DNA of 64,000 nucleotides from an uncultured Bacteroidota bacterium (GTDB lineage: Bacteria; Bacteroidota; Bacteroidia; Bacteroidales; P3). Positions 1-64,000 of the stretch are shown here, piece by piece. The DNA lies in the NCBI GenBank assembly GCA_902790215.1, contig CADAQX010000022.1:1-64000 (forward strand), written 5' to 3'. The notes under the pieces were generated by a model. It saw nothing but the letters and a program-made list of their open reading frames with translations, ran no database searches and was not told the DNA's origin. Every line of letters starts with the position of its first letter. Position 1 is the stretch's first letter. The position numbers and the translations under genes are program-made.

Positions 1-136
1 CAACATCGGAAACGCCCTTTCTCGGCTTTACAGAAGCCTTTTGGGGACACTTTGGACAATTACCTTGTCTTTTCTGACAGACTCTTGCCGCCGCCTCACT
101 ATCCCGGTGACAGTGGAATAACTGCCCTGGCTCTAT
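1..136. other. Left window edge, no confident gene
   Basis: Two plus-strand frames are open from the edge: frame 1 to a TAA at 136-138 and frame 2 to a TAA at 119-121. Either could be the last 39-45 codons of a gene that starts outside the window and converges on the tRNA, but neither stretch carries a motif I recognise. Nothing else is visible here. Confidence 0.3.
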
Positions 137-168
137 AAAAAAAAGAGGGTGCCTTTTGGGACACCCTC
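137..168 (-). terminator. Rho-independent terminator of tRNA-Ser
   Basis: The arms 145-151 and 162-168 form a perfect 7-bp GC-rich stem around a 10-base loop. Read leftward, the stem is followed by eight T residues (A-tract at 137-144 on the plus strand). It sits 36 bases past the 3' end of the leftward tRNA gene, so it is the natural stop for that transcript. Confidence 0.85.
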
Positions 169-203
169 ATTTCAAATATTTCTCGGTGACGAGGAAACTT
201 CAG

Positions 204-288
204 CGGAAAGAGAGGGATTCGAACCCCCGGACCCTCGCAGGTCAACGGTTTTCAAGACCGCCGCATTCGACCGCTCTGCCATCTTTCC
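204..288 (-). tRNA. tRNA-Ser (anticodon UGA)
   Basis: The leftward strand folds as a class II tRNA. A 7-bp acceptor stem pairs 288-282 with 211-205, the discriminator is G, the anticodon loop CTTGAAA gives anticodon UGA, a long variable arm follows, and the T-loop is GGTTCGAATCC. The long variable arm and the anticodon both indicate serine (UCA and related codons). The 3' CCA is not encoded, so it must be added after transcription. The gene stands alone between its own promoter and terminator. Confidence 0.95.
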
Positions 289-337
289 ATGCGTCAATCA
301 GTATGTTGCATCAATATGCCACTTCTTTTTGACTTTG

Positions 338-368
338 CAAATATAGGAAGATTCTGCGACATAGCAAA
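338..368 (-). promoter_or_regulatory. Bacteroidota-type promoter of tRNA-Ser
   Basis: On the minus strand there is TTTG (365-368), 19 bases, then TATATTTG (338-345). This matches the Bacteroidota sigma factor consensus TTTG-N19-TAnnTTTG exactly. Transcription would start near 331, about 43 bases before the mature tRNA 5' end at 288. Confidence 0.85.
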
Positions 369-385
369 AAAAAATGAATTATTGC

Positions 386-760
386 TTGAACCCAAATCGG
401 TCATTAGGCCGACATTTATATCCTTTCTCGCTTTTTCAGGTCTCTTTATGCCATATCAGCATTTCTTTATGTTCCATGACGTTACTTGGGCTCGGCATAG
501 CAAGCAAGCTTCCTCTGCTCTTGAAAATAACGTTGCTCCCATTCGGTCGCGACGTTATTTTGCGTAACATTCGGCATCTTGTCAACATCCCTGTCTCGCC
601 GTAGCTCGCTACGCCTTAACTTCGTTGACGTTGCTGTTGCTCGGCATAGTAAGCAAGCTTCCTCTGCACTCGCTTTACGCAACGTTCGCCAGCGATATGG
701 CCAATCTGCTCGAAACAAATACTAATCTGGCACAAATCCCAATGACCGATTTAGGTTGAA
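386..760. repeat. Noncoding repeat block (dispersed family)
   Basis: No credible gene lies between the tRNA promoter and 898. The block opens with a motif AACCCAAATCGGTCATTAGG (389-408), and its inverse, slightly changed, recurs at about 741-757. A roughly 30-base direct repeat (GCTCGGCATAG...CCTCTGC) lies at 490-518 and again at 639-667. The part 389-600 resembles 26210-26335 in order and wording. The short frames here have no motif and change freely between copies. Confidence 0.7.
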
Positions 761-866
761 TGCTTGATTGTGTCAATGCTTGAATGAAAAAAACTTAAAC
801 AATCAAACAATCAGACAATCAAGCAATCAATTTTCAATTTCCACTTTTCACTTTTCACTTTTCATC
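760..866. repeat. Low-complexity ATTGCTTG / TTTTCA repeats
   Basis: Short words related to CAATCAAG and its complement (760-830) are followed by repeated TTTTCA or CACTTTTCA words (835-866). The same words recur at 13787-13900, 43390-43505 and 59040-59080 (first type) and at 1520-1590, 26510-26540 and 44560-44600 (second type). Confidence 0.7.
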
Positions 867-897
867 GGTCACATTGTACCAATTTGTTTTTTTTTTG

Positions 898-905
898 TAT
901 ATTTG
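898..905 (+). promoter_or_regulatory. -7 box TATATTTG before acyltransferase
   Basis: TATATTTG matches the TAnnTTTG box and is followed by GC as usual. It ends 53 bases before the ATG at 959. The upstream TTTG element is imperfect at the usual distance (TTG at 874-876), so this is a candidate. Confidence 0.6.
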
Positions 906-958
906 CACGATAAAATTCAATGCCTTGACTTGGAATATTATTATATAAAAGTATAATA

Positions 959-1519
959 ATGAGAAAGATTTGGATAGCACTCGTGAAATTGCGCGGTTGG
1001 CGTTTCGTTATTCCCACCCCGAAAGAACGGCCGGAGATTCGTCATTGTGTGGTGGCGGTCGCCCCTCACACGGCTTTTGTGGACTATATTGTGGGGGCCG
1101 CCGTGCTTTTTGCCGCTGGTGTGAAACCCAAGATTTTTGTGAAGAAGGAGTTCTTTAACTTTTTCACCCGTCCGCTGCTGCTCCGCCTCGGACTGGTGCC
1201 CGTTGACCGCGGGAACCGCCACAACGGCTTGGTGGAAAAGGCTGTGGAACTGCTCCGCGAGGACAACGACGCGTGCATTATCATCACACCCGAAGGCACC
1301 CGCAAGCCTGTAAAACGGTTTAAGCGGGGATTCTACGAAATTGCCACTCATGCAGGTGTTCCCATCATGCTGGGCTTTATGGATTTCAAGACCAAGACTG
1401 CGGGATACGGTCCCACGATTCTGCCCACGGGCGACTATGACGCCGATGTGGAACGAATGCTGGACTTTTTCCGTCCCATCCACGCAAGACACCCCGAAGG
1501 CTGGTACTTTGGGAGTTGA
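959..1519 (+). CDS. Small PlsC-like lipid acyltransferase
   Basis: This is a member of the PlsC/LPLAT acyltransferase superfamily, which transfers an acyl chain to a lysophospholipid or related acceptor at the inner membrane. The HX4D catalytic motif is His37-Asp42 (HTAFVD). The EGTR motif that binds the acceptor phosphate is at 112-115, and a conserved LVPVDRGN block lies between them at 79-86. At 186 residues it is shorter than classical PlsC (about 240) and lacks a long N-terminal membrane anchor. It stands alone, followed by a low-complexity spacer before purL. The family is clear; the acceptor lipid is not, so I give no symbol. Confidence 0.85.
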   Translation: MRKIWIALVKLRGWRFVIPTPKERPEIRHCVVAVAPHTAFVDYIVGAAVLFAAGVKPKIFVKKEFFNFFTRPLLLRLGLVPVDRGNRHNGLVEKAVELLREDNDACIIITPEGTRKPVKRFKRGFYEIATHAGVPIMLGFMDFKTKTAGYGPTILPTGDYDADVERMLDFFRPIHARHPEGWYFGS

Positions 1520-1646
1520 AAGTTGAAAATTGAAAATTGAAAAATTGTCGAAAGATGCGCCAGCCATTTTCACTTTTCATTTCTCATCAACTTATCAACG
1601 GATAAACTGATAAATGAATTAACAACAAAGTATAAACTTACAACAC
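1520..1646. repeat. Low-complexity spacer before purL
   Basis: Runs of GAAAATT and TTTTCA words are followed by CAACTTATCAACGGATAAAC (1588-1607), which belongs to the TTGATAAG repeat family also seen near 9.5, 12.0 and 59.0 kb. No TAnnTTTG box stands out, so the purL start site of transcription is not visible. Confidence 0.5.
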
Positions 1647-4600
1647 ATGATAAGAAGAATTTTTGTAGAGAAGAAAAAGCCCTTTGCCGTTGCGGCCAAG
1701 GAGCTGAAAGAGGAGATGGAGAAATATCTGGGCATTGTCCCAGAGGCAGGACAGGATTTACAGGTACGCGCCCTGATGCGTTACGATATCGAGAACCTCT
1801 CGGACGAGACATACCAGAAGGCCAAGTCCACCGTGTTTTCTGAACCGCCCGTGGATATCCTCTATGAGGAGGAGTTCCCCCATGGCGAGGAGGACTTTGT
1901 CTTTACTGTGGAATACCTGCCTGGACAGTTTGACCAGCGGGCCGATAGTGCGGTGCAGTGCGTATGCCTGCTGAACCCCGCCGAGCAACCCGTTATCAAG
2001 TCGGCCACAACCTACGTCATCAGCGGCAACCTCACCCCCGAGCAGCGCGAGGCGGTTATCAAGCACTGTGTGAACCCCGTAGATAGCCGTGTTACTGACT
2101 CACCCAAACCCGAAACGCTGGCAGAGCACTACGACGAGCCTGCCGATGTGAAGATATTCGACGGTTTCGCCACTATGCCCGAGGATGAACTGAAAGAACT
2201 GTACGGCTCGCTGGGCCTTGCTATGACCTTTGCCGACTTCCTGCACATACAGCGTTATTTCCGCGACGAGGAGAAGCGCGACCCCAGCATGACCGAGATT
2301 CGTGTGCTGGACACCTACTGGAGCGACCACTGCCGCCACACGACCTTTGCTACGGAGCTGACCGATGTCAAGTTTGACGAAGGAGAGTACCGCCCGCTGA
2401 TTGAGGCCGCCTTCCAGCAATATCTGGCCGACCACAAAGAGCAATACGAAGGACGCACGGACAAATACGTATGCCTGATGGATGTGGGCACATTGGCTGC
2501 CAAACGGCTCCGCAAAGCTGGACTGCTGAACGACCAGGAGGTGAGTGACGAGATCAACGCCTGCAGCATCGTGGTGCCTGTGAGGATGGACGGCAAGAAT
2601 GAGGAATGGCTTGTCAATTTCAAGAACGAGACACACAACCACCCCACGGAGATAGAGCCCTTTGGCGGTGCAGCCACCTGCCTGGGCGGATGCATCCGCG
2701 ACCCCTTGAGTGGGCGCACTTACGTATATCAGGCCATGCGTGTGACAGGTGCCGCCGACCCCACCAAGCCCCTGTCCGAGACACTGCCCGGCAAACTGCC
2801 CCAGCGCAAGATTGTCACCACCGCAGCACACGGCTACAGCAGCTACGGCAACCAGATTGGTCTGGCCACAGGCTTGGTGAACGAGATATACCATCCCAAC
2901 TATGTGGCCAAACGCATGGAGATTGGCGCCGTGATTGCAGCAGCTCCCCGCCGCCAGGTGAAGAGGCTGACGCCGACTCCGGGCGACATCATCATCCTGC
3001 TGGGCGGCCGCACGGGACGCGACGGCTGCGGCGGTGCCACAGGTGCCTCCAAAGCCCACAACACCGCCTCGCTGACCACTTGCGGCGCCGAGGTGCAGAA
3101 GGGTAACGCTCCCACCGAGAGAAAGATTCAACGCCTGTTCCGCCGTGAAGAGGTGTCGTCGCTGATTAAGAAATGCAACGACTTCGGTGCCGGCGGAGTG
3201 AGTGTAGCCATCGGCGAGCTGGCCGACGGGCTGCAGATTAACCTGGACAAAGTACCCAAGAAATATGCCGGATTAGACGGCACCGAGCTGGCCATCAGTG
3301 AAAGCCAGGAGCGCATGGCAGTATTGGTTGCTCCCGAAGATGTGGACAAGATGCTGGCCTATGCCGACGAGGAGAACCTCGAGGCCGTGGTGGTGGCAAC
3401 CGTCACCGAGGAGCCCCGTATGGTCATCAGCTGGCGCGGCAAAGAGATTGTGAACCTCAGCCGCCGCTTTATCGACACCAACGGCGCGCACCAGGAGACT
3501 CAGGTTTCCGTAGCCATGCCCTCGGCAAAAGAGACAGCCGATACTGGAGCCACAGATTCTTCAGAAAGCATCAAGGAGCGCTGGCTGAAGAACCTCTCCA
3601 ACCTGAACGTCTGTTCTCAGAAGGGACTGGTGGAGATGTTCGACAGCACCATCGGTGCCGGGAGCGTGGTGATGCCCTACGGCGGCAAGACACAGATGAC
3701 TCCCACCCAGAGCATGGTAGGCCTGCTGCCCACCCTCACCGCCGAATGCGATACGGTGACCATTATGAGCTACGGATTCGACCCCTACCTGAGCAGCTGG
3801 AGCCCCTTCCACGGTGCTGCCTATGCAGTGGTGGACTCTGTGGCCAAAGTGGCTGCTGCGGGCGGCGACGTGCGCCGCATACGGCTCACTTTCCAGGAAT
3901 ACTTTAAGAAACTGGGGCAAGACCCCTACCGCTGGGGACAACCCTTGGCCGCCCTGCTGGGTGCATACAACGCCCAGATGGGTCTGAAACTGCCCGCCAT
4001 CGGTGGCAAGGACTCCATGAGTGGCACATTCAACGACATCGACGTGCCCCCGACGCTGTGCAGCTTTGCCGTGGGCATCAGCAATCTGAAGCATGTGGTC
4101 ACTCCCGAACTGAAGCAGCCGGGCAATTACCTGTACCTGCTGGAGGTGAAACCCGACAAGGACGGCATGCCCAACTACAAGATGCTGCTGGCCATGTACC
4201 ACGCCCTGTACCAAGCCGTGGGCAAAGGCTCCATCAAGTCGGCCTATGCAGTTGGCTTTGGCGGCATTGCCGAGGCCGTGAGCAAGATGTCCTTCGGCAA
4301 CCGCATGGGCGTGCAGTTCGACAGCAAACTCAGCACCGAGGAACTGTTTGAAAAGAAATACGGTGCCATCGTCGTGGAGGTGTTCAACTGCGGCTGCCTG
4401 CCAGCCATCGCCCGCAAGATTGGCCGCGTGACCGACACCGGGATGTTCGAAATAAACGGCGAGAACATTTCAATGGACGAAATGCTACAGGCCTGGACAA
4501 GCCCGTTAGAGGAGATTTTCCCCACCAACAGCGGTGCATCCACCGATACAGCCATCCGTCAGAACAGCCTCTACAAGGCCAAGAACATCTATGTCTGCAA

Positions 4601-5411
4601 ACACAAGTCGGCCAAACCGCATGTGTTCATCCCCGCCTTCCCCGGCACAAACTGCGAGTACGACTCTGCCCGCGCATTCCTTCGTGCCGGTGCCGAGGCC
4701 GAGATCAAGGTGTTCCGCAATCTCAACGCCAATCAAATCCACGAGAGTGTCGAGGCCTTTGCCCATGCCATCGACAACAGCCAGATTGTGATGATACCCG
4801 GCGGTTTCTCGGCGGGCGACGAACCCGAAGGCAGTGCCAAGTTCATCACCAGCGTGTTCCGCAACCCGCAGATTAGCGATGCAGTCATGCGTTTGCTGAA
4901 AGAACGCGACGGACTGATGCTGGGCATCTGCAACGGATTCCAGGCACTGGTGAAACTGGGTCTCGTGCCATACGGCGAGATACGTCAGCAGAGCGAGGAC
5001 TCCCCCACCCTTACGTTCAACACCATCGGCCGCCACCTGAGCATGATAGCACACACCAAGGTGGTGAGCAACCTGTCGCCATGGCTGCAGAAAGCCGAGC
5101 TGGGCAAGAGCTATGTGGTGCCCATCTCCCACGGCGAGGGTCGCTTTGTGGCTCCCAAAGAGTGGATTGACAAACTCTTCGCCAACGGGCAGGTAGCCAC
5201 ACAGTATGTTGACCTGAACGACCGCACAACCATGCAGGAGCCATACAACATGAACGGCTCGTATATGTCCATCGAAGGCATCACCAGCCCCGACGGCCGC
5301 GTGCTGGGCAAAATGGCACACAGCGAGCGTTGGCGTCCGGGCACCTACCGCAACATCGTGGGCGACCAAGACCAGCTCATCTTCGAAAGCGGTGTTGCCT
5401 ACTTTGCATAG
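1647..5411 (+). CDS. purL: Phosphoribosylformylglycinamidine synthase
   Basis: PurL (FGAM synthase) makes FGAM from FGAR, glutamine and ATP, step four of purine synthesis. At 1254 residues this is the long single-chain form, which carries its own glutaminase. The DHCRHTTF substrate-binding block lies in the N-terminal third and the two AIR-synthase-like halves follow. The class I glutamine amidotransferase domain is at the C-terminus, with Cys1095 in GICNG, His1162 and Glu1164 in SHGEG as the triad. All key residues are present and the protein is full length. purE (9598) is in the same direction but separated by unrelated genes. Confidence 0.98.
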   Translation: MIRRIFVEKKKPFAVAAKELKEEMEKYLGIVPEAGQDLQVRALMRYDIENLSDETYQKAKSTVFSEPPVDILYEEEFPHGEEDFVFTVEYLPGQFDQRADSAVQCVCLLNPAEQPVIKSATTYVISGNLTPEQREAVIKHCVNPVDSRVTDSPKPETLAEHYDEPADVKIFDGFATMPEDELKELYGSLGLAMTFADFLHIQRYFRDEEKRDPSMTEIRVLDTYWSDHCRHTTFATELTDVKFDEGEYRPLIEAAFQQYLADHKEQYEGRTDKYVCLMDVGTLAAKRLRKAGLLNDQEVSDEINACSIVVPVRMDGKNEEWLVNFKNETHNHPTEIEPFGGAATCLGGCIRDPLSGRTYVYQAMRVTGAADPTKPLSETLPGKLPQRKIVTTAAHGYSSYGNQIGLATGLVNEIYHPNYVAKRMEIGAVIAAAPRRQVKRLTPTPGDIIILLGGRTGRDGCGGATGASKAHNTASLTTCGAEVQKGNAPTERKIQRLFRREEVSSLIKKCNDFGAGGVSVAIGELADGLQINLDKVPKKYAGLDGTELAISESQERMAVLVAPEDVDKMLAYADEENLEAVVVATVTEEPRMVISWRGKEIVNLSRRFIDTNGAHQETQVSVAMPSAKETADTGATDSSESIKERWLKNLSNLNVCSQKGLVEMFDSTIGAGSVVMPYGGKTQMTPTQSMVGLLPTLTAECDTVTIMSYGFDPYLSSWSPFHGAAYAVVDSVAKVAAAGGDVRRIRLTFQEYFKKLGQDPYRWGQPLAALLGAYNAQMGLKLPAIGGKDSMSGTFNDIDVPPTLCSFAVGISNLKHVVTPELKQPGNYLYLLEVKPDKDGMPNYKMLLAMYHALYQAVGKGSIKSAYAVGFGGIAEAVSKMSFGNRMGVQFDSKLSTEELFEKKYGAIVVEVFNCGCLPAIARKIGRVTDTGMFEINGENISMDEMLQAWTSPLEEIFPTNSGASTDTAIRQNSLYKAKNIYVCKHKSAKPHVFIPAFPGTNCEYDSARAFLRAGAEAEIKVFRNLNANQIHESVEAFAHAIDNSQIVMIPGGFSAGDEPEGSAKFITSVFRNPQISDAVMRLLKERDGLMLGICNGFQALVKLGLVPYGEIRQQSEDSPTLTFNTIGRHLSMIAHTKVVSNLSPWLQKAELGKSYVVPISHGEGRFVAPKEWIDKLFANGQVATQYVDLNDRTTMQEPYNMNGSYMSIEGITSPDGRVLGKMAHSERWRPGTYRNIVGDQDQLIFESGVAYFA

Positions 5412-5440
5412 AAAGAGTAACCTTTAGACATCTATACAAT

Positions 5441-6952
5441 ATGAAAAAAACAATTTTAATATGCACCTTGCTGCTGGCCACGATGGCCACCATTGCCAAT
5501 CCCGTTGGCAAAGAGCGTGCCGCACGTGTGGCCAGTAACGCCATAGTTCGGTTCCATGCCGAGCGACACGGGGTTGCCGCCAAGCAGCCCGTTGAGCTGA
5601 CCGATGTGTCTCAAGCATTAGGATTCAACCTACTTCATATCTACCAGTACCGCTACAACGGTGTTGAGGGATTTATCATCATCAGCGGCGACGACATGAC
5701 GGACCCCGTACTGGCATTCTCCGACGAGGGCACACTGGATCTCTCCGGCACCTTCGACAGCAAACACCCCGAAAAGAACCCGGCCTTCATCCAACAGCTA
5801 AGGCACTATTCCAAAGAGATAAGCCATGGCCGGGAAACCAAAGCCAAGGCTCCCGCTCATATAGCCCGTAAATGGCAATTGTTCGAATGCGACTACAGCC
5901 CTGAGAAAGGCGACTTATACAATGACAACATCCCCCCTCTGCTGGGTGGTATGAAATGGGATCAAGGCAAGCCCTATAACGACATGTGCCCCGGGGGTTC
6001 GGTCACCGGATGCGTGGCCACCGCCTTCGGCATGATAATGAACTATTGGAACTATCCGGAACACGGCTTCGGGAGGCATTCATATAACGGTGCCACCAAT
6101 CCCGCCGCCTATCCCAACTGGACATACGGCACTCTCTCGGCCGATTTCGAGAACACCTACTATGACTGGGACAACATGCCCGACTACGTCATGATAAATA
6201 GCACCAATGCCGAAAAGAAAGCGGTATCCACCCTCCTTTTCCAGATAGGCGTGGCTTTAGAAATGCACTACACTCCCGATGGGAGCGGCTGCTGGTCTCT
6301 ACCCGAATACGCCATCTTCGACACCAGTCTGCACATCAGCCCCTCTGTCAGCGTCACCTATTGCATCCCCAAACATTTTGGCTACAAATTCTCCTACGCC
6401 GGAATGCGTGACTCCATTGGCAACGACACGCTGTGGCTACAGATGCTTTACAACAGCCTTGCCGAAGGCAAACCCATCTACTATGCCGGCTGGGCCAAGG
6501 ACACTAACGAGGCCGGCCACAACATGTCGGGACACGGCTACGTCATCGATGGATATTTCTCAGACGAGCTTGATTCCAACTACTTCCATATCAACTGGGG
6601 TTGGAGCGGTAATTCCAATGCATTCTTCAAGATTGATGCCATGACCCCCAGTGGCTTCGACTTTACCCAGTGGCATGGTGCCGTTATCGGTTTTGAGCCC
6701 GACACTTCCTACCACGGCTACGACTACCTGGGCATCCATGCTCCCGCCATCGACGATGCAACCATCTATGGAGGCAAAGGCCACGTCACTGTCCTCAACG
6801 CGCAGGGCCGTCGCATCGCCGTCTACGACGTCATGGGACGAGAGGTGCTTGGCTGCATCTCCCACGACTCGGAATGGAGAATGTCTCTGCGCCCCGGCTT
6901 CTATGCCGTAAAAGTCGATGCAACCCCTGCAAAGAAAGTATTAGTTTTTTAA
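5441..6952 (+). CDS. Secreted C10 (streptopain-like) cysteine protease
   Basis: The protein is a 503-residue secreted peptidase of family C10 (streptopain/SpeB type). Residues 1-20 are a signal peptide, followed by an inhibitory Spi-type propeptide to about residue 150. The catalytic domain has the nucleophile Cys191 in TGCVATA and His365 in GHGYVIDGY, followed by a Trp-rich INWGWSG block. The last 60 residues (VYDVMGREV..., ending KKVLVF) look like a T9SS type A sorting domain, so it is probably delivered to the cell surface. An open frame extends upstream to 5330 inside purL, but the signal peptide fixes the start at 5441. It begins 29 bases after purL and may share its transcript. Confidence 0.92.
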   Translation: MKKTILICTLLLATMATIANPVGKERAARVASNAIVRFHAERHGVAAKQPVELTDVSQALGFNLLHIYQYRYNGVEGFIIISGDDMTDPVLAFSDEGTLDLSGTFDSKHPEKNPAFIQQLRHYSKEISHGRETKAKAPAHIARKWQLFECDYSPEKGDLYNDNIPPLLGGMKWDQGKPYNDMCPGGSVTGCVATAFGMIMNYWNYPEHGFGRHSYNGATNPAAYPNWTYGTLSADFENTYYDWDNMPDYVMINSTNAEKKAVSTLLFQIGVALEMHYTPDGSGCWSLPEYAIFDTSLHISPSVSVTYCIPKHFGYKFSYAGMRDSIGNDTLWLQMLYNSLAEGKPIYYAGWAKDTNEAGHNMSGHGYVIDGYFSDELDSNYFHINWGWSGNSNAFFKIDAMTPSGFDFTQWHGAVIGFEPDTSYHGYDYLGIHAPAIDDATIYGGKGHVTVLNAQGRRIAVYDVMGREVLGCISHDSEWRMSLRPGFYAVKVDATPAKKVLVF

Positions 6953-6976
6953 CCCCAATAAACCCCATACAACCCC

Positions 6977-8431
6977 ATGAATACAGCAATCAAAGACCTC
7001 CAGCCCGCCGCCGTATGGCACTACTTTGGCGAACTGATGAATATTCCCCGTCCATCCAAACACGAAGAAAAAGTCTCCGCTTACCTGCAGGAATTTGGCC
7101 GCCAGCACGGCTACGAGACACTTGTCGACGAGGTAGGCAATGTCCTGATACGCAAACCCGCCTACAAAGGCTATGAGAACGCGCCCGGCGTATGCCTCCA
7201 AGCACACATGGACATGGTGTGCGAGAAAAACGGCGACAAAAGCTTTGACTTCCTCACCCAGCCCATCGAGGCGTTTGTGAAAGATGGCTGGCTCATCGGC
7301 GACGGCACCACCCTTGGAGCCGACGACGGCATCGGCGTGGCCGCCGCTCTGGCCATCCTCGACGACAACACCATCCAGCATGGCCCCCTCGAATGCCTCT
7401 TCACCGTGGATGAAGAGACCGGCCTCACCGGAGCCGCCAATCTCCACACCGACTGGCTCAAGAGCAGCATTCTCCTCAACTTCGACGACGAGGACGAGGG
7501 CGAGTACTGCATAGGGTGTGCCGGTGGCATCGACACCACCGTGGCCATCGACTACACCACCCGCCCGGTACCCGCCAACGAGCGTTCCTACCGCATTCAA
7601 GTCTCCGGCTTGACCGGCGGACACAGCGGCGACGACATCAACCGCGGACGCGGCTGCGCCATCAAAATCCTCAACCGCATCCTGTGGAACACCACCGAGC
7701 ACTGCAAGATAGGTCTAGCCCGCATCGACGGCGGCAACCTGCGCAATGCCATCGCTCGCGAAGCTTGGGCCGACATCGTGGTGTCCTACGACCACGAAGA
7801 TGCCTTCAAGAAAATGGTGGCAGACTTTGCCGAGCACATCAAGTTCGAGTTCCGCAGCACCGAACCCAACCTGCAGATAGCCCTCACCCCCATTGACGAA
7901 CCGGCCTGCCTGATTGACCGACAGACTCAATACAACCTGCTCAACGCCCTCTTTGCCTGCGCCCACGGCGTACTGGCCATGAGCCGCGAGATAGAGAACT
8001 TCGTGGAAACTTCCACCAACCTCGCCTCTGTCAAGATGGACGACCATCAAATCCACATTGCCACCAGCCAGCGCAGCTCGGTGGAGAGCGCCAAACACGC
8101 CGCCGCACAGAAAATCGAGGCCACCTTCCGCATGATAGGAGCCCACGTCTCGCACGGCGACGGCTACCCCGGCTGGACACCCAATCCCGACAGCAAAGTG
8201 CTCAAAGTGGGCGTGGAGACCTACAAACGCATGTTCGGCCACGACCCCATTGTCCGCGCCATCCATGCAGGCCTTGAATGCGGCCTCATCGGCGAGAAAT
8301 ACCCGCACATGGACATGATAAGCTACGGCCCCACCCTGCGTGGCGTACATGCACCCGGCGAGAAGATTGAAATCAAGACCGTCGAGATGTTCTGGAACCT
8401 TACATGTGAAATCTTGCGTAACCTAAAATGA
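6977..8431 (+). CDS. pepD: Aminoacyl-histidine dipeptidase (PepD)
   Basis: PepD is a cytosolic M20-family metallo-dipeptidase with broad specificity, including Xaa-His dipeptides. Metal-site residues are visible: His77 and Asp79 in QAHMDM, Asp116 in GADDGIG, and Glu146/Glu147 in DEETGLTGA. The lid-domain signature SGLTGGHSGDD and the C-terminal PGWTPNP block are also present. Its 484 residues match the family. It follows the C10 protease by 24 bases and overlaps gpsA by four bases (ATGA), so the stop of one and the start of the next are probably coupled in translation. Confidence 0.95.
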   Translation: MNTAIKDLQPAAVWHYFGELMNIPRPSKHEEKVSAYLQEFGRQHGYETLVDEVGNVLIRKPAYKGYENAPGVCLQAHMDMVCEKNGDKSFDFLTQPIEAFVKDGWLIGDGTTLGADDGIGVAAALAILDDNTIQHGPLECLFTVDEETGLTGAANLHTDWLKSSILLNFDDEDEGEYCIGCAGGIDTTVAIDYTTRPVPANERSYRIQVSGLTGGHSGDDINRGRGCAIKILNRILWNTTEHCKIGLARIDGGNLRNAIAREAWADIVVSYDHEDAFKKMVADFAEHIKFEFRSTEPNLQIALTPIDEPACLIDRQTQYNLLNALFACAHGVLAMSREIENFVETSTNLASVKMDDHQIHIATSQRSSVESAKHAAAQKIEATFRMIGAHVSHGDGYPGWTPNPDSKVLKVGVETYKRMFGHDPIVRAIHAGLECGLIGEKYPHMDMISYGPTLRGVHAPGEKIEIKTVEMFWNLTCEILRNLK

Positions 8432-9435
8432 TTGGAGTACTCGGAAGCGGTTCCTGGGCCACCGCTGTTGTCAAACTGCTGTTAGAGCAACCTTCCGCAA
8501 AGGTATGCTGGTATGTTCGTGAACCTGAAATACGCAAAAGCCTTGCCAAACACGGGCACAACAACCGCTACCTCGGCGAAGTGACTATCGACCCGACACG
8601 CATTGAAATATGCCGCACACCGCAGGAGGTTGCCGACCGGTGCGAAATCATCTATCTCGTCATCCCCACGGCATTTCTCCACTCCGCCCTCCAGCAAATC
8701 GACCCCGCCACCCTCAGGCAACGTTACCTGGTCTCTGCCATCAAGGGCTTCGTCCCCGAGGCCGATATGATTGTCACCGACTACCTGCAGCACTGCTACC
8801 AAGTGCCCTCCGAGCAACTGGCCATCATCAGTGGCCCCACCCATGCCGAAGAGGTAGCGCGCGAAAGGCTCACCTTCATCACTGCCGCCTCATCCAACAT
8901 GGTGCTGGCCGAGAAGATCATGCAGCAACTGCGCTGCCGCTATATCAACATCTCCCACTCCACCGACATGCGCGGCATACAATTCGCCACGGCGCTCAAG
9001 AACATCTATGCCGTTGCCGCCGGCATCTGCAAGGGCATGGGCAGCGGCGACAACCTCATGGCCGTCCTCGTCAGCTACGCCATTGCCGAAATGCGCTCCT
9101 TCCTCAAAGTCATGCAGCCCAGCACCGTCGTCAGCCTCTTGCCCGAGAACATGCCGCCCTACATTGGCGACCTCCTCGTCACCTGCTATTCGCAGCTCAG
9201 CCGCAACCGCACCTTTGGCACCATGATTGGCCGCGGCTACACCGTCAAGAGCGCACAACTCGAAATGCACATGATTGCCGAAGGCTACTATGCCGTCAAA
9301 AGCCTGGAGAAAGTACGGCAGGAGCACCATATCGAATTGCCCATAGCTCAAGCCGTTTATATGATACTCTACGAAAACGCACGCCCCGACGTCATACTGC
9401 GTGCTTGGCAAATACGTACCTCAAACAACAACTAA
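8428..9435 (+). CDS. gpsA: Glycerol-3-phosphate dehydrogenase [NAD(P)+]
   Basis: GpsA reduces dihydroxyacetone phosphate to sn-glycerol-3-phosphate, the backbone for phospholipids, in the cytosol. The N-terminal Rossmann motif is GVLGSGSWA (3-11). Lys106 in SAIKGF matches the conserved active-site lysine, and the C-terminal domain has the conserved ALKNIYAVAAGICKGMG block. Length (335) is normal. The start overlaps the pepD stop (ATGA). It provides substrate for acyltransferases of the type encoded at 959, although the two are not adjacent. Confidence 0.95.
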   Translation: MIGVLGSGSWATAVVKLLLEQPSAKVCWYVREPEIRKSLAKHGHNNRYLGEVTIDPTRIEICRTPQEVADRCEIIYLVIPTAFLHSALQQIDPATLRQRYLVSAIKGFVPEADMIVTDYLQHCYQVPSEQLAIISGPTHAEEVARERLTFITAASSNMVLAEKIMQQLRCRYINISHSTDMRGIQFATALKNIYAVAAGICKGMGSGDNLMAVLVSYAIAEMRSFLKVMQPSTVVSLLPENMPPYIGDLLVTCYSQLSRNRTFGTMIGRGYTVKSAQLEMHMIAEGYYAVKSLEKVRQEHHIELPIAQAVYMILYENARPDVILRAWQIRTSNNN

Positions 9436-9442
9436 ACAATTT

Positions 9443-9597
9443 CGTTGTCCGTTGATAAGTTGATAAGTTTATGATTTATCGTTGTCCGTTGATAAGTTTA
9501 TACGACTCGCAACATATCAACATATCAACGCAAAACATATCAACTAATCAACGCAAAACATATCAACAAATCAACATACCAACATATCAACCTTACC
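9443..9597. repeat. TTGATAAG / ATATCAAC repeat spacer
   Basis: This gap is made of a near-direct duplication of TTGTCCGTTGATAAGTT (9445 and 9482 onward), followed by many copies of ACATATCAAC and CAAAACATATCAAC. The same word family fills 12015-12122 in inverse orientation and 58966-59068 in the same orientation. No promoter or gene is evident. Confidence 0.8.
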
Positions 9598-10104
9598 ATG
9601 AACCCCAAAGTCAGCATCATCATGGGCAGCACCTCCGACCTCCCCGTCATGGAAAAAGCCTGCCAGTTTCTTGAAGAGATGGAAATCCCCTTCGAAGTCA
9701 ACGCCCTCTCTGCCCACCGTACACCCGCCGAAGTGTCCGATTACGCACGCAATGCACACCTCCGCGGCATACAGGTCATTATAGCCGGTGCCGGCATGGC
9801 CGCAGCCCTGCCGGGTGTCATAGCCGCCGAAACGCCCCTGCCCGTCATAGGCGTGCCCATCAAAGGCAACACACTCGAAGGCCTCGACGCCACCCTCGCC
9901 ATCCTCCAGATGCCTCCGGGAATCCCCGTGGCCACCGTGGCTATCAACGGTGCACAGAACGCCGCCGTCCTGGCCCTGCAAATCATGGCCGTCGGCAACC
10001 TCGACCTGCAACAGAAAGTTCTCAACTACAAGCAAGGCCTCAAAAAGAAAATTGTCAAAGCAAACGAGGAACTCGCCCAACTGCAGTACAAATACAAGTG
10101 CTGA
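9598..10104 (+). CDS. purE: N5-carboxyaminoimidazole ribonucleotide mutase
   Basis: PurE moves the carboxyl group from N5-CAIR to C4, giving CAIR in purine synthesis. The short class I form (168 residues) shows the phosphate-binding loop GSTSDLPVM (10-18), the catalytic SAHRTP with His40, and the AGAGMAAALPGV block. The partner purK, which class I PurE usually needs, is not in the window. It is followed after six bases by the Bro-N gene and then the deaminase fusion, with no visible promoter between, so the three are likely one transcript. Confidence 0.97.
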   Translation: MNPKVSIIMGSTSDLPVMEKACQFLEEMEIPFEVNALSAHRTPAEVSDYARNAHLRGIQVIIAGAGMAAALPGVIAAETPLPVIGVPIKGNTLEGLDATLAILQMPPGIPVATVAINGAQNAAVLALQIMAVGNLDLQQKVLNYKQGLKKKIVKANEELAQLQYKYKC

Positions 10105-10110
10105 AGTTCC

Positions 10111-10971
10111 ATGGAACAGAATTTTGCCATACAACTATTCGAGGACAAGAAAGTCCGTGTGGTCTGGGATGCCGAACAAGAGAAATACTTCTTCGCTATT
10201 GTCGACATCATACAGGTACTTACCGAGAGCACCGACGCCTCTGCCTATTGGAGAAAACTAAAGCAGAGGTTGAAAGCGGAAGGAAATGAAACCGTGACAA
10301 ATTGTCACGCTTTGAAAATTCCTGCCGCAGACGGGAAAAAGAGAATAACCGATGTCGCTGACATAGAGCAGCTTCTCCGTCTCATCCAATCCATTCCCTC
10401 AAAGAAGGCCGAACCTGTAAAGCGTTGGCTTGCCGAAGTCGGGAGCCAGCGCATCGACCAAATGATAGACCCCGAACTAACTTTCCAAATGGCAGTGGAC
10501 GACTATCGTCGCCAAGGCTACAGCGACCGTTGGATTGAGAACCGACTCAAATCCATCCGTACCCGCAACGAACTCACTAATGAATGGAAACGTTCCGGAG
10601 TGAAAGAGCAAAAAGATTTTGCCATTCTCACCAACATCCTCACCAAAGCATGGAGCGGAATGACAACTGGCGAGTACAAACAATACAAAGGTCTGACCAA
10701 GGAAAACCTGCGCGACAACATGACCACATTAGAGTTGGCCTTGAATACCCTTGCCGAAGCCGCAACCACAGAAATTTCCAAGCATCGCAATCCCCAGTCC
10801 ATGGATGAGAACAAACAAGTGGCACAAAGCGGTGGCAACGCAGCCAACCTGGCTCGCCGCGACATCGAGAAACAAATCGGGCATAGCATCATATCCCCGC
10901 AACGTGCTTCCGACTACCTCATCGAAGACACAGAAGCAACAGTAATAGACAACAAATATTCCGACAAATGA
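10111..10971 (+). CDS. Bro-N domain protein, DinD-like
   Basis: The first roughly 110 residues resemble a BRO N-terminal DNA-binding domain (FEDKKVRVVWDAEQEKYFF, then the VDIIQVLTES and YWRKLKQRL blocks). The rest is helical, with an RWIENRLKSIRTRNELTNEW segment and an IGHSIIS...RASDYL ending like that of DNA-damage-inducible protein D and phage antirepressor-like proteins. Such proteins bind DNA or act in damage and phage responses; the exact job of this one is unknown. It lies 6 bases after purE and overlaps the next gene by 4 bases (ATGA), so its expression is tied to both. No phage genes are nearby. Confidence 0.75.
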   Translation: MEQNFAIQLFEDKKVRVVWDAEQEKYFFAIVDIIQVLTESTDASAYWRKLKQRLKAEGNETVTNCHALKIPAADGKKRITDVADIEQLLRLIQSIPSKKAEPVKRWLAEVGSQRIDQMIDPELTFQMAVDDYRRQGYSDRWIENRLKSIRTRNELTNEWKRSGVKEQKDFAILTNILTKAWSGMTTGEYKQYKGLTKENLRDNMTTLELALNTLAEAATTEISKHRNPQSMDENKQVAQSGGNAANLARRDIEKQIGHSIISPQRASDYLIEDTEATVIDNKYSDK

Positions 10972-11996
10972 TAACCATAGGCATCACAGGCACCCTTGGT
11001 GCAGGCAAAGGCACCATAGTAGAATACCTGCAAAAAGAAAAAGGCTTTTCCCACTACTCCGTCCGTGCCTTCCTCACCGACGAAATCAAGCGCCGCGGCC
11101 TTGAAGTGAACCGCGACACCATGACCCTCGTGGGCAACGACCTGCGCGCACAGCACTCCCCCTCGTGGATAGTGGAACAACTCTATGGGCAAGCCTCGGC
11201 ATCGGGATGCAACTGCATTATCGAGAGCATACGGACCCCCGGTGAAGTAGAGGCACTGCGCGGCAAGCCCAATTTCTATCTCTTTGCCGTCGATGCCGAC
11301 CCGCGTGTGAGATACGACCGTGCCGTACTCCGTGGCAGCGAGACCGACCACATCGACTACGACACCTTCCTCGCCAACGAGCAGCGCGAGATGGACAACG
11401 ACGACCCCAACAAGCAGAACCTCAAATACTGCATCGAACACGCCGACTACCGCTTCGACAACAATGGCTCCATCGACGGCCTCAACAAACAAGTGGAAGA
11501 CATCCTCGGCAAAATCATGTATCGCCGTCCCTCGTGGGACGAATACTTCATGGAGCTGGCCAACACCGCCTCCAAACGCGCCACCTGCGACCGGGGACGC
11601 TCCGGCTGTGTCATCGTCAAAGACCGCCAGCTACTTGTCACCGGCTACGTAGGCTCCCCCTCAGGGTTACCCCATTGCGACGAAGTGGGACACCTCTTCC
11701 GCAAAACCATCGAAGCCGACGGCCGCATCACCACCCATTGCGTCCGCACCGTCCATGCCGAACAGAACGCCATCTGCCAGGCCGCTCGCCGCGGCATCGC
11801 CCTCGACGGCGCCACCCTCTACTGCCGCATGACCCCCTGCCGCACCTGCGCCATGCTCATCATCAACTGCGGCATCAGGCGTGTAGTGTGCGAGCGCAAA
11901 TACCACTCCGGAACCGAGAGCGAAGAGCTCTTCCGCCAAGCCGGCGTGCAACTGGAATTCTTCCACGACGAAATCCAGCAATATGACAACCAGTAA
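10968..11996 (+). CDS. P-loop kinase-like / dCMP deaminase fusion
   Basis: This is a two-domain protein of 342 residues. Residues 1-180 form a P-loop domain of the nucleotide or dephospho-CoA kinase type, with Walker A GTLGAGKGT at 8-16. Residues 185-342 form a zinc-dependent deoxycytidylate deaminase domain with His263 and Glu265 in HAEQNAICQ and Cys291/Cys294 in PCRTC. The deaminase would convert dCMP to dUMP for dTMP supply. A P-loop plus deaminase layout is also known in yeast Dcd1 and, in longer proteins, in the AvcD/DcdV antiviral deaminases. It overlaps the Bro-N gene by four bases. Whether it is housekeeping or defensive cannot be decided from sequence. Confidence 0.85.
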   Translation: MITIGITGTLGAGKGTIVEYLQKEKGFSHYSVRAFLTDEIKRRGLEVNRDTMTLVGNDLRAQHSPSWIVEQLYGQASASGCNCIIESIRTPGEVEALRGKPNFYLFAVDADPRVRYDRAVLRGSETDHIDYDTFLANEQREMDNDDPNKQNLKYCIEHADYRFDNNGSIDGLNKQVEDILGKIMYRRPSWDEYFMELANTASKRATCDRGRSGCVIVKDRQLLVTGYVGSPSGLPHCDEVGHLFRKTIEADGRITTHCVRTVHAEQNAICQAARRGIALDGATLYCRMTPCRTCAMLIINCGIRRVVCERKYHSGTESEELFRQAGVQLEFFHDEIQQYDNQ

Positions 11997-12014
11997 CATT
12001 GTGGCTTGAGTTAT

Positions 12015-12122
12015 TGCTTGAATGTGTTTTGTTGATATGTTGATACGTTGATATGTTGATATGATGCGAGCCGTATAAACTTATCAACTTATCAACGGAC
12101 AACGTATTTACACATCAAACAA
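12015..12122. repeat. Dispersed TTGATAAG-family repeat (inverse copy)
   Basis: This roughly 100-base noncoding unit is the near-exact inverse complement of 58966-59068: TTGATATG words, then GCGAGCCGTATAAA, then TTATCAACTTATCAACGG, then an ACGTATTTACAC end. The adjacent 12128-12147 holds an inverse copy of the AACCCAAATCGGTCATTAG motif. No gene is present between 11997 and 12197. Confidence 0.85.
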
Positions 12123-12197
12123 TCTCTAATGACCGACTTGGGTTAAAGCGGGAACACCAATTAAGACGGAAAACAAAACCAAAAGAAAGAAAGCAAT

Positions 12198-13760
12198 ATG
12201 AACAAGATTCTTCTCGCCACCGTGGCAGTAATGCTCGGACTGGCAGCCTCCGCACAGGACAGCATACCGTATCGCTCTGTGTTCGGCAACGAGGCAAGCG
12301 CATGGCATATAGCACGGTTTATCCATTCCACAGACCAAGGCGGTGCCACCACTACAGTGCTGACGGTCTTGACCGACACAACCCCAGAGCCGGAGGTGTG
12401 GCACCCGGTGACCGCCGACGGGGACACCACACTTTTCCTCATGGAGAGCGGCGACCGCTCACGTCTGTACCTGCACTACCCGGACGACACTGTCGCGCAC
12501 CTGCTCATGAACCTGAACTTGCAGGCAGGCGACACGCTTCCTGTCCACTTCCGCAACGGCACCGACACCCTGGCCGTAGTGGACAGCGTGTATTACAAGG
12601 ATGGCATCAAGCACCTCCGCACCTCGCTGACCCTGGCATTCAGCGGCTATGTGGGAGTCAAGGCACCCAACGACACAACCCACAACGAAACACAGGCCGA
12701 GGTGCCCGTTCCGCTGACACTCATCGAAGGCGTGGGGCCCAACTGGGGATTGGACTACGGCAGGGAGAACCTTGACTCCATCCTTGCCGTCAGTCCACTG
12801 CTGCTGTGCCACTACCGCGATTCGGCAAGGAACTATCACCAGCAGGTGGACACCGACTATCCCCGACCCGACGGTTCCGACAACGACTCCTGCACATTAG
12901 AGTACATCCGCTACAAATCGGTGTTTGGGAAAGAAGAAAGCGTCTGGTACACCGTTTGGGCTCTAAATTATGTCTGTGATGCAGGGGGTGCATATACAAC
13001 TGTTTTGAGATATTCGTCGGATTCATCTGTTCATGAAACTGCATGGCATGCAATAACAAAAGACAACGATACAATTCTGTATCTTCGCGAATCACGTGAC
13101 CATTCAAAGCTATACGAACGAGCGTATGGCGACAGCACCGAATACTTAATCATGGATTTAAATGCCCGACAGGGGGACTCTTTTATTTTTCATCAGCCAA
13201 GTGGTGACCAGTCTTGTACAATTGACTCCATCTGTTCCATATATGGAGTAAAATACATCATCACAAATCCATTTATTGAGTATCCCGATTATGCTCTCCA
13301 TAGTGAAGAATTTTGGGAGCCCTTAGTATTCATCGAAGGGGTTGGACCCATCTGTGGTTACGAAGGATTCATCATATATAAATATAGTTACACGCCCATA
13401 ATGATTTGCTGCTACAAGGATAACCAAAGAGTATTTCACAACAGAAATGTCGTCACATGGGGATCACATCAAGACGATACCTGTATCGTTCAATACAGTT
13501 GGTACGACAACATCGATCCTGTAACAGGAGATAGTGTTGTTGTCCAACCCAATCCTGTTACTGATCATTTAACAATAAGCAATCTGCCCCAAGGGTCTAA
13601 AACCATTATACTGCAAGACATTCATGGCCGGACATGGTGTTCCGCCAACACTGATGGGGAATCGGTAAAAATAGACCTATCCAACCTGCCTAACCAGATA
13701 TACTTTCTGCACATCAAATTAGAAGAACAAGATATAACCAAGAAAATCATCAAGCTATAA
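12198..13760 (+). CDS. T9SS cargo protein with two tandem repeat domains
   Basis: A signal peptide (1-20) is followed by two homologous domains, about 25-213 and 238-415. Each opens with Y(R/K)SVFGxExxxW and contains (L/V)FIEGVGP or its variant near its end. The last 75 residues (VVQPNPVTDHLTI..., ending ITKKIIKL) are a T9SS type A sorting domain, so the protein is expected at the surface or outside the cell. The repeated domain is not one I can name. The first domain is GC-rich like the surroundings, while the second domain and tail are clearly AT-rich, with the change near 12950. It is a single gene with no obvious operon partner. Confidence 0.75.
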   Translation: MNKILLATVAVMLGLAASAQDSIPYRSVFGNEASAWHIARFIHSTDQGGATTTVLTVLTDTTPEPEVWHPVTADGDTTLFLMESGDRSRLYLHYPDDTVAHLLMNLNLQAGDTLPVHFRNGTDTLAVVDSVYYKDGIKHLRTSLTLAFSGYVGVKAPNDTTHNETQAEVPVPLTLIEGVGPNWGLDYGRENLDSILAVSPLLLCHYRDSARNYHQQVDTDYPRPDGSDNDSCTLEYIRYKSVFGKEESVWYTVWALNYVCDAGGAYTTVLRYSSDSSVHETAWHAITKDNDTILYLRESRDHSKLYERAYGDSTEYLIMDLNARQGDSFIFHQPSGDQSCTIDSICSIYGVKYIITNPFIEYPDYALHSEEFWEPLVFIEGVGPICGYEGFIIYKYSYTPIMICCYKDNQRVFHNRNVVTWGSHQDDTCIVQYSWYDNIDPVTGDSVVVQPNPVTDHLTISNLPQGSKTIILQDIHGRTWCSANTDGESVKIDLSNLPNQIYFLHIKLEEQDITKKIIKL

Positions 13761-13786
13761 AAAAGAAATTATTATCCCATATCGGT

Positions 13787-13912
13787 CGTTAGAGATTGCT
13801 TGATTGTCTGATTGCTTGATTGTTTGAGTAATTATTGATTGTCTGATTGCTTGATTGCCTGATTGTTTGAGTATTTTTCACTCAAGCATTTACACATTCA
13901 AGCATTCATGCA
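13787..13912. repeat. ATTGCTTG short-word repeat array
   Basis: Tandem-like words ATTGCTTG and ATTGTCTG, with TTTGAGTA, run through this stretch and end with inverse words (CTCAAGCATTTACACATTC), so the halves could pair. It is preceded at 13772-13791 by a variant of the ATCGGTCATTAG motif. Similar arrays lie at 760-830 and 43390-43505. Confidence 0.7.
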
Positions 13913-13915
13913 ATT

Positions 13916-14170
13916 TCTCTCAAGCGCCGTCATTTATTCGATCGTTATTCGATCGTTTTCCACTCGTTCTCCGTTTCAGAAAGGGAAAAATGAGGGAAAC
14001 ATATCGGAAAACGATAGAATAAAGAACGATGCAACACCGAGCCCTGAAGGCGCACAGAGGAACGTTGGGGACAAATATGCGACAATATCGGAACGCTGAG
14101 GAAAGGTGGCGTAAGGAGACGTAATTCCTCGCAGAATAAAAAGTAACTTCCGCGCGAAACGGCACGCGTC
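13916..14170 (-). repeat. Dispersed palindromic repeat, copy A
   Basis: Read on the minus strand this is a copy of 50587-50828 over about 240 bases, mostly identical by eye. Shared blocks include TTCGCGCGGAAGTTACT, ATTGTCGCATATTTGTCC, GCGCCTTCAGGGCTCG and an end with ACGATCGAATAACGATCG. The terminal part also resembles copies at 26560-26665 and 39900-40015. No open frame is conserved between the copies. It lies between two convergent genes. Confidence 0.85.
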
Positions 14171-14235
14171 GCGACCGAAAGTAAGGTTGCTCCCATTCGG
14201 TTGCGACGTTACTTTGTGCAACGGTCGCAAAATGC

Positions 14236-14299
14236 CTTGGACGGAAATAATTCGACACATTGTTTTGCGCAGAAATGTGTCAAATTATTTCCGTCCAAG
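14236..14299. repeat. 26-bp inverted repeat (long hairpin)
   Basis: The arms 14236-14261 and 14274-14299 are complementary at 25 of 26 positions around a 12-base loop, the longest hairpin seen in the window. It lies between the 3' ends of the T9SS cargo gene and the leftward GlsB-like gene and has no T-tract on either side. It could stop or protect both transcripts, or be a mobile palindromic element. Confidence 0.85.
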
Positions 14300-14350
14300 A
14301 CAATCGCCACTATTTAGCTAAATAAATCGTTAGTGGACAATGTCCAGTGC

Positions 14351-14596
14351 TCATTTTTTCTTGAGAAGGGAGACAATCCACAGCAACAGGCAGGCGCCGA
14401 TAACTGAGGTGACGAGGTAGCCCACAAAAGTGGTGCCCCAGTGGATACCCAGCCAGGCAAGGATGTTGCCGCCGAGGAAACCGCCGATAATACCTACCAA
14501 TAGATTCACAACAAAGCCGAAGCCTGAACCTTTCATGAGACGTCCAGCCAGAAAACCGGCCAGTGCGCCAATGATAATGCTAACAATAATTCCCAT
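14351..14596 (-). CDS. GlsB/YeaQ/YmgE family membrane protein
   Basis: The 81-residue protein is very hydrophobic, with three predicted membrane helices and the family signature of Gly-rich repeats (IIIGALAGFLAGRLMKG, then LLVGIIGGFLGG). Proteins of this transglycosylase-associated family sit in the inner membrane and are often stress-linked; their biochemical role is not settled. The gene is monocistronic. A near-consensus box TGCCTTTG on the minus strand at 14637-14644 may be its promoter. Confidence 0.88.
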   Translation of the reverse strand: MGIIVSIIIGALAGFLAGRLMKGSGFGFVVNLLVGIIGGFLGGNILAWLGIHWGTTFVGYLVTSVIGACLLLWIVSLLKKK

Positions 14597-14791
14597 AGTA
14601 TCTAATGTTTTTAGTTAATATTGCATAATAACGCTGCAAAGGCACTTATATTGCCTCATCATAAAGATTTAACATATCACAAGCTTCACCAGTATTACAG
14701 CAGGAGGGCGACGGAAGACATGCGGAACCACCCGCAACCCTGTTCCTATATGAGAAGCAGCAACAGCAGGAATTCTAAATCGGGAATGGTT

Positions 14792-15685
14792 CTACCGGAC
14801 GAATTGACGAACCACATCATCGGCATAGGTCTTTGAAATGGGGATGACACGGTCACAGTATGCCATTTCAAGAACAAGCCCGTCCTTTTCTTTGCGGAGG
14901 TATTTGACATTCTCGAGGTTGACAAGATAGCCGCGGTGACAGCGCACCATGCCTTCGGACGCAAATGTCTCCTCCATGTTCTTCATTGAATTATGGAGGA
15001 TGATGGTATCCTCCTTGTCACCACTCAGGTAGTGGACAACAGTATAGTTGTCTGCCGCTTCGATGTATAGGACATTGCTGCGTTTGGTAACGAAGACCAA
15101 GTGGTCGCCTTTGTCGAAGAACTGCATAACCGTATCGACTTTTGTCTCCTCTGCCACTGCCTTGCTGTCTTTCAGCATGTTTGTCAGATTGGCTATCTCG
15201 AGGCGTTTCTGCTGCAGCAGAAAAATAAGTATCGTGACAATATACGGGATGGTTAGCACGGCCACCGTATCAACCACCACGCGGCCAACCAAGTCCATCA
15301 GCAAGACCTCTTTGCGCTCGTTGAGAAGCCAGGCAGCTGCCGTAAGCAAAACGACCAGCGCCACTAGCTCTATCCCCAACCAAATAAAATACTGGTGCAA
15401 TTGCATTCCCTTACGCTGCTGCCGCATGTAAAGTAACTTTCGGCTCGCTGCAATGGACACCAAACCTACCAGCACAAGAATTATCGAATAAAGGCGGTAA
15501 CTGAGGAAACTGAGGAAACCCGTGTTGGCAATAAGACCTATGGGTTTATACACCACGACAAAAAAAATACACAATAGCACCACCAACACAAGGAAGGTGA
15601 CGACCGTCTTTTTTTGGGTCAGGAACTTCGGAATATATATTTTTAACTGCTCTATTAAAGTCATTCTGTATATCAAAATTAACAT
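14792..15685 (-). CDS. Membrane-anchored LytTR transcription regulator
   Basis: The N-terminal half (to about residue 165) has four hydrophobic segments. The C-terminal 100 residues are a LytTR DNA-binding domain with LYIEAADNYT and MVRCHRGYLVNLENV, ending in VIPISKTYADDVV. There is no response-regulator receiver domain, so the signal is probably sensed in or at the membrane. A second methionine at residue 8 (15664) is an alternative start. The gene diverges from the fab cluster across a 176-base region with repeated elements, making those genes and itself likely targets. A similar protein is encoded at 37918. Confidence 0.88.
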   Translation of the reverse strand: MLILIYRMTLIEQLKIYIPKFLTQKKTVVTFLVLVVLLCIFFVVVYKPIGLIANTGFLSFLSYRLYSIILVLVGLVSIAASRKLLYMRQQRKGMQLHQYFIWLGIELVALVVLLTAAAWLLNERKEVLLMDLVGRVVVDTVAVLTIPYIVTILIFLLQQKRLEIANLTNMLKDSKAVAEETKVDTVMQFFDKGDHLVFVTKRSNVLYIEAADNYTVVHYLSGDKEDTIILHNSMKNMEETFASEGMVRCHRGYLVNLENVKYLRKEKDGLVLEMAYCDRVIPISKTYADDVVRQFVR

Positions 15686-15694
15686 TTTTCACCT

Positions 15695-15760
15695 AAAATA
15701 GGCGAATTTCGCCCAAAATAACGCCATTTCGTCAACATTATTGCACAAAATACCGAATTT
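15695..15760. promoter_or_regulatory. Candidate LytTR operator with AAAATA direct repeats
   Basis: In the gap between the LytTR gene and fabH, three similar elements start with AAAATA at 15695, 15715 and 15747 and continue as nnCGnnATTT or a close variant. The first two are 20 bases apart, close to the two-turn spacing of direct repeats that LytTR dimers bind. The first also contains a 13-base palindrome GGCGAATTTCGCC (15701-15713). TTTCTTTG at 15787-15794 is a near-consensus -7 box for fabH. Confidence 0.45.
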
Positions 15761-15861
15761 AACATTTAGGATTGAAACTTTCGTTGTTTCTTTGCATTTT
15801 GTTTTATAACTATAATAAGACTCAAAACGCCATTTGAACTAAGTAAAATCAAACAACAAAA

Positions 15862-16818
15862 ATGAAAATTATCGGAACAGGAAGTGCTTTGCCCAAGCTG
15901 GTCGTGACGAACGACATGCTTACAAAGTATTTCGACACCAGCGACGAGTGGATACGTACCCGCACAGGCATAGAGACCCGCCGCATTATGACTGACGAAA
16001 GTTTAAAAGATTTAGCCGTAGCCGCTGCGCAACGCGCCCTTGAGGCTGCAGGGGTCACCGCCAAAGACATCGATTATCTTGTGTGTTCAAACGTGAACAA
16101 CAACTATGTCTATCCATCACTCAGCAGCATCGTACAGGGTGCCATCGGAGCCAGCTGTCCCTGCATCGACATTCGCAATGCATGCGCCGGCTTTGTGTAT
16201 GCACTGGACATGGCACACATGTACCTGCACACCGGACGCGCCAGCCGCATACTGGTACTGGCTGCCGAGGAGCCGACACGTTTCTGCCACTGGGAGCACA
16301 GAGAGACGAGTGTGCTATTCGGCGACGGAGCCGGAGCCGCTGTGGTAGAGATAGGCGACGGCTTCTTGGGGTCGAAGATGACCACCATCAGCAACACCGA
16401 CGTGCTTTACCAGCGCCAGCGCCTGGAGCCCACCCCCTTCGAGGACCTGAGTTCGGAGGCCTACACAAACCACACGATGGTAATGCAGGGCAGAGAGGTG
16501 TTCCGCATGGCAGTGACCGGCTGTTCCAATGAAATCAGCCACCTGCTGACAGAACACGGTTTCAGCACTTCGGATGTGAAATATTTCATCCTGCACCAAG
16601 CCAATATGCGCATCATCAACGGCATTCAGCAATATTTGAAGGCTGACCCCGAGCAGTTCCCCACCACGGTGCAGAAATACGGCAACACCTCGTCGGCCAG
16701 CGTGGCAATCCTGCTTGACGAGACGGTGAGAGCGAACAAGGTGCAACGCGGCGACCTGCTTGTATTCAGCGGTTTTGGCGCCGGCTTCACCACTGGTTCC
16801 TGCATCCTGAGATACTGA
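15862..16818 (+). CDS. fabH: 3-oxoacyl-ACP synthase III family (FabH-like)
   Basis: KAS III enzymes start fatty-acid synthesis by condensing an acyl-CoA with malonyl-ACP. The triad is visible: Cys108 in RNACAGF, His245 in LHQANMR and Asn275 in YGNTSSAS. Length is 318 residues. The surroundings of the active-site Cys (NACAGF, where most FabH have AACSGF) and the preceding SNVNNNYVYP block differ from housekeeping FabH, suggesting a specialised primer or product. It is first in a run of five type II fatty-acid genes. The family is certain; the specificity is open. Confidence 0.88.
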   Translation: MKIIGTGSALPKLVVTNDMLTKYFDTSDEWIRTRTGIETRRIMTDESLKDLAVAAAQRALEAAGVTAKDIDYLVCSNVNNNYVYPSLSSIVQGAIGASCPCIDIRNACAGFVYALDMAHMYLHTGRASRILVLAAEEPTRFCHWEHRETSVLFGDGAGAAVVEIGDGFLGSKMTTISNTDVLYQRQRLEPTPFEDLSSEAYTNHTMVMQGREVFRMAVTGCSNEISHLLTEHGFSTSDVKYFILHQANMRIINGIQQYLKADPEQFPTTVQKYGNTSSASVAILLDETVRANKVQRGDLLVFSGFGAGFTTGSCILRY

Positions 16819-16889
16819 TTGTACGAAACACCATCCAAACACCGGACGAAATAATAAAACAAAGTAAAACATTTTAAAAGAAACAAATC

Positions 16890-18131
16890 ATGAACAGAGT
16901 ATATATCACCGGCTTAGGCTGTGTAACCCCTTTAGGAAACAACATCGAGGCCCTGTGGGAGGGACTGATTAACGGCCGCTGCGGCATTGCCCCCATTGCA
17001 GCACCCCACAGCGACACACTGCCCATCCATGTGGCAGCCGAGGTGAAGGACTTCAACCCCGAAGAGTTCGGCCTTGACAAAGGGACTGTGCGCCGCAACG
17101 ACATGTACACCCTCTTTGCTCTGGCAGCAGCCCAGCAGGCCATGGCCGACAGCGGTCTGCAGGTAGGCACCGACGTGGAGCCCATGCGCATCGGATGTGC
17201 CGTAGGCTCGGGCATCGGCGGCATCAAGACCTTCAACAACGAGCATACCAAGCTGATGGAAGAGGGCACACGCCACATCTCACCCCATTTCATCCCGATG
17301 ATGATTGCCAACATCGGCTCGGCCAACGTGGCCATCAAGTACAACTGCCAGGGCCCCAACCTGCCCGTGGTGACCGCTTGTGCCACCGGCACCCACTCCG
17401 TGGGCGAGGCATACCGCCTGATCCGCGAGGGTCGCGCCGACGCCATGATTTGCGGCGGTGCCGAGAGTGCCATCTGCGACATTGCCCTGGCCGGATTCAA
17501 CAACATGAAAGCCCTGACCCATAACGAAGACCCGCTGTCGGCCTCCGTTCCCTTCGACGCCCGCCGCAAAGGCTTTGTGATGGGCGAAGGCGCCGGCATC
17601 CTGATTCTTGAGAGCGAGGAATGCGCCCGCAAACGCGGTGCAAAGATATACGCCGAGGTAAGCGGCTATGGCAACACCTGCGACGCACACCACTACACCG
17701 CTCCGCATCCCGAGGGCCGCAACGCCGCCGAAGCCATCCGCCTGGCTGCCGAGGAAGCCGGTTTCAAGCCTACCGAGAAGATGTACATCAACGCCCACGG
17801 CACAAGCACCCCCCTCAACGATGCCAGCGAGACCATGGCCATCAAGAAAGCCCTTGGCGAAGAGACCGCCCGCAAGGTGGAAATCAGCTCTACCAAGTCA
17901 ATGCTTGGCCACATGCTGGGTGCCGCCGGAGCTGTGGAACTGATTGTCTGCGCCCTGGCCATCAAGAACGGCATACTGCCTCCCACCATCGGCTACAAGG
18001 AGCCCGACCCGGCCTGCGACCTGGACTACATCCCCAACACAGCACGCAAAAGCCAAGTGGACATCACCCTGTCCAACTCCTTCGGCTTCGGTGGACAGAA
18101 CGCCTGTGTGGCACTAAGAAGAGTTAAATAA
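16890..18131 (+). CDS. fabF: 3-oxoacyl-ACP synthase II
   Basis: FabF elongates acyl-ACP with malonyl-ACP. The protein is full length (413 residues), with the Cys-His-His triad at Cys164 (TACATG), His303 (NAHGTST) and His341 (LGHMLGAAG) and the C-terminal NSFGFGGQNA block. It follows fabH by 71 bases. No acyl carrier protein gene is beside it, although acpP is a common neighbour of fabF in Bacteroidota. The 77-base gap to fabZ holds an inverted repeat. Confidence 0.97.
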   Translation: MNRVYITGLGCVTPLGNNIEALWEGLINGRCGIAPIAAPHSDTLPIHVAAEVKDFNPEEFGLDKGTVRRNDMYTLFALAAAQQAMADSGLQVGTDVEPMRIGCAVGSGIGGIKTFNNEHTKLMEEGTRHISPHFIPMMIANIGSANVAIKYNCQGPNLPVVTACATGTHSVGEAYRLIREGRADAMICGGAESAICDIALAGFNNMKALTHNEDPLSASVPFDARRKGFVMGEGAGILILESEECARKRGAKIYAEVSGYGNTCDAHHYTAPHPEGRNAAEAIRLAAEEAGFKPTEKMYINAHGTSTPLNDASETMAIKKALGEETARKVEISSTKSMLGHMLGAAGAVELIVCALAIKNGILPPTIGYKEPDPACDLDYIPNTARKSQVDITLSNSFGFGGQNACVALRRVK

Positions 18132-18140
18132 TAACCAGTC

Positions 18141-18183
18141 AGGAATGCGCCACACGGGGAAAAACACCCAGTGACGCATTCCT
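18141..18183 (+). promoter_or_regulatory. Inverted repeat between fabF and fabZ
   Basis: AGGAATGCG (18141-18149) pairs perfectly with CGCATTCCT (18175-18183), and CAC/GTG extend the stem after one mismatch. There is no T-tract, so it is more likely an RNA processing or stability element inside the fab transcript than a full terminator. Confidence 0.5.
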
Positions 18184-18208
18184 CCCACTTAATAAAACAG
18201 AACAGACT

Positions 18209-18631
18209 ATGTTGACAAGAGAAGAAATAAAAGAGTTTTTACCGCACCGCGAGCCGATGCTGCTTGTTGATGACATGGAGATGAACGGCGAAGAGTGCAT
18301 CTCGCACTACCATGTGCGCGGCGACGAGTTTTTCCTGCAGGGACATTTCCCCGGCAACCCCATTGTTCCGGGCGTAATCCTGTGCGAAATCATGGGTCAG
18401 TCATCGTCTATCCTGGTGCTGGACGAGCTGAAAGGACGCCTGACACTGTACAGCGGCCTGAGCGATGTGCGCTTCCGCCAGCCCGTACACCCCGGCGACA
18501 CCATCACAGTGAAAGCCCACATCACGGCTCGCAAAGGGCTTATCTTCTTTATAGACGCCACCGCCTACGTCGATGACAAAGTGGCCTGCAAAGGCAAGCT
18601 TTCGTTTGTGTTGGTGGACAAGGAGAAATAA
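18209..18631 (+). CDS. fabZ: 3-hydroxyacyl-ACP dehydratase
   Basis: FabZ removes water from 3-hydroxyacyl-ACP to give trans-2-enoyl-ACP. The hot-dog fold signatures are LPHREPMLLVD (11-21), the catalytic His46 in GHFPGNPIVPG and Glu60 in the central helix. It has 140 residues, the usual length for a stand-alone FabZ (many Bacteroidota have a longer LpxC-FabZ fusion instead). It lies third in the fab cluster. Confidence 0.95.
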   Translation: MLTREEIKEFLPHREPMLLVDDMEMNGEECISHYHVRGDEFFLQGHFPGNPIVPGVILCEIMGQSSSILVLDELKGRLTLYSGLSDVRFRQPVHPGDTITVKAHITARKGLIFFIDATAYVDDKVACKGKLSFVLVDKEK

Positions 18632-18746
18632 GTCATTTGCCACATAATAAAACAAACTTTTGGACGTTATAAGTTAAATTAGGATACCCTCTCCTTGGAG
18701 GGGAAATGTCCTTGAACACAAGTATAACATTTAAACCAAGAAGAGA

Positions 18747-19493
18747 ATGAAACTGTTAGAGAATAAAATAGCCCTGATTACAGGAGCAGCACGCGGCATC
18801 GGCCGCCGCACGGCAGAGCTGTTTGCCGAAGAAGGTGCAACGGTTATCGTCACCGACCTCAAGGAAACTGAAAGCAGTGTGGAACTGATGTCCAAACTGA
18901 AAGCCATCAACCCCGATTGTGCTTTCTATACCGCCAATGCCGCCGACTGGAACGAGACCGAGGCCCTGGCCAAAAAGGTTATCGACAACTTCGGCCGAGT
19001 GGACGCCATTGTGAACAACGCCGGCATCACCCGCGACAACCTCCTGCTGCGCATGACTCCCGAAGACTGGGATTTGGTCATACAGATTAACCTGCGCTCC
19101 GTGTTCAACTACTGCAAAGCCTTCATCCCCTATATGATGAAGAAGCGCAACGGCAGCATCATCAACACCAGCTCAGTGGTGGGCGTGAACGGCAACGCCG
19201 GTCAGTGCAACTACTCGGCTGCCAAGGCCGGTATCATCGGCTTCACCAAGTCTTTCGCTCAGGAGTTCGGCTCGCGCAACATCCGCTGCAACGCCATCGC
19301 CCCCGGATTCATCGAGACTGCCATGACTGCCGCCATGCCCGAAGATGCACGCAACAAGTGGCTCAGTGATGTTCCCATGCACCGTGCCGGCACCGAGCTG
19401 GATGTGGCTCGCGTAAGCCTCTTCCTCGCTTCCGACCTGGCCGAGTATGTCACCGGACAAGTCATCTGCGTGGACGGCGGCATCAGCCTGTAA
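18747..19493 (+). CDS. fabG: 3-oxoacyl-ACP reductase
   Basis: FabG reduces 3-oxoacyl-ACP with NADPH. It is a classical short-chain dehydrogenase of 248 residues: cofactor motif TGAARGIG (12-19), NNAG at 90-93, and the Ser143-Tyr156-Lys160 catalytic set with YSAAK. The C-terminal VTGQVICVDGG block is normal. It follows fabZ after 115 bases containing a small CCCTC/GAGGG hairpin. SDR enzymes are broad, but the neighbourhood makes the FabG role safe. Confidence 0.95.
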   Translation: MKLLENKIALITGAARGIGRRTAELFAEEGATVIVTDLKETESSVELMSKLKAINPDCAFYTANAADWNETEALAKKVIDNFGRVDAIVNNAGITRDNLLLRMTPEDWDLVIQINLRSVFNYCKAFIPYMMKKRNGSIINTSSVVGVNGNAGQCNYSAAKAGIIGFTKSFAQEFGSRNIRCNAIAPGFIETAMTAAMPEDARNKWLSDVPMHRAGTELDVARVSLFLASDLAEYVTGQVICVDGGISL

Positions 19494-19528
19494 AACCAAC
19501 CCTATTATCAACGAATAGACACATTGTA

Positions 19529-20413
19529 ATGAAAGCATATGTATTCCCTGGACAGGGAGCTCAGTTTGTCGGCATGGGCAAAGACCTCTACGACAACAGC
19601 GAGCACTGCCGCAACCTCTTTGAGCAAGCCAACGAGATTATTGGCTTCCGCATCACCGACCTCATGTTTGCCGGCACCCCCGAAGACCTGAAACAGACCA
19701 AAGTCACCCAGCCGGCCATATTCCTCCACTCCGTCATCCTTGCCGCCTATATGGGCAGCGAGTTCATGCCCGACATGGTGGGTGGCCATTCCCTTGGCGA
19801 ATTCAGTGCCTTGGTAGCCACCGGTGCCATGGGCTTCGAGGACGGCCTCCGGCTGGTCATCGCGCGTGCCAACGCCATGCAGCGTTGCTGCGAGCAGCAC
19901 CCCTCGACCATGGCCGCCATCCTCAAGCTCGATGACAAGACCGTTGAGGATGTATGCGCCGAAGTGACGGCCGCCGGGGAGATTGTCGTGGCCGCCAACT
20001 ACAACACCCCCGGACAGCTGGTCATCAGCGGCACCGTGGAGGGCGTTGCTCAGGCCTGTGAAAAACTCAAAGAATTGAAAGGCCGTGCCCTGCCCTTGGC
20101 GGTAGGCGGCGCTTTCCACAGCCCCCTCATGGAGCCTGCCCGCGTAGAACTGGCCGAAGCCATCGAGAAGACTCAGTTCCACACCCCCATCTGCCCCTGC
20201 TACCAGAACGTGTGCGCCACCCCGGTGAACAATCCCAACGAGATTAAGCGCAACCTCGTGGCACAGCTCACCTCGCCCGTCCGCTGGACTGCCACCGTGC
20301 AGAACATGCTTGCCGACGGCGCCACCGAATTCATAGAGGTAGGCCCCGGCACTGCCCTCCAGGGCATGGTGAAACGCATCAGTCCCGACACCGACGCCCA
20401 CTCGGCATGTTGA
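19529..20413 (+). CDS. fabD: Malonyl-CoA:ACP transacylase
   Basis: FabD loads malonate from CoA onto ACP. It has the FPGQGAQFVGMG start, the nucleophile Ser88 in GHSLGE and His197 in AFHSPLM. Length (294) is normal. It is the last of the five fab genes and is followed by two inverted repeats before etfB. Its position at the end of the run, after fabG, differs from the common fabH-fabD-fabG order. Confidence 0.96.
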   Translation: MKAYVFPGQGAQFVGMGKDLYDNSEHCRNLFEQANEIIGFRITDLMFAGTPEDLKQTKVTQPAIFLHSVILAAYMGSEFMPDMVGGHSLGEFSALVATGAMGFEDGLRLVIARANAMQRCCEQHPSTMAAILKLDDKTVEDVCAEVTAAGEIVVAANYNTPGQLVISGTVEGVAQACEKLKELKGRALPLAVGGAFHSPLMEPARVELAEAIEKTQFHTPICPCYQNVCATPVNNPNEIKRNLVAQLTSPVRWTATVQNMLADGATEFIEVGPGTALQGMVKRISPDTDAHSAC

Positions 20414-20419
20414 TTCGAC

Positions 20420-20492
20420 AGGCTCACATAAACAGCTGAGCCTTTACCATTTGATACACCTCGAAGGAAAACGCACTCACAACGTTTTCCTT
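20420..20492 (+). terminator. Two inverted repeats after fabD
   Basis: AGGCTCA/TGAGCCT (20420-20426 with 20437-20443) and a 10-bp stem AAGGAAAACG/CGTTTTCCTT (20464-20473 with 20483-20492, 9-base loop) lie between fabD and etfB. Neither has a strong T-tract. Together they probably reduce read-through from the fab genes, but no clear new promoter for etfB is visible. Confidence 0.45.
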
Positions 20493-20541
20493 CCCTTAGT
20501 TAAAAAACAACTCACACCGAAAACACAAAAAGATATATATT

Positions 20542-21345
20542 ATGAGCATAAAAATCGTAGTACTGGCCAAGCAGGTGCCCGACACCCGAAACGTCGGCCC
20601 CGAGGCCATGACCCCCGAAGGCACCATCAACCGTTCTGCCCTTCCGGCCGTCTACAATCCTGAAGACCTCAACGCACTGGAGATGGCTCTCCGTGTCAAA
20701 GAGGCTCTCCCCGGCTCCACCGTCACCGTCGTCACCATGGGCCCTCCCCGTGCCGAAGAAATCGTCCGTGAAGCCATCTACCGTGGTGCCGACGACGGCT
20801 TTGTACTCTCCGACCGCCGTTTCGCCGGAGCCGACACCCTGGCCACCTCCTACGCCATTTCATGCGCCATCAAGCGCATCGGACACGTCGACATCGTCTT
20901 TGGCGGCCGACAGGCCATCGACGGCGACACCGCCCAGGTGGGTCCCCAGGTAGCCGAGAAGATGGACATCCCCCAAATCACCTATGCCGAAGAGTTGGTG
21001 TCCGTCTCGGAAAAGAGCATCCGCATCAAGAGGCGCCTGGCCAACGGCACCGAGATAGTCGAGGCACCCCTGCCCACGCTCGTCACCGTGTGCGGCAGCG
21101 CCCCGCGTCCCCGTTTCCGCCATGCACACCTGCTGCTGCAGAACCGCCACCTCGAAATACCCGTATGGACAGCCGACGATGTCAACCCCGACTTCGACCG
21201 TCTGGGTCTCTCCGGCTCACCCACCAAGGTGAAGAAAGTGGACAGCGTAGTACTCACCCAGAAAGACAACATCCGGGTGGAGAACACACAGGATGCCCTC
21301 AACAACCTCATGTCTAACCTCGTTACCAACCACATCATCGGATAA
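20542..21345 (+). CDS. etfB: Electron transfer flavoprotein beta subunit
   Basis: EtfB/FixA pairs with EtfA to carry electrons between acyl-CoA dehydrogenases and other redox partners in the cytosol. The 267-residue protein has the typical KQVPDT start, the conserved NPEDLNALEMALRVKE segment and the GGRQAIDGDTAQVGP block of the AMP-binding domain. It is separated from etfA by three bases and followed by an acyl-CoA dehydrogenase, so the three form one functional unit. Confidence 0.96.
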   Translation: MSIKIVVLAKQVPDTRNVGPEAMTPEGTINRSALPAVYNPEDLNALEMALRVKEALPGSTVTVVTMGPPRAEEIVREAIYRGADDGFVLSDRRFAGADTLATSYAISCAIKRIGHVDIVFGGRQAIDGDTAQVGPQVAEKMDIPQITYAEELVSVSEKSIRIKRRLANGTEIVEAPLPTLVTVCGSAPRPRFRHAHLLLQNRHLEIPVWTADDVNPDFDRLGLSGSPTKVKKVDSVVLTQKDNIRVENTQDALNNLMSNLVTNHIIG

Positions 21346-21348
21346 ATC

Positions 21349-22371
21349 ATGAACAGCATACTCGTATACATCGAAATCAACGAATCAGGCCGTGCCGCCG
21401 ACGTAAGCCTTGAGCTCTGCTCCAAAGGCCGCCGCCTGGCCGACCGTCTCGGCGGACAGCTCGAAGCCATCGTGGCTGGCAGCAACATCGCCGACATAGA
21501 GTCGCAACTCTATCCCTACGGAGTCGACACCATCCTTTATGCCAACGACCCGCGCCTGTCGCCCTACCGCACCCTGCCGCACTTCAGCATTGTGGACGGC
21601 ATCATTCGCGAGCGGCAGCCCGAAGTGGTGCTCTACGGAGCCACCAGCGTAGGCCGCGACCTGGCACCCCGCATCGCCTCCCACCTGCGCTGCGGCCTCA
21701 CCGCCGACTGCACAGCACTGGAGATTGGCGACCACACCGATGCCAAGACCGGCAAGGACTATCACGACATCCTCTATCAAATCCGCCCGGCTTTCGGGGG
21801 CAACATCATTGCCACCATCGTCAGCCCCGAGACCCGTCCGCAGATGGCCACCGTGCGCGAAGGTGTCATGCGCAAAGAAATCGTCGACCCCAACCGCAAA
21901 GGACAGCTCATCAACCTCGATGCATCTAAATACCTGCGCAACGAAGACGACTGCCTCAAAGTCATCAGCCGCCAAATCGACCCGCAGGGAGTGGACATCA
22001 AAGGCGCCTCCATCATCGTGGCCGGCGGCTACGGCATGGGCAGCCGCGAAAACTTCGAGCTCCTCTACAAATTCGCCAACATGATAGGCGGCGAAGTGGG
22101 AGCCAGCCGCGCCGCCGTCGATGCCGGATTCTGCGACAACGACCGCCAGATTGGCCAGACCGGTGTCACCGTGCGCCCCAAGCTCTACATCGCCTGCGGC
22201 ATATCGGGAGCCGTGCAGCACCGCGTGGGCATGGAGCAGTCCGGACAGATCATCTCCATCAACACCGACCCCGACGCACCCATCAACGCCATCGCCGACT
22301 ACACCATCATAGGTGATGTCAACGAAGTCATTCCGCGCCTGATGAACGCCTTCCAGTCGTGCAAACAATAA
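21349..22371 (+). CDS. etfA: Electron transfer flavoprotein alpha subunit
   Basis: EtfA/FixB is the FAD-binding partner of EtfB. The C-terminal FAD domain is clear: GASRAAVDAG, QIGQTG, then LYIACGISGAVQH and INTDPDAPI. Length (340) is normal and no extra ferredoxin domain is present, so nothing in this subunit proves electron bifurcation. It starts three bases after etfB and is followed 19 bases later by the acyl-CoA dehydrogenase. Confidence 0.96.
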   Translation: MNSILVYIEINESGRAADVSLELCSKGRRLADRLGGQLEAIVAGSNIADIESQLYPYGVDTILYANDPRLSPYRTLPHFSIVDGIIRERQPEVVLYGATSVGRDLAPRIASHLRCGLTADCTALEIGDHTDAKTGKDYHDILYQIRPAFGGNIIATIVSPETRPQMATVREGVMRKEIVDPNRKGQLINLDASKYLRNEDDCLKVISRQIDPQGVDIKGASIIVAGGYGMGSRENFELLYKFANMIGGEVGASRAAVDAGFCDNDRQIGQTGVTVRPKLYIACGISGAVQHRVGMEQSGQIISINTDPDAPINAIADYTIIGDVNEVIPRLMNAFQSCKQ

Positions 22372-22390
22372 CCCAATAAGACAGCAGAAA

Positions 22391-24064
22391 ATGAACTACT
22401 ATAGCGACAACGAAAGCCTGAAGTTCTATCTTCAGCACCCCGACATAGAAAAAATAGCCACCCTCCGCGAAAACAACTTCGAGGAGGCTGGGCAGTACCC
22501 CGACGCCCCCGCCAACGCGCAGGAGGCCGTCGAAGGCTACGAAAACGTCATGGACCTCATCGGCGAGATAGCCGGTGACGTCATCGCCCCCAATGCCGCC
22601 GATGTCGACGCACAAGGCCCCTCCGTAGTGAACGGCCGCGTAGTCTACGCCAACGGCACTCAGCAGAACCACGACACCCTCACCCAGGCCGGTCTCTACG
22701 GCATCAAGCAGCGCCGCAAATACCACGGTCTCAACATGCCCGGCACCACCACCACCATGGCTGGTGAAATCGTGGCTCGCGCCGATGTGGGCTTTGCCAC
22801 CATCTGGATGCTGCAGGACTGCGCCGACACCATCGAGGACTTCGCCTCCGAGGAAATCAAGGACAAATACCTGCCCCGCATCTACCAGGGAGCCACCTGC
22901 TCCATGGACCTCACCGAACCCGATGCCGGTTCCGACCTCCAGTCCGTGCGTCTCAAGGCCACCTTCGACGAAGCCGCCAACTGCTGGCGCCTCAACGGTG
23001 TCAAACGTTTCATCACCAACGGTGATGCCGACATTCACTTAGTGCTGGCACGCTCCGAAGAGGGCACCACAGACGGCCGCGGTCTCTCCTACTTTGTCTA
23101 TGACCGTGCCGACGGCGGCCTCACTGTCCGTCGTATCGAGCACAAGATGGGCATTATCGGCTCTCCCACCGCCGAACTCGTCTTCACCAACGCACCCTGC
23201 CAACTGGTGGGTGAACGCCGCTTAGGCCTCATCAAATACACCATGTCGCTCATGAACGGTGCCCGTCTCGGTGTCGGTGCCCAGGCCGTGGGTCTCTGCG
23301 AAGCCGCCTGCCGCGAGGCCGTTGACTATGCCGCCGCACGCGAACAGTTCGGCAAAACCATCGACCAGATGGTTCCCGTGCAGGACATCCTCCACACCAT
23401 GCGTGCCAAGACCGACGCCGTGCGTTCCCTCCTCTACGAGACCGCACGCCAGGTTGACCTTGCCAACTGCTACGACCGTCTCTCCAAAGTACGTCCCCTC
23501 ACCAGTGAGGAACGCCAGGCCATGAAGGCAGCCCTGCGCAATGCCGACTGCCTCACCCCCATCACCAAACTCATGGCCAGCGAATACTCCAACCAGTGCG
23601 CCTACGACTGCATCCAGATACACGGCGGCAGCGGATTCATGAAAGAATACACCTGTGAGCGCCTCTACCGCGACGCACGCATCCTCAGCATCTACGAAGG
23701 CACTTCGCAGCTGCAGGTTGTGGCCGCCACCAAAGGCATCAGCAACGGCAACTACCTCAAACGTATTGCCGACTACGACGCCATGCCCATCGACGGCGAC
23801 CTCGAGCCCCTGCGCGAGACACTCCGCCAGATGACTGCCGACTACCAGGCCATGCACACCCAGCTCACCGCCGACGGTGCCGGCGAGGCCTTCGAACACC
23901 ATGTACGCCGCTTGGCTGAAAGCCTGGCATACATTGTCATGGGCTATCTCCTGCTCCTCGACAGCCAGCGCGACCGCCGATTCCTCGACTCCTGCCGCCG
24001 CATCATACGCCTCGGCCGAGGCGAGATGGCCAAACACCAATGCGAAATCAACTGCACATTGTAA
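22391..24064 (+). CDS. Acyl-CoA dehydrogenase (ETF-linked)
   Basis: This flavoprotein of the acyl-CoA dehydrogenase family forms or reduces the alpha-beta double bond of an acyl-CoA using the EtfAB pair encoded just upstream. Motifs include CSMDLTEPDAGSD (FAD and substrate region), the ITNGDAD block and IYEGTSQLQ with Glu436, the likely catalytic base. At 557 residues it is longer than butyryl-CoA dehydrogenase (about 380), with extra residues at the N-terminus, an insert near 370 and a C-terminal extension, as in the long Bacteroidota members. Whether it works in breakdown or in anaerobic reduction of enoyl-CoA is not shown. Confidence 0.93.
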   Translation: MNYYSDNESLKFYLQHPDIEKIATLRENNFEEAGQYPDAPANAQEAVEGYENVMDLIGEIAGDVIAPNAADVDAQGPSVVNGRVVYANGTQQNHDTLTQAGLYGIKQRRKYHGLNMPGTTTTMAGEIVARADVGFATIWMLQDCADTIEDFASEEIKDKYLPRIYQGATCSMDLTEPDAGSDLQSVRLKATFDEAANCWRLNGVKRFITNGDADIHLVLARSEEGTTDGRGLSYFVYDRADGGLTVRRIEHKMGIIGSPTAELVFTNAPCQLVGERRLGLIKYTMSLMNGARLGVGAQAVGLCEAACREAVDYAAAREQFGKTIDQMVPVQDILHTMRAKTDAVRSLLYETARQVDLANCYDRLSKVRPLTSEERQAMKAALRNADCLTPITKLMASEYSNQCAYDCIQIHGGSGFMKEYTCERLYRDARILSIYEGTSQLQVVAATKGISNGNYLKRIADYDAMPIDGDLEPLRETLRQMTADYQAMHTQLTADGAGEAFEHHVRRLAESLAYIVMGYLLLLDSQRDRRFLDSCRRIIRLGRGEMAKHQCEINCTL

Positions 24065-24093
24065 CATTTTTTAAAAGTATAAAATAATTTTAT

Positions 24094-24101
24094 TATCTTT
24101 G
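24094..24101 (+). promoter_or_regulatory. -7 box TATCTTTG before beta-barrel gene
   Basis: TATCTTTG lies 25 bases before the ATG at 24127 in an AT-rich gap and fits TAnnTTTG. It separates the beta-barrel gene from the etf-acyl-CoA dehydrogenase unit. Confidence 0.7.
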
Positions 24102-24126
24102 TACTTTAAACAAAAAAAATACAATT

Positions 24127-24846
24127 ATGAACAAACACATCTGTATCAAATCCTTATGCTTAGCATTGGTGCTCTTCTGCGCCGGCTTTTCAGCCAAGGC
24201 ACAGCAAACAGAGACCTCTGTTTTCATTAACGCCACCCTGCCCGTTGGCCAATTCAACGACCAGGTGGAACTGACCGAGTTTGGTCAATTTACCCCCATG
24301 AACCGCACCAACGTGGCACAGGCTGCCGCCGGCGGACTTGGATTCACCGCCCGTTTCGGCATGTGGTTTGACGTGGGAGTAGGCCAGCTGCAGCCCTTCG
24401 TTGAAGCCAGCTTCCTGTGGAACAATTCGCGCAAATATGTCCGTGACATCTACGACAACAACGAGCGCAACGACTCCATGCAGAGCTATCCCACTGCACC
24501 GCAGTATTTCAACATTCCTGTCATGCTGGGTCTTAAATACCGCTACGACATCACTGCCGACCTGCGTCCCTTTGCCGAATTAGGCATTGGCTACGACCTG
24601 CTCATCATCACCAAGAACGGCTATCCCTCCGAGCGCTACAGCTACAAAATGAACGGACAGCTCTGCTGGATGGGCGGCCTTGGCACCTATCTTGGCGAAC
24701 ACGTCAGCGCCTCCCTCTTCTACATGGGACTGGGCAGCCACCGCATTGAGTACACCTCCAAGTCATTCAAACCCGAAGGCGATGACTTCAACGCCACCAA
24801 ACGCAGCCTCGGCGTGCTGGGTCTGCGCGTAGGTTTCCACTTCTAA
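24127..24846 (+). CDS. Outer-membrane beta-barrel protein (PorT-like)
   Basis: A signal peptide of about 25 residues ending AKA is followed by alternating strands rich in aromatic residues and ends in a Phe (LRVGFHF), typical of an outer-membrane beta-barrel of the OMP_b-brl family. Length is 239 residues. The gene has its own promoter and terminator and is likely monocistronic. The specific function is unknown; a receptor or structural role is possible. Confidence 0.8.
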   Translation: MNKHICIKSLCLALVLFCAGFSAKAQQTETSVFINATLPVGQFNDQVELTEFGQFTPMNRTNVAQAAAGGLGFTARFGMWFDVGVGQLQPFVEASFLWNNSRKYVRDIYDNNERNDSMQSYPTAPQYFNIPVMLGLKYRYDITADLRPFAELGIGYDLLIITKNGYPSERYSYKMNGQLCWMGGLGTYLGEHVSASLFYMGLGSHRIEYTSKSFKPEGDDFNATKRSLGVLGLRVGFHF

Positions 24847-24876
24847 ACAGGAAAAAACCTCCTTTTCTATTTCAGC

Positions 24877-24915
24877 ACGGGCGGCTTTTCATATTGAGCT
24901 GCCCGTCTTCTTTTT
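24877..24915 (+). terminator. Rho-independent terminator
   Basis: ACGGGCGGC (24877-24885) pairs with GCTGCCCGT (24898-24906) with one G-T pair, loop of 12 bases, followed by CTTCTTTTT. It closes the beta-barrel gene and lies 35 bases before the end of the convergent gene. Confidence 0.85.
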
Positions 24916-24949
24916 GTCTCCTCCCATCATTGCTGGAGGCAGCATGGGG

Positions 24950-25792
24950 TCAGTACTCCACCCTCTCGATTAATCCGGGCATGGTTGTGAGGCTGTCGAA
25001 TTTCAGCTTGGGAGTGATATACGTCTGGTATAGTGGCTCGGGTCTCGACGACGTTGAAGCCTCGTCGTGCAAATCGGCAAACTTAATCATCTCCTCCTCC
25101 GTAATGCCAATCAAGTCCATACTTTCGGCATTCGTGTAGCGGAAACTGGCAGCAAGGAAACGCAGATAGCAAATCCAGCCATGAATCTCTCCGATATTGT
25201 CACGAAACTCGTTGTTGAGCATACACTTCATGCACAAGTCACTGCCCGGCAGCTCCTGCGAATGCCTTTTAATCCAGTCGACATGTTTTGCCGTGCTGTT
25301 GATGAACTCGTTATACGACCTCTCACACTCGTTTATCTCGGCAAAACTCTGCCCTATCTTGTCGATAAAGCTGAAATTACCCATATTCTTCCACGTCTCG
25401 ATAGAGTTGGAAAAGATATTCTCCGCCGTTTTGTCGTGGCTTAGCTGGGGCAATGTTATCACAGCATTCACGGCCTCAACCATCAGGTGATGCGGCACAT
25501 CGTCCAACGAATCAATCGGCAAGGCAAGCAACCACGCAGCGATGGTGTCGCGCTGCATCAAATCGTCGGACAATCCGTCAAGCACACGGGCAAACCTTTC
25601 CACATTGCCCGTCACCATCAACGCCGACATCTTGCGATCCTTCACCCGTTGACGTACATCCAGCAGGTGCGCCGTGCCGAAGGTGAGCACAATCGAAATA
25701 GTTGTTCCGAGAAAGGTGAGCAACAGCTCTTTCCACATGCTTCTGTTGGTCAGAGTGCGGTGGAACTTGGGCATTTTAAACTTGATATTCAT
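24950..25792 (-). CDS. Unknown protein with one N-terminal membrane helix
   Basis: The 280-residue product has a membrane helix at about 22-44 (ELLLTFLGTTISIVLTF...), followed by a mostly helical region, so it is probably anchored with the bulk outside the cytoplasm. The layout recalls small Bacteroidota DUF proteins with a helix next to a charged linker (DUF6090 type), but I see no decisive motif. The gene is isolated, convergent with the beta-barrel gene, and has its own promoter. A second start at residue 7 (25774) is possible. Confidence 0.6.
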   Translation of the reverse strand: MNIKFKMPKFHRTLTNRSMWKELLLTFLGTTISIVLTFGTAHLLDVRQRVKDRKMSALMVTGNVERFARVLDGLSDDLMQRDTIAAWLLALPIDSLDDVPHHLMVEAVNAVITLPQLSHDKTAENIFSNSIETWKNMGNFSFIDKIGQSFAEINECERSYNEFINSTAKHVDWIKRHSQELPGSDLCMKCMLNNEFRDNIGEIHGWICYLRFLAASFRYTNAESMDLIGITEEEMIKFADLHDEASTSSRPEPLYQTYITPKLKFDSLTTMPGLIERVEY

Positions 25793-25820
25793 GGCATGTC
25801 ATGCTTGGGTTTTCAAAATG

Positions 25821-25828
25821 CAAATATA
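25821..25828 (-). promoter_or_regulatory. -7 box TATATTTG (minus strand)
   Basis: On the minus strand TATATTTG is preceded 19 bases upstream by TTTC, a near match to TTTG. It ends 28 bases before the ATG at 25792 and should drive the unknown membrane protein. Confidence 0.7.
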
Positions 25829-26204
25829 CAAAAAAAATCACAAACAGGAAAATCTTGCAAAATAAGACGCCCTCCAACTGCCGTCATCCAACTGCAAGAC
25901 AGACGTGTCAGCCACTCATATTCATCCAAAAGAAAAACATCCCCTTTTCTGGCGACACGGAACTGACGTCCCAAGGTCGTTCCTTTTCCGTTATTTATCC
26001 CTTTCATATTCGCTCGTTTTTCCTATGCTCTCGTGCAATATATGACTGATTTTTGCCAAACCTTCTCTTTGTCGCGTCCCTTCGGGACGCTATGAGTGAG
26101 TATATTCTGTCACCGCACTGCGCTACGCTTATACGGTGTTATTGATATTCAGACTCTTCGAGGCTGTAAAAATCAGTCTTATATAATACTAGAGCCATTT
26201 CCTA

Positions 26205-26665
26205 TTAACCCAAATCGGTCATTAGGACGACTTTTCTCTTATTGGTCCGTTTATGTCATGTCAGCATTTCTTTGGGCATCTTTTCCACGTCCCTGTCTCA
26301 CCGTAGCCTTGTCCCCGCTTCGCTTTCGAAACCATCCACTGGATGTACAGAAAACCGCTGCAAAAGTACTCGATTTGTTTTTGTCCGGCTCGTTATTTTA
26401 CCTTAACCCCGCCTCGTCTTTCGTATAATTACCAATAAGTGTCATTAACCCGGCTTTACAGGTTGTTTGTTCCTAAGTTTTCCCAGGCTTACGGACTAAT
26501 GCATTCTCAATTCTCAATTTTCATTTTTCATTTTTAACTCTGCCGTTAAGTCATTGTTGTGTCGTTCTTTATGCACTTTGTGTCATATTCCTTTCCCATC
26601 GTTTTTCCTTCTAAAAAGGGAAAACGATGGGAAAACGATCGAATAAGGAACGAATAAATGACGAC
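26205..26665 (+). repeat. Dispersed repeat block, copy B
   Basis: The gap 25830-26700 contains no gene I can support. 26210-26335 repeats the motif AACCCAAATCGGTCATTAGG and following blocks from 389-600. 26350-26660 repeats 39720-40018 in the same order (AAACCGCTGCAAAA, CTCGTT, ACCTTAACCCCGCC, ACCAATAAG, then the GGGAAAACGATGGGAAAACG end). The 3' part includes a palindrome centred near 26618 (CATCGTTTTTCC.../GGGAAAACGATG). Confidence 0.8.
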
Positions 26666-26707
26666 GCTACCACGACGCAAGCACCCCGATTCAGGACGGT
26701 GGCGACG

Positions 26708-27322
26708 TTATTTTATATCCAAAGACAGGACAGGACGGCCGCAGAGGGTGCCTTCGAGGCGGTCGCCGATCTGAACGGGACCCACGCCTGCAGGGGTGCC
26801 GGTAAAAATCAGGTCGCCCGTGCGGAGGGTCATATAGCGCGAGATGTGGGCAATAAGCGTGTCGACGGAAAAAATCATCTGCGACGTGTTGCCCTGCTGC
26901 ACGGTTTGCCCATTGCGCGAAAGGGTGAAATCGAGGTTGTCAATCGGGCGGCCCAGTTCCTCGAGACTGACAAAGGGACTGAGCACGGCACTGCCGTCAA
27001 AGCCTTTCGACACCAGCCAGGGGAGGCCGGCGGCCTTGGCCTGCCGCTGCAGGTCGCGGGCGGTGAAATCGATGCCGAGAGCCACGGAGTTGTAGTACTT
27101 ATGGGCAAAGCCCGGCTCTATGCATTTGCCCAGCCGGTCTATGCGCACCACCACTTCCGCTTCATGCTGGAGGTCGTGGGTGAAATCGGGGTAGAACAAC
27201 GGCAGCTGCTTGGGGTTGAGGGCGCTGTCGGGCTTAAGGAAGAAAGTCGGCTCGGCGGGCACAGGGGCCTGCATCTCACCGGCATGGGGGGCATAGTTGC
27301 GAACAACACACAGTATCTTCAT
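26708..27322 (-). CDS. Fumarylacetoacetate hydrolase family protein
   Basis: The FAH fold is clear. Metal ligands Glu54 and Glu56 (HEAEVVV) and Asp85 (GIDFTARDLQ) are present, followed by the IFSVDTLI and GDLIFTGTPAGVGP blocks. At 204 residues it is the short form that includes acylpyruvases and oxaloacetate decarboxylase-like enzymes, acting on 2,4-dioxo acids or oxaloacetate in the cytosol. It is the last gene of a leftward run after the PD40-OmpA gene (12-base gap). The true substrate is not visible. Confidence 0.92.
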   Translation of the reverse strand: MKILCVVRNYAPHAGEMQAPVPAEPTFFLKPDSALNPKQLPLFYPDFTHDLQHEAEVVVRIDRLGKCIEPGFAHKYYNSVALGIDFTARDLQRQAKAAGLPWLVSKGFDGSAVLSPFVSLEELGRPIDNLDFTLSRNGQTVQQGNTSQMIFSVDTLIAHISRYMTLRTGDLIFTGTPAGVGPVQIGDRLEGTLCGRPVLSLDIK

Positions 27323-27334
27323 GACGTGGCGGCA

Positions 27335-28939
27335 TTAGTTGTTATAATGGTAGTCGACGATGTCGATGCGGCGCGCATGGGCGGCATCGAGACTGTAGAT
27401 AGACTTGAGGCTCTTGGGATTGCGCAAAGGGTCGGAGGGCGCAACCGTATTGGTGTCGGCGGCTCCGTGTGCGGTGGTGGCCAGCTTGAGGCTGCCGTTG
27501 TTGATAAAGGGCAGCAAGGCCTGGTCGTTCCAGCGCAGGAGCTGGTTGCGGAAGCTGTCGATGCGGCGTTTGGACAGATTGACGTTGTAGAGGCTTTCGA
27601 AGAGGGGGCTGGCATAGCCGTCGACGGTGACGGTCACCTTGCGCCCGGCCTTGAGGTCCTGATAGAGGAACTCCAGGAACTGCATGAGGTCGTTGTAGCC
27701 CTTCCGCAGCTCGTAGTCGAAGAAGATGTCGACGGCGCCTTGAATCGAATCCCATTTGCGGCGGTCGACGGGACTGGGCTGGGCGCCCTTGTATTCGTCG
27801 CGCATCTGGTAGTAGCGGTGGTATGTGGCGGCATAGTCAAGACGTGTGGTAGTGTCGAGGGTGCACGGGGTGGGTTCGTCGTTGTGGAAATAGAGACTGA
27901 GGGGCAGCAGGTCGAGGGGGCTGTGGGAGGCTGGAAGTTGCGGCACGGCGGGTTTAACGCCTTCGGGACGTACAAGCCTGCGCCACCTGAAGAGGTCGTG
28001 GCAGCAGTTGCTGTCGCTTATATAAAGGGAGCCAGGCCGGTTGGAGGAGAGGAATCCGCAGGCGGTGACTATCTCGGTGGTGTCGGCACGCTCCTGCACG
28101 CAGCGGCAGCGGCAGGGCTGCACGGTGAAAAAGAGGTCGTCGAACCGGGTGTTGACCTCGTTGCCGAGGGTGCGCGGCAGCTGCCAGCTGTTGCGCCAGC
28201 CTTCGGTGCAGTAGATGTCGAAACCGCCCAGTCCGCCAGCCCGGTTGCTGGAGAAGTAGAGGCAGCCTTCGTCGTTGGAATAGAAGGGGGTGATGTCGTT
28301 GCTGTCACTGTTGACAGGGGCACCGAGGTTGGTGCAGTTGCCGGGCTTGCCGTCGTCGATGATGATGGTGTACCAGATGTCCATGCCCCCGAGGCCGCCG
28401 GGACGGTCGGATGAGAAATAGAGGATGGTCTTGCCGTCGGGCAGGTATCCCACAGAGGGATGGGTGCTGTTGTATTGCGCCAGATTGACATCTCCGCCCA
28501 GCAGCACGGGCTTGCGCCAGCGCTTGTTGACGCGCTTGGTGTAGTAAATTTGGCTCAGGCTGTTGTTGCCCGCGTCGCTGCGGGTGAAGTAGATGATGTC
28601 GTTTTTGGCATCGAAAGCCACGTTGGCACTGTTCATTCCGTTGGCGTTGAGCCCCCATTGAGAGAGGGTGCTGGGTCCCAGAGTGCCGTCGGCAGCCACG
28701 GGTGCGTGGAAGATTTTGGTGATGATGGGGTTGAAGTCGATGAGATAGAGCTGGCTGGTTTCCTGGTTCTCCATGGTGGTGTAGAACAGCAGGCTGTCGT
28801 CGATGAGCACGGCTCCCGTCTCGCTGCCAGTGGTGTTGATGGGCACAGGGACGTGGGTCACCTCGTAGCGCGTCTGGGCCTGTACGACGGCGGCAGAAAG
28901 CAGGCTGCAGAGAAGTAATATCTTGATTGTTTTCAGCAT
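27335..28939 (-). CDS. PD40/OmpA-family T9SS-associated protein
   Basis: After a signal peptide (1-21) the protein has WD40-like PD40 repeats with the typical ILYFSSDRPGGLGGMDIWY and LYFSSNRAGGLGGFDIY motifs. A Cys-rich insert and a C-terminal OmpA-like peptidoglycan-binding domain follow (VTVDGYASPLFES, LSKRRIDSFRNQL). Such proteins are typically encoded with PorP/SprF and act in type IX secretion or surface anchoring between the outer membrane and the peptidoglycan. It follows the porP-like gene by 33 bases, in keeping with that pairing. Confidence 0.88.
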   Translation of the reverse strand: MLKTIKILLLCSLLSAAVVQAQTRYEVTHVPVPINTTGSETGAVLIDDSLLFYTTMENQETSQLYLIDFNPIITKIFHAPVAADGTLGPSTLSQWGLNANGMNSANVAFDAKNDIIYFTRSDAGNNSLSQIYYTKRVNKRWRKPVLLGGDVNLAQYNSTHPSVGYLPDGKTILYFSSDRPGGLGGMDIWYTIIIDDGKPGNCTNLGAPVNSDSNDITPFYSNDEGCLYFSSNRAGGLGGFDIYCTEGWRNSWQLPRTLGNEVNTRFDDLFFTVQPCRCRCVQERADTTEIVTACGFLSSNRPGSLYISDSNCCHDLFRWRRLVRPEGVKPAVPQLPASHSPLDLLPLSLYFHNDEPTPCTLDTTTRLDYAATYHRYYQMRDEYKGAQPSPVDRRKWDSIQGAVDIFFDYELRKGYNDLMQFLEFLYQDLKAGRKVTVTVDGYASPLFESLYNVNLSKRRIDSFRNQLLRWNDQALLPFINNGSLKLATTAHGAADTNTVAPSDPLRNPKSLKSIYSLDAAHARRIDIVDYHYNN

Positions 28940-28972
28940 GGGAATATGGATTAAAGGATACTGATGGGTTCG

Positions 28973-29947
28973 TTAATATACGGGGCATTTGATGGCCTTG
29001 GTCTTGCGCGAGCCCTGGTTGAGGCGGTAGACCACCCCGGCCTCGATGGCGCCGAAAGAGCCGCTGGCCACCGAAAGCCCGGAGATGTTGGCATCGTAGC
29101 AGAATGTGAACAGAAAAGCGTTGAACTCGACCATGAGGCTGGCAATGACAGCATCGAGATGACGCATGGCCACCCCGGCTCGGAGGCTTACCTGCCGTGC
29201 GCCGCCCTCTTCGATATACCATTTGAGGTCGGCACCATAGATCCACTCGCGGTGACGGCCCTGGAATTGGCATAGAAACACCGGCAGCACGGAGACGGCA
29301 TTCCAGTAGCGGTATTCGGCACGGGCAAAGAGACTGAAGCGACGGTGCAGGAAGACACTGTCGAGCTGCATGTAGGAGATGTTGGGACGGTTGATATTGC
29401 GGACAGAGAAGCCCACCTTTGTGTGGAAGTCGCCCGTGGGCTGCCAGTACCATGCCACGCCGGCGGCAAGGAGCGGATAGCCCACCTGCTGCGTGGCAAA
29501 GGTCTCCGAGGGGTCCTGCGGCGCGGCTTGCGAGGGGTCGTAGCCACTCTGCGCATAGCCGCCTTCCACGCCGAAGGATAGATAGCTGGTGGCAGCACGG
29601 TTGACAGCGCGATAGTATGCCAGGGAGAGATGGCCGGAGGTGGTGCCGTAGTGCAACGTTCCGGCATGGTCGTTGAAAAGGCTCACCCCGGCACTGAGGC
29701 CGCTGTTCATATTACGGCTGCGCCACAATGCCACCTCGCCGGAGAAAGCGAAGGTCTGGTAAGGGATGCTGACCGTGGCCCACTGGTTGCGATAGAGCAT
29801 GCCGAAACGTCCCGCCCCCTGATAGAAACCGGCGTAGGCGGGGTTGAGCAGCATCGGGTCGGCATCGACCTGGGAGAAGTGAATGTCCTGCCCCTGGACG
29901 GCAAAGGCCATGACAAGCATCATCGATATGGCGGCAAGACGTTTCAC
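28973..29947 (-). CDS. PorP/SprF-type outer-membrane protein
   Basis: The 324-residue protein has a signal peptide and the PorP/SprF opening QDIHFSQVDADPMLLNPAYAG, then beta-barrel strands with conserved blocks (FGMLYRNQW, LSFGVEGGYAQSGYD, RPNISYMQLDSVF). PorP is part of the T9SS outer-membrane machinery, and SprF-like paralogues serve single cargos of the type B sorting class. The neighbouring PD40-OmpA gene is the usual partner. Since no large type B cargo (gliding adhesin) is next door, which cargo it serves is unknown. It starts 45 bases after tsaD. Confidence 0.9.
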   Translation of the reverse strand: MKRLAAISMMLVMAFAVQGQDIHFSQVDADPMLLNPAYAGFYQGAGRFGMLYRNQWATVSIPYQTFAFSGEVALWRSRNMNSGLSAGVSLFNDHAGTLHYGTTSGHLSLAYYRAVNRAATSYLSFGVEGGYAQSGYDPSQAAPQDPSETFATQQVGYPLLAAGVAWYWQPTGDFHTKVGFSVRNINRPNISYMQLDSVFLHRRFSLFARAEYRYWNAVSVLPVFLCQFQGRHREWIYGADLKWYIEEGGARQVSLRAGVAMRHLDAVIASLMVEFNAFLFTFCYDANISGLSVASGSFGAIEAGVVYRLNQGSRKTKAIKCPVY

Positions 29948-29992
29948 TGTGGTTGGATTATGAGTGTTAGTAATTGAACTTCTTTATGAATG

Positions 29993-31003
29993 CTATCGGG
30001 CGTAGGGCGGCAGGGAGATGTCGGCAAAGTCCTGCCTGAGATATTTGAAGTATCCGGCAATGCCCACCATGGCGGCATTGTCGGTGCAGAACTGGAACGG
30101 CGGGATGAAGACCTGCAGACGGCGCCGCTGCCCCAGGCGCTGGACTTCGCTGCGCAGAAGGCTGTTGGCAGAAACACCGCCGGCTATGGCCACCTGCTTG
30201 ACACGAGTCTCTTTGACGGCCTTCTCGAGCTTCTTGATCAGGAATCCGATGATGCACTGCTGTATGGAGGCACAGAGGTCGGCTTTGTGGTTCTCTATAA
30301 ATGCAGGGTCTTCGGCCAGCCGGTCGCGCAGGAAATAGAGGAAAGAGGTTTTGATTCCGCTGAAGCTGTAGTCGTTGCCGGGTATGACTGGGGTGGCGAA
30401 ATGGAAGGCGTCGGGGTTGCCTTCCTTGGCCAGCCGGTCTATCACCGGGCCGCCAGGGTAGCCGAGGTCCATGATTTTGGCTGCCTTGTCAATGGCCTCG
30501 CCTGCGGCATCGTCGATAGTCTGCCCCAGCACCTCGATGTCGAAATGACTGCGGAGGAGGAGAATCTGTGTGTGTCCGCCAGAGACCAGCAGACAGATAA
30601 ACGGGAACTGCGGGACGGGGCTGTCGTCGCTTTCTTTGATGAAATGAGACAGGACATGCGCCTGGAGGTGGTTCACCTCGATAAGGGGAATGGAGAGTGC
30701 CTGGGCAAAGCTTTTGGCAAAGGAGACACCCACCATGAGAGAACCGAGCAGTCCCGGCCCACGGGTGAAGGCCACAGCATTGATTTGCGACTTGTCAACC
30801 CCGGCATTGCGTATGGCGGCATCCACTACCGGCACGATGTTCTGCTGGTGGGCGCGCGAAGCCAGCTCGGGAACCACACCGCCGTACTGTTCATGCACCT
30901 TCTGCGAGGCAATGACGTTGGACAGGATGCGGTCGCCCCGCAGGAGGGCTGCGGAGGTATCGTCGCATGACGACTCGATGGCGAGTATTAGGGGTGTATC
31001 CAT
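29993..31003 (-). CDS. tsaD: tRNA threonylcarbamoyladenosine synthase TsaD
   Basis: TsaD transfers the threonylcarbamoyl group to A37 of tRNAs that read ANN codons, working with TsaB and TsaE. The protein has the metal-binding His112 and His116 in VNHLQAHV, the ESSCDDTS start, the TRGPGLLGSL block and the CTDNAAM segment near the C-terminus. At 336 residues it is complete. In other Bacteroidota tsaD often lies head to head with the tamB gene; here about 2.4 kb of other genes lie between them. Confidence 0.97.
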   Translation of the reverse strand: MDTPLILAIESSCDDTSAALLRGDRILSNVIASQKVHEQYGGVVPELASRAHQQNIVPVVDAAIRNAGVDKSQINAVAFTRGPGLLGSLMVGVSFAKSFAQALSIPLIEVNHLQAHVLSHFIKESDDSPVPQFPFICLLVSGGHTQILLLRSHFDIEVLGQTIDDAAGEAIDKAAKIMDLGYPGGPVIDRLAKEGNPDAFHFATPVIPGNDYSFSGIKTSFLYFLRDRLAEDPAFIENHKADLCASIQQCIIGFLIKKLEKAVKETRVKQVAIAGGVSANSLLRSEVQRLGQRRRLQVFIPPFQFCTDNAAMVGIAGYFKYLRQDFADISLPPYAR

Positions 31004-31043
31004 TTTTGTTATGTTACTGTCACGTAGGCTGGGGCTTTTTGCT

Positions 31044-31078
31044 GCAAAGGATGCTCCTGAAAGCGGAGCATCCTTTGC
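31044..31078. repeat. Perfect 14-bp inverted repeat upstream of tsaD
   Basis: GCAAAGGATGCTCC (31044-31057) pairs perfectly with GGAGCATCCTTTGC (31065-31078) around a 7-base loop. It lies between the 3' end of the FISUMP-like gene and the start of tsaD, both leftward. No T-tract follows on either strand, so it may be a weak terminator or an RNA stability element. Confidence 0.75.
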
Positions 31079-31125
31079 GCTACAATTACGCGGAAGCGAC
31101 TATGCCCCCTTGTTTATCTATTTGT

Positions 31126-32796
31126 TTATTGCTGCGATGAAGTTATAACTTTAACCGGACGGACGGAAAGACCATCGTTAAAATTCTTTTGACTAAGGGT
31201 TTCGCCATTAAAATCTTGATGAGAGAAATAAAGATAATTCATGGCATTCCAATTATTCCACCTTGTCGTTGACCAATAGTATCCCTGGGAACCCACAAAC
31301 ACCAAAAAGGGTTTTTGCGATTGAATACCACGGTAACCGGCAGCAGGGAGAAAAACAGCTCCCGCAGCCTCCATCTTTGCCCACTGGGCAAGAGTATAAT
31401 TGTTCGGACCCCATACATTCTGTTCATCAGAAAACGCAGCAGTAAAATTACAATCTTCTGGCTTTGTCCAGTCATCTGGCAAAAGAATCATTCCACCCAC
31501 TCCATTAACAGATCCTGCCCCACGTTTACCTGCCCGATTAATAAGATAAGTCCATTCAGCACCTGTTAGAGTGCGCCATACACCAGGCTGGTTTCCTCCA
31601 TTGCTAATGGCATTATACACGGCCCAGTCTGCATTCGCATATGAACCCGTTAAATTATTGTTCAATACAGGCTCTCCATTGGGATTAATGGGATTATATC
31701 CACCCCCAGTTCCCAGGTCATTGTAGTGATAAGGTTGATACAATGACGCACCACTTTCGCTCCAGCCACTGGTGCCCCAGCCGAAGAGGTCTATCCAGCC
31801 AGTGTATGTGGCGCTGATATTCAGGTTTCCTTCTCCAATATAGTCATACTGGTTGGGGGCAAAACGCCAGGTACCAGGTGCTGTTCCATCTGCAACAGCG
31901 TGAGTACCCACGGTAGTGTATTGCATGTTGCCGGAAGAGAAACGGACTTTAACATTTTCAGCGATAGAGAAAAGACCCGGCAGTTCACCTGCAACAGAGC
32001 TGAAGTCAAGGTTGTTACTATTCAGGGTGAGGGGGGTAATCTTACCGCGCTCTACGATGAAAGTGGTACCAGCATTCAAGGTCTTGGTGCAGACATGCCC
32101 ATCATTGGAGTAAATCCTTATTCTCATGAATTTAAACTCGTTGGCTGGGACATACATATAAAAACTCTTCTGAGAAGAGATGCTCTGCGGCGTGCTGCAA
32201 GTCAGGGTGACGCTGTTGCTGCCGCTGGTGCTGCCGGTCAGTGAAAGGCCGTCGTTGTTGCTGATGGTGAAAGTGCCTGTCAGCTGTTTGTCGGTAGTCA
32301 CCTCGATAGAGGAAACCGAGACGCCCGGTTCCTGCAACTTGAAACAGATGACACCGCAGAGGTTGTCGAACTCCAACGACGGCTCAGCGGTACGGGATTC
32401 GGCATACATGGGGAATTCCGTCAGGGAGCCGTCAGTGGTCCGCTGGTCAAGAGGGAGCACCAAATGACCTGCGTTGTCGCCAGCGGAGGCCGGATAGATG
32501 GCACGGTAGGTAGAGTTCTCAACGACGTTTCCGTATACGAGGTCAAAGGGGGAAGTCTTGGCAGGGTCGGTTGACTCATACACACCGATATTCTTTGACG
32601 CATCATACACCTTGATTCGGTCGCCGGGAACCCAGTAGAGGTTCAGGCCGTCGAGGACGGTCTTGGAGTTGCCGGAGATATTGGCAATGGTGGCCTCGAA
32701 ACGGGTCACCACCGTCTCGTCCTTCTGACAGGAGGAGAACATCGTAAGTGCCGCAAACGACATTACGGCAAAAGCAAAGGATAAATTCTTTTTCAT
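31126..32796 (-). CDS. FISUMP-like / fimbrillin-like surface lipoprotein
   Basis: The start at 32796 (MKKNLSF) gives a lipoprotein signal with the lipobox Cys23 (FSSCQKD). The N-terminal 260 residues resemble the fimbrillin-like beta-domain of Bacteroidales surface proteins (VPGDRIKVYDAS, YRAIYPAS). The C-terminal part resembles FISUMP-type domains: GYYWSTTRWN, then GLSVRPVKV near the end. It is probably exported to the outer surface; its binding target is unknown. It is encoded 48 bases after a 59-residue peptide gene. The 3' half has a lower GC content than the 5' half and the neighbouring tsaD. Confidence 0.8.
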   Translation of the reverse strand: MKKNLSFAFAVMSFAALTMFSSCQKDETVVTRFEATIANISGNSKTVLDGLNLYWVPGDRIKVYDASKNIGVYESTDPAKTSPFDLVYGNVVENSTYRAIYPASAGDNAGHLVLPLDQRTTDGSLTEFPMYAESRTAEPSLEFDNLCGVICFKLQEPGVSVSSIEVTTDKQLTGTFTISNNDGLSLTGSTSGSNSVTLTCSTPQSISSQKSFYMYVPANEFKFMRIRIYSNDGHVCTKTLNAGTTFIVERGKITPLTLNSNNLDFSSVAGELPGLFSIAENVKVRFSSGNMQYTTVGTHAVADGTAPGTWRFAPNQYDYIGEGNLNISATYTGWIDLFGWGTSGWSESGASLYQPYHYNDLGTGGGYNPINPNGEPVLNNNLTGSYANADWAVYNAISNGGNQPGVWRTLTGAEWTYLINRAGKRGAGSVNGVGGMILLPDDWTKPEDCNFTAAFSDEQNVWGPNNYTLAQWAKMEAAGAVFLPAAGYRGIQSQKPFLVFVGSQGYYWSTTRWNNWNAMNYLYFSHQDFNGETLSQKNFNDGLSVRPVKVITSSQQ

Positions 32797-32844
32797 AACG
32801 TGCATTTAAACTTACTTGTTTTTACTACCCTTATACACAAAGGA

Positions 32845-33024
32845 TCAGGTGAACGACTCTCCGTTATAGCCATGTCCACTGTTTTGCAGGCTGCCAGCCT
32901 GTCTGCGGGGGTCATCCGAGGGCGTGGGGTCTAAGGACTGACCACTGTTCGTGAAACCTTTCTCTACGCGGGCAAAAAGCAATTCAATTGCCGGGGTCAC
33001 GTAAATGCTCTTGTTGTTTACCAT
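32845..33024 (-). CDS. 59-residue conserved-type peptide upstream of lipoprotein
   Basis: This short reading frame starts at ATG 33024 (MVNNKSIYVTPAIELLF) and ends with TGA at 32845. It has no signal peptide, begins with a (Y)VTPxIE-like segment and ends in a Gly/Asn/Ser/Pro-rich polar tail. Short proteins of this style (opening with a P-x-[IV]-E segment) occur beside surface-protein genes in Bacteroidales and usually have no assigned function. Its place 48 bases before the FISUMP-like gene, on the same strand and behind a shared promoter, suggests one transcript. The call rests on start, length and position only. Confidence 0.6.
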   Translation of the reverse strand: MVNNKSIYVTPAIELLFARVEKGFTNSGQSLDPTPSDDPRRQAGSLQNSGHGYNGESFT

Positions 33025-33440
33025 TGTTTTTTTTTTGTTATTTTTATTGTTTTATTTTGTTTCCGTAAATCTAAAGACAGAACACCATGCGTTTTTTAAC
33101 ACTTCGACAGGACGGAAAGCCATTCCCTCTTCCGGTAAAAAACCGTAAATTCCTTCACAATTCACACACATCCCACACGAAATCCCGTGCAAGTCGACAG
33201 GCCTCAAAACCTGCTGTACATTCAATCCTAACGCATCGTGCAATGTCCGATGAGATTATTTTATTGCGACACAAAGATACACTTTTTTTTCATTATAATG
33301 TCTTTTTTACTAAAAAAACACATTTTTACGCGTACGCTACAGCAACTAAGAAAACCGTTCCTCCGGGCAGTTGAGCCAATTGCAAAAGTTTTTTATTCAT
33401 CCACATAATATTCCCGTGAAAAGTCCGTTATATTAGATTA
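33025..33440. promoter_or_regulatory. Divergent intergenic region with long leftward leader
   Basis: On the minus strand TATCTTTG at 33272-33279 fits the -7 box. It would give a leader of about 240 bases before the 59-residue peptide. The leader's last 45 bases are very A-rich on the transcript (plus-strand T-tracts), a common Bacteroidota translation-start setting. The rightward tamB promoter is not clear; AT-rich DNA with TATAAT-like words lies at 33290-33310. The frame at 33052-33243 starts with TTG and has no supported product. Confidence 0.55.
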
Positions 33441-36400
33441 ATGCATAAAAGGGCGCAATACGTGGTGCGGCGCGTAGTGGGATACACCCTATTGTCGGTG
33501 TATCTGCTTATTGCGGCGCTTAACAGCACTGTGGTACAGTCGTATATCGGTGCTGTTGTGGGTAATTATTTCTCCAAGGAATGGGGTGGAAAGGTGCGCA
33601 TCGGGGCACTCCACGCCAGCCCTATCAGCCACGTGATACTGGATGACATCGAGTTGATTTCGCCCACCAACGACACCATCTACTACGGTGAGCGCATTAC
33701 CTGTCGTTTCAAGCGGTTCCCTTTCCATGGCGACGGGTTGAGCTTCGACCAAGTATCGCTCCGCAATGGACGCTACCACCTCCACACATTCCGCTACCCC
33801 TCGGGAAAGTCGGGCATTAATCTGGACTTTATCATACACTACTTTGCCGAGCGTGCCACCCCTTCGGAAAGCACAGGCGGTGTCTTCACCGTGGAGGTGG
33901 GAGAGCTGCGCCTGCACAATATCGACTACATCCAAGACCTGCCCGAACCAGCCAACCGCCGCACCTATGCCCACGGCGTGGACATTCCGCACATGCGGTT
34001 CTATGACATCTCGGGCTATTTCAGGAATATCCGCGTGGAGAACGACCACGTCAATGTGCGCATCGTGTCGCTCACCACTACCGAAGCCTCGGGGCAGCAC
34101 ATTGTGGACCTCTCCATGGATGCCGAGGTGTCGCCCCACGGCATTCGTGCCACCAACATGGACCTGCAGACCGACGACAGCCGTGTGTTTATGGATGCCC
34201 GGCTCGACTTCGACGGCTGGGACGAGATGGGGGACTATTGCAACACCGTGGTGCACGACGTGGTGCTGAAAGAGGGCACCGAGGTAAACCTGTGCGATGC
34301 CGCCTACTGGGCTCCCACGCTGTGGGGCATAAACTGCAAGGTGCAGGCTCAAGGGCATATCACCGGCCCTGTGGCAAACATGACCGCCAATCAGTTCATC
34401 GCCGCCTTTGGGCAGAACAGCCAGTTGTTTATGGACGCCAACATTGCAGGACTGCCCGACATCAACCACACCACCATCAATGCCGTCATCCACCGTCTTC
34501 ACACCGACTATGACGACCTCGCCTCCGTGCAGCATCCCGAGCCCATCACCATGAAAGCCCCCGACATCATCCGCCGCATGGGTACTATCGACCTCGACGC
34601 CTCGCTGAACGGGAGCCTGAGAAACTGCGAAGCCTTCTTCAATCTCAACAGCCTTATCGGCGACCTGGAGGGTCACGCCAGCCTGCAATACGACACCGTG
34701 CTGCACCAGTATGCCTATCTGGGCGACCTCGACTCACGCTCCATGGGGATACGCTCGCTCATACCCAACGAATGGGTGTCGCGCACCGGTTTTCACCTCT
34801 CGTTCCAAGGAACCGGGCTCGACCCCAACACGATGGAAGCATCGATAGAAGGAAGACTGTATAACACCCAGATAAAGGGCAACGACATAGAGCGCACCAC
34901 CCTCTCGGCAGAGCTGTCGAACCAAGAGCTTGTTGCCGACCTCACGCTCAAGGATTCACTCATCAACCTCGACCTCACCGCCTCCGTGGGCTTAGGCGAG
35001 ACCAAATCCTATTCCGCCGACATCATCCTCGACAATGCACAACTCACCACCCTGCACCTTATCAAGGGCGACACGGCCGTCAGCCTCTCCACTCGCATTG
35101 TGGCCGACCTGCAGGGCAATGACCTGGAGCACCTGACCGGCAGCCTCTCGCTCCACAACACCCAGTGCGACATCGGCTCGCGCCGCATTGCCCTCCGCAA
35201 CGTGCTCCTGCTTGCCGACGAAAACAACGGATTCCACAACCTCTCGCTCAACAGCGACTGGGCTTCGGCCAATATCGGCGGATACTACACCTTCACTGAC
35301 CTGCCTCTGATAGTGAACGATTTCTGCCAGCGGTATATGCCCACCTACTACAACCCCTTCCGCGAAAGCGAACCCACCGACCTCACTCCCCTCTACGACG
35401 ACCGCTTCACCATCGACCTTGTGTGGAACGACATCCACGGCACTTTCTACGACTTCATGCCGCAGCTAAGCATTGCCAACGGAACCACCCTGCGAGGCAA
35501 CTACAACTATGGCGAATCGCTCAAGCTGGTGCTCAAGTCCGACTCGCTCAACCTCGGCAGCATAGCACTGCACGACATCGGGCTCAACGGCAACACGCTG
35601 GGCGAGAACTACCGTCTCCGCATCAAGGCAGGGGCTTTGCGTTCCGGCACCAAATCCATACTGGACAACATCGACCTCAACGCAGCCGTTGGCAGCATTA
35701 TATCCTCCCTGGCACTCAATTGGGACAACAACTCAGGCACCGTCGAAAACGAGGGCGAAATCGAGGTGTTTCTCACCAGCTCTCCCACCGACAACAAAAT
35801 CATGGTGACACGACCCAATTTCTACATCATGGGGCAGCGGTGGAGCCTTGTATGTCCCGAAGGCATACTGCTCAACAACGACCGCCTGCAGGTCGACAAT
35901 CTCAAAGTCTATGGCATGGGACAGGCTGTCACCCTCAAGGCTCTCATTGCCGGCAAAAACGATGACTTGGTGAGCGCCTCTTTCGACGACTTCGCAATAG
36001 GACAGCTCATCCCCCTGCTGATGCCCGGTGCCAACCTTGACCTGAAGGGCACCCTCGACGGCCTGTGCCTTGTGCGCGGGGTCTCGTCCAACCCCCATCT
36101 CGATGCCGACCTCACCGTCAAGGAATGCCTCGTCAACGGCCATCCATTGGGCGACATCGACATCAACTCCGACTATCTGGCCGACCAATCACGGCTGAAC
36201 ATCGACATCCTTGCCACCCTGCGCCAAGGGCTCGCCACCATCAAGCCCATCGAAGCACACGGCTATATCCTTACAGGCCATAAGAAACCCACCCTTAACC
36301 TCGACCTCAGCCTCGACCGGCTGCCCATGCCTGCCGTACAGCCCTTCTTGACAGCCATAGCCTCCGACATACAAGGCACCCTCGGCGGTGCCATCCATGC

Positions 36401-37898
36401 CGAAGGTCCCACTTCGCAGCCCAGCATCAACGGCAGCCTGTATCTCGACAAAGGCCTGATAAAACTCATTCCCACAGGCGTAGCCTACCTTATCAACGAC
36501 ACCCTGACTATCGCCAACAACACCCTTGAGTTGAACAATTTCACCATTCATGACCTTGAAAACAACATAGCTCGCATCAACGGCAAACTGTCGCTTGAAC
36601 AGCAAGGCCTTGTACTCAACCTGACCCTCAACACACAGCGCCTGCTCATGCTTGACAAGGCCTTCGACGGCTCAGCATTCTATGGCAAACTGATAGGTTC
36701 AGCCTCAGGCTCTGTCAGCGGGCCTGTCAACCAACTGCAGGTTGTCGCCGAAGCCACCGCCCTCAACGGCAGCGACCTTTTTGTACCCATCAGCAACCAC
36801 CGCAAGGTCAGCGAGAATGAATACATCGTCTTCATCTCGCCCGACCGACCGCCCCAGCCTGGACGGACCAGTCGCATCCGCAGTGCCAACACCAACCGCC
36901 TCAACCTGCAGGCAAACGTCAAGGTGACGCCGGGTGTCACCGTCCACCTGCCTATGGACTTTGAACAACTCACCGCCAACGTCACCGCCGTCGGCAACGG
37001 CGACATACAGGTGACCATGCGCAACGGCGAGGTGCCCAACATACTGGGCAATTATGTATTCACCTCGGGCAACTTCTCCCTGTCGTTGCTGCAGCTTCTC
37101 AACAAAAACTTTGCCATTGAAGAGGGCAGTTCACTCAACTTCCCCGGCAACATAGACGATGCACGGTTCAACCTCAGTGCCGTCTATAACCAACGTGTCA
37201 ACCTGGCCACGCTCGTAGGCAACAACGGCTCGGGGATTTCCGACTCCTACGTACAGGTTCAGGATATCATCAATCTCTCCGGCACCCTGCAAGACCCCTC
37301 CATCAAGTTCGACATACAGCTGCCCAATGCCGAGCAGAGCGTCACCGACCAAGTCTTCTCCTATATCGACCGCACCAACGAGCGCGACATGCTCAACCAG
37401 TCCATCTCGCTCCTCCTCTTCGGGCGCTTCACCCCCGCCGGCTCCTCCAATGACAACTCGGGCATCTTCTCCGACGCCAGCAGCATCAACCTCCTCACCT
37501 CCTCAGCCAGCAGCATGGTCTCAAACCTCGTCAAAGTGGTGGACGTGGACTTCAAATACCAGGCCGGCACCGGCACAGCACCCGGACAGTTCGACGTGGG
37601 CATCAGCAAACAATGGGAAAAGCTCTATTTTGAGTCCACCTTAGGCTACGGAAATACAGGGAACAACCTCGAAAACGACTTCTCAAACGTGCTTGTGGGC
37701 GACGTGGAGGTAGGCTACAAATTCAACCCCTACTTCCGCTTCTACGGATTCCACCGCAACAACACCAGCTACTACACCCGCACCGAACTGCCCTACAAGC
37801 AGGGCTTGGGCATCAAGCTCTCCAAAGACTTCAACAACATCTACGAACTCTTCCCCTGGCTCCGCCGCAAAAAAGACACACAGACAATCCTCCCATAA
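33441..37898 (+). CDS. tamB: TamB-like translocation/assembly module protein
   Basis: The 1485-residue protein has an N-terminal membrane anchor (about 14-30), a very long repeat-like beta-rich body and a C-terminal TamB/DUF490 domain (LGNYVFTSGNFSLSL, then DPSIKFDIQLP and an LLLFGRF segment). TamB-like proteins span the periplasm as a lipid-conducting groove and help outer-membrane lipid transport or protein assembly. Length fits the Bacteroidota type. No tamA-like BamA gene is adjacent. It is followed by a LytTR regulator after 19 bases. Confidence 0.9.
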   Translation: MHKRAQYVVRRVVGYTLLSVYLLIAALNSTVVQSYIGAVVGNYFSKEWGGKVRIGALHASPISHVILDDIELISPTNDTIYYGERITCRFKRFPFHGDGLSFDQVSLRNGRYHLHTFRYPSGKSGINLDFIIHYFAERATPSESTGGVFTVEVGELRLHNIDYIQDLPEPANRRTYAHGVDIPHMRFYDISGYFRNIRVENDHVNVRIVSLTTTEASGQHIVDLSMDAEVSPHGIRATNMDLQTDDSRVFMDARLDFDGWDEMGDYCNTVVHDVVLKEGTEVNLCDAAYWAPTLWGINCKVQAQGHITGPVANMTANQFIAAFGQNSQLFMDANIAGLPDINHTTINAVIHRLHTDYDDLASVQHPEPITMKAPDIIRRMGTIDLDASLNGSLRNCEAFFNLNSLIGDLEGHASLQYDTVLHQYAYLGDLDSRSMGIRSLIPNEWVSRTGFHLSFQGTGLDPNTMEASIEGRLYNTQIKGNDIERTTLSAELSNQELVADLTLKDSLINLDLTASVGLGETKSYSADIILDNAQLTTLHLIKGDTAVSLSTRIVADLQGNDLEHLTGSLSLHNTQCDIGSRRIALRNVLLLADENNGFHNLSLNSDWASANIGGYYTFTDLPLIVNDFCQRYMPTYYNPFRESEPTDLTPLYDDRFTIDLVWNDIHGTFYDFMPQLSIANGTTLRGNYNYGESLKLVLKSDSLNLGSIALHDIGLNGNTLGENYRLRIKAGALRSGTKSILDNIDLNAAVGSIISSLALNWDNNSGTVENEGEIEVFLTSSPTDNKIMVTRPNFYIMGQRWSLVCPEGILLNNDRLQVDNLKVYGMGQAVTLKALIAGKNDDLVSASFDDFAIGQLIPLLMPGANLDLKGTLDGLCLVRGVSSNPHLDADLTVKECLVNGHPLGDIDINSDYLADQSRLNIDILATLRQGLATIKPIEAHGYILTGHKKPTLNLDLSLDRLPMPAVQPFLTAIASDIQGTLGGAIHAEGPTSQPSINGSLYLDKGLIKLIPTGVAYLINDTLTIANNTLELNNFTIHDLENNIARINGKLSLEQQGLVLNLTLNTQRLLMLDKAFDGSAFYGKLIGSASGSVSGPVNQLQVVAEATALNGSDLFVPISNHRKVSENEYIVFISPDRPPQPGRTSRIRSANTNRLNLQANVKVTPGVTVHLPMDFEQLTANVTAVGNGDIQVTMRNGEVPNILGNYVFTSGNFSLSLLQLLNKNFAIEEGSSLNFPGNIDDARFNLSAVYNQRVNLATLVGNNGSGISDSYVQVQDIINLSGTLQDPSIKFDIQLPNAEQSVTDQVFSYIDRTNERDMLNQSISLLLFGRFTPAGSSNDNSGIFSDASSINLLTSSASSMVSNLVKVVDVDFKYQAGTGTAPGQFDVGISKQWEKLYFESTLGYGNTGNNLENDFSNVLVGDVEVGYKFNPYFRFYGFHRNNTSYYTRTELPYKQGLGIKLSKDFNNIYELFPWLRRKKDTQTILP

Positions 37899-37917
37899 AC
37901 AACACTATACATCAACC

Positions 37918-38763
37918 ATGAAGATATCCGAACAATATTACTCTTTGAAGAACAACATTGTGTTCTGCCTGGCAGTGCCGCTGTTCATCATGCTGTTCAT
38001 GGTCATTTATCACCCCACCTTTTTCGGCGAGGCCGACAGCTTCTCGCAGGCCTGGGAACTCCACGACAGCCTCTTCCTGCCAATCATATGTGCCATTGTC
38101 CTGGTTGTGCTGGCCATCAGCCGTGCCATCCTCTGCTTTGCACTGGTACGCCACAGCCTCACCCGCCGCGACTTCCTCCTGTGGCAATGCATAGAAATCG
38201 TGGTGACCAGCCTTTTCACCAACCTCTTCCTCTCACTCTACCTCCAGTGCAAATACCTCTCCCTCCTGCCCCGCGTGCTGCTCATCAGTTTCGGGTTGGT
38301 TGCCATACCCTATCTGCTCTATTGGGTTATTACCGAAATGACTGACCGCGACTTCCGGCTCCATCAGGCCGAAAGCCTCATAGAGGAACTCCGCAAAGGA
38401 ATCGAGCGCAACGAATCCGGCATGGTGCGTTTTGCCGACGAGAAAGGCAACGTAAAACTCGTCGTCAGCGCCGACCGAGTCATCTGCCTCGAGTCTGCCG
38501 GCAACTACGTCACCATCACCTACGACGACGACGGCAAGCTGGTGCGCTATAGTCTGCGCAACACCCTCAAGGCCATAGAAGACCTTTGCAACGCCAACGG
38601 GCTGGTGCGCTGCCACCGTTCCTTCTTCGTCAACCTTGGCCAGATACGCACCCTCCGGCGTACACCCCAGGGCATCTACGCCGAAATCGGACACCCTGGC
38701 GTCGACGACATCCCCGTGTCCAAAACCTATGCATCCGAACTCATCCGCCTCTTCGGCAATTAA
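37918..38763 (+). CDS. Membrane-anchored LytTR transcription regulator
   Basis: Four hydrophobic segments in residues 15-140 are followed by a short linker and a LytTR DNA-binding domain with CLESAGNYVT, LVRCHRSFFVNL and DIPVSKTYASELI. No receiver domain is present. The layout is the same as the regulator at 14792, so the two are paralogous one-component membrane regulators. It lies 19 bases after tamB and 18 bases before the phosphodiester glycosidase gene, so it is probably co-transcribed with them. Confidence 0.88.
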   Translation: MKISEQYYSLKNNIVFCLAVPLFIMLFMVIYHPTFFGEADSFSQAWELHDSLFLPIICAIVLVVLAISRAILCFALVRHSLTRRDFLLWQCIEIVVTSLFTNLFLSLYLQCKYLSLLPRVLLISFGLVAIPYLLYWVITEMTDRDFRLHQAESLIEELRKGIERNESGMVRFADEKGNVKLVVSADRVICLESAGNYVTITYDDDGKLVRYSLRNTLKAIEDLCNANGLVRCHRSFFVNLGQIRTLRRTPQGIYAEIGHPGVDDIPVSKTYASELIRLFGN

Positions 38764-38781
38764 CCAAACACCCCCGACACC

Positions 38782-39696
38782 TTGAACCCTCGACCACACC
38801 ACCTGCCCACCGCGCTGCTCATAGCCATCCTCATGGCAACGGCACCCGCATTCCTCCACGCCCAGCGCGACTATACAGCCGACTCTATTGCCTTTGTCAA
38901 TGCCGATTGGCACAACGACACCCTCGACGGCTTCTTCTACAAACACCACCACTTCATGCACAGGCAAGTGTTCAACTCCAACCAATTCTTCAGCATCATC
39001 GAAATTCCCTCCGGTTCAACCTCCTGCCTCTCCTTTGCCGCCGACAGCATTCTCACCCCCGTCACCGCCTTCGCCTCCCGCGACAGTGCACTGGCCGCCA
39101 TCAACGGTTCCTTCTTCGACATGCGCACCGGCATACCCGTATGCTACCTTCGCATCAACGGCAAAGAACTGGGCGAAAACACACCCTCAACTACCGACAG
39201 CATACACCGCAAATACTACCAGAATGCCACCATCCGCCTGCTGCCCACACGCCGCCCCCGGTTTCTCAAGCCCGACAGCATCCGCAACGCCGAGCGCCTG
39301 TTGCCCGACAGCAATATCATGACCGCAGGCCCCATGCTCATACAGAAAGGCATCGACACCCCGCAACGTCTTGACCGACGCTTTGTGTATGGCCGCCACA
39401 ACCGCACAGCCATCGGCCTGAAACCCGACGGCACAGTGGTGATGGTCGTGGCCGACGGTCGCCACAGGGGCGAAGCCGAGGGCCTCAGTCTGCCCGAACT
39501 CACAAGAATCATGCGCTGGCTGGGATGCTGCGATGCCGTCAACCTCGACGGTGGCGGCTCCACAACCATGTACATCAAAGGCCGCGGCACCGACGGAGTG
39601 GTCAACAATCCGTCCGACAACGGCCGCTTCGACCCCTCCGGCCAACGCCGCGTAGCCAACGCCATACTTGTGGTGAAGCGCCCCCGCAAACGATAG
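38782..39696 (+). CDS. Secreted phosphodiester glycosidase (NAGPA) family protein
   Basis: The domain related to N-acetylglucosamine-1-phosphodiester alpha-N-acetylglucosaminidase is shown by AINGSFFD, RTAIGLKPDG, VNLDGGGSTTMY and RRVANAILVV. Enzymes of this family cleave sugar-phosphodiester links, for example in cell-wall or glycan material. The signal peptide (ending LHAQ) is complete only if translation starts at the TTG at 38782; the next ATG (38833) would cut it in half, so I take TTG as the start. It is the last of the tamB-LytTR-NAGPA run. Substrate unknown. Confidence 0.85.
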   Translation: MNPRPHHLPTALLIAILMATAPAFLHAQRDYTADSIAFVNADWHNDTLDGFFYKHHHFMHRQVFNSNQFFSIIEIPSGSTSCLSFAADSILTPVTAFASRDSALAAINGSFFDMRTGIPVCYLRINGKELGENTPSTTDSIHRKYYQNATIRLLPTRRPRFLKPDSIRNAERLLPDSNIMTAGPMLIQKGIDTPQRLDRRFVYGRHNRTAIGLKPDGTVVMVVADGRHRGEAEGLSLPELTRIMRWLGCCDAVNLDGGGSTTMYIKGRGTDGVVNNPSDNGRFDPSGQRRVANAILVVKRPRKR

Positions 39697-39714
39697 CCAC
39701 ACCCCCTTCAATAA

Positions 39715-40020
39715 AACCAAAAAAACCGCTGCAAAAATACTCTTTTTGTTTTTGACAGGCTCGTTTATTTACCTTAACCCCGCCTTATCTTTCTTAAAAA
39801 TACCAATAAGAGTCGTTAAACCGACTCTACATGCTATTTGTTCTCAGTTTTTCCCATGCCCTCTCTGCATTTCGTACACCCTTTGCCTAATATCGTTAAG
39901 TTATTGTTGTGCCGTCATTTATGCATTTTGTATCATATCCTTTTCCTATCGTTTTCCCTTCCGGAAAGGGAAAACGATGGGAAAACGATCGAATAACGAT
40001 CGAATAAATGACGACGCTAC
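39715..40020 (+). repeat. Dispersed repeat block, copy C
   Basis: This noncoding stretch lies between convergent genes and repeats 26350-26660 in the same order over about 300 bases. It ends with a perfect palindrome ATCGTTTTCCCTT/AAGGGAAAACGAT (around 39947-39976), then ACGATCGAATAACGATCGAA, the same end as copies A and D. No open frame is conserved among copies. Confidence 0.85.
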
Positions 40021-40096
40021 GACGTTTGCAGAGCGGGTGGCGGAGGATGCGTGGCAGTGTTGCCCCGGTTGGGTTATCTCAGAACGAAGACTGAAG

Positions 40097-40137
40097 AAAA
40101 AGAAAGAAGCCCTTGCAATTGCTTGCAGAGGCTTCTT
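40097..40137 (-). terminator. Terminator of small lipoprotein gene
   Basis: AAGAAGCC (40104-40111) pairs with GGCTTCTT (40130-40137), with further pairing inside the loop. Leftward of it the transcript would carry a T-rich tail (plus-strand GAAAAAGAAA). It ends the ROK-GH92-lipoprotein run. Confidence 0.7.
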
Positions 40138-40188
40138 CAGGACAATGAGAATTGTCTTTTTGGGGGGTCTACCCTACTTCAGCATTCT

Positions 40189-40431
40189 TCATTTCTTCTT
40201 GTTGTCCACGCCGATGTCGTCGGGGTTGAGGATGGGGTCGTCCATCTCGTTGCACATGCGGTAGGAGGTGTTGAGTTCGTTGCAGCGGGTGCCGGCTATC
40301 GTGGAAGTGGTAGAGGGACCCGTCCAACGGTTACCGACAAGTTCGTAGCAACGGCAGCTTTTGCTGTCGCACGAGGCCAGGCCGAGAAGGCTCAAGGCGG
40401 CTAATGATAAAAGGAGTTTTTTCATATTCAA
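40189..40431 (-). CDS. Small lipoprotein, unknown function
   Basis: The 80-residue product has a lipoprotein signal peptide (MKKLLLSLAALSLLGLASC) with the lipid-anchored Cys21. A short mature part with CRCYE, three more Cys residues and a polar KKK end follows. Small Cys-containing lipoproteins like this are common in Bacteroidales and have no known role. It starts six bases after GH92 and is last in that transcript. Translation may start at the second Met (40425). Confidence 0.75.
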   Translation of the reverse strand: MNMKKLLLSLAALSLLGLASCDSKSCRCYELVGNRWTGPSTTSTIAGTRCNELNTSYRMCNEMDDPILNPDDIGVDNKKK

Positions 40432-40437
40432 AATATC

Positions 40438-43383
40438 TTATTCGTTTGAATTGCCATCGGTTGAAAATGAGGATACGAAGGTGGCCAGGTGACTGCCCAC
40501 CTCGATTTCGTCGACAAAGATCCACGGCTGCTCACCGGCGCTGATGTGCCATTCGGGCATGGGGCCGTAGTTGACGGCCTTGACCTTGACATAGCGCGCC
40601 GATGTCAGCGGTCCACGGCAGACAAAAGCGTGCTGCACACTTTCTTCCTGCCGCTCGCGCACGACGGGGAACTCGTCGTTGTCCAACTGCGCCCAAGGCC
40701 TGTAGGTCTTGCCGTCGGAGGAGATGCTCACCTCGAAGCGTTTGGGGAAGAAAATCCAGGCACGCATGTTGTCCAAGCAATCTACCGTGACGGAGGTGAG
40801 GGTCTTGGAGGAGAGGAGGTCTATCACAACTTCCATGTCGGTTTGCCATCCCTGCCAGCCGCCGATGCGGTAGTTGGAGGTGCCATAGAGGCGGTCGATA
40901 AGGCCGTCGGGGCCGTTCTCGCTGTATTGCGGCGCGGGTTTGGTGATGTAGCGCAGCTGCTTGTCGGCGATGAAACGGGTGAGCGTCTGGCTCACTACGG
41001 GGCTGTATTGGTCTGTGGCCGGGTTATAAGCCACGGCTTTGAGTGTGATGTCGCGGTTGACCAAGATCGGCTGCACATAGCGGAAGGCATGGGTGTCGGG
41101 TGTGCGGCCGTCGGTAGTATAATAGATAACCGACTTGCCGTCCACGGACTTGTTACCTTCGGGGTTGCCATTGACAATGCTGCGGGCAGAAAGTGAGACA
41201 AAGAGAGAATCCTTGAAACACTGCTGCCAGTCGCTGAAGACAGGTGCCGGAGGGGTACGCACCTCTTCAGGGAAGAGGTTTTTGGAACGAGGCGAGAAAG
41301 CCTTGCCATCCCAGAATTGGCCGGGTTTCCAGTCGGACTTGTTGATGACAATGTCATCCTTGCCCGTGTGCAGGGTGACGCGGTCGAAAAGCGGAGTGAC
41401 CGTCACATATTCTCCACTGCCGGGGCATACGGGATAGAAACCCATGGCACTCATGACATACCAGGCGCTCATCTGCCCGCAGTCCTCGTTGCCGCACAGG
41501 CCGTCGGGCTTGGGAGTGTAGAGCTCGGAAAGGATGCGGTGCACAACATTGTCCAGTTTGTCAGTGGCACCGAGGTAGGCATAGAGATAGGCGGCATGGT
41601 GCGAGGGTTCGTTGCCATGGGCGTACTGCCCAATGCAGCCGGTAATGTCAACTTGGTCGCGCCCGGTGGTCTCACTGCTGGTGTTGAAGAGCGAGTCGAG
41701 GAAGGCCTCGGCTTTTTCTTTGCCGCCCATCTGGGCAATCCATCCAGAGACGTCGTGCGGTACATAGGTGCTGTACTGCCAGCTGTTGGCTTCGGTGAAG
41801 TGGTTGTTCACCTCGGTGGGGTTAAAGGGGGTGACGAAGCCACCGTTGCGGCGGGCGTGCATAAAGCCATCGGGGTCCATGATGTTCTGCCAGGACTGTG
41901 CTCGGCGCATATAGGTGTTGTACACCTCTTGCAAATGGCGGTAGGTGGCGGAGGTGTCGGGCTTGAACACGCCACGCATCATCTCTATGTAAGCATAGCG
42001 GGCTATGCACCAGTCGTCGTAGGAGTATTCGAGGGTCTTGGAGACGGTCTCGTTGTCCAGCTTGCTGTCCAGATAGCCCTGAGCGGCATAGGCCAGATGG
42101 GGCTCGGAGCGGTTAGAGGTAGATATCATGGCCTCCAGTAACTCCAGCCGACGGCGGTCGGTCCAACTGTCGAGGATGCCCGTCTCCTGTGCTACGAGTA
42201 TCACAGGGCATGCGTGGTAGCCTATCATACAATGCGTCTCGTAGGCTGCCAGCTCCCACATGGTCAGCTCGCCGCCCGTCTCAAACTGGTTCAGCATGGT
42301 GTTGATCCAGTCCTCGGTGATTTTGGGCTCAATAATTGCCATGAGCGGGTGCAGGGCACGGTAGGTATCCCACAATGAGAAAACGGTGTAAATTGGTTTG
42401 TCGGAGGTGCAGATGCTGTCGTTCATGGCGCGGTAGCGGCCATCGACGTCGCTCCACAGATAGGGCGAGGTGTAGCAGTGGTAGAGCGCAGTGTAGAAGT
42501 TCTGCTTCTCGGTACGGGAGCCGCCTTCCACTTCTATCTTGCCCAGAGCCTCCTCCCAGCGTTGGTGCGCAGCGGAACGGATGTCGTCGAAAGCAAGCTC
42601 CTGCCGCGTGGCAAGGTTCTTGCGAGCGCCTTCGCTGTCCACACCCGAGATGGAGACATAGACCTCAACCTGTTTGCAGTCGTCGGGCAGCACTACCAGG
42701 GCTTTCATCCCGTGGTCGAAATACTTCACCTCCTTCACGGGCTGGTTGCACTGGAGGGCGAAGAAACACTTCTGGTCGGGATTCCAGGCGTCGCTCTCGC
42801 GCCAGCCACTGATGATGTCGCCTTTGGCTTTGTCGAAACCGGCAGAGAGCACCTTGTCGCGGTGGCGCAGGTCGATGACAAAGCCTTTGAGCCCACGCCC
42901 GGGAAAGGTGTAGCGATGGCAGGCAACGCGCTCGGTGGTGGTGAGTTCTGCCATGACCCGGTTGCGGTCGAGCACTACGCGGTAGTAGCCCGGAGTGGCT
43001 TTCTCACCGCGATGACTGAATCGCGAGCAGAACTCGGTCTGGGGCATATCGGGCGAGAATGTCCAGCTGTCGCCTGTAGCGGTGACGGGCATAAGGAGTA
43101 TGTCGCCATAGTCTTCGCAGCCCGTGCCGTTAAGGTGGGTGTGGCTGAAGCCGTATATGGTGTCGTCGCTGTAGTGGTATGCACTGCATCCGTCCCACCC
43201 TTCGAGACGGGTGTCGGGACTGGGCTGTATCTGCCCGAAGGGAACGATGGCTCCGGGATAGGTGTGACCGTGGAAGTCAGTTCCCACGAGGGGGTTGACA
43301 TATCGGCTGTAGCCGTTCTGGCAGCCTGTGACCACAAGAAGCAGCAACAGACCGCACAAAAAGAAATAGTGTTGTTTTTTCAT
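40438..43383 (-). CDS. GH92 alpha-mannosidase lipoprotein
   Basis: GH92 enzymes are calcium-dependent exo-alpha-mannosidases that trim N-glycan or yeast mannan. The lipobox Cys21 (VTGCQNG) places it on a membrane surface. The GH92 blocks are YVNPLVGTD, the GNEPSHHAAYLY segment and GNEDCGQMSAWYVMSAMGFY. After about residue 730 there is a chitobiase-type C-terminal domain (YYTTDGRTPDT...) and then an F5/8-type galactose-binding module (RIGGWQGWQTDMEVVIDL ... FVDEIEVG). At 981 residues it is longer than a bare GH92. It is preceded by a ROK sugar kinase gene, but no SusC/SusD pair is nearby. Confidence 0.95.
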   Translation of the reverse strand: MKKQHYFFLCGLLLLLVVTGCQNGYSRYVNPLVGTDFHGHTYPGAIVPFGQIQPSPDTRLEGWDGCSAYHYSDDTIYGFSHTHLNGTGCEDYGDILLMPVTATGDSWTFSPDMPQTEFCSRFSHRGEKATPGYYRVVLDRNRVMAELTTTERVACHRYTFPGRGLKGFVIDLRHRDKVLSAGFDKAKGDIISGWRESDAWNPDQKCFFALQCNQPVKEVKYFDHGMKALVVLPDDCKQVEVYVSISGVDSEGARKNLATRQELAFDDIRSAAHQRWEEALGKIEVEGGSRTEKQNFYTALYHCYTSPYLWSDVDGRYRAMNDSICTSDKPIYTVFSLWDTYRALHPLMAIIEPKITEDWINTMLNQFETGGELTMWELAAYETHCMIGYHACPVILVAQETGILDSWTDRRRLELLEAMISTSNRSEPHLAYAAQGYLDSKLDNETVSKTLEYSYDDWCIARYAYIEMMRGVFKPDTSATYRHLQEVYNTYMRRAQSWQNIMDPDGFMHARRNGGFVTPFNPTEVNNHFTEANSWQYSTYVPHDVSGWIAQMGGKEKAEAFLDSLFNTSSETTGRDQVDITGCIGQYAHGNEPSHHAAYLYAYLGATDKLDNVVHRILSELYTPKPDGLCGNEDCGQMSAWYVMSAMGFYPVCPGSGEYVTVTPLFDRVTLHTGKDDIVINKSDWKPGQFWDGKAFSPRSKNLFPEEVRTPPAPVFSDWQQCFKDSLFVSLSARSIVNGNPEGNKSVDGKSVIYYTTDGRTPDTHAFRYVQPILVNRDITLKAVAYNPATDQYSPVVSQTLTRFIADKQLRYITKPAPQYSENGPDGLIDRLYGTSNYRIGGWQGWQTDMEVVIDLLSSKTLTSVTVDCLDNMRAWIFFPKRFEVSISSDGKTYRPWAQLDNDEFPVVRERQEESVQHAFVCRGPLTSARYVKVKAVNYGPMPEWHISAGEQPWIFVDEIEVGSHLATFVSSFSTDGNSNE

Positions 43384-43389
43384 GGGAAA

Positions 43390-43505
43390 TATTTATTGCT
43401 TGATTGTTTGATTGCTTGATTGCTTTAGTGATTGCTTCATTGTTTGAGTAATTTGACCGCGCAAGCACTCAAACATTTACACAATCAAGCAATCAAGCAA
43501 TTAAA
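43390..43505. repeat. ATTGCTTG repeat array with inverted halves
   Basis: Several copies of ATTGCTTG/ATTGTTTG run to about 43450, and their inverse words (CAATCAAGCAAT) run at 43477-43503, so the transcript between ROK and GH92 could fold on itself. The words match arrays at 760-830, 13787-13912 and 59040-59080. Confidence 0.7.
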
Positions 43506-43514
43506 AAAATTGCC

Positions 43515-44516
43515 TTACTTCATTTTAATCAAGGCGGCAGCACCCAGTATTGCCACTTCGTTGGTACTGAGTTGCGACATCCGGATATCGCAGCGGCCTT
43601 TATAGATATTGAGCAGATTGGCCTCGAAAGCCTCGCGCAGAGGTATCAGCAGCGGGTCGCCCACTTTGGTGGGGCCGCCCATCAGGAAGATGGCTTCGGG
43701 AGCGGAGAACGTGCAGGCATTGGCGCAGGCCAGTCCCAGCCATTCAGCCACCATGCGGTAGGTCTCCTTGGCCAGGGGGTCGCCGGCGTTGGCGGCATCG
43801 CCTATCATCTTGCTGGTGATGTCGCTGTCCTCGATGTCGGACGTAATCCATCCCGGCATGTGCGGAGCCTCCTGCGGAGTGCCTTTCTCTTTGCGAAGCT
43901 CGACATAGGTCTGCACGATGCCACGGGCAGAGGTGTAGGCCTCCAGGCAACCCTTGCGGCCACAGCTGCAACGGCGGCCGTCGGGAATGAGGATATTGTG
44001 GCCCAGCTCACCAGCAGTGCCCGTCGAGCCGTGCACCAGACGTCCGTCAACCACGATACCGCTTCCCACACCAGTGCCGAGGGTAATCATGATAAAATGG
44101 TTCATGCCTCGGGCACCGCCATAGACAAATTCGCCATAGGCGGCGGCATTGGCGTCATTGCTCAGCACAAAGGGACGGTCGGTATATTTGGCAAATTCCT
44201 GTTTGAAATCCAGCAGGCCTTTGATGGTCAGATTGGGTGCCCATTCCACACAGCCGGTGTAGAAGTTGCCGTTAGGGGCTCCCATGCCGATACCGGTAAG
44301 GTCGCTCACTGCCATGGAGGCAACGCCCTTCTCTGGGTCGCCTTGCGCCACCATGTCTTTAATCTGCTCCATAATGTCGAGGACATAAGGCTCAAGCATG
44401 GAGTAATTGCCTGTGGGAAGACTGCGACGTGCCACAATCTTCGAGTCGTCGCGCACCATTCCAATATCCGTATTGGTGCCGCCTACATCAATTCCAATTG
44501 CATACGTGTTCTGCAT
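43515..44516 (-). CDS. ROK-family sugar kinase (glucokinase-like)
   Basis: ROK kinases phosphorylate hexoses in the cytosol. The ATP site DVGGTN (10-15), the substrate motif GELGH and the zinc-binding CSCGRKGCLEAY are all present, and the 333-residue length fits. No N-terminal winged helix is present, so it is the kinase rather than the repressor type. It is upstream of GH92 on the same strand (131-base gap with repeats), which suggests use on released mannose or glucose; the actual sugar is unknown. Confidence 0.92.
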   Translation of the reverse strand: MQNTYAIGIDVGGTNTDIGMVRDDSKIVARRSLPTGNYSMLEPYVLDIMEQIKDMVAQGDPEKGVASMAVSDLTGIGMGAPNGNFYTGCVEWAPNLTIKGLLDFKQEFAKYTDRPFVLSNDANAAAYGEFVYGGARGMNHFIMITLGTGVGSGIVVDGRLVHGSTGTAGELGHNILIPDGRRCSCGRKGCLEAYTSARGIVQTYVELRKEKGTPQEAPHMPGWITSDIEDSDITSKMIGDAANAGDPLAKETYRMVAEWLGLACANACTFSAPEAIFLMGGPTKVGDPLLIPLREAFEANLLNIYKGRCDIRMSQLSTNEVAILGAAALIKMK

Positions 44517-44542
44517 AACGATTGTTTTTTATTATGAATTTG

Positions 44543-44610
44543 CAAAATTACGTTTTTTTTCCCAATTTTCAATTTTCAAATTTCAATTTTCATTTTTTTT
44601 CGTATTTTTG
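44543..44610. promoter_or_regulatory. Divergent promoters of ROK kinase and phoH
   Basis: On the minus strand TAATTTTG (44543-44550) is the -7 box of the ROK gene, 27 bases before its ATG. On the plus strand TATTTTTG (44603-44610) is the -7 box of phoH and ends only four bases before its ATG. Between them lies an AATTTTCAATTTTC low-complexity tract. Confidence 0.75.
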
Positions 44611-44614
44611 CATC

Positions 44615-45580
44615 ATGGAAGAACCGATTACCGAAAAGATATTCTCTCTCGAAGAGATTGACTATACACGCTTTTGGGGCGACAACGACAAGATTTTGGA
44701 CTTCGTCAGAATACTGTTCCCAAAACTGAAACTTATTGCCCGCGGCGACATGCTGAAAGCGGTGGGAAGCGCGGAAGACATCGACCACTTCGACGGCAAA
44801 CTGCAGGCCATGAAGACCTACTACGACAAGGTGGGACGGCTGAACGAGAACGTCATCATGCAGATTTTCGAGAACGGCGGCTCAACCCCCGAGGCCGAGA
44901 CCAACGAGGAGATTCTTGTGCACGGGCGCAACGGACTGCTCATCAAAGCACGCACGCCCAACCAAAAACGATTGGTGGAGGCCGTGAAGGAGAACGACAT
45001 GGTCTTTGCCATCGGCCCTGCTGGAACAGGCAAGACCTACACCGCCGTGGCCCTTGCCGTCCGTGCTTTGAAGAACAAGGAAATACGCCGCATCATCCTC
45101 ACCCGCCCGGCAGTGGAGGCTGGCGAAAACCTCGGCTTCCTGCCCGGCGACCTGCGCGACAAGCTCGACCCCTACCTGCAGCCTCTCTACGACGCCCTGC
45201 GCGACATGATACCGCAGCAGAAACTCCTCTCCTACTGGGAGGACAACACCATCGAGATTGCCCCTCTCGCCTTTATGCGCGGACGCACCCTCGACAACGC
45301 TTTCGTCATCCTGGACGAGGCTCAGAACGCCACCTCCTCACAGCTGAAGATGTTCCTCACCCGTATGGGCAGGAACGCCAAGTTTGTCATCACGGGCGAC
45401 ATCACCCAGATTGACCTGCCCCGCCACCAGCAGAGCGGCCTGGTACAAGCCATGCACATCCTCGACGGTATCAACGGCATCAGTTTTATCAACCTCGACA
45501 ACAGCGACGTGATACGCCACAAACTGGTCACCAAGATAATCCGAGCCTACGACGGCGAACCGCCGCAGGTATTAACTTGA
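44615..45580 (+). CDS. phoH: PhoH-family ATPase
   Basis: PhoH-like proteins are P-loop ATPases of the PIN-PhoH group linked to RNA handling and stress. The 321-residue protein has Walker A GPAGTGKT (134-141) and Walker B VILDEAQN (231-238), followed by [10 protein letters not shown] longer frame to 44522 would begin upstream of the promoter and code low-complexity residues, so ATG 44615 is chosen. The -7 box ends four bases before it, so the mRNA has almost no leader. ispE starts just after the stop. Confidence 0.94.
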
Positions 45581-45594
45581 CAATCCCTCCTGTC

Positions 45595-46362
45595 ATGAAA
45601 AGTCACCCTAATTGCAAGATTAACCTCGGCCTGCATGTTGTGGGGAAACGCCCTGACGGCTACCACAACCTGGAGACCATTTTCCTGCCCGTCCACGACC
45701 TCTGCGACGAGTTGGAGATAAACCCCACGGCAGCATCCGACACCACCATGCGGCAGGAAGGCATCCTCCTCGACAACGCCCCGGGCGACAACCTCTGCAT
45801 GAAAGCCTACCGCCTGCTGCAGGAAGAGTTCGGCATCCCGCCGGTGGAGATACTGCTGCGCAAGCACATTCCCTTCGGTGCCGGCCTGGGCGGCGGCAGC
45901 AGCGATGCCGCCTTCACCCTCAAGATGCTCAACGAGATGTTCTCGCTGGGGCTTGCAACCCCCGACCTTGAGCAACGGTCTGCACAGATAGGTGCCGACT
46001 GCGCCTTTTTTATCCAGAACAGCCCCGCCTACGCCACCGGCATTGGCGACCAACTGGAACCCATCCGCCTCGACCTGTCCGCCTACCGCATAGTCATAGA
46101 GATACCACCCGACGAGCATGTCAGCACCCGCGAGGCCTACGCGGGTCTGCATCTGCAAGGCGGCAGCCGTCCCGACATGCGGCAGGCGGTGCGCCAACCT
46201 ATAGAGCAGTGGCGTGAAACCATCGTCAACGACTTCGAGGCCTCCGTTTTCCCAGCCCACCCCGCCATCGCCGCGCTGAAAGACGATATGTACCGCCGTG
46301 GCGCACACTACGCAGCCATGACCGGCAGCGGCGCCGCCGTGTTCGGGCTGTTTCCCCTCTGA
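45595..46362 (+). CDS. ispE: 4-diphosphocytidyl-2-C-methyl-D-erythritol kinase
   Basis: IspE phosphorylates CDP-ME in the MEP pathway to isoprenoids. It is a GHMP kinase of 255 residues from ATG 45595: NCKINLGLHVVGKRPDGYH at the N-terminus and the ATP motif PFGAGLGGGSSDAA (93-106). The C-terminal GSGAAVFG motif is present. A TTG start at 45577 would overlap the phoH stop and adds only six residues; the ATG fits the family start better. It follows phoH by 14 bases and probably shares its transcript. Confidence 0.95.
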   Translation: MKSHPNCKINLGLHVVGKRPDGYHNLETIFLPVHDLCDELEINPTAASDTTMRQEGILLDNAPGDNLCMKAYRLLQEEFGIPPVEILLRKHIPFGAGLGGGSSDAAFTLKMLNEMFSLGLATPDLEQRSAQIGADCAFFIQNSPAYATGIGDQLEPIRLDLSAYRIVIEIPPDEHVSTREAYAGLHLQGGSRPDMRQAVRQPIEQWRETIVNDFEASVFPAHPAIAALKDDMYRRGAHYAAMTGSGAAVFGLFPL

Positions 46363-46416
46363 TTTTTTTCACACCTGTCAGATTTCACCCCTTGAGGGGG
46401 TAATGTATGGATAGGT

Positions 46417-48909
46417 ATGAACGTTTTCGATAAGCCGAACGCAGACAAGCTTGCTTGTATGCTGAGGCGAGAAAACGTCTATTGCGAAGAAATGAACGAC
46501 CACGACACATTCAACCGCCTGTTTCGCACCTATGGTGCCATCGTCTGGAGCATGTGCAAGAGCTCATCGCACGGCGACTACGAGCGATGCCGTGACCTGT
46601 TTCAGGACGTGTCGGTACGCCTGTGGCTGCACATCGGCGACTTGCGGCAGGATGCCATGCCCCACGAAGAAAAGGCATGGGTTGAGTGGCAGACACGCCA
46701 TGTGTTGAGCCACAGCCGCAAACCCCGTGACATGGAGCACAACTTGCCTGAGCTTCCCGACGACGACACTGCCGCCGAGGCCGAACGGCGCACTCTTGTC
46801 GCCGACCTGATGGCACAGCTGCAGGACGAAGACAGGCAGTTGATGCAGATGCGTCTTGAAGGCTACTCCGCCGACGAGATAGCCCAGGCCACCGGGCTGA
46901 AACGCGATGCAGTGTATCAACGCATACACCGCATCGTGGCACGGATGCGCAAGATGCTCATTGTTCTGTTGTTCATACTGGCGGCCTCAGCCATTGCCGT
47001 GGCCGTGGTGCCACAGTGGCGAAAGGCTGTGTTCCACCGCAGCACTCCTCCGTCAAGACCCACCCCGGCTGGCACATCAGACCACCACCAAACCCCTACC
47101 GACAGTGTCGCCACACCGGCAATCGTGGTCAACTGGGACTATCACGGCAACGAGCCCTGGTACACCCACACAAGCAAAGGGGGCTCAGGCATGGCCTTCA
47201 ACCACCTCAACAGCACCATCACCTACTACCGTACCCTCAATGGTCGCACCGTGACGGCGGTGATGCATGTCGACCCAGCCATCCTATTTCACGATACCTT
47301 AACATCTGACAGTATGAATACCACAATGAAACAGGCTGCCCTTGCAGCAGCATTAGTGGCACTGGCCACCGCCACAAAAGCCCAAGTGGCACACGATTTC
47401 CAGACCGTTACCCCACAGGGCGACACCCTCTTCTGCACCATCACCGACTCTGCACAACGCCACATCAGCGTGCGTGGCGACGAATCGGTATGGAATGCAC
47501 AGTACATCCATTACAGCGACACGCTGGTCATCCCCGCCACTGTGGAGCACGACGGCACCGCCTACACCGTCACAGCATTGGCCGACAGCGCATTCTACAG
47601 CCACGCCGAGGTGAAAAGCGTCAGCATTCCTGCTACGGTAACATCAATCGGACGGTTAGCCCTCGCCTCCACCTCCATCTACGACCTAAACGTGCATGAC
47701 AACGTGGAGACTATCGAGCCAAATGCATTCCGGTTAATCAAAAATGTAGAATACCACGGCAATGCCTCCGGCAGCCCGTGGGGTGCGCTGACCGTGAACG
47801 CCTATGTGGAAGACAGCCTTTATTACACCGACAGCACTCGCACGCGCCTCACCGCTTGCCATCCGCAGCTGGCTCAAGCCATTGTGCCCCCATCAGTGCG
47901 AACCATCGGACGACTTGCCTTTGCCGGCTCCAATACACTCACTGCCATAACCCTTCCCGAAGGCCTCGACACCATAGGCAATTACGCCTTTCAGAGTTGC
48001 AGCCAACTGGGCTCTGTGTCCATTCCTTCTACTGTCCGGGTAATAGGCAACTACGCATTCTACAACGCCTTTAGGCATGACGGCAGTGCTACAGCAACCA
48101 TCGCAGACGCCGACAACGTCAGCCCGGACTCCATGTGCAGTATTGGCAAAGGCGCCTTCGCCTACAGCCATATAGGAGCCGTCAACCTCGGCAACCGTAT
48201 CTCATCAATCGGTAGCGATGCCTTCTCCACCTGCGACCATCTCGACTCGGTCATCGTGCCCAACAGCTGCACCTACCTTGCCGAGCGCGTCTTTTGCTAC
48301 AACTACAACGGCAGCCTGAAGAAAGTCCACCTGCCCGAAGGCCTCGACACCATCCGTGCCGAACTTCTCCACGGCTGTCCCGGACTGAAAGAAGTGAACA
48401 TACCCTCCTCTGTGGTCTATATCGACAGCATGGCTTTCCTCGAATGCAGCAAGCTCACCGAACTCACCCTGCCTACAGGACTCACCTACATCGGACAGTA
48501 CGCCTTTGGGGAATGCTCTCGCGTCCGAAAAATACACAGCCTCGCCGCCACGCCGCCACAGGCCTTCTCCGGCACTTTCTATGGGATGAATCCTGCACTC
48601 CAGCTTGTCGTCCCGTGTCACAGTGGTGAAGCCTACAACGCCGACCCCTACTGGAGCTATTTCAACAACATCGAAGAGGACTGCACCGGCGCTCCAACAG
48701 CCGAAGCCCCACAAGTGGCAATCCGCACAATTGAAGGAGGCATCACCGTCGAGGGCTGTGCCGGCGACCGCATCCGTATCTTCGACACCGGCGGAAGGCT
48801 CATAGCCGAAACCAACTGCCAAGGTACCTGCACCCTCCGCCTGCCCGCCGCAGGCATCTACATGGTGCAGATAGCCGACCGCCCGGCCCGGAAAGTCGTC
48901 GTACAATAG
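46417..48909 (+). CDS. ECF-type sigma factor fused to BspA-type LRR protein
   Basis: One uninterrupted frame of 830 codons holds what are normally separate genes. Residues 26-180 look like an ECF sigma factor: a region 2 block (DLFQDVSVRLWLHI) and a region 4 helix-turn-helix (YSADEIAQATGLKRDAVYQR). A membrane helix follows at 180-198, then an uncharacterised stretch to about 299. At Met300/Met304 (DNA 47314/47326) a typical signal peptide begins (304-323, ending KAQ). After it come BspA-like leucine-rich repeats (AFxxCxxLxxVxIPxxVxxIG type, e.g. 400-700) and a T9SS type A sorting domain at the end. Either the two parts are fused or the second is also started internally. The N-terminal start could also be Met26 (46492). 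Confidence 0.75.
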   Translation: MNVFDKPNADKLACMLRRENVYCEEMNDHDTFNRLFRTYGAIVWSMCKSSSHGDYERCRDLFQDVSVRLWLHIGDLRQDAMPHEEKAWVEWQTRHVLSHSRKPRDMEHNLPELPDDDTAAEAERRTLVADLMAQLQDEDRQLMQMRLEGYSADEIAQATGLKRDAVYQRIHRIVARMRKMLIVLLFILAASAIAVAVVPQWRKAVFHRSTPPSRPTPAGTSDHHQTPTDSVATPAIVVNWDYHGNEPWYTHTSKGGSGMAFNHLNSTITYYRTLNGRTVTAVMHVDPAILFHDTLTSDSMNTTMKQAALAAALVALATATKAQVAHDFQTVTPQGDTLFCTITDSAQRHISVRGDESVWNAQYIHYSDTLVIPATVEHDGTAYTVTALADSAFYSHAEVKSVSIPATVTSIGRLALASTSIYDLNVHDNVETIEPNAFRLIKNVEYHGNASGSPWGALTVNAYVEDSLYYTDSTRTRLTACHPQLAQAIVPPSVRTIGRLAFAGSNTLTAITLPEGLDTIGNYAFQSCSQLGSVSIPSTVRVIGNYAFYNAFRHDGSATATIADADNVSPDSMCSIGKGAFAYSHIGAVNLGNRISSIGSDAFSTCDHLDSVIVPNSCTYLAERVFCYNYNGSLKKVHLPEGLDTIRAELLHGCPGLKEVNIPSSVVYIDSMAFLECSKLTELTLPTGLTYIGQYAFGECSRVRKIHSLAATPPQAFSGTFYGMNPALQLVVPCHSGEAYNADPYWSYFNNIEEDCTGAPTAEAPQVAIRTIEGGITVEGCAGDRIRIFDTGGRLIAETNCQGTCTLRLPAAGIYMVQIADRPARKVVVQ

Positions 48910-48925
48910 ACATCTTCCACCTCCG

Positions 48926-48961
48926 AAAGCCCCTGCCAGAGCCACCTCCGGCAGGGGCTTT
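48926..48961 (+). terminator. Terminator after the sigma-BspA ORF
   Basis: AAAGCCCCTGCC (48926-48937) and GGCAGGGGCTTT (48950-48961) form a perfect 12-bp stem with a 12-base loop. The tail is only moderately T-rich (GCCTTTATC). Confidence 0.8.
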
Positions 48962-48983
48962 GCCTTTATCCCCCAAAAATATA

Positions 48984-49015
48984 TTTGTCCATACGAAAAA
49001 AAGTTAGTATCTTTG
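48984..49015 (+). promoter_or_regulatory. Promoter of the toxin-antitoxin pair
   Basis: TTTG (48984-48987), 20 bases, TATCTTTG (49008-49015): one of the best Bacteroidota promoter matches in the window. It ends 23 bases before the antitoxin ATG at 49039. No further promoter is visible before fba. Confidence 0.8.
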
Positions 49016-49038
49016 CAAATTCAAAATATTGGCAAATC

Positions 49039-49221
49039 ATGGACAATAACGACACTACACCTACAGCATCCGAAACCGCCGTTCTATATGGCCAAGCCAA
49101 CACACCCGGGCACATTCATCAGCAGGAAATCCCCGCCAACTGCATGACTGTGGATGAGTATTTTGATGAATTAATTGAACTACTCCGTCAAGACTATGCG
49201 AGAATACAGGGTCATCATTAA
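49039..49221 (+). CDS. Putative antitoxin of RelE/ParE-type pair
   Basis: This 60-residue protein (start ATG 49039, MDNNDTTPTAS) has a polar N-terminus and a C-terminal helix VDEYFDELIELLRQDYARI of the kind that wraps the toxin in type II pairs. It shares 26 bases with the toxin gene, a usual arrangement for translational coupling with the antitoxin first. No DNA-binding domain is evident in this short chain, so it may neutralise the toxin without strong autoregulation. The longer frame from 48985 starts before the promoter and is discarded. Confidence 0.7.
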   Translation: MDNNDTTPTASETAVLYGQANTPGHIHQQEIPANCMTVDEYFDELIELLRQDYARIQGHH

Positions 49222-49504
49222 CCGTGCAGCGCGCGTGGATTTTCTTGAAATCAGAACGTTCCTATGGGGTGTTCTGTCCTTTCAGAGTGCAGAAAAGTAC
49301 GCCAACGCCATGCGAGCAGAAATAAAAAGCATTAGCATCTTCGCTGACTGTTTTCAACGCAGCACTTCCAAGCAAATACTCTCCATTCACCCACAAGCCC
49401 GCAGGATGGTTTCGCACAACAAACGCTGGGTTTATATTTTCCACATCGAAGGCGACTTTGCCATTGTTGACCGAATCCTTTCAGCAAAGAATATCAAACA
49501 ATAA
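49196..49504 (+). CDS. RelE/ParE-family toxin
   Basis: The 102-residue protein (ATG 49196, MREYRVIINRAA) fits the RelE/ParE fold: N-terminal strand, helices with DFLEIRTFLWG and SAEKYANAMRAEI, a CFQRSTSKQI segment and closing strands RMVSHNKRWVYIFHIEGDF. RelE members cut mRNA on the ribosome and ParE members attack gyrase; the sequence does not settle which. It lies 22 bases before fba with no visible promoter between them. Confidence 0.82.
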   Translation: MREYRVIINRAARVDFLEIRTFLWGVLSFQSAEKYANAMRAEIKSISIFADCFQRSTSKQILSIHPQARRMVSHNKRWVYIFHIEGDFAIVDRILSAKNIKQ

Positions 49505-49526
49505 CAAACAATAAAACACAAACAAT

Positions 49527-50567
49527 ATGGTAGATTACAAGAAAATCGGACTCGTGAACACCCGTGAGATGTTCAAGAAAGCAGTCAACGGCGGCTACGC
49601 TATCCCCGCCTTCAATTTCAATAACATGGAGCAGATGCAGGCCATCATCCAGGCCGCAGTCGAGACCAAGAGCCCCGTCATCCTGCAGGTGTCCAAGGGT
49701 GCACGCGACTATGCCAATCCCACCCTCCTGCGCTACATGGCCGAGGGTGCCGTGGAGTATGCCAAAGAGCTGGGCTGCCCCAACCCCCAGATTGTGCTGC
49801 ACCTCGACCACGGCGACAGCTTCGAGACCTGCAAGAGCTGCATCGACATGGGCTTCTCCAGCGTAATGTACGACGGCAGTGCTCTGCCCTATGAGGAGAA
49901 TATCAAAATCTCCCGCCAGGTGGTAGAATATGCCCACAAGTACGACGTCACCGTCGAATGCGAGCTCGGCGTGCTGGCCGGCGTAGAGGACGAAGTAGCC
50001 TCCGAAGTGAGCCACTACACCAAACCCGAAGAGGTCATCGACTTCGCCACCCGCACCGGCTGCGACTCCCTGGCCATCAGCATCGGCACCAGCCACGGCG
50101 CCTACAAGTTCAAACCCGAGCAGTGCACCGTCGACCCCCAGACCGGCCGTCTCGTGCCTCCTCCCCTGGCCTTCGACGTGCTCGAAGCAGTCGAGAAGAA
50201 GCTCCCCGGCTTCCCCATCGTGCTCCACGGCTCCAGCTCCGTGCCCCAGGAAGAAGTTGACATCATCAACGCCAACGGTGGCGCCCTCAAGGCAGCCGTA
50301 GGCATCCCCGAGGAACAGCTGCGCAAGGCCGCCAAGAGCGCCGTCTGCAAGATTAACATCGACAGCGACAGTCGTCTGGCCATGACCGCCGCCATCCGCA
50401 AACACATGGCAGAGCATCCCGACCACTTCGACCCGCGCCAGTATCTCAAACCACAAGATTGTCAACGTCCTCGGCTCCAACGACAAACTCTAACGGCAAA
50501 ACACCGCTGTCAAAAAAGCGCACTTCGACACACCGGAGTGCGCTTTTTCTTTGCCATTAGGACGTAG
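49527..50567 (+). CDS. fba: Class II fructose-bisphosphate aldolase, frameshifted end
   Basis: Class II aldolase cleaves fructose-1,6-bisphosphate in glycolysis using zinc. The body is normal: VLHLDHGDSFETC (metal site), VECELGVLAGVEDEV, SIGTSHGAYK and VLHGSSSVPQEE. The end is not. After DPRQYLK (about residue 308) the frame continues into an unrelated Arg-rich tail, while the usual ending HKIVNVLGSNDKL plus stop is intact in the +1 frame at 50452-50493. About 32 bases seem to be missing. The shifted frame also runs through the gene's own terminator (50513-50548). Either a real truncating deletion or a sequence error. Confidence 0.9.
   Translation: MVDYKKIGLVNTREMFKKAVNGGYAIPAFNFNNMEQMQAIIQAAVETKSPVILQVSKGARDYANPTLLRYMAEGAVEYAKELGCPNPQIVLHLDHGDSFETCKSCIDMGFSSVMYDGSALPYEENIKISRQVVEYAHKYDVTVECELGVLAGVEDEVASEVSHYTKPEEVIDFATRTGCDSLAISIGTSHGAYKFKPEQCTVDPQTGRLVPPPLAFDVLEAVEKKLPGFPIVLHGSSSVPQEEVDIINANGGALKAAVGIPEEQLRKAAKSAVCKINIDSDSRLAMTAAIRKHMAEHPDHFDPRQYLKPQDCQRPRLQRQTLTAKHRCQKSALRHTGVRFFFAIRT
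50513..50548 (+). terminator. Terminator of fba
   Basis: AAAAAGCGCACT (50513-50524) pairs perfectly with AGTGCGCTTTTT (50537-50548), loop 12 bases, T-tract on the 3' arm. It begins 20 bases after the expected fba stop at 50491-50493 and lies inside the frameshifted tail. Confidence 0.9.
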
Positions 50568-50586
50568 TATTTGATATTTTCAGTAA

Positions 50587-50828
50587 GACGCTTGCCGCTT
50601 CGCGCGGAAGTTACTATTTATTCTGTGAAGGATTACGCCAACTTTCGTCAGCGTTCCTATATTGTCGCATATTTGTCCCCAACGTTCCTCAGTGCGCCTT
50701 CAGGGCTCGATGTTGCGTCGTTCTTTATCTTATCGTTTTTCGATATGTTTCCCTCGTTTTTCCCTTTGTGAAAGGGAAAACGAGTGGAAAACGATCGAAT
50801 AACGATCGAATAAATGACGGCGCTTGAT
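50587..50828 (+). repeat. Dispersed palindromic repeat, copy D
   Basis: This copy matches the inverse complement of 13916-14170 over its whole length. It contains a palindrome AAAACGAGTGG-type end and an inner stem CCCTTTG/GAAAGGG around 50760-50775, then ACGATCGAATAACGATCGAA. No gene lies between fba and uvrA; the rest of the gap holds the uvrA promoter. Confidence 0.85.
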
Positions 50829-50904
50829 GGTTGCATCGACGACTGAATATTGTCTTGGAGGGCTTTTTTTCCATGACCAATTCTGTTTTTTCGTTTTATT
50901 TTCG

Positions 50905-50912
50905 TATTTTTG
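50905..50912 (+). promoter_or_regulatory. -7 box TATTTTTG upstream of uvrA
   Basis: TATTTTTG followed by C fits the -7 box and lies 113 bases before the uvrA ATG. A 35-codon frame (50916-51023) begins four bases after the box and ends two bases before the uvrA ATG. Confidence 0.6.
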
Positions 50913-51025
50913 CAGATGGCAAGGGTATGCCCGTATGCCAAGAAAACAGCTATTGCTGTACACGTTACGTGTGCGGCAAGTGGGTGTATGGGGCTTGAAT
51001 ACCGCCTTCAAAACACGATTTGACA

Positions 51026-53890
51026 ATGATAAAGATACACGGCGCGCGCGTCAATAATTTGAAGAACATCTCTGTCGATATCCCGCAGGGGAAGCTGGTG
51101 GTCATCACCGGCCTGAGCGGAAGCGGCAAGTCGAGCCTGGCCTTCGACACCCTCTATGCCGAGGGACAGCGACGCTATGTGGAGAGCCTTTCGAGCTATG
51201 CACGCCAGTTTCTCGGCCGCATGGCCAAGCCCGAGGTGGACTTGATCGAGAACATCGCCCCGGCGGTGGCCATCGAGCAGAAGGTGAACACGAGTAATCC
51301 GCGCTCGACGGTCGGCACCTCGACAGAGCTGTATGAATACCTCAAGCTGATGTTCGCCCGCATCGGGCGCACCTATTCGCCGGTGTCGGGCGTGGAGGTG
51401 AAACGCCACTCGGTGAGCGATGTGGTGGACTATGTCTTCACCCATCCCGAAGGGACCCGGATTACCATTTTCGCCCCGCTGCTGACAAGCAAGGAGCACC
51501 CCCTGCGCCCCCAGCTGGAGATGCTGCACCAGGAGGGCTTTATGCGCGTGGCGGTGAAGGGGACTGTCGTCCGCATCGAGGACTATCTGGCCTCGGGCGC
51601 CGCCGACCCGGAGTCCGGCCTGACAACCGACGACGTGACACTGCTGGTGGACCGCATTCAGGTACACGCCAACGACCCGGTGTCCGGGCTGACGATTGAC
51701 GACCAGACAGCCCGCGTGGCCGAGTCGGTGCAGACAGCCTTTTTCGAGGGGCGCGGCAGCTGCATTATCCATTCCGAGCAGCCCGACGGCAGTGCGAGCG
51801 AAACACGCCATTTTTCCAACCGCTTCGAGGCCGACGGCATCACTTTCGAGAAACCCAACCCCAATTTCTTCAGCTTCAACAACCCCTACGGGGCCTGCCC
51901 CACCTGCGGCGGCTACGGCTCGGTGATAGGCATTGACGAAGACTTGGTGGTGCCGAACAAGAGCCTCTCCATCTACGACGACGCCGTAATGTGCTGGCGC
52001 GGAGAGAAGATGTCGGAATGGAAGAACCATTTCATACGGCTTTCCACCAAGCTCGATTTCCCGATACACACACCCTACTGCGAACTGACACCGGAGCAGC
52101 ACGACCTGCTGTGGCACGGCAGCGGCTCGTGGGAGGGCATCGACGGTTTCTTCAAATGGGTGGAGGAACAGGGCTACAAGATTCAGTACCGGGTGATGCT
52201 GTCGCGCTATCGCGGCAAGACGGCCTGCCCCGACTGCCGTGGCACCCGCCTGAGAAAGGATGCAGAATATGTGAAGGTATGCGGCCGCTCCATCACCGAG
52301 TTGCTGGCCATGCCCGTGACCGACTTTGCCGGATGGCTGGAGAGCATCGTCAGCGAGGCTCCGGCAGAAGAGAGCCGCAACGGAATGCCTACCACTCTCA
52401 CCGCCCACGAACGGGAGGTGGTACGGCGGCTGCTCATAGAGCTCAACCACCGCGTGGGCTACCTGCTCGATGTGGGGCTCGGCTACCTGTCGCTCAACCG
52501 CCTTTCCAACAGCCTGAGCGGCGGCGAAAGCCAACGCATCAATCTGGCCACCTCGCTGGGCAGCTCACTGGTGGGCAGCATGTATATCCTTGACGAGCCT
52601 TCCATCGGCCTCCATTCGCGCGACACCGACCGCCTGATCCGCGTGCTGAAACAGCTGCGCGACCTGGGCAACACCGTTATCGTGGTGGAGCACGACGAGG
52701 ACATCATGCGCGCAGCGGACTACATCATTGACATCGGCCCCGGAGCCGGACGCATGGGAGGAGAAGTGGTCTTTGCCGGAACACCTGACGAACTGGTGAC
52801 GAAGGCCTCGGAGACATCGCTCACCGCACAGTACCTCACCGGCAAGCTGACCATCCCGCTGCCCTCTTCGCGCCGCCGCTGGCGCGACCGGATAACAGTG
52901 AAGAGCGCTTTTGCCAACAACCTGAAACATGTGACCGTCGACTTCCCCCTTGGGGTGCTCACAGTGGTCACCGGCATGAGCGGCTCGGGCAAGTCGTCGC
53001 TGGTGAAGAAAGTACTGTTCGACGTGCTGCAGAAACGCTTCGAGGGGGTGACGGACTATGTGGGGAGCTGCGCCGGTGTTTCGGGCGATTTGGGTCGCAT
53101 CAGCGGCGTGGAGTTTGTGGACCAAAACCCCATAGGCCGCTCCACACGCAGCAATCCTGCCACCTACATGAAGGCCTATGACGAGATACGGCAGCTCTAT
53201 GCCGAGCAGCCCTTGGCACAGGCCCGCGGCTACAAGCCCGGCTATTTCTCGTTCAACACCGAGGGCGGCCGCTGCGAGGTGTGCGAGGGCGAGGGCTACG
53301 TCACTGTCGGGATGCAGTTTATGGCCGACCTCCACCTGGTGTGCGAGGAGTGCCACGGCACCCGCTTCAAGGAGGAGACCCTCGAGGTGCTGTACAACGG
53401 CAAGAATATTTCGGAGGTGCTTGACATGACCGTCGATCAAGCCATTGAGTTTTTCAGCGGCCAGAACGCCATTGTCAACCGTCTGAAGCCTCTGCAGGAC
53501 GTGGGTTTAGGCTACCTGAAACTGGGTCAGTCGTCCAGCTCGCTGAGCGGAGGCGAGGCCCAACGCGTCAAACTGGCCTCCTATCTTGTGCGCGGCGAGA
53601 GCGTCAGCACCAAGCTGTTTATCTTCGACGAGCCCTCCACAGGCCTGCATTTCCACGACATCCAGAAACTCCTGTCGGCGTTCAACAGCCTCATCGAGCG
53701 CGGCCACAGCATCATCGTGATAGAACACCACCACGACATTATCAAGGTGGCTGACTGGGTCATCGACATGGGTCCCGAGGGTGGACGCGACGGCGGACAG
53801 GTTGTGTTTGCCGGCACACCCGAGCAGCTGGTGGAGCAATCCAACTCCTATACAGCCCGTTTCCTTAAAGACAAAATAGTAAAACAATGA
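51026..53890 (+). CDS. uvrA: Excinuclease ABC subunit A
   Basis: UvrA recognises DNA damage with UvrB in nucleotide excision repair. The 954-residue protein has two ABC ATPase halves: Walker A GLSGSGKSS (29-37) and GMSGSGKSS, with ABC signatures LSGGESQRI and LSGGEAQRV. The four CxxC zinc pairs (CPTCGGYG, CPDCRGTR, CEVCEGEG, CEECHGTR) are intact. An upstream TTG at 51020 would add two residues; ATG 51026 fits the family start (MIKIHGARVNNLKNI). Its stop overlaps the next gene (ATGA). Confidence 0.97.
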   Translation: MIKIHGARVNNLKNISVDIPQGKLVVITGLSGSGKSSLAFDTLYAEGQRRYVESLSSYARQFLGRMAKPEVDLIENIAPAVAIEQKVNTSNPRSTVGTSTELYEYLKLMFARIGRTYSPVSGVEVKRHSVSDVVDYVFTHPEGTRITIFAPLLTSKEHPLRPQLEMLHQEGFMRVAVKGTVVRIEDYLASGAADPESGLTTDDVTLLVDRIQVHANDPVSGLTIDDQTARVAESVQTAFFEGRGSCIIHSEQPDGSASETRHFSNRFEADGITFEKPNPNFFSFNNPYGACPTCGGYGSVIGIDEDLVVPNKSLSIYDDAVMCWRGEKMSEWKNHFIRLSTKLDFPIHTPYCELTPEQHDLLWHGSGSWEGIDGFFKWVEEQGYKIQYRVMLSRYRGKTACPDCRGTRLRKDAEYVKVCGRSITELLAMPVTDFAGWLESIVSEAPAEESRNGMPTTLTAHEREVVRRLLIELNHRVGYLLDVGLGYLSLNRLSNSLSGGESQRINLATSLGSSLVGSMYILDEPSIGLHSRDTDRLIRVLKQLRDLGNTVIVVEHDEDIMRAADYIIDIGPGAGRMGGEVVFAGTPDELVTKASETSLTAQYLTGKLTIPLPSSRRRWRDRITVKSAFANNLKHVTVDFPLGVLTVVTGMSGSGKSSLVKKVLFDVLQKRFEGVTDYVGSCAGVSGDLGRISGVEFVDQNPIGRSTRSNPATYMKAYDEIRQLYAEQPLAQARGYKPGYFSFNTEGGRCEVCEGEGYVTVGMQFMADLHLVCEECHGTRFKEETLEVLYNGKNISEVLDMTVDQAIEFFSGQNAIVNRLKPLQDVGLGYLKLGQSSSSLSGGEAQRVKLASYLVRGESVSTKLFIFDEPSTGLHFHDIQKLLSAFNSLIERGHSIIVIEHHHDIIKVADWVIDMGPEGGRDGGQVVFAGTPEQLVEQSNSYTARFLKDKIVKQ

Positions 53891-54504
53891 ACAATACAAA
53901 CAACAGCCACGCGGAACTCATCCGCAAGACACGCCGCACCGCCAACTGGGGGCTTTATGGCTCCGTCGGTGCCGTCATCCTGACCATCATTTTCCATTTC
54001 AGCCCCTTCCACATCACCTATCAGCAACCGCAGGTGGCCAAATGGATGCTTGTTTCGGGAATCATCCTGGCCGTCCTGGCCGTGGCCATGGACCTGATGG
54101 TCATCCGCCGCACCACGCCGCGCCTGCGCCAGCTCGACAGCCTCGACAACAAACTCAACGGCTACACCGCCTACATCTCGAACCTCTATAGCGGCACCCT
54201 CGCCATCGTCATCATAGAGTGTGTGCTCATCGTGCTCATGTCCGACACCCGCCTGCTCATGATTACCATCCTGCTGGTGCTTCTTCTCTTCCTCTCCTAC
54301 CCCAACATGTACAAGATGAAAAACGACCTCGGCCTCAACGATGACGAGATGAAAAGCCTTTTCGGCGACGCCTACATTGCAGGGACACAAACAGCCTACG
54401 ACGAACCAGCTCCCGACCTGCCCTTGGCCGACGCCCAGTTGGCAAAGGATGAAGAGTCCGCCGATGCCACAGTCTCCCAGCCCGGGCAAGAAGAGAAGCA
54501 GTAA
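53887..54504 (+). CDS. Unknown four-helix membrane protein
   Basis: The 205-residue protein has four predicted membrane helices (about 22-42, 54-71, 100-117 and 119-138) and an acidic cytoplasmic-like C-terminal tail. I recognise no family motif. It overlaps the uvrA stop by four bases and is followed after 41 bases by mnmE, so it is probably co-transcribed with uvrA, but that gives no clue to its job. Confidence 0.7.
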   Translation: MNNTNNSHAELIRKTRRTANWGLYGSVGAVILTIIFHFSPFHITYQQPQVAKWMLVSGIILAVLAVAMDLMVIRRTTPRLRQLDSLDNKLNGYTAYISNLYSGTLAIVIIECVLIVLMSDTRLLMITILLVLLLFLSYPNMYKMKNDLGLNDDEMKSLFGDAYIAGTQTAYDEPAPDLPLADAQLAKDEESADATVSQPGQEEKQ

Positions 54505-54545
54505 CTCCTTTTCCGCTCTGATTGAACTTCACCTTTGGCACACCT

Positions 54546-55877
54546 ATGGACACCATCGCAGCCATTTCCACACCCCACGGCATCGGCGGCATAGCCGTAG
54601 TCAGGCTCTCAGGACCCGACGCCTTTGCCATTGCATCACGGCACCTGAAAAGCCCCGGCACAGCCCATCCCCAGCTCTTCCGCATCGGCGAGAAAGTGCT
54701 GGACCAGGTCATCGCCACCGCATACCACGCACCGCATTCCTACACAGGCGACGACACCGTGGAGATATCCTGCCACGGCTCACTCTACGTACAGCAGACG
54801 CTCCTGCAAGCCCTCCTCGACAGCGGCGCACGGCTGGCAGAGCCCGGCGAATTCACCCGCCGTGCGTTTCTCAACGGCAAACTCAACCTCTCGCAGGCCG
54901 AGGCGGTGGCAGACCTTATCGACTCCACCAATGCCGCAGCCCACAGCCTTGCCGTCAGCCAACTGAGGGGAGGCTACGCCAAAGAGCTGGAAACACTGCG
55001 GCAGCAACTCGTAGACCTCACCGCACTCCTTGAACTGGAGCTTGACTTCAGCGATGAGGATGTGGAGTTTGCTGACCGCAGCCGCCTCCATTCGCTCGCC
55101 TCGCAAATTTACACCCGAGTCACCGCCTTGCGGGAGTCTTTCCACATGGGAAACGCCATGAAGCGCGGCATTCCCGTAGCCATCATCGGACGACCGAATG
55201 CGGGAAAATCCTCCCTTCTCAACGCACTCTTGCATGACAATCGCGCCATTGTCAGCGACATCCCCGGCACCACACGCGACACCATCGAAGAGACCTTTGT
55301 CATTGAAGGCACCCCCTTCCGCATCATTGACACAGCAGGTCTGCGCCACAGCGACGACCCCATCGAGACTCTCGGCATCCAGCGCACCCTAACCACCGTG
55401 GCACAAGCCGATATCGTCCTTTATGTGCACGACGCCTTGCAGTCCTACGGCCATGCCCTCGCCGACCTGCAAGAGCTGCAAGACAGACTTTCCCTCAAAG
55501 ACAAACACCTGTTCATTGTAAACAACAAGATAGACCTTGTCCCGGAGACCCTGACAGCACCTTATCGCACATTCCCCATCTCTGCTAAAGAAGGCACGGG
55601 TCTCGACGCCCTCACGTCAGCATTGGCCAAGGCAGCTCAAACCGACTTGGCGCAGGCACCCGATGTGATGCTCACCAACGTGCGCCACTACAATGCCCTC
55701 GGCCATGTGGAACAAGCGTTGCTGCATGTGGCAAAGGGACTTGCAGACCATCTTCCCGCCGACCTCGTAGTCATCGACCTCCGCGACGCCCTCCACCACC
55801 TCGGCACCATCACCGGTCAAGTCACTTCCGACGAAGTCCTCGGCACCATTTTCTCACGCTTCTGCGTGGGAAAGTAA
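54546..55877 (+). CDS. mnmE: tRNA modification GTPase MnmE
   Basis: MnmE works with MnmG to modify U34 of certain tRNAs (cmnm5U). The N-terminal folate-binding domain (TIAAISTPHGIGGIAVVRLSG-like start), the GTPase domain with GRPNAGKSSL, DTAGLRHSDDPIE and NNKID, and the C-terminal FCVGK with the conserved Cys are all there. ATG 54546 gives 443 residues; a TTG at 54522 would add eight residues outside the family start. Confidence 0.96.
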   Translation: MDTIAAISTPHGIGGIAVVRLSGPDAFAIASRHLKSPGTAHPQLFRIGEKVLDQVIATAYHAPHSYTGDDTVEISCHGSLYVQQTLLQALLDSGARLAEPGEFTRRAFLNGKLNLSQAEAVADLIDSTNAAAHSLAVSQLRGGYAKELETLRQQLVDLTALLELELDFSDEDVEFADRSRLHSLASQIYTRVTALRESFHMGNAMKRGIPVAIIGRPNAGKSSLLNALLHDNRAIVSDIPGTTRDTIEETFVIEGTPFRIIDTAGLRHSDDPIETLGIQRTLTTVAQADIVLYVHDALQSYGHALADLQELQDRLSLKDKHLFIVNNKIDLVPETLTAPYRTFPISAKEGTGLDALTSALAKAAQTDLAQAPDVMLTNVRHYNALGHVEQALLHVAKGLADHLPADLVVIDLRDALHHLGTITGQVTSDEVLGTIFSRFCVGK

Positions 55878-55891
55878 AAAAAACGATAGTA

Positions 55892-55923
55892 TTTCCCCAA
55901 TTCACAAAAAAAGCGTATCTTTG
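55892..55923 (+). promoter_or_regulatory. Promoter of the riboswitch-CoA-transferase unit
   Basis: TATCTTTG (55916-55923) followed by CA fits the -7 box, with TTTC at 55892-55895 in place of TTTG, 20 bases upstream. Transcription from about 55930 would include the whole cobalamin riboswitch. Confidence 0.7.
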
Positions 55924-55995
55924 CATCTGTGTTATCGTATTTCCCAAAAACGGAAACGTTCAACACATCAGACCTTTGAAACAATAACTCATCAC

Positions 55996-56158
55996 CGGGT
56001 TCAGCCCTGTAATGGGGCTGCCAAGAGGGAATCACGTGAAAGACGTGAGCTGTCGCGCAACTGTAATTACGCTATTGACTGGCAGAAAGAACGTCATTGG
56101 GGACAAACCCTGAGAAGACTTCTGCCACGAGGCTATAAGCCAGGAGACCTGCCCCTGA
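55996..56158 (+). promoter_or_regulatory. Cobalamin (B12) riboswitch
   Basis: The core elements occur in order: CAGCCC...GGGCTG stem, AGGGAATCACGTGAAAGACG, GCTGTCGCGCAACTGTAA, and the B12 box AGCCAGGAGACCTGCC at 56138-56153 with CTATA before it. This is the adenosylcobalamin/cobalamin aptamer family. It lies in the leader of the CoA-transferase gene, about 165 bases before its ATG; the expression platform in between is not obvious. In most cases cobalamin binding lowers expression of the downstream gene. Confidence 0.93.
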
Positions 56159-56321
56159 TGATTCGGCAATGCTTTCGCGTCCAAGGGCGTTCGTCGAGCG
56201 GCTACCCAGTGCCTCAGCTGATTTCTATCCGGCACACCTGCTCCTCCCATACCCTTTCCTTTCACAAAAGACCGTTTGCAACGCCCCAAGACAATGACAA
56301 AAAAAAAACAAATAATAAACA

Positions 56322-57626
56322 ATGAACTGGAAAGAAGACTACAAAAGGAAAATATCCAAGCCCGAAGATGCCATTTATGACATCCGCGATGGCCAATGCG
56401 TGGTGATGGGCCATGCAGCGGCAGCACCGCGACTGATTCAGCAAACACTGGCCGACCACTGCGAGGACTACAACGACGTGCTCATCTTTCACATGACCAC
56501 CCTTGGCGACAACCCCTGCTACAAGCCATGCTGCTACGGTCATTTCCGTCATGTGAGCAACTTTCTCTCGGCCAATTCACGCGAAGTCGTTGAGCGGCGA
56601 GAGGGGGACTTTTTCCCCGCCTACTTCAAGGATGTGCCCTCTATGATAGGGAGCGACATCCCCTGCGATGTGGCCGTGTTCCAAGCCACACCGCCCAACG
56701 AGGAAGGCTACTGCTCGCTCGGTGTGAGCTGCGACTATGCCAAAGCCGCCATCCGCGCCGCCAAGACTGTCATTGTCGAGACCAACGAAATGATGCCCTT
56801 CACCTACGGCGACACCATGATTCATGTCTCCCAAATCGACCATATCATCCCCTGCTCCTACCCCCTGCAGGAGCTGCTGCTACCTCCTCCAGGCGAAGTG
56901 GAGCTGGCCATAGGCCGCCATTGTGCCTCGCTTGTGGCCAACGGCTCCACCCTGCAGCTGGGCATCGGTGCAATCCCCGACGCCGTCCTGCAGGCCCTCA
57001 CCGACAAAAAAGACCTCGGCATCCACAGCGAGATGTTCTCCAACGGCGTCATGGAACTGATGCGCAGCGGCGTCATCAACGGCCGCCGCAAGACCCTTCA
57101 CCGCGGCAAGGCTGTTGTGACATTCATCATGGGCTCCAAAGAACTATACGACTTCGTCGACCATAACCCCGACATCGAATTCCACCCCGTCGACTACGTC
57201 AACAGCCCACTCATCATCGCCAAAAACGAACGCATGATATCCATCAACTCCTGCCTCGAAGTCGACCTGCAGGGACAGGTGGCCAGCGAAACCATTGGAA
57301 TGCGGCAATACAGCGGAATTGGCGGACAGGTGGACTTCATCCGCGGGGCCTCTCTCGCCCGCGAGGGCAAAGCCATCATTGCCATGCCCAGCACAGCAGC
57401 CGGAGGCACCATATCGCGCATCAAACCCTTCCTCACCGAAGGGGCCGCTGTCAGCACCTCGCGCAACGACGTGGACTACATTGTCACCGAATACGGCATT
57501 GCACGCCTCAAAGGCCGCACCCTCCAGCACCGCGCCGAAGACCTCATCCGTATCGCCCACCCCGACTTCCGCCCACAACTGATCGAAGAATACGAACACC
57601 GATTCCACTGCAGCTTCCCCGAATAA
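56322..57626 (+). CDS. Acetyl-CoA hydrolase/transferase family CoA-transferase
   Basis: The 434-residue protein belongs to the Cat1/4-hydroxybutyrate CoA-transferase family, which moves CoA between short-chain acids such as acetate, propionate, butyrate, succinate or 4-hydroxybutyrate. GIGAIPDAV and the Glu in HSEMFSNGV (the likely catalytic Glu), the GGQVDFIRGA block and DVDYIVTEYGIARL are present. It is alone behind a cobalamin riboswitch, unusual for a CoA-transferase; the B12-dependent methylmalonyl-CoA route to propionate is a natural link. Donor and acceptor cannot be told from sequence. Confidence 0.88.
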   Translation: MNWKEDYKRKISKPEDAIYDIRDGQCVVMGHAAAAPRLIQQTLADHCEDYNDVLIFHMTTLGDNPCYKPCCYGHFRHVSNFLSANSREVVERREGDFFPAYFKDVPSMIGSDIPCDVAVFQATPPNEEGYCSLGVSCDYAKAAIRAAKTVIVETNEMMPFTYGDTMIHVSQIDHIIPCSYPLQELLLPPPGEVELAIGRHCASLVANGSTLQLGIGAIPDAVLQALTDKKDLGIHSEMFSNGVMELMRSGVINGRRKTLHRGKAVVTFIMGSKELYDFVDHNPDIEFHPVDYVNSPLIIAKNERMISINSCLEVDLQGQVASETIGMRQYSGIGGQVDFIRGASLAREGKAIIAMPSTAAGGTISRIKPFLTEGAAVSTSRNDVDYIVTEYGIARLKGRTLQHRAEDLIRIAHPDFRPQLIEEYEHRFHCSFPE

Positions 57627-57650
57627 ACTTCAGTATCCAACTTTTTTTTG

Positions 57651-57658
57651 TATCTTTG
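57651..57658 (+). promoter_or_regulatory. -7 box TATCTTTG before serS
   Basis: TATCTTTG followed by CC fits the -7 box and ends 24 bases before ATG 57683. It overlaps a possible TTG start at 57656, which supports the ATG as the real start of serS. Confidence 0.75.
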
Positions 57659-57682
57659 CCTTTTGAACAAAAAAACACACCT

Positions 57683-58957
57683 ATGCTGCAACTGCAATAT
57701 ATAAAGGAACATACAGAGGAAATCATCGAACGCCTCAAGATTAAGAATGTAGAAAACGTCGAAGAACGCATCGCCGAAATCATCCGTCTCGACGCCGACC
57801 GCCGCGCCCTGCAACAAAAAGCCGACGCCGTCAAGGCCGAGCAGAACGCCATCGCCAAGGAGATAGGCATGCTCTTCAAACAAGGCAAACGCGACGAAGC
57901 CGAAGCCAAAAAAGCCCTCACCGCCGACCTTAAGGCTCAGGAGAAAGAGCTCGACGACCAGCAAGCCGCCGTCGACGCCGACCTCAACGCCAAACTCATC
58001 TCCCTGCCTAACGCACCGCATATCACGGTTCCCAAAGGCAAGAGCGAAGCCGACAACGTCGTTGTCGCGGAGTTCGGCACCAAACCCAACCTGCCCGAAG
58101 GGGCACTGCCCCACTGGGAGCTCTGCGCCAAGTACAACATCGTCGATTTTGAACTCGGCAACAAGATAACCGGAGCCGGATTCCCCGTCTATAAAGGCAA
58201 AGGCGCACGCCTGCAGCGCGCCCTCATCGACTTCTTCCTCGACCAAGCCACCGCCGCCGGATACGTGGAAATCATGCCTCCGCTCATGGTTAACGAAGCC
58301 TCCGGCCTCGGCACCGGCCAGCTGCCCGACAAAGAGGGACAGATGTACGCCATCCCCCTCGACGGCTTCTACATGATACCCACCGCCGAGGTGCCCATCA
58401 CCAACCTCTACCGTAACGTCATCGTCAGCCCCGACCAGTTCCCCATCCGCCACGCCGGCTACTCCGAGTGTTTCCGCCGCGAGGCGGGCAGCTACGGCAA
58501 GGACGTCCGCGGCTTGAACCGCCTGCACGAGTTCAGCAAAGTGGAAATCGTCGTCATTGAGCACCCCGACCGCAGCTATGACACCCTCGAGGACATGAAG
58601 CACCACGTAGGCGGACTGCTCGACAAGCTGGGTCTCCCTTACCACATCCTCAAGCTCTGTGGTGGCGACATCAGTTTCACCTCGGCCATGACCTTCGACT
58701 TCGAAGTGTGGAGCGCCGCTCAGCAGAAATGGCTCGAGGTCTCTTCGGTCTCTAACTTCGAGACCTTCCAGGCCAACCGCATGAAACTGCGTTTCAAGGA
58801 CACTGATGGCAAGACCAAGCTGTGCCACACCCTCAACGGCAGTGCCCTGGCATTGCCACGCATCGTGGCTGCCCTTCTGGAGAACAACCAGACCTCAGAC
58901 GGCATCGTCATGCCCGAATGCCTGCGCCCCTACCTCGGATTCGACAAAATCGACTAA
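57683..58957 (+). CDS. serS: Serine-tRNA ligase
   Basis: SerRS charges tRNA-Ser, including the tRNA at 204-288. The N-terminal coiled coil (about 25-105, Glu/Lys/Ala-rich) is followed by the class II core. Motif 2 is FRREAGSYGKDVRGL...HEFSKVEI, the serine site contains SVSNFETFQANRM, and motif 3 is LNGSALALPRIVAALLE. Length is 424 residues, normal. It has its own promoter and is followed by a repeat spacer. Confidence 0.97.
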   Translation: MLQLQYIKEHTEEIIERLKIKNVENVEERIAEIIRLDADRRALQQKADAVKAEQNAIAKEIGMLFKQGKRDEAEAKKALTADLKAQEKELDDQQAAVDADLNAKLISLPNAPHITVPKGKSEADNVVVAEFGTKPNLPEGALPHWELCAKYNIVDFELGNKITGAGFPVYKGKGARLQRALIDFFLDQATAAGYVEIMPPLMVNEASGLGTGQLPDKEGQMYAIPLDGFYMIPTAEVPITNLYRNVIVSPDQFPIRHAGYSECFRREAGSYGKDVRGLNRLHEFSKVEIVVIEHPDRSYDTLEDMKHHVGGLLDKLGLPYHILKLCGGDISFTSAMTFDFEVWSAAQQKWLEVSSVSNFETFQANRMKLRFKDTDGKTKLCHTLNGSALALPRIVAALLENNQTSDGIVMPECLRPYLGFDKID

Positions 58958-58965
58958 CGGTTGTC

Positions 58966-59080
58966 TGATTGTGTAAATACGTTATCCGTTGATAAGTTGA
59001 TAAGTTTATACGGCTCGCATCATATCAACGTATCAACATATCAACATAACACAATCAAGCATTCAAGCAATCACTCAAGC
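58966..59080 (+). repeat. Dispersed TTGATAAG-family repeat
   Basis: This noncoding unit is the inverse complement of 12015-12122: TGTGTAAATACGTTATCC, TTGATAAGTTGATAAG, TTTATACGGCTCGCATCA, then ATATCAAC words. It is followed by CAATCAAG words (59050-59080) of the other array type. It lies between the convergent genes serS and the leftward membrane protein. Confidence 0.85.
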
Positions 59081-59084
59081 GTCG

Positions 59085-59666
59085 TCACTCTGCAGCATTT
59101 TGCTTGCAGTAACGGCCAGCCAGAACCGGGTCGTCGAAAACGGTGAGGTAGGTTTTGCCATCCTCGCCAGTGGTAACCTCTATCCGGTGCCAGTCGCCTT
59201 CGTAGAAATCGGACATGAAGGTGTAGCCCAACTGGTCGCCAAGAAGCTTGTATTTGTATTCGCTTCTTTCGGTATATCCGTGTTTTTTTGTCACCACCTT
59301 GAGTGTGCCGAACTCGGAGAAATCAAGTTTATAGGCCGAAACCTCCACAGGCTCCCAATGGCCGATGATGACGCCGGTGTAGTCCACGTCTTTCTTGGCC
59401 TTGGCTTCGTAGCGGGGAGCCAGCGCTTTCTGCTGCTGCGCCGTCGTCACCTGCCCGGCCACCTCGGCGGCCTTGTCGCCCGACTGTTTAGAGTCTTTGG
59501 TAGAGCTGAATATTGCCAAAAACACACATACCCACACCAAAGAGGTGAGCAGGAAGGTGGCCACGACGGCCTTGACGACCTTTCCATTTTCATTCATAAA
59601 CATTTGGAAAGGGGTTAACTGTTGGGGTTCTTCCAGTTCGTCTTCTTCAATATAATCGGTATTCAT
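59085..59666 (-). CDS. Unknown protein with one membrane helix
   Basis: The 193-residue product starts with an acidic cytoplasmic segment, has one membrane helix (about 32-53), an Ala/Gln-rich linker and a beta-rich C-terminal domain (VDYTGVIIGHWEPVEVS, YKYKLLGDQLGYTF, GEDGKTYLTVFDD) that resembles lipocalin-like META/DUF folds. It is probably exposed to the periplasm. Upstream lies the sugar-phosphate transferase gene (92-base gap), and the two may be in one transcript. No function is assigned. Confidence 0.65.
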   Translation of the reverse strand: MNTDYIEEDELEEPQQLTPFQMFMNENGKVVKAVVATFLLTSLVWVCVFLAIFSSTKDSKQSGDKAAEVAGQVTTAQQQKALAPRYEAKAKKDVDYTGVIIGHWEPVEVSAYKLDFSEFGTLKVVTKKHGYTERSEYKYKLLGDQLGYTFMSDFYEGDWHRIEVTTGEDGKTYLTVFDDPVLAGRYCKQNAAE

Positions 59667-59758
59667 ATCAAAATATTTTTTAGAATGTGTTTACGTGTTA
59701 TTGTGATAATGAGTGAATCCTTGACTAATGAATTAACGAGTTCATTATTACAAATTTT

Positions 59759-60718
59759 TCAAGCATTCAACTTCCCTACCCTTCGGCAGTAGAAAAAGAA
59801 GAGTCCGTAGGCCAGCACAAGCAGCAAGGCAACGACAAAAGTGTATAGGTTTTTGTCGGGCACAAGAAAGTAGCCCACATTAATGGCCGCCTGCAGCAGC
59901 GCGTAGGAGGCTGCCACGCGCAGGTGGGGCACATGAAGGTTGTTGACAAGTGTCTCGTACATGTGTTCACGGTGAGCCTCGAGGATATTCTTACCGTTGA
60001 GAAATCGCTTAGCCACCGTCAGCAAGCCGTCGGCGAGGAAAACGATAATAAAGCACATATAACTGACGTTCTCACCGTTGTCGGGAATGGCCGCATCGTA
60101 GCGGGTGAGCAGAAACACCACCGTCAAACCCATAACGATACTGCCCACGTCGCCCGAGAAACAGCGGGCATTGGTGCGGAAGTTGAAAAAAGCAAAGATG
60201 AGCAGGGCAATAAACAGCGTGGCAAGGAATTCTATGTCAACAAAGTACTGGATGGATAGAGCCATATAGGCAAAAGTCCCCATCACCACCAAGGAGTAGG
60301 CTGCCAGCATGCCGTTGATGCCATCCATAAAGTTATAGACGTTAAGGATAGCCACAAAGACGATGACCGTCAAGAGGGTTTGCCATATCTGCAGGGTGGG
60401 CAGCGAGGAATACAGCATCATCACCACGGCGGCAATCTGCACTGCCATGCGCAGCCACGAGGGGAGCGGACGCAAGTCGTCGGCATAGCACACTACGGCC
60501 AGCAGGGTGGCTCCTATCAGGAACCTGGGGTATGGGAATCCATGGGTGCAAGAATAGAAGAGAATGGCAAAATAGAAAAGTATGCCCGCACCGAGCAGCG
60601 CCACGCGATGATGCGAGCTGCGCTCGTTGGGGCGGTCGACAATATGCAGCCTTTTGGCCATCCAGAAATAGAGCAGCTCAAAGGCCAGAAGTGCCACTAT
60701 GGTGATAATGTAGTACAT
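59759..60718 (-). CDS. MraY/WecA-family sugar-phosphate transferase
   Basis: The family transfers a sugar-1-phosphate from UDP-sugar to undecaprenyl phosphate at the inner membrane and so starts a surface glycan. The 319-residue protein has about 10 membrane helices and the conserved catalytic blocks YADDLR, NFMDGINGM and CFSGDVGS, then a HREH loop (EAHREHMYE). The start is ATG 60718; a longer frame to 60802 begins upstream of the promoter. No other glycan genes are next to it, so the sugar (GlcNAc or another) is not known. Confidence 0.9.
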   Translation of the reverse strand: MYYIITIVALLAFELLYFWMAKRLHIVDRPNERSSHHRVALLGAGILFYFAILFYSCTHGFPYPRFLIGATLLAVVCYADDLRPLPSWLRMAVQIAAVVMMLYSSLPTLQIWQTLLTVIVFVAILNVYNFMDGINGMLAAYSLVVMGTFAYMALSIQYFVDIEFLATLFIALLIFAFFNFRTNARCFSGDVGSIVMGLTVVFLLTRYDAAIPDNGENVSYMCFIIVFLADGLLTVAKRFLNGKNILEAHREHMYETLVNNLHVPHLRVAASYALLQAAINVGYFLVPDKNLYTFVVALLLVLAYGLFFFYCRRVGKLNA

Positions 60719-60748
60719 CGGCGAAATGTCGATTGATAAATTCGGCTG

Positions 60749-60756
60749 CAAAGATA
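60749..60756 (-). promoter_or_regulatory. -7 box TATCTTTG (minus strand)
   Basis: TATCTTTG on the minus strand followed by GC lies 30 bases before the ATG at 60718 of the MraY/WecA-like gene. Confidence 0.75.
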
Positions 60757-60809
60757 CAAAAAAAAATGAAATTTGAAAGTTTACAGATGAAAACAAGTAC
60801 ATTCAAACG

Positions 60810-60838
60810 TTTGCTATTAAAAAATTTATGTATATTTG
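60810..60838 (+). promoter_or_regulatory. Promoter of the subtilase gene
   Basis: TTTG (60810-60813), 17 bases, TATATTTG (60831-60838): a good Bacteroidota promoter. It gives a leader of about 115 bases that includes a tandem 34-base repeat. Confidence 0.8.
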
Positions 60839-60893
60839 CATTGGGGAAAGTGTATATATAGTTATTGGTAATCGGGTGTTTTTTTTTATAATT

Positions 60894-60960
60894 AGCAGTT
60901 TTTTTTACTAAAGAAAGGATTATTTTTAGCAGTTTTTTTTTACCAAAGAAAGGATTATTT
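60894..60960 (+). repeat. 34-base tandem duplication in the subtilase leader
   Basis: Two adjacent copies, 60894-60927 and 60928-60960, share AGCAG + T-tract + AAAGAAAGGATTATTT and differ by one or two bases around the T-tract. The second copy ends immediately before the ATG at 60962. The T-tract length differs between copies, the kind of change expected from slippage. Confidence 0.85.
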
Positions 60961-60961
60961 A

Positions 60962-63382
60962 ATGAAAAAGTGCTTGTTATTTTTGTTGTTCCTGGAACTA
61001 TTTGCCACGGCAATTTCACAAGAAAAAAGTGTGTATATATGGGATAATGGCAAGAGAGTCTCATTATTAGAAGACACCACGTCTTTTGTGTTTTACTCAA
61101 AGGACAACCGTGTGCTTGATAATAGTATTAGTCGATATGTTCAAAAGACTTTACGCACAAAACACTCCGAATCGTATCACATTGTAAAGAAAACAAATAC
61201 ACTTTTTTTTCAACAAATAAGAAATTCTTCGGATATTATCGGCAGTCACTATGCTTATACAGTTGGTTTGGACACACTATATTTGACATATAACATAGTT
61301 TTAAAGAAAAGACGTGAAATTGCCATGGATGATATTCTAAGTACCTTGGAATCATCCGATATAGATGAAGTGGAAGAGGTTTATGGATTATTCTTTATTA
61401 GAATGACGAATCTTAATAAGGTCGTTTCTGCTGCAAATACAATATATGAGTCTGGCCTTGTTGAATGGTGTAGACCAAGTTTTATCAGAAAAATCGAAAG
61501 GTGTTCTGAGAATAAAGATAAACAATATTATTTACACAACGTTCTACATGGCTATGATGCATTTGGAAAAGATATTAATGCATTAAAGGCATGGATGATA
61601 ACGAAAGGATGCAGAGACATTAGGGTGGCTGTACTTGATGACGGTGTTGAAGATCACCACGAATTGCGTGATGAAAACGGGTTAAGCAGGGTTTTGCTTG
61701 GTTATAGTGTGCCGGGAGAACCTCCTTTCGGCCATCCCAACGATACAAGTAAGCACGGTCAATGTTGTGCAGGTATTATAGCGGCATCTCATTCATCAGA
61801 GATGAGAGGTATTGCACCCAAAGTTTCGATTGTTCCTGTAAATCTTGGTTTCGGTGATATAGATGAACAAGAAATATTCGAGGCAATTAATTGGGCATGG
61901 GATCCGGCAGGTGGAAATGCCGATGTGCTATCCTGCTCATGGGCGTGCCACCCAAATAGTGTGGGTTCTTCTTTGTATATTGAAGCAATACATAATGCTC
62001 AGATATATGGTCGTGGAGGTGATTTGTATTCAGAAGAACCGGGGTTAGGTTCTGTGGTTGTATTCTCATCAGGTAATGATGGACTAGATCGTATCAACCC
62101 ATATGCTAGAGAAGCAATTGCTGTTGGAGCATTGGACAAGAACGATGAACTGGCAAAATATGATTCTGGTATTAGATATACCAATATAGGAGAAGGATTG
62201 GATTTGATGGCATACGGAGGAACTGTATATACCAGTTTGGGCAGTATAGGTGACATAAGGACAATTGACCGAGAGGGTTCTCTTGGATATAGCCAATTGG
62301 ATTATTATGACGGCTTTAATGCCACATCAGCAGCCTGTCCAATGGTGAGTGGGGCTGCAGCATTGATATTGTCAATAAATCCTTTCCTTAAAAGAACGGA
62401 AGTCGAGGAAATCCTTTTCTCTACAGCCAAGGATTTAGGAACTCAGGGATGGGATCAATACTATGGTTATGGTAAACTGGATGTTTTTTCAGCCTGTAGT
62501 GCTGCACTGAGGACAATAGGTGAAGAATTCTATGCGGAAGAAGATTGTTTGCATGGTACGCAAATAATGAGCAACAATTTGAGGATGTTTACCTCATCAC
62601 CAGGAATAAATGTGGTTGCAGGTTCTTACTTTTGTGATGTATACAAATTTGAATCAACCGTGAGCGATGATTTCTTATATGTAGGGGACGGTCTATCTTT
62701 AGCTAATCCAAACGATGGCAGTTACTATGTAAATTACACGGAAATAGACGATTCTACAAAAATCACAACATATTTCTATCATATTCTCACCAACACATTA
62801 GGCCAAAATGTTGATAAATGGATCCCATATAATCCATATTACAATAGTACGTATGTTGGAATAATGAAAAAACCGAGCAGTATTCAAATATTCAATGAGA
62901 TAATCAATGAAGATGTGACCAAAACACTATATGCCACAGATATGATAGTATTAACAGACGGTTTCTGGGCAAAAAATGGGTCAGATTTTACAGCCAGGAT
63001 AGTTTCTCCATTCAATACATTGGCTTGTGTACCCAATCCTTCTGCTGGTGTTTTTCAAGATGATGATTTTTCGGAAAAGAAAGCGAGAGAAGAATCCATC
63101 AAGGATAACGACAACGACTTTCTGTTGCCATCTCCTGTTTCTGAAAATGAAATATGCCATATTTTTCCGAATCCAAGCAATGGCATGTTTACAGTCTTGT
63201 TGACTGACATGTGTAATAATGTCACTAATATAGACATCTATTCTTTATCAGGGGTATTGTTATCCTCGGAAGGCGTGAAAGACAACAAGCGTCACTTTCA
63301 GTTTGTATTAAAGTCGGGCGTGTATTTCATCAGAATAGTATCAAACCGTGATTGTGTAACAAAGAAAATAATAATACGTTAG
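60962..63382 (+). CDS. Secreted S8 subtilisin-like protease (T9SS cargo)
   Basis: After a signal peptide (1-20) and a long prodomain-like region comes a peptidase S8 domain with Asp226 (VAVLDDGVED), His265 (SKHGQCCAG), oxyanion Asn372 (SSGNDG) and Ser456. The Ser motif is NATSAACP instead of GTSMAxP. A linker and a C-terminal T9SS type A sorting domain (IFPNPSNGMFTV...KKIIIR) follow, so surface or extracellular delivery is expected. The gene is clearly AT-rich compared with most of the window, including at third positions, and so is the following gene. It is 806 residues long and complete. Confidence 0.88.
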   Translation: MKKCLLFLLFLELFATAISQEKSVYIWDNGKRVSLLEDTTSFVFYSKDNRVLDNSISRYVQKTLRTKHSESYHIVKKTNTLFFQQIRNSSDIIGSHYAYTVGLDTLYLTYNIVLKKRREIAMDDILSTLESSDIDEVEEVYGLFFIRMTNLNKVVSAANTIYESGLVEWCRPSFIRKIERCSENKDKQYYLHNVLHGYDAFGKDINALKAWMITKGCRDIRVAVLDDGVEDHHELRDENGLSRVLLGYSVPGEPPFGHPNDTSKHGQCCAGIIAASHSSEMRGIAPKVSIVPVNLGFGDIDEQEIFEAINWAWDPAGGNADVLSCSWACHPNSVGSSLYIEAIHNAQIYGRGGDLYSEEPGLGSVVVFSSGNDGLDRINPYAREAIAVGALDKNDELAKYDSGIRYTNIGEGLDLMAYGGTVYTSLGSIGDIRTIDREGSLGYSQLDYYDGFNATSAACPMVSGAAALILSINPFLKRTEVEEILFSTAKDLGTQGWDQYYGYGKLDVFSACSAALRTIGEEFYAEEDCLHGTQIMSNNLRMFTSSPGINVVAGSYFCDVYKFESTVSDDFLYVGDGLSLANPNDGSYYVNYTEIDDSTKITTYFYHILTNTLGQNVDKWIPYNPYYNSTYVGIMKKPSSIQIFNEIINEDVTKTLYATDMIVLTDGFWAKNGSDFTARIVSPFNTLACVPNPSAGVFQDDDFSEKKAREESIKDNDNDFLLPSPVSENEICHIFPNPSNGMFTVLLTDMCNNVTNIDIYSLSGVLLSSEGVKDNKRHFQFVLKSGVYFIRIVSNRDCVTKKIIIR

Positions 63383-63386
63383 CATT

Positions 63387-63995
63387 ATGCATGTCAAAAG
63401 ATTGTTTGTCTTCATTTGTTTGCTTTTTGTCGTTGGAGTCTCTCAAGCGCAACGGTTTGGTCTCTCGGCAGGGTTAGGGTATTTGACAACAAGGATGTAC
63501 GACAAGGATCAGCCAAACTATGTTGTAGAGCTATCTGGAGCCTGTCATCTGAAGAACAATGCGGTTTTTGGCTGCGGGTTTTCGTTCAAAAAGTCCACTG
63601 TGATAAGACCAATAATGCCTGTTATCCCGTTTTATGACAGGGACGTTTACTCCCTATTTGCCATGGCAGGCTATGATTTCAAACTGAACGAAACCATTTC
63701 TGTTACGCCTAATGTGGATATTGGCATTTCATGGATTGAGGCAAAATTGAACAGCACGATACCATATGAGGAGAACGAGCGCTTTAGCCCACTGTTTGGT
63801 TTGGGATGCAATGTTAATTTCAAACTTCGGCATATCGACCTATTTTCAGGCATCAGTTACTATACCCTCTTTGACAATCACCAGTTTAATCCTGTTGGTG
63901 GAATGTATCCTTGTACTTATTCTCCAATAATTCCCAAAGTATGGAATCACTTCTGTCTGAAAGCAGGAATGACAATTTTTTTAGCTGAAAGGTAA
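63387..63995 (+). CDS. Secreted outer-membrane beta-barrel-like protein
   Basis: The 202-residue product has a signal peptide (about 1-21, ending SQAQ), followed by amphipathic strands with many aromatic residues, as in small outer-membrane beta-barrels (OMP_b-brl type). It begins four bases after the subtilase stop, shares its AT-rich composition and is probably co-transcribed. A role linked to the protease is possible but not shown. It ends five bases before the window edge and is complete. Confidence 0.7.
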   Translation: MHVKRLFVFICLLFVVGVSQAQRFGLSAGLGYLTTRMYDKDQPNYVVELSGACHLKNNAVFGCGFSFKKSTVIRPIMPVIPFYDRDVYSLFAMAGYDFKLNETISVTPNVDIGISWIEAKLNSTIPYEENERFSPLFGLGCNVNFKLRHIDLFSGISYYTLFDNHQFNPVGGMYPCTYSPIIPKVWNHFCLKAGMTIFLAER

Positions 63996-64000
63996 TAGTT

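Follow-up and report, generated by a model that had tools for sequence, protein, structure and literature searches.

A candidate nested dual-product gene in uncultured Bacteroidales joins a putative membrane-tethered ECF sigma factor to a BspA-type leucine-rich repeat protein with its own start codon and signal peptide

A single uninterrupted reading frame from an uncultured member of the Bacteroidales carries an ECF sigma factor domain, a transmembrane (TM) helix, a linker, an internal start codon with a putative signal peptide (SP), BspA-type leucine-rich repeats (LRRs) and, at its C-terminal end, a domain akin to T9SS type A sorting domains (Table 1). With moderate confidence, we read it from sequence comparisons as a nested dual-product gene that would encode an autoregulated membrane-tethered sigma factor with a T9SS-type LRR cargo and, in addition, a free secreted copy of this cargo. 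This likely reading draws on comparative evidence from MAGs of one genus. The original prediction, made on the window (the whole stretch of 64,000 nucleotides that was analysed), had placed a sigma factor, a TM helix, a second SP, LRRs and a T9SS-type domain in one 830-codon frame, and this was confirmed, with the T9SS-type domain scoring below its curated cut-off. It had also posed an internal start and a single coupled polypeptide as an either/or; these two are not mutually exclusive, and the data presented here favour both products. The promoter-like element and the two-gene, operon and SP-less relatives described below were not part of that prediction.

Architecture of the open frame

The proximal part of the protein has the composition of an ECF sigma factor: of the sigma-70 regions only 2 and 4 are present, and the TIGR02937 score stands against a cut-off of 42.9 bits. 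Among the Pfam matches, region 4 lies above its cut-off and region 2, taken alone, below. In the AlphaFold model, a helix spanning residues 163-196 is continuous with sigma region 4, its pLDDT of about 71 dropping to 42, and strands with low pLDDT are placed at residues 236-284 of the linker, for which a Pfam search (residues 199-298, E 0.5) gave no match. The model of the whole protein has a mean pLDDT of 75, with the linker and signal-peptide regions at low confidence, and Foldseek matched it to BspA-type LRR structures (4fs7) and to ECF sigma factors. Profile and structure both identify the repeats as BspA-type.

The C-terminal domain reaches 17.1 bits against TIGR04183, under the curated cut-off of 23, and is related to the T9SS type A sorting domains by its fold and homology. 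The host genome encodes SprA (2368.7 bits) and GldM (252.8 bits) in profile searches that gave no match in 14 control genomes, and it contains 88 sorting-domain matches above cut-off. The N-terminal Sec signal of a T9SS type A cargo would be present only in an internally started product, where its hydropathy is like that of most stand-alone orthologues.

Two codons may serve as the start of the full-length protein. The first, at 46417, lies 9 nt 3' of a promoter-like element, and the second, M26, is where the aligned orthologues of the same fused type (class C: sigma-TM-linker-internal SP-LRR) begin; MFE values around them are -6.2 and -2.4 kcal/mol, respectively. The 75 nt (25 codons; 46417-46491) between the element and M26 are found in the window's genome and in the relative G110, and are absent from the other aligned class C sequences.

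Table 1. Features of the sigma-LRR locus, in window coordinates.
Feature	Position	Strand	Basis or remark
Promoter-like element TGTCAGATTT-N14-GTAATGTA, candidate autoregulatory sigma promoter	46376..46407	+	single exact match in the window's genome
Whole open frame, 830 codons plus stop	46417..48909	+	translation, no internal stop; 46492 (M26) is a possible alternative start
ECF sigma domain, residues 31-181	46507..46959	+	TIGR02937 58.9 bits; PF08281; model matches ECF sigma factors
Transmembrane helix, residues 181-199	46957..47013	+	hydropathy; same place in relatives
Linker, residues 200-299, predicted periplasmic	47014..47313	+	conserved in class C
Initiation context of internal start: A-13 (47301), A-12 (47302), A-3 (47311)	47301..47311	+	A at all three in 15/15 sequences
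Internal start codon and putative signal peptide, residues 300-322, cleavage expected before Q323	47314..47382	+	alignment, mRNA openness, hydropathy, initiation context
BspA-type leucine-rich repeat region, residues ~330-755	47404..48681	+	PF13306 187 bits; AF2 pLDDT mostly >85; Foldseek 4fs7
C-terminal domain related to T9SS type A sorting domains, residues 767-830	48715..48906	+	fold and homology
Sigma-LRR junction peptide TVTAVMHVDPAILFHDTLTSDSMNTTMK			would mark full-length fusion
Expected mature N-terminus of LRR product after SP cleavage QVAHDFQTVTPQGDTLFCTITDSAQR			begins QVAHDF

Conservation of the open junction

In our sample of 120 genomes of the genus (Bacteroidales MAGs), the sigma part was present in 63 at E 1e-25 or better, and 16 fetched sequences span the sigma-LRR junction. 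Fifteen of these, from 14 genomes, are open across it; 12 run to the final stop, and three (G143 contig 128, G086, G068) reach the end of their contig. The lowest identity to the window among the junction-spanning homologues is about 47%. Twelve fused sequences are letter-for-letter identical to records of MAGs from several separate assembly projects. By their titles, four such MAGs came from goat, sheep or yak rumen or reticulum, and those with RUG names we take to be of rumen origin as well.

These data bear directly on the earlier suggestion that the frame is open because a stop codon was lost, either in the organism or in the assembly, in which case close relatives should carry a stop before 47314. 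When the homologous loci were compared, such a stop was missing from all but one of them. Beyond the odd architecture itself, we found nothing in favour of a lost stop or an assembly error, and the occurrence of the same frame in 14 genomes, with 12 sequences matched exactly in records from several projects, leaves this explanation a negligible probability; we consequently rejected it. As judged from these homologues, the architecture is real, conserved and unusual, and not an artefact.

The sole split among the 16 sequences is that of G110, which is about 90% identical to the window. It lacks 55 nt at the junction, and its sigma frame stops at a TGA that overlaps the ATG (ATGA) of an intact signal-peptide-LRR gene. 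Since G110 stands beside a fused relative in the LRR tree, its split form appears to be derived, via a 55-nt deletion. Within class C, the linker between W201 and M300 measures 92, 96, 98 or 100 codons, each of these lengths preserving the frame.

When the window is paired with its close relatives, both the distal linker and the signal peptide have a lower pN than pS; in comparison with G113, for instance, the values are 0.044 vs 0.226 in the distal linker and 0.037 vs 0.273 in the signal peptide (G068, with only two signal-peptide codons, is uninformative there). Other pairs point to weak constraint in the distal linker, with w at 0.53 (G074-G090), 0.86 (G090-G136) and 0.93 (G136-G098). Sliding pS revealed no clear dip of synonymous change at the junction.

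The internal start codon

Several properties make ATG 47314 look like a real start. From codon -10 to codon +3, A/T makes up 64% of the third positions, against 25% just upstream and 55% just downstream, and this AT-rich DNA, previously taken for a former intergenic gap, is better read as a kept translation-initiation site. The MFE from -25 to +25 around the ATG is -2.7 kcal/mol. In the window, the median is -3.1 at the starts of 42 ORFs that were called mechanically and reach 150 aa or more (the sigma-LRR frame among them), and -10.8 at 372 internal in-frame ATGs (AUC 0.90), of which 1.9% are as open as 47314. The orthologous ATG ranks first for openness among the internal ATGs in 12 of the 13 ranked sequences, a ranking that omits G098 (ATG one codon earlier) and G068 (contig end), and in the window it is second of 18. 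Synonymous recoding favoured openness in 14 of 14 sequences, an effect that is uniform in direction and weak in the single sequences, with a value of 0.05 or less in two of them and of 0.23 in the window.

According to a study on Flavobacterium johnsoniae, A at -3, -12, -13 and -6 favours initiation (PMC6847099). The first three of these bases precede the internal ATG in every one of the 15 sequences, that of G098 being scored at its own ATG, but the sequences come from one genus of shared ancestry, in which the junction may have travelled by recombination as a single cassette, so that 15 of 15 does not stand for 15 independent cases. A-6 is absent, with G at this position in 14 of 15. The conserved start bears the initiation signature of the clade minus A-6. 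The combination of A-3, A-12 and A-13 is present at 1.1% of 178 other internal ATGs and at 0.5% of 10541 codon positions. The A at -13 falls on a wobble base and is provided by four different codons. At the corresponding junction of three SP-less forms, the mRNA is strongly structured.

In 9 of 14 sequences, the hydropathy of the SP core falls inside the range spanned by four stand-alone LRR genes or exceeds it, with a tolerance of 0.01; in the other five the core is less hydrophobic, and in G036 it is clearly weak. An internal start had originally been placed at 47314 or 47326. The former held up on its initiation context, its openness and the hydropathy of the peptide that follows, whereas the latter was discarded because the mRNA is not open there. 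A sigma-70-type promoter was also considered at the junction and one was found, but the region holds two such matches vs 1.3 expected; the scan covered sigma-70-type promoters, and those of Bacteroidetes lie outside it.

A free LRR part could also arise if the gene were translated as one chain, which signal peptidase would cut at the internal SP to leave the tethered sigma factor behind. The expected cleavage site, between A and Q, is indeed conserved in the alignment. With the linker in the periplasm after the first TM helix, however, the SP would have to insert the wrong way round against its N-terminal Lys/Arg, and such a polyprotein would leave the initiation signature unexplained; we regard it as very improbable.

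Other arrangements of the same modules

The 60 fetched loci include 51 proteins of 300-420 aa with sigma factor, TM helix and linker (class A). Of the 51, 49 have a C-terminal part that resembles the class C domain (E 0.01 or better), although several of these matches are weak; taken alone as candidate T9SS domains, the class A tails found RgpB at E 0.039, ranked below many unrelated matches. Class B consists of four proteins of 492 aa from one clade, with sigma factor, TM helix, one LRR block and the C-terminal domain, and none of the four has a signal peptide match.

In three further relatives (G012, G010, G134) the sigma factor is soluble, and its TGA overlaps the ATG of a separate TM protein whose linker is, by eye, of the same kind as that of the window. 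Where its end was fetched (G012, G134), this TM protein has LRRs and the C-terminal domain. By eye, the two-gene forms of G012 and G010 encode tethered LRRs without an SP. The frame of the G134 TM protein stays open across a similar linker and goes on to encode an internal Met, a signal peptide and LRRs, and its internal ATG, the most open of 12, is preceded by A at -12, -13 and -6 and by G at -3. Operon forms (L174, L176) contain, in a row, genes for a sigma factor, two TM proteins (the first of them small, the second recognised by eye) and an LRR protein with a signal peptide. Solo LRR genes with an N-terminal SP are likewise present in the genus; those found are a minimum, and there may be more.

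These forms allow two other accounts of the gene to be weighed. In the first, only the full-length tethered sigma-LRR protein would be made, and the internal Met-SP segment would be the relic of a gene fusion that now serves as a linker. Class B and the two-gene forms of G012 and G010 manage without an SP, and the weak SP core of G036 would also be in keeping with such a relic. Yet the Met and SP features have persisted through deep divergence, pN in the SP lying below pS, the initiation context and openness fall at exactly ATG 47314, and the matching junction of the SP-less forms is strongly structured; a single product is, in our estimation, unlikely. In the second account, the LRR protein would be made from the internal start and the sigma factor would act independently of it, the open frame amounting to incidental read-through in a coupled-operon-like arrangement. 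The G110 split with its ATGA overlap, the operon forms with sigma factor and SP-LRR protein as separate genes, and the solo LRR genes are all consistent with separate functions. This is hard to reconcile with 15 of 16 open junctions and linker-length changes that are without exception in frame, with G134, which keeps the frame despite its sigma factor being a separate gene, and with the existence of SP-less tethered LRR forms; we therefore judge it to be quite unlikely. The conservation of the frame, together with the two-gene and SP-less relatives, suggests that the full-length tethered protein matters as well as the free copy favoured by the dual-product reading. A counterpoint is provided by G110, which makes the halves as separate genes and in which the fusion is dispensable.

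In the sigma tree, class C requires six changes, at least four of them forced by strong branches, and in the LRR tree fused vs solo requires at least four, both trees carrying long-branch warnings. As far as these sequences tell, the sigma and LRR modules do not share one common history, and that of the fused state is not simple; sigma and linker-LRR modules have been swapped among class C orthologues.

Individual pairs and loci provide further observations. G136 and G098 have a common sigma domain (pN 0.019) and divergent linkers (0.53); G090 and G136 have similar linkers (0.117) and divergent sigma domains (0.44). In the clusters L069, L073 and L074, genes for a tethered sigma factor, an LRR protein and a fused protein are neighbours on one strand, with another tethered sigma factor in L073 and L074. 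In the window's own genome, the locus L241 (G000:C30) encodes a soluble sigma factor followed, by eye, by a small and then a second TM-like ORF. Among 295 genomes sampled across the Bacteroidales, a match at E 1e-12 was obtained in six, the window's own and five others; the frames of the five others, at 165-184 aa, are too short for the tethered form. The same search gave no match in three genomes of the sister genus.

A promoter-like element and its candidate regulon

The upstream regions of many genes among these relatives have the consensus TGT[CA]AGATTT-N14-GTA[AT]T[AG]TA in common; for some class A genes it is missing from the 110 nt upstream. A pattern with looser spacing, applied first to 12 chosen genomes, found 22 sites in nine genomes, 21 with equal spacing and one a base shorter, and the reversed control found no sites there. 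Genus-wide, we counted 95 exact sites in 50 of the 120 genomes, and the reversed pattern gave zero in every genome listed among these 120. The one exact site of the window's genome lies upstream of the sigma-LRR frame.

Of the 95 sites, 45 have a listed sigma hit on their own strand at a distance of -40 to 250 nt; conversely, an exact site accompanies 45 of the 98 listed sigma hits. Behind 47 of the remaining 50 sites, an ORF of 70 aa or more follows within 300 nt, and one of the three sites without such an ORF is at a contig end. Profiles identified seven of the 47 as soluble sigma factors and 17 as LRR proteins, and simple motifs marked 12 as CarboxypepD-like and eight by a lipobox, with three others. 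A Pfam check of three CarboxypepD-like ORFs placed two over the cut-off and one under it, and gave no match for three lipobox ORFs and one of the three others. That unrelated genes follow one spaced element argues for a promoter. An RNA leader was considered as well and is less probable, fitting less well with a fixed 14-nt spacing before unrelated genes. Autoregulation is common in ECF systems, and we thus infer that the sigma family probably reads the element of its own gene.

By eye, several elements form part of a hairpin loop, the hairpin being GC-rich and preceded by a TATTTTTGCA box, possibly a second promoter or an RNA leader. A variant of the element, TGTAAGATTT...GCGTATTATA, stands before soluble sigma paralogues, e.g. 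those of L299 and L333; promoter and sigma subfamilies, our comparisons suggest, co-vary.

A model for the locus and its relation to known systems

The sequences themselves show the frame with its conservation, the domains, the initiation signature, and the shared element together with the genes behind it. The scheme that we infer, as regards the making of both products, their topology, the recognition of the element by the sigma factor and its proteolytic release, runs as follows. Transcription would begin at the promoter-like element, probably read by the same sigma family. Translation from 46417 or 46492 would yield the full-length protein, with the ECF sigma domain in the cytoplasm, a TM helix right after sigma region 4 that would pin it to the inner membrane, and the linker, LRRs and T9SS-like sorting domain in the periplasm. 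If the SP inserted as a second TM helix in this protein, the LRRs would come to lie in the cytoplasm. Translation from ATG 47314 would provide the LRR-sorting-domain part with its own signal peptide, and thereby lead to its export and probably to T9SS-dependent surface display. Once the periplasmic part met its signal, proteolysis would free the sigma factor, which would then transcribe its own gene and, in relatives, also genes for secreted LRR proteins, lipoproteins and CarboxypepD-like proteins. More tentatively, and with the odds leaning against it, the protein might be a sensor of secretion status derived from its own cargo, in which the handling of the tethered copy by the secretion machinery or by a surface ligand would gate sigma release. 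Were this so, export of an adhesin would directly control transcription of the adhesin gene and its regulon, a scheme around which sigma and sensor modules would seem to have been reshuffled within the genus.

The closest counterpart is IutY of Pseudomonas putida (ECF243), a sigma factor fused via one TM helix to a periplasmic FecR-like anti-sigma domain and released by Prc and then RseP, that is, by periplasmic followed by intramembrane cleavage, as described in two reports (PMC8999054; PMC9249621); among sigma/membrane-regulator fusions, IutY is the one that the first of these calls experimentally characterised (PMC8999054). The window protein has, in its predicted topology, the same order of a cytoplasmic ECF sigma factor, one TM helix (the only one in the proximal part, as in relatives) and a periplasmic regulatory part in a single chain. 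It differs in that this periplasmic part consists of a linker, BspA-type LRRs and a T9SS-like domain, and in that its frame holds an internal start and a signal peptide. No FecR-like domain was matched in Pfam, either with the whole protein at E 0.1 or with residues 199-298 at E 0.5, and no recognised anti-sigma domain was among the Pfam matches and the best 25 of 31 NCBIfam matches. By analogy, a tethered sigma factor with IutY-type release logic would be the best fit for the window protein.

In Porphyromonas gingivalis, a surface signal has been proposed to reach the PorXY-SigP pathway by way of the sorting-domain protein PorA, so that there, too, a T9SS sorting-domain protein would be linked to an ECF sigma factor pathway; P. 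gingivalis uses separate proteins and a two-component system, whereas the window has sigma factor and sorting domain in one chain (PMC7712824). With BspA-type LRR surface proteins that carry a T9SS-type sorting domain, the window protein shares the LRR fold and the C-terminal domain, and it has stand-alone orthologues with an N-terminal SP; unlike in those, its LRRs are the distal part of a sigma-factor frame. Operons of an ECF sigma factor and a membrane anti-sigma factor resemble the two-gene and operon relatives in the genus, while the form in the window is fused.

The literature examined describes few sigma factors that carry a fused, membrane-anchored regulatory part. In the literature searched, there was no report of a sigma factor fused to LRRs or to a T9SS sorting domain, the 2021 ECF reclassification, which may describe such a group, lying outside this search; nor was there a membrane-tethered sigma factor that ends in an exported adhesin with a T9SS-like domain or that nests a free copy of its sensor. 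If the dual-product reading is true, protein secretion and transcription would be coupled in one gene, a regulon with a readable promoter would become available in bacteria known here only from MAGs, and the fused, split, two-gene and operon forms would offer a natural series for testing the evolution of such circuits.

Just downstream of the frame, two short overlapping ORFs at window positions 48985-49504 resemble, by eye only, a RelB/RelE-type pair.
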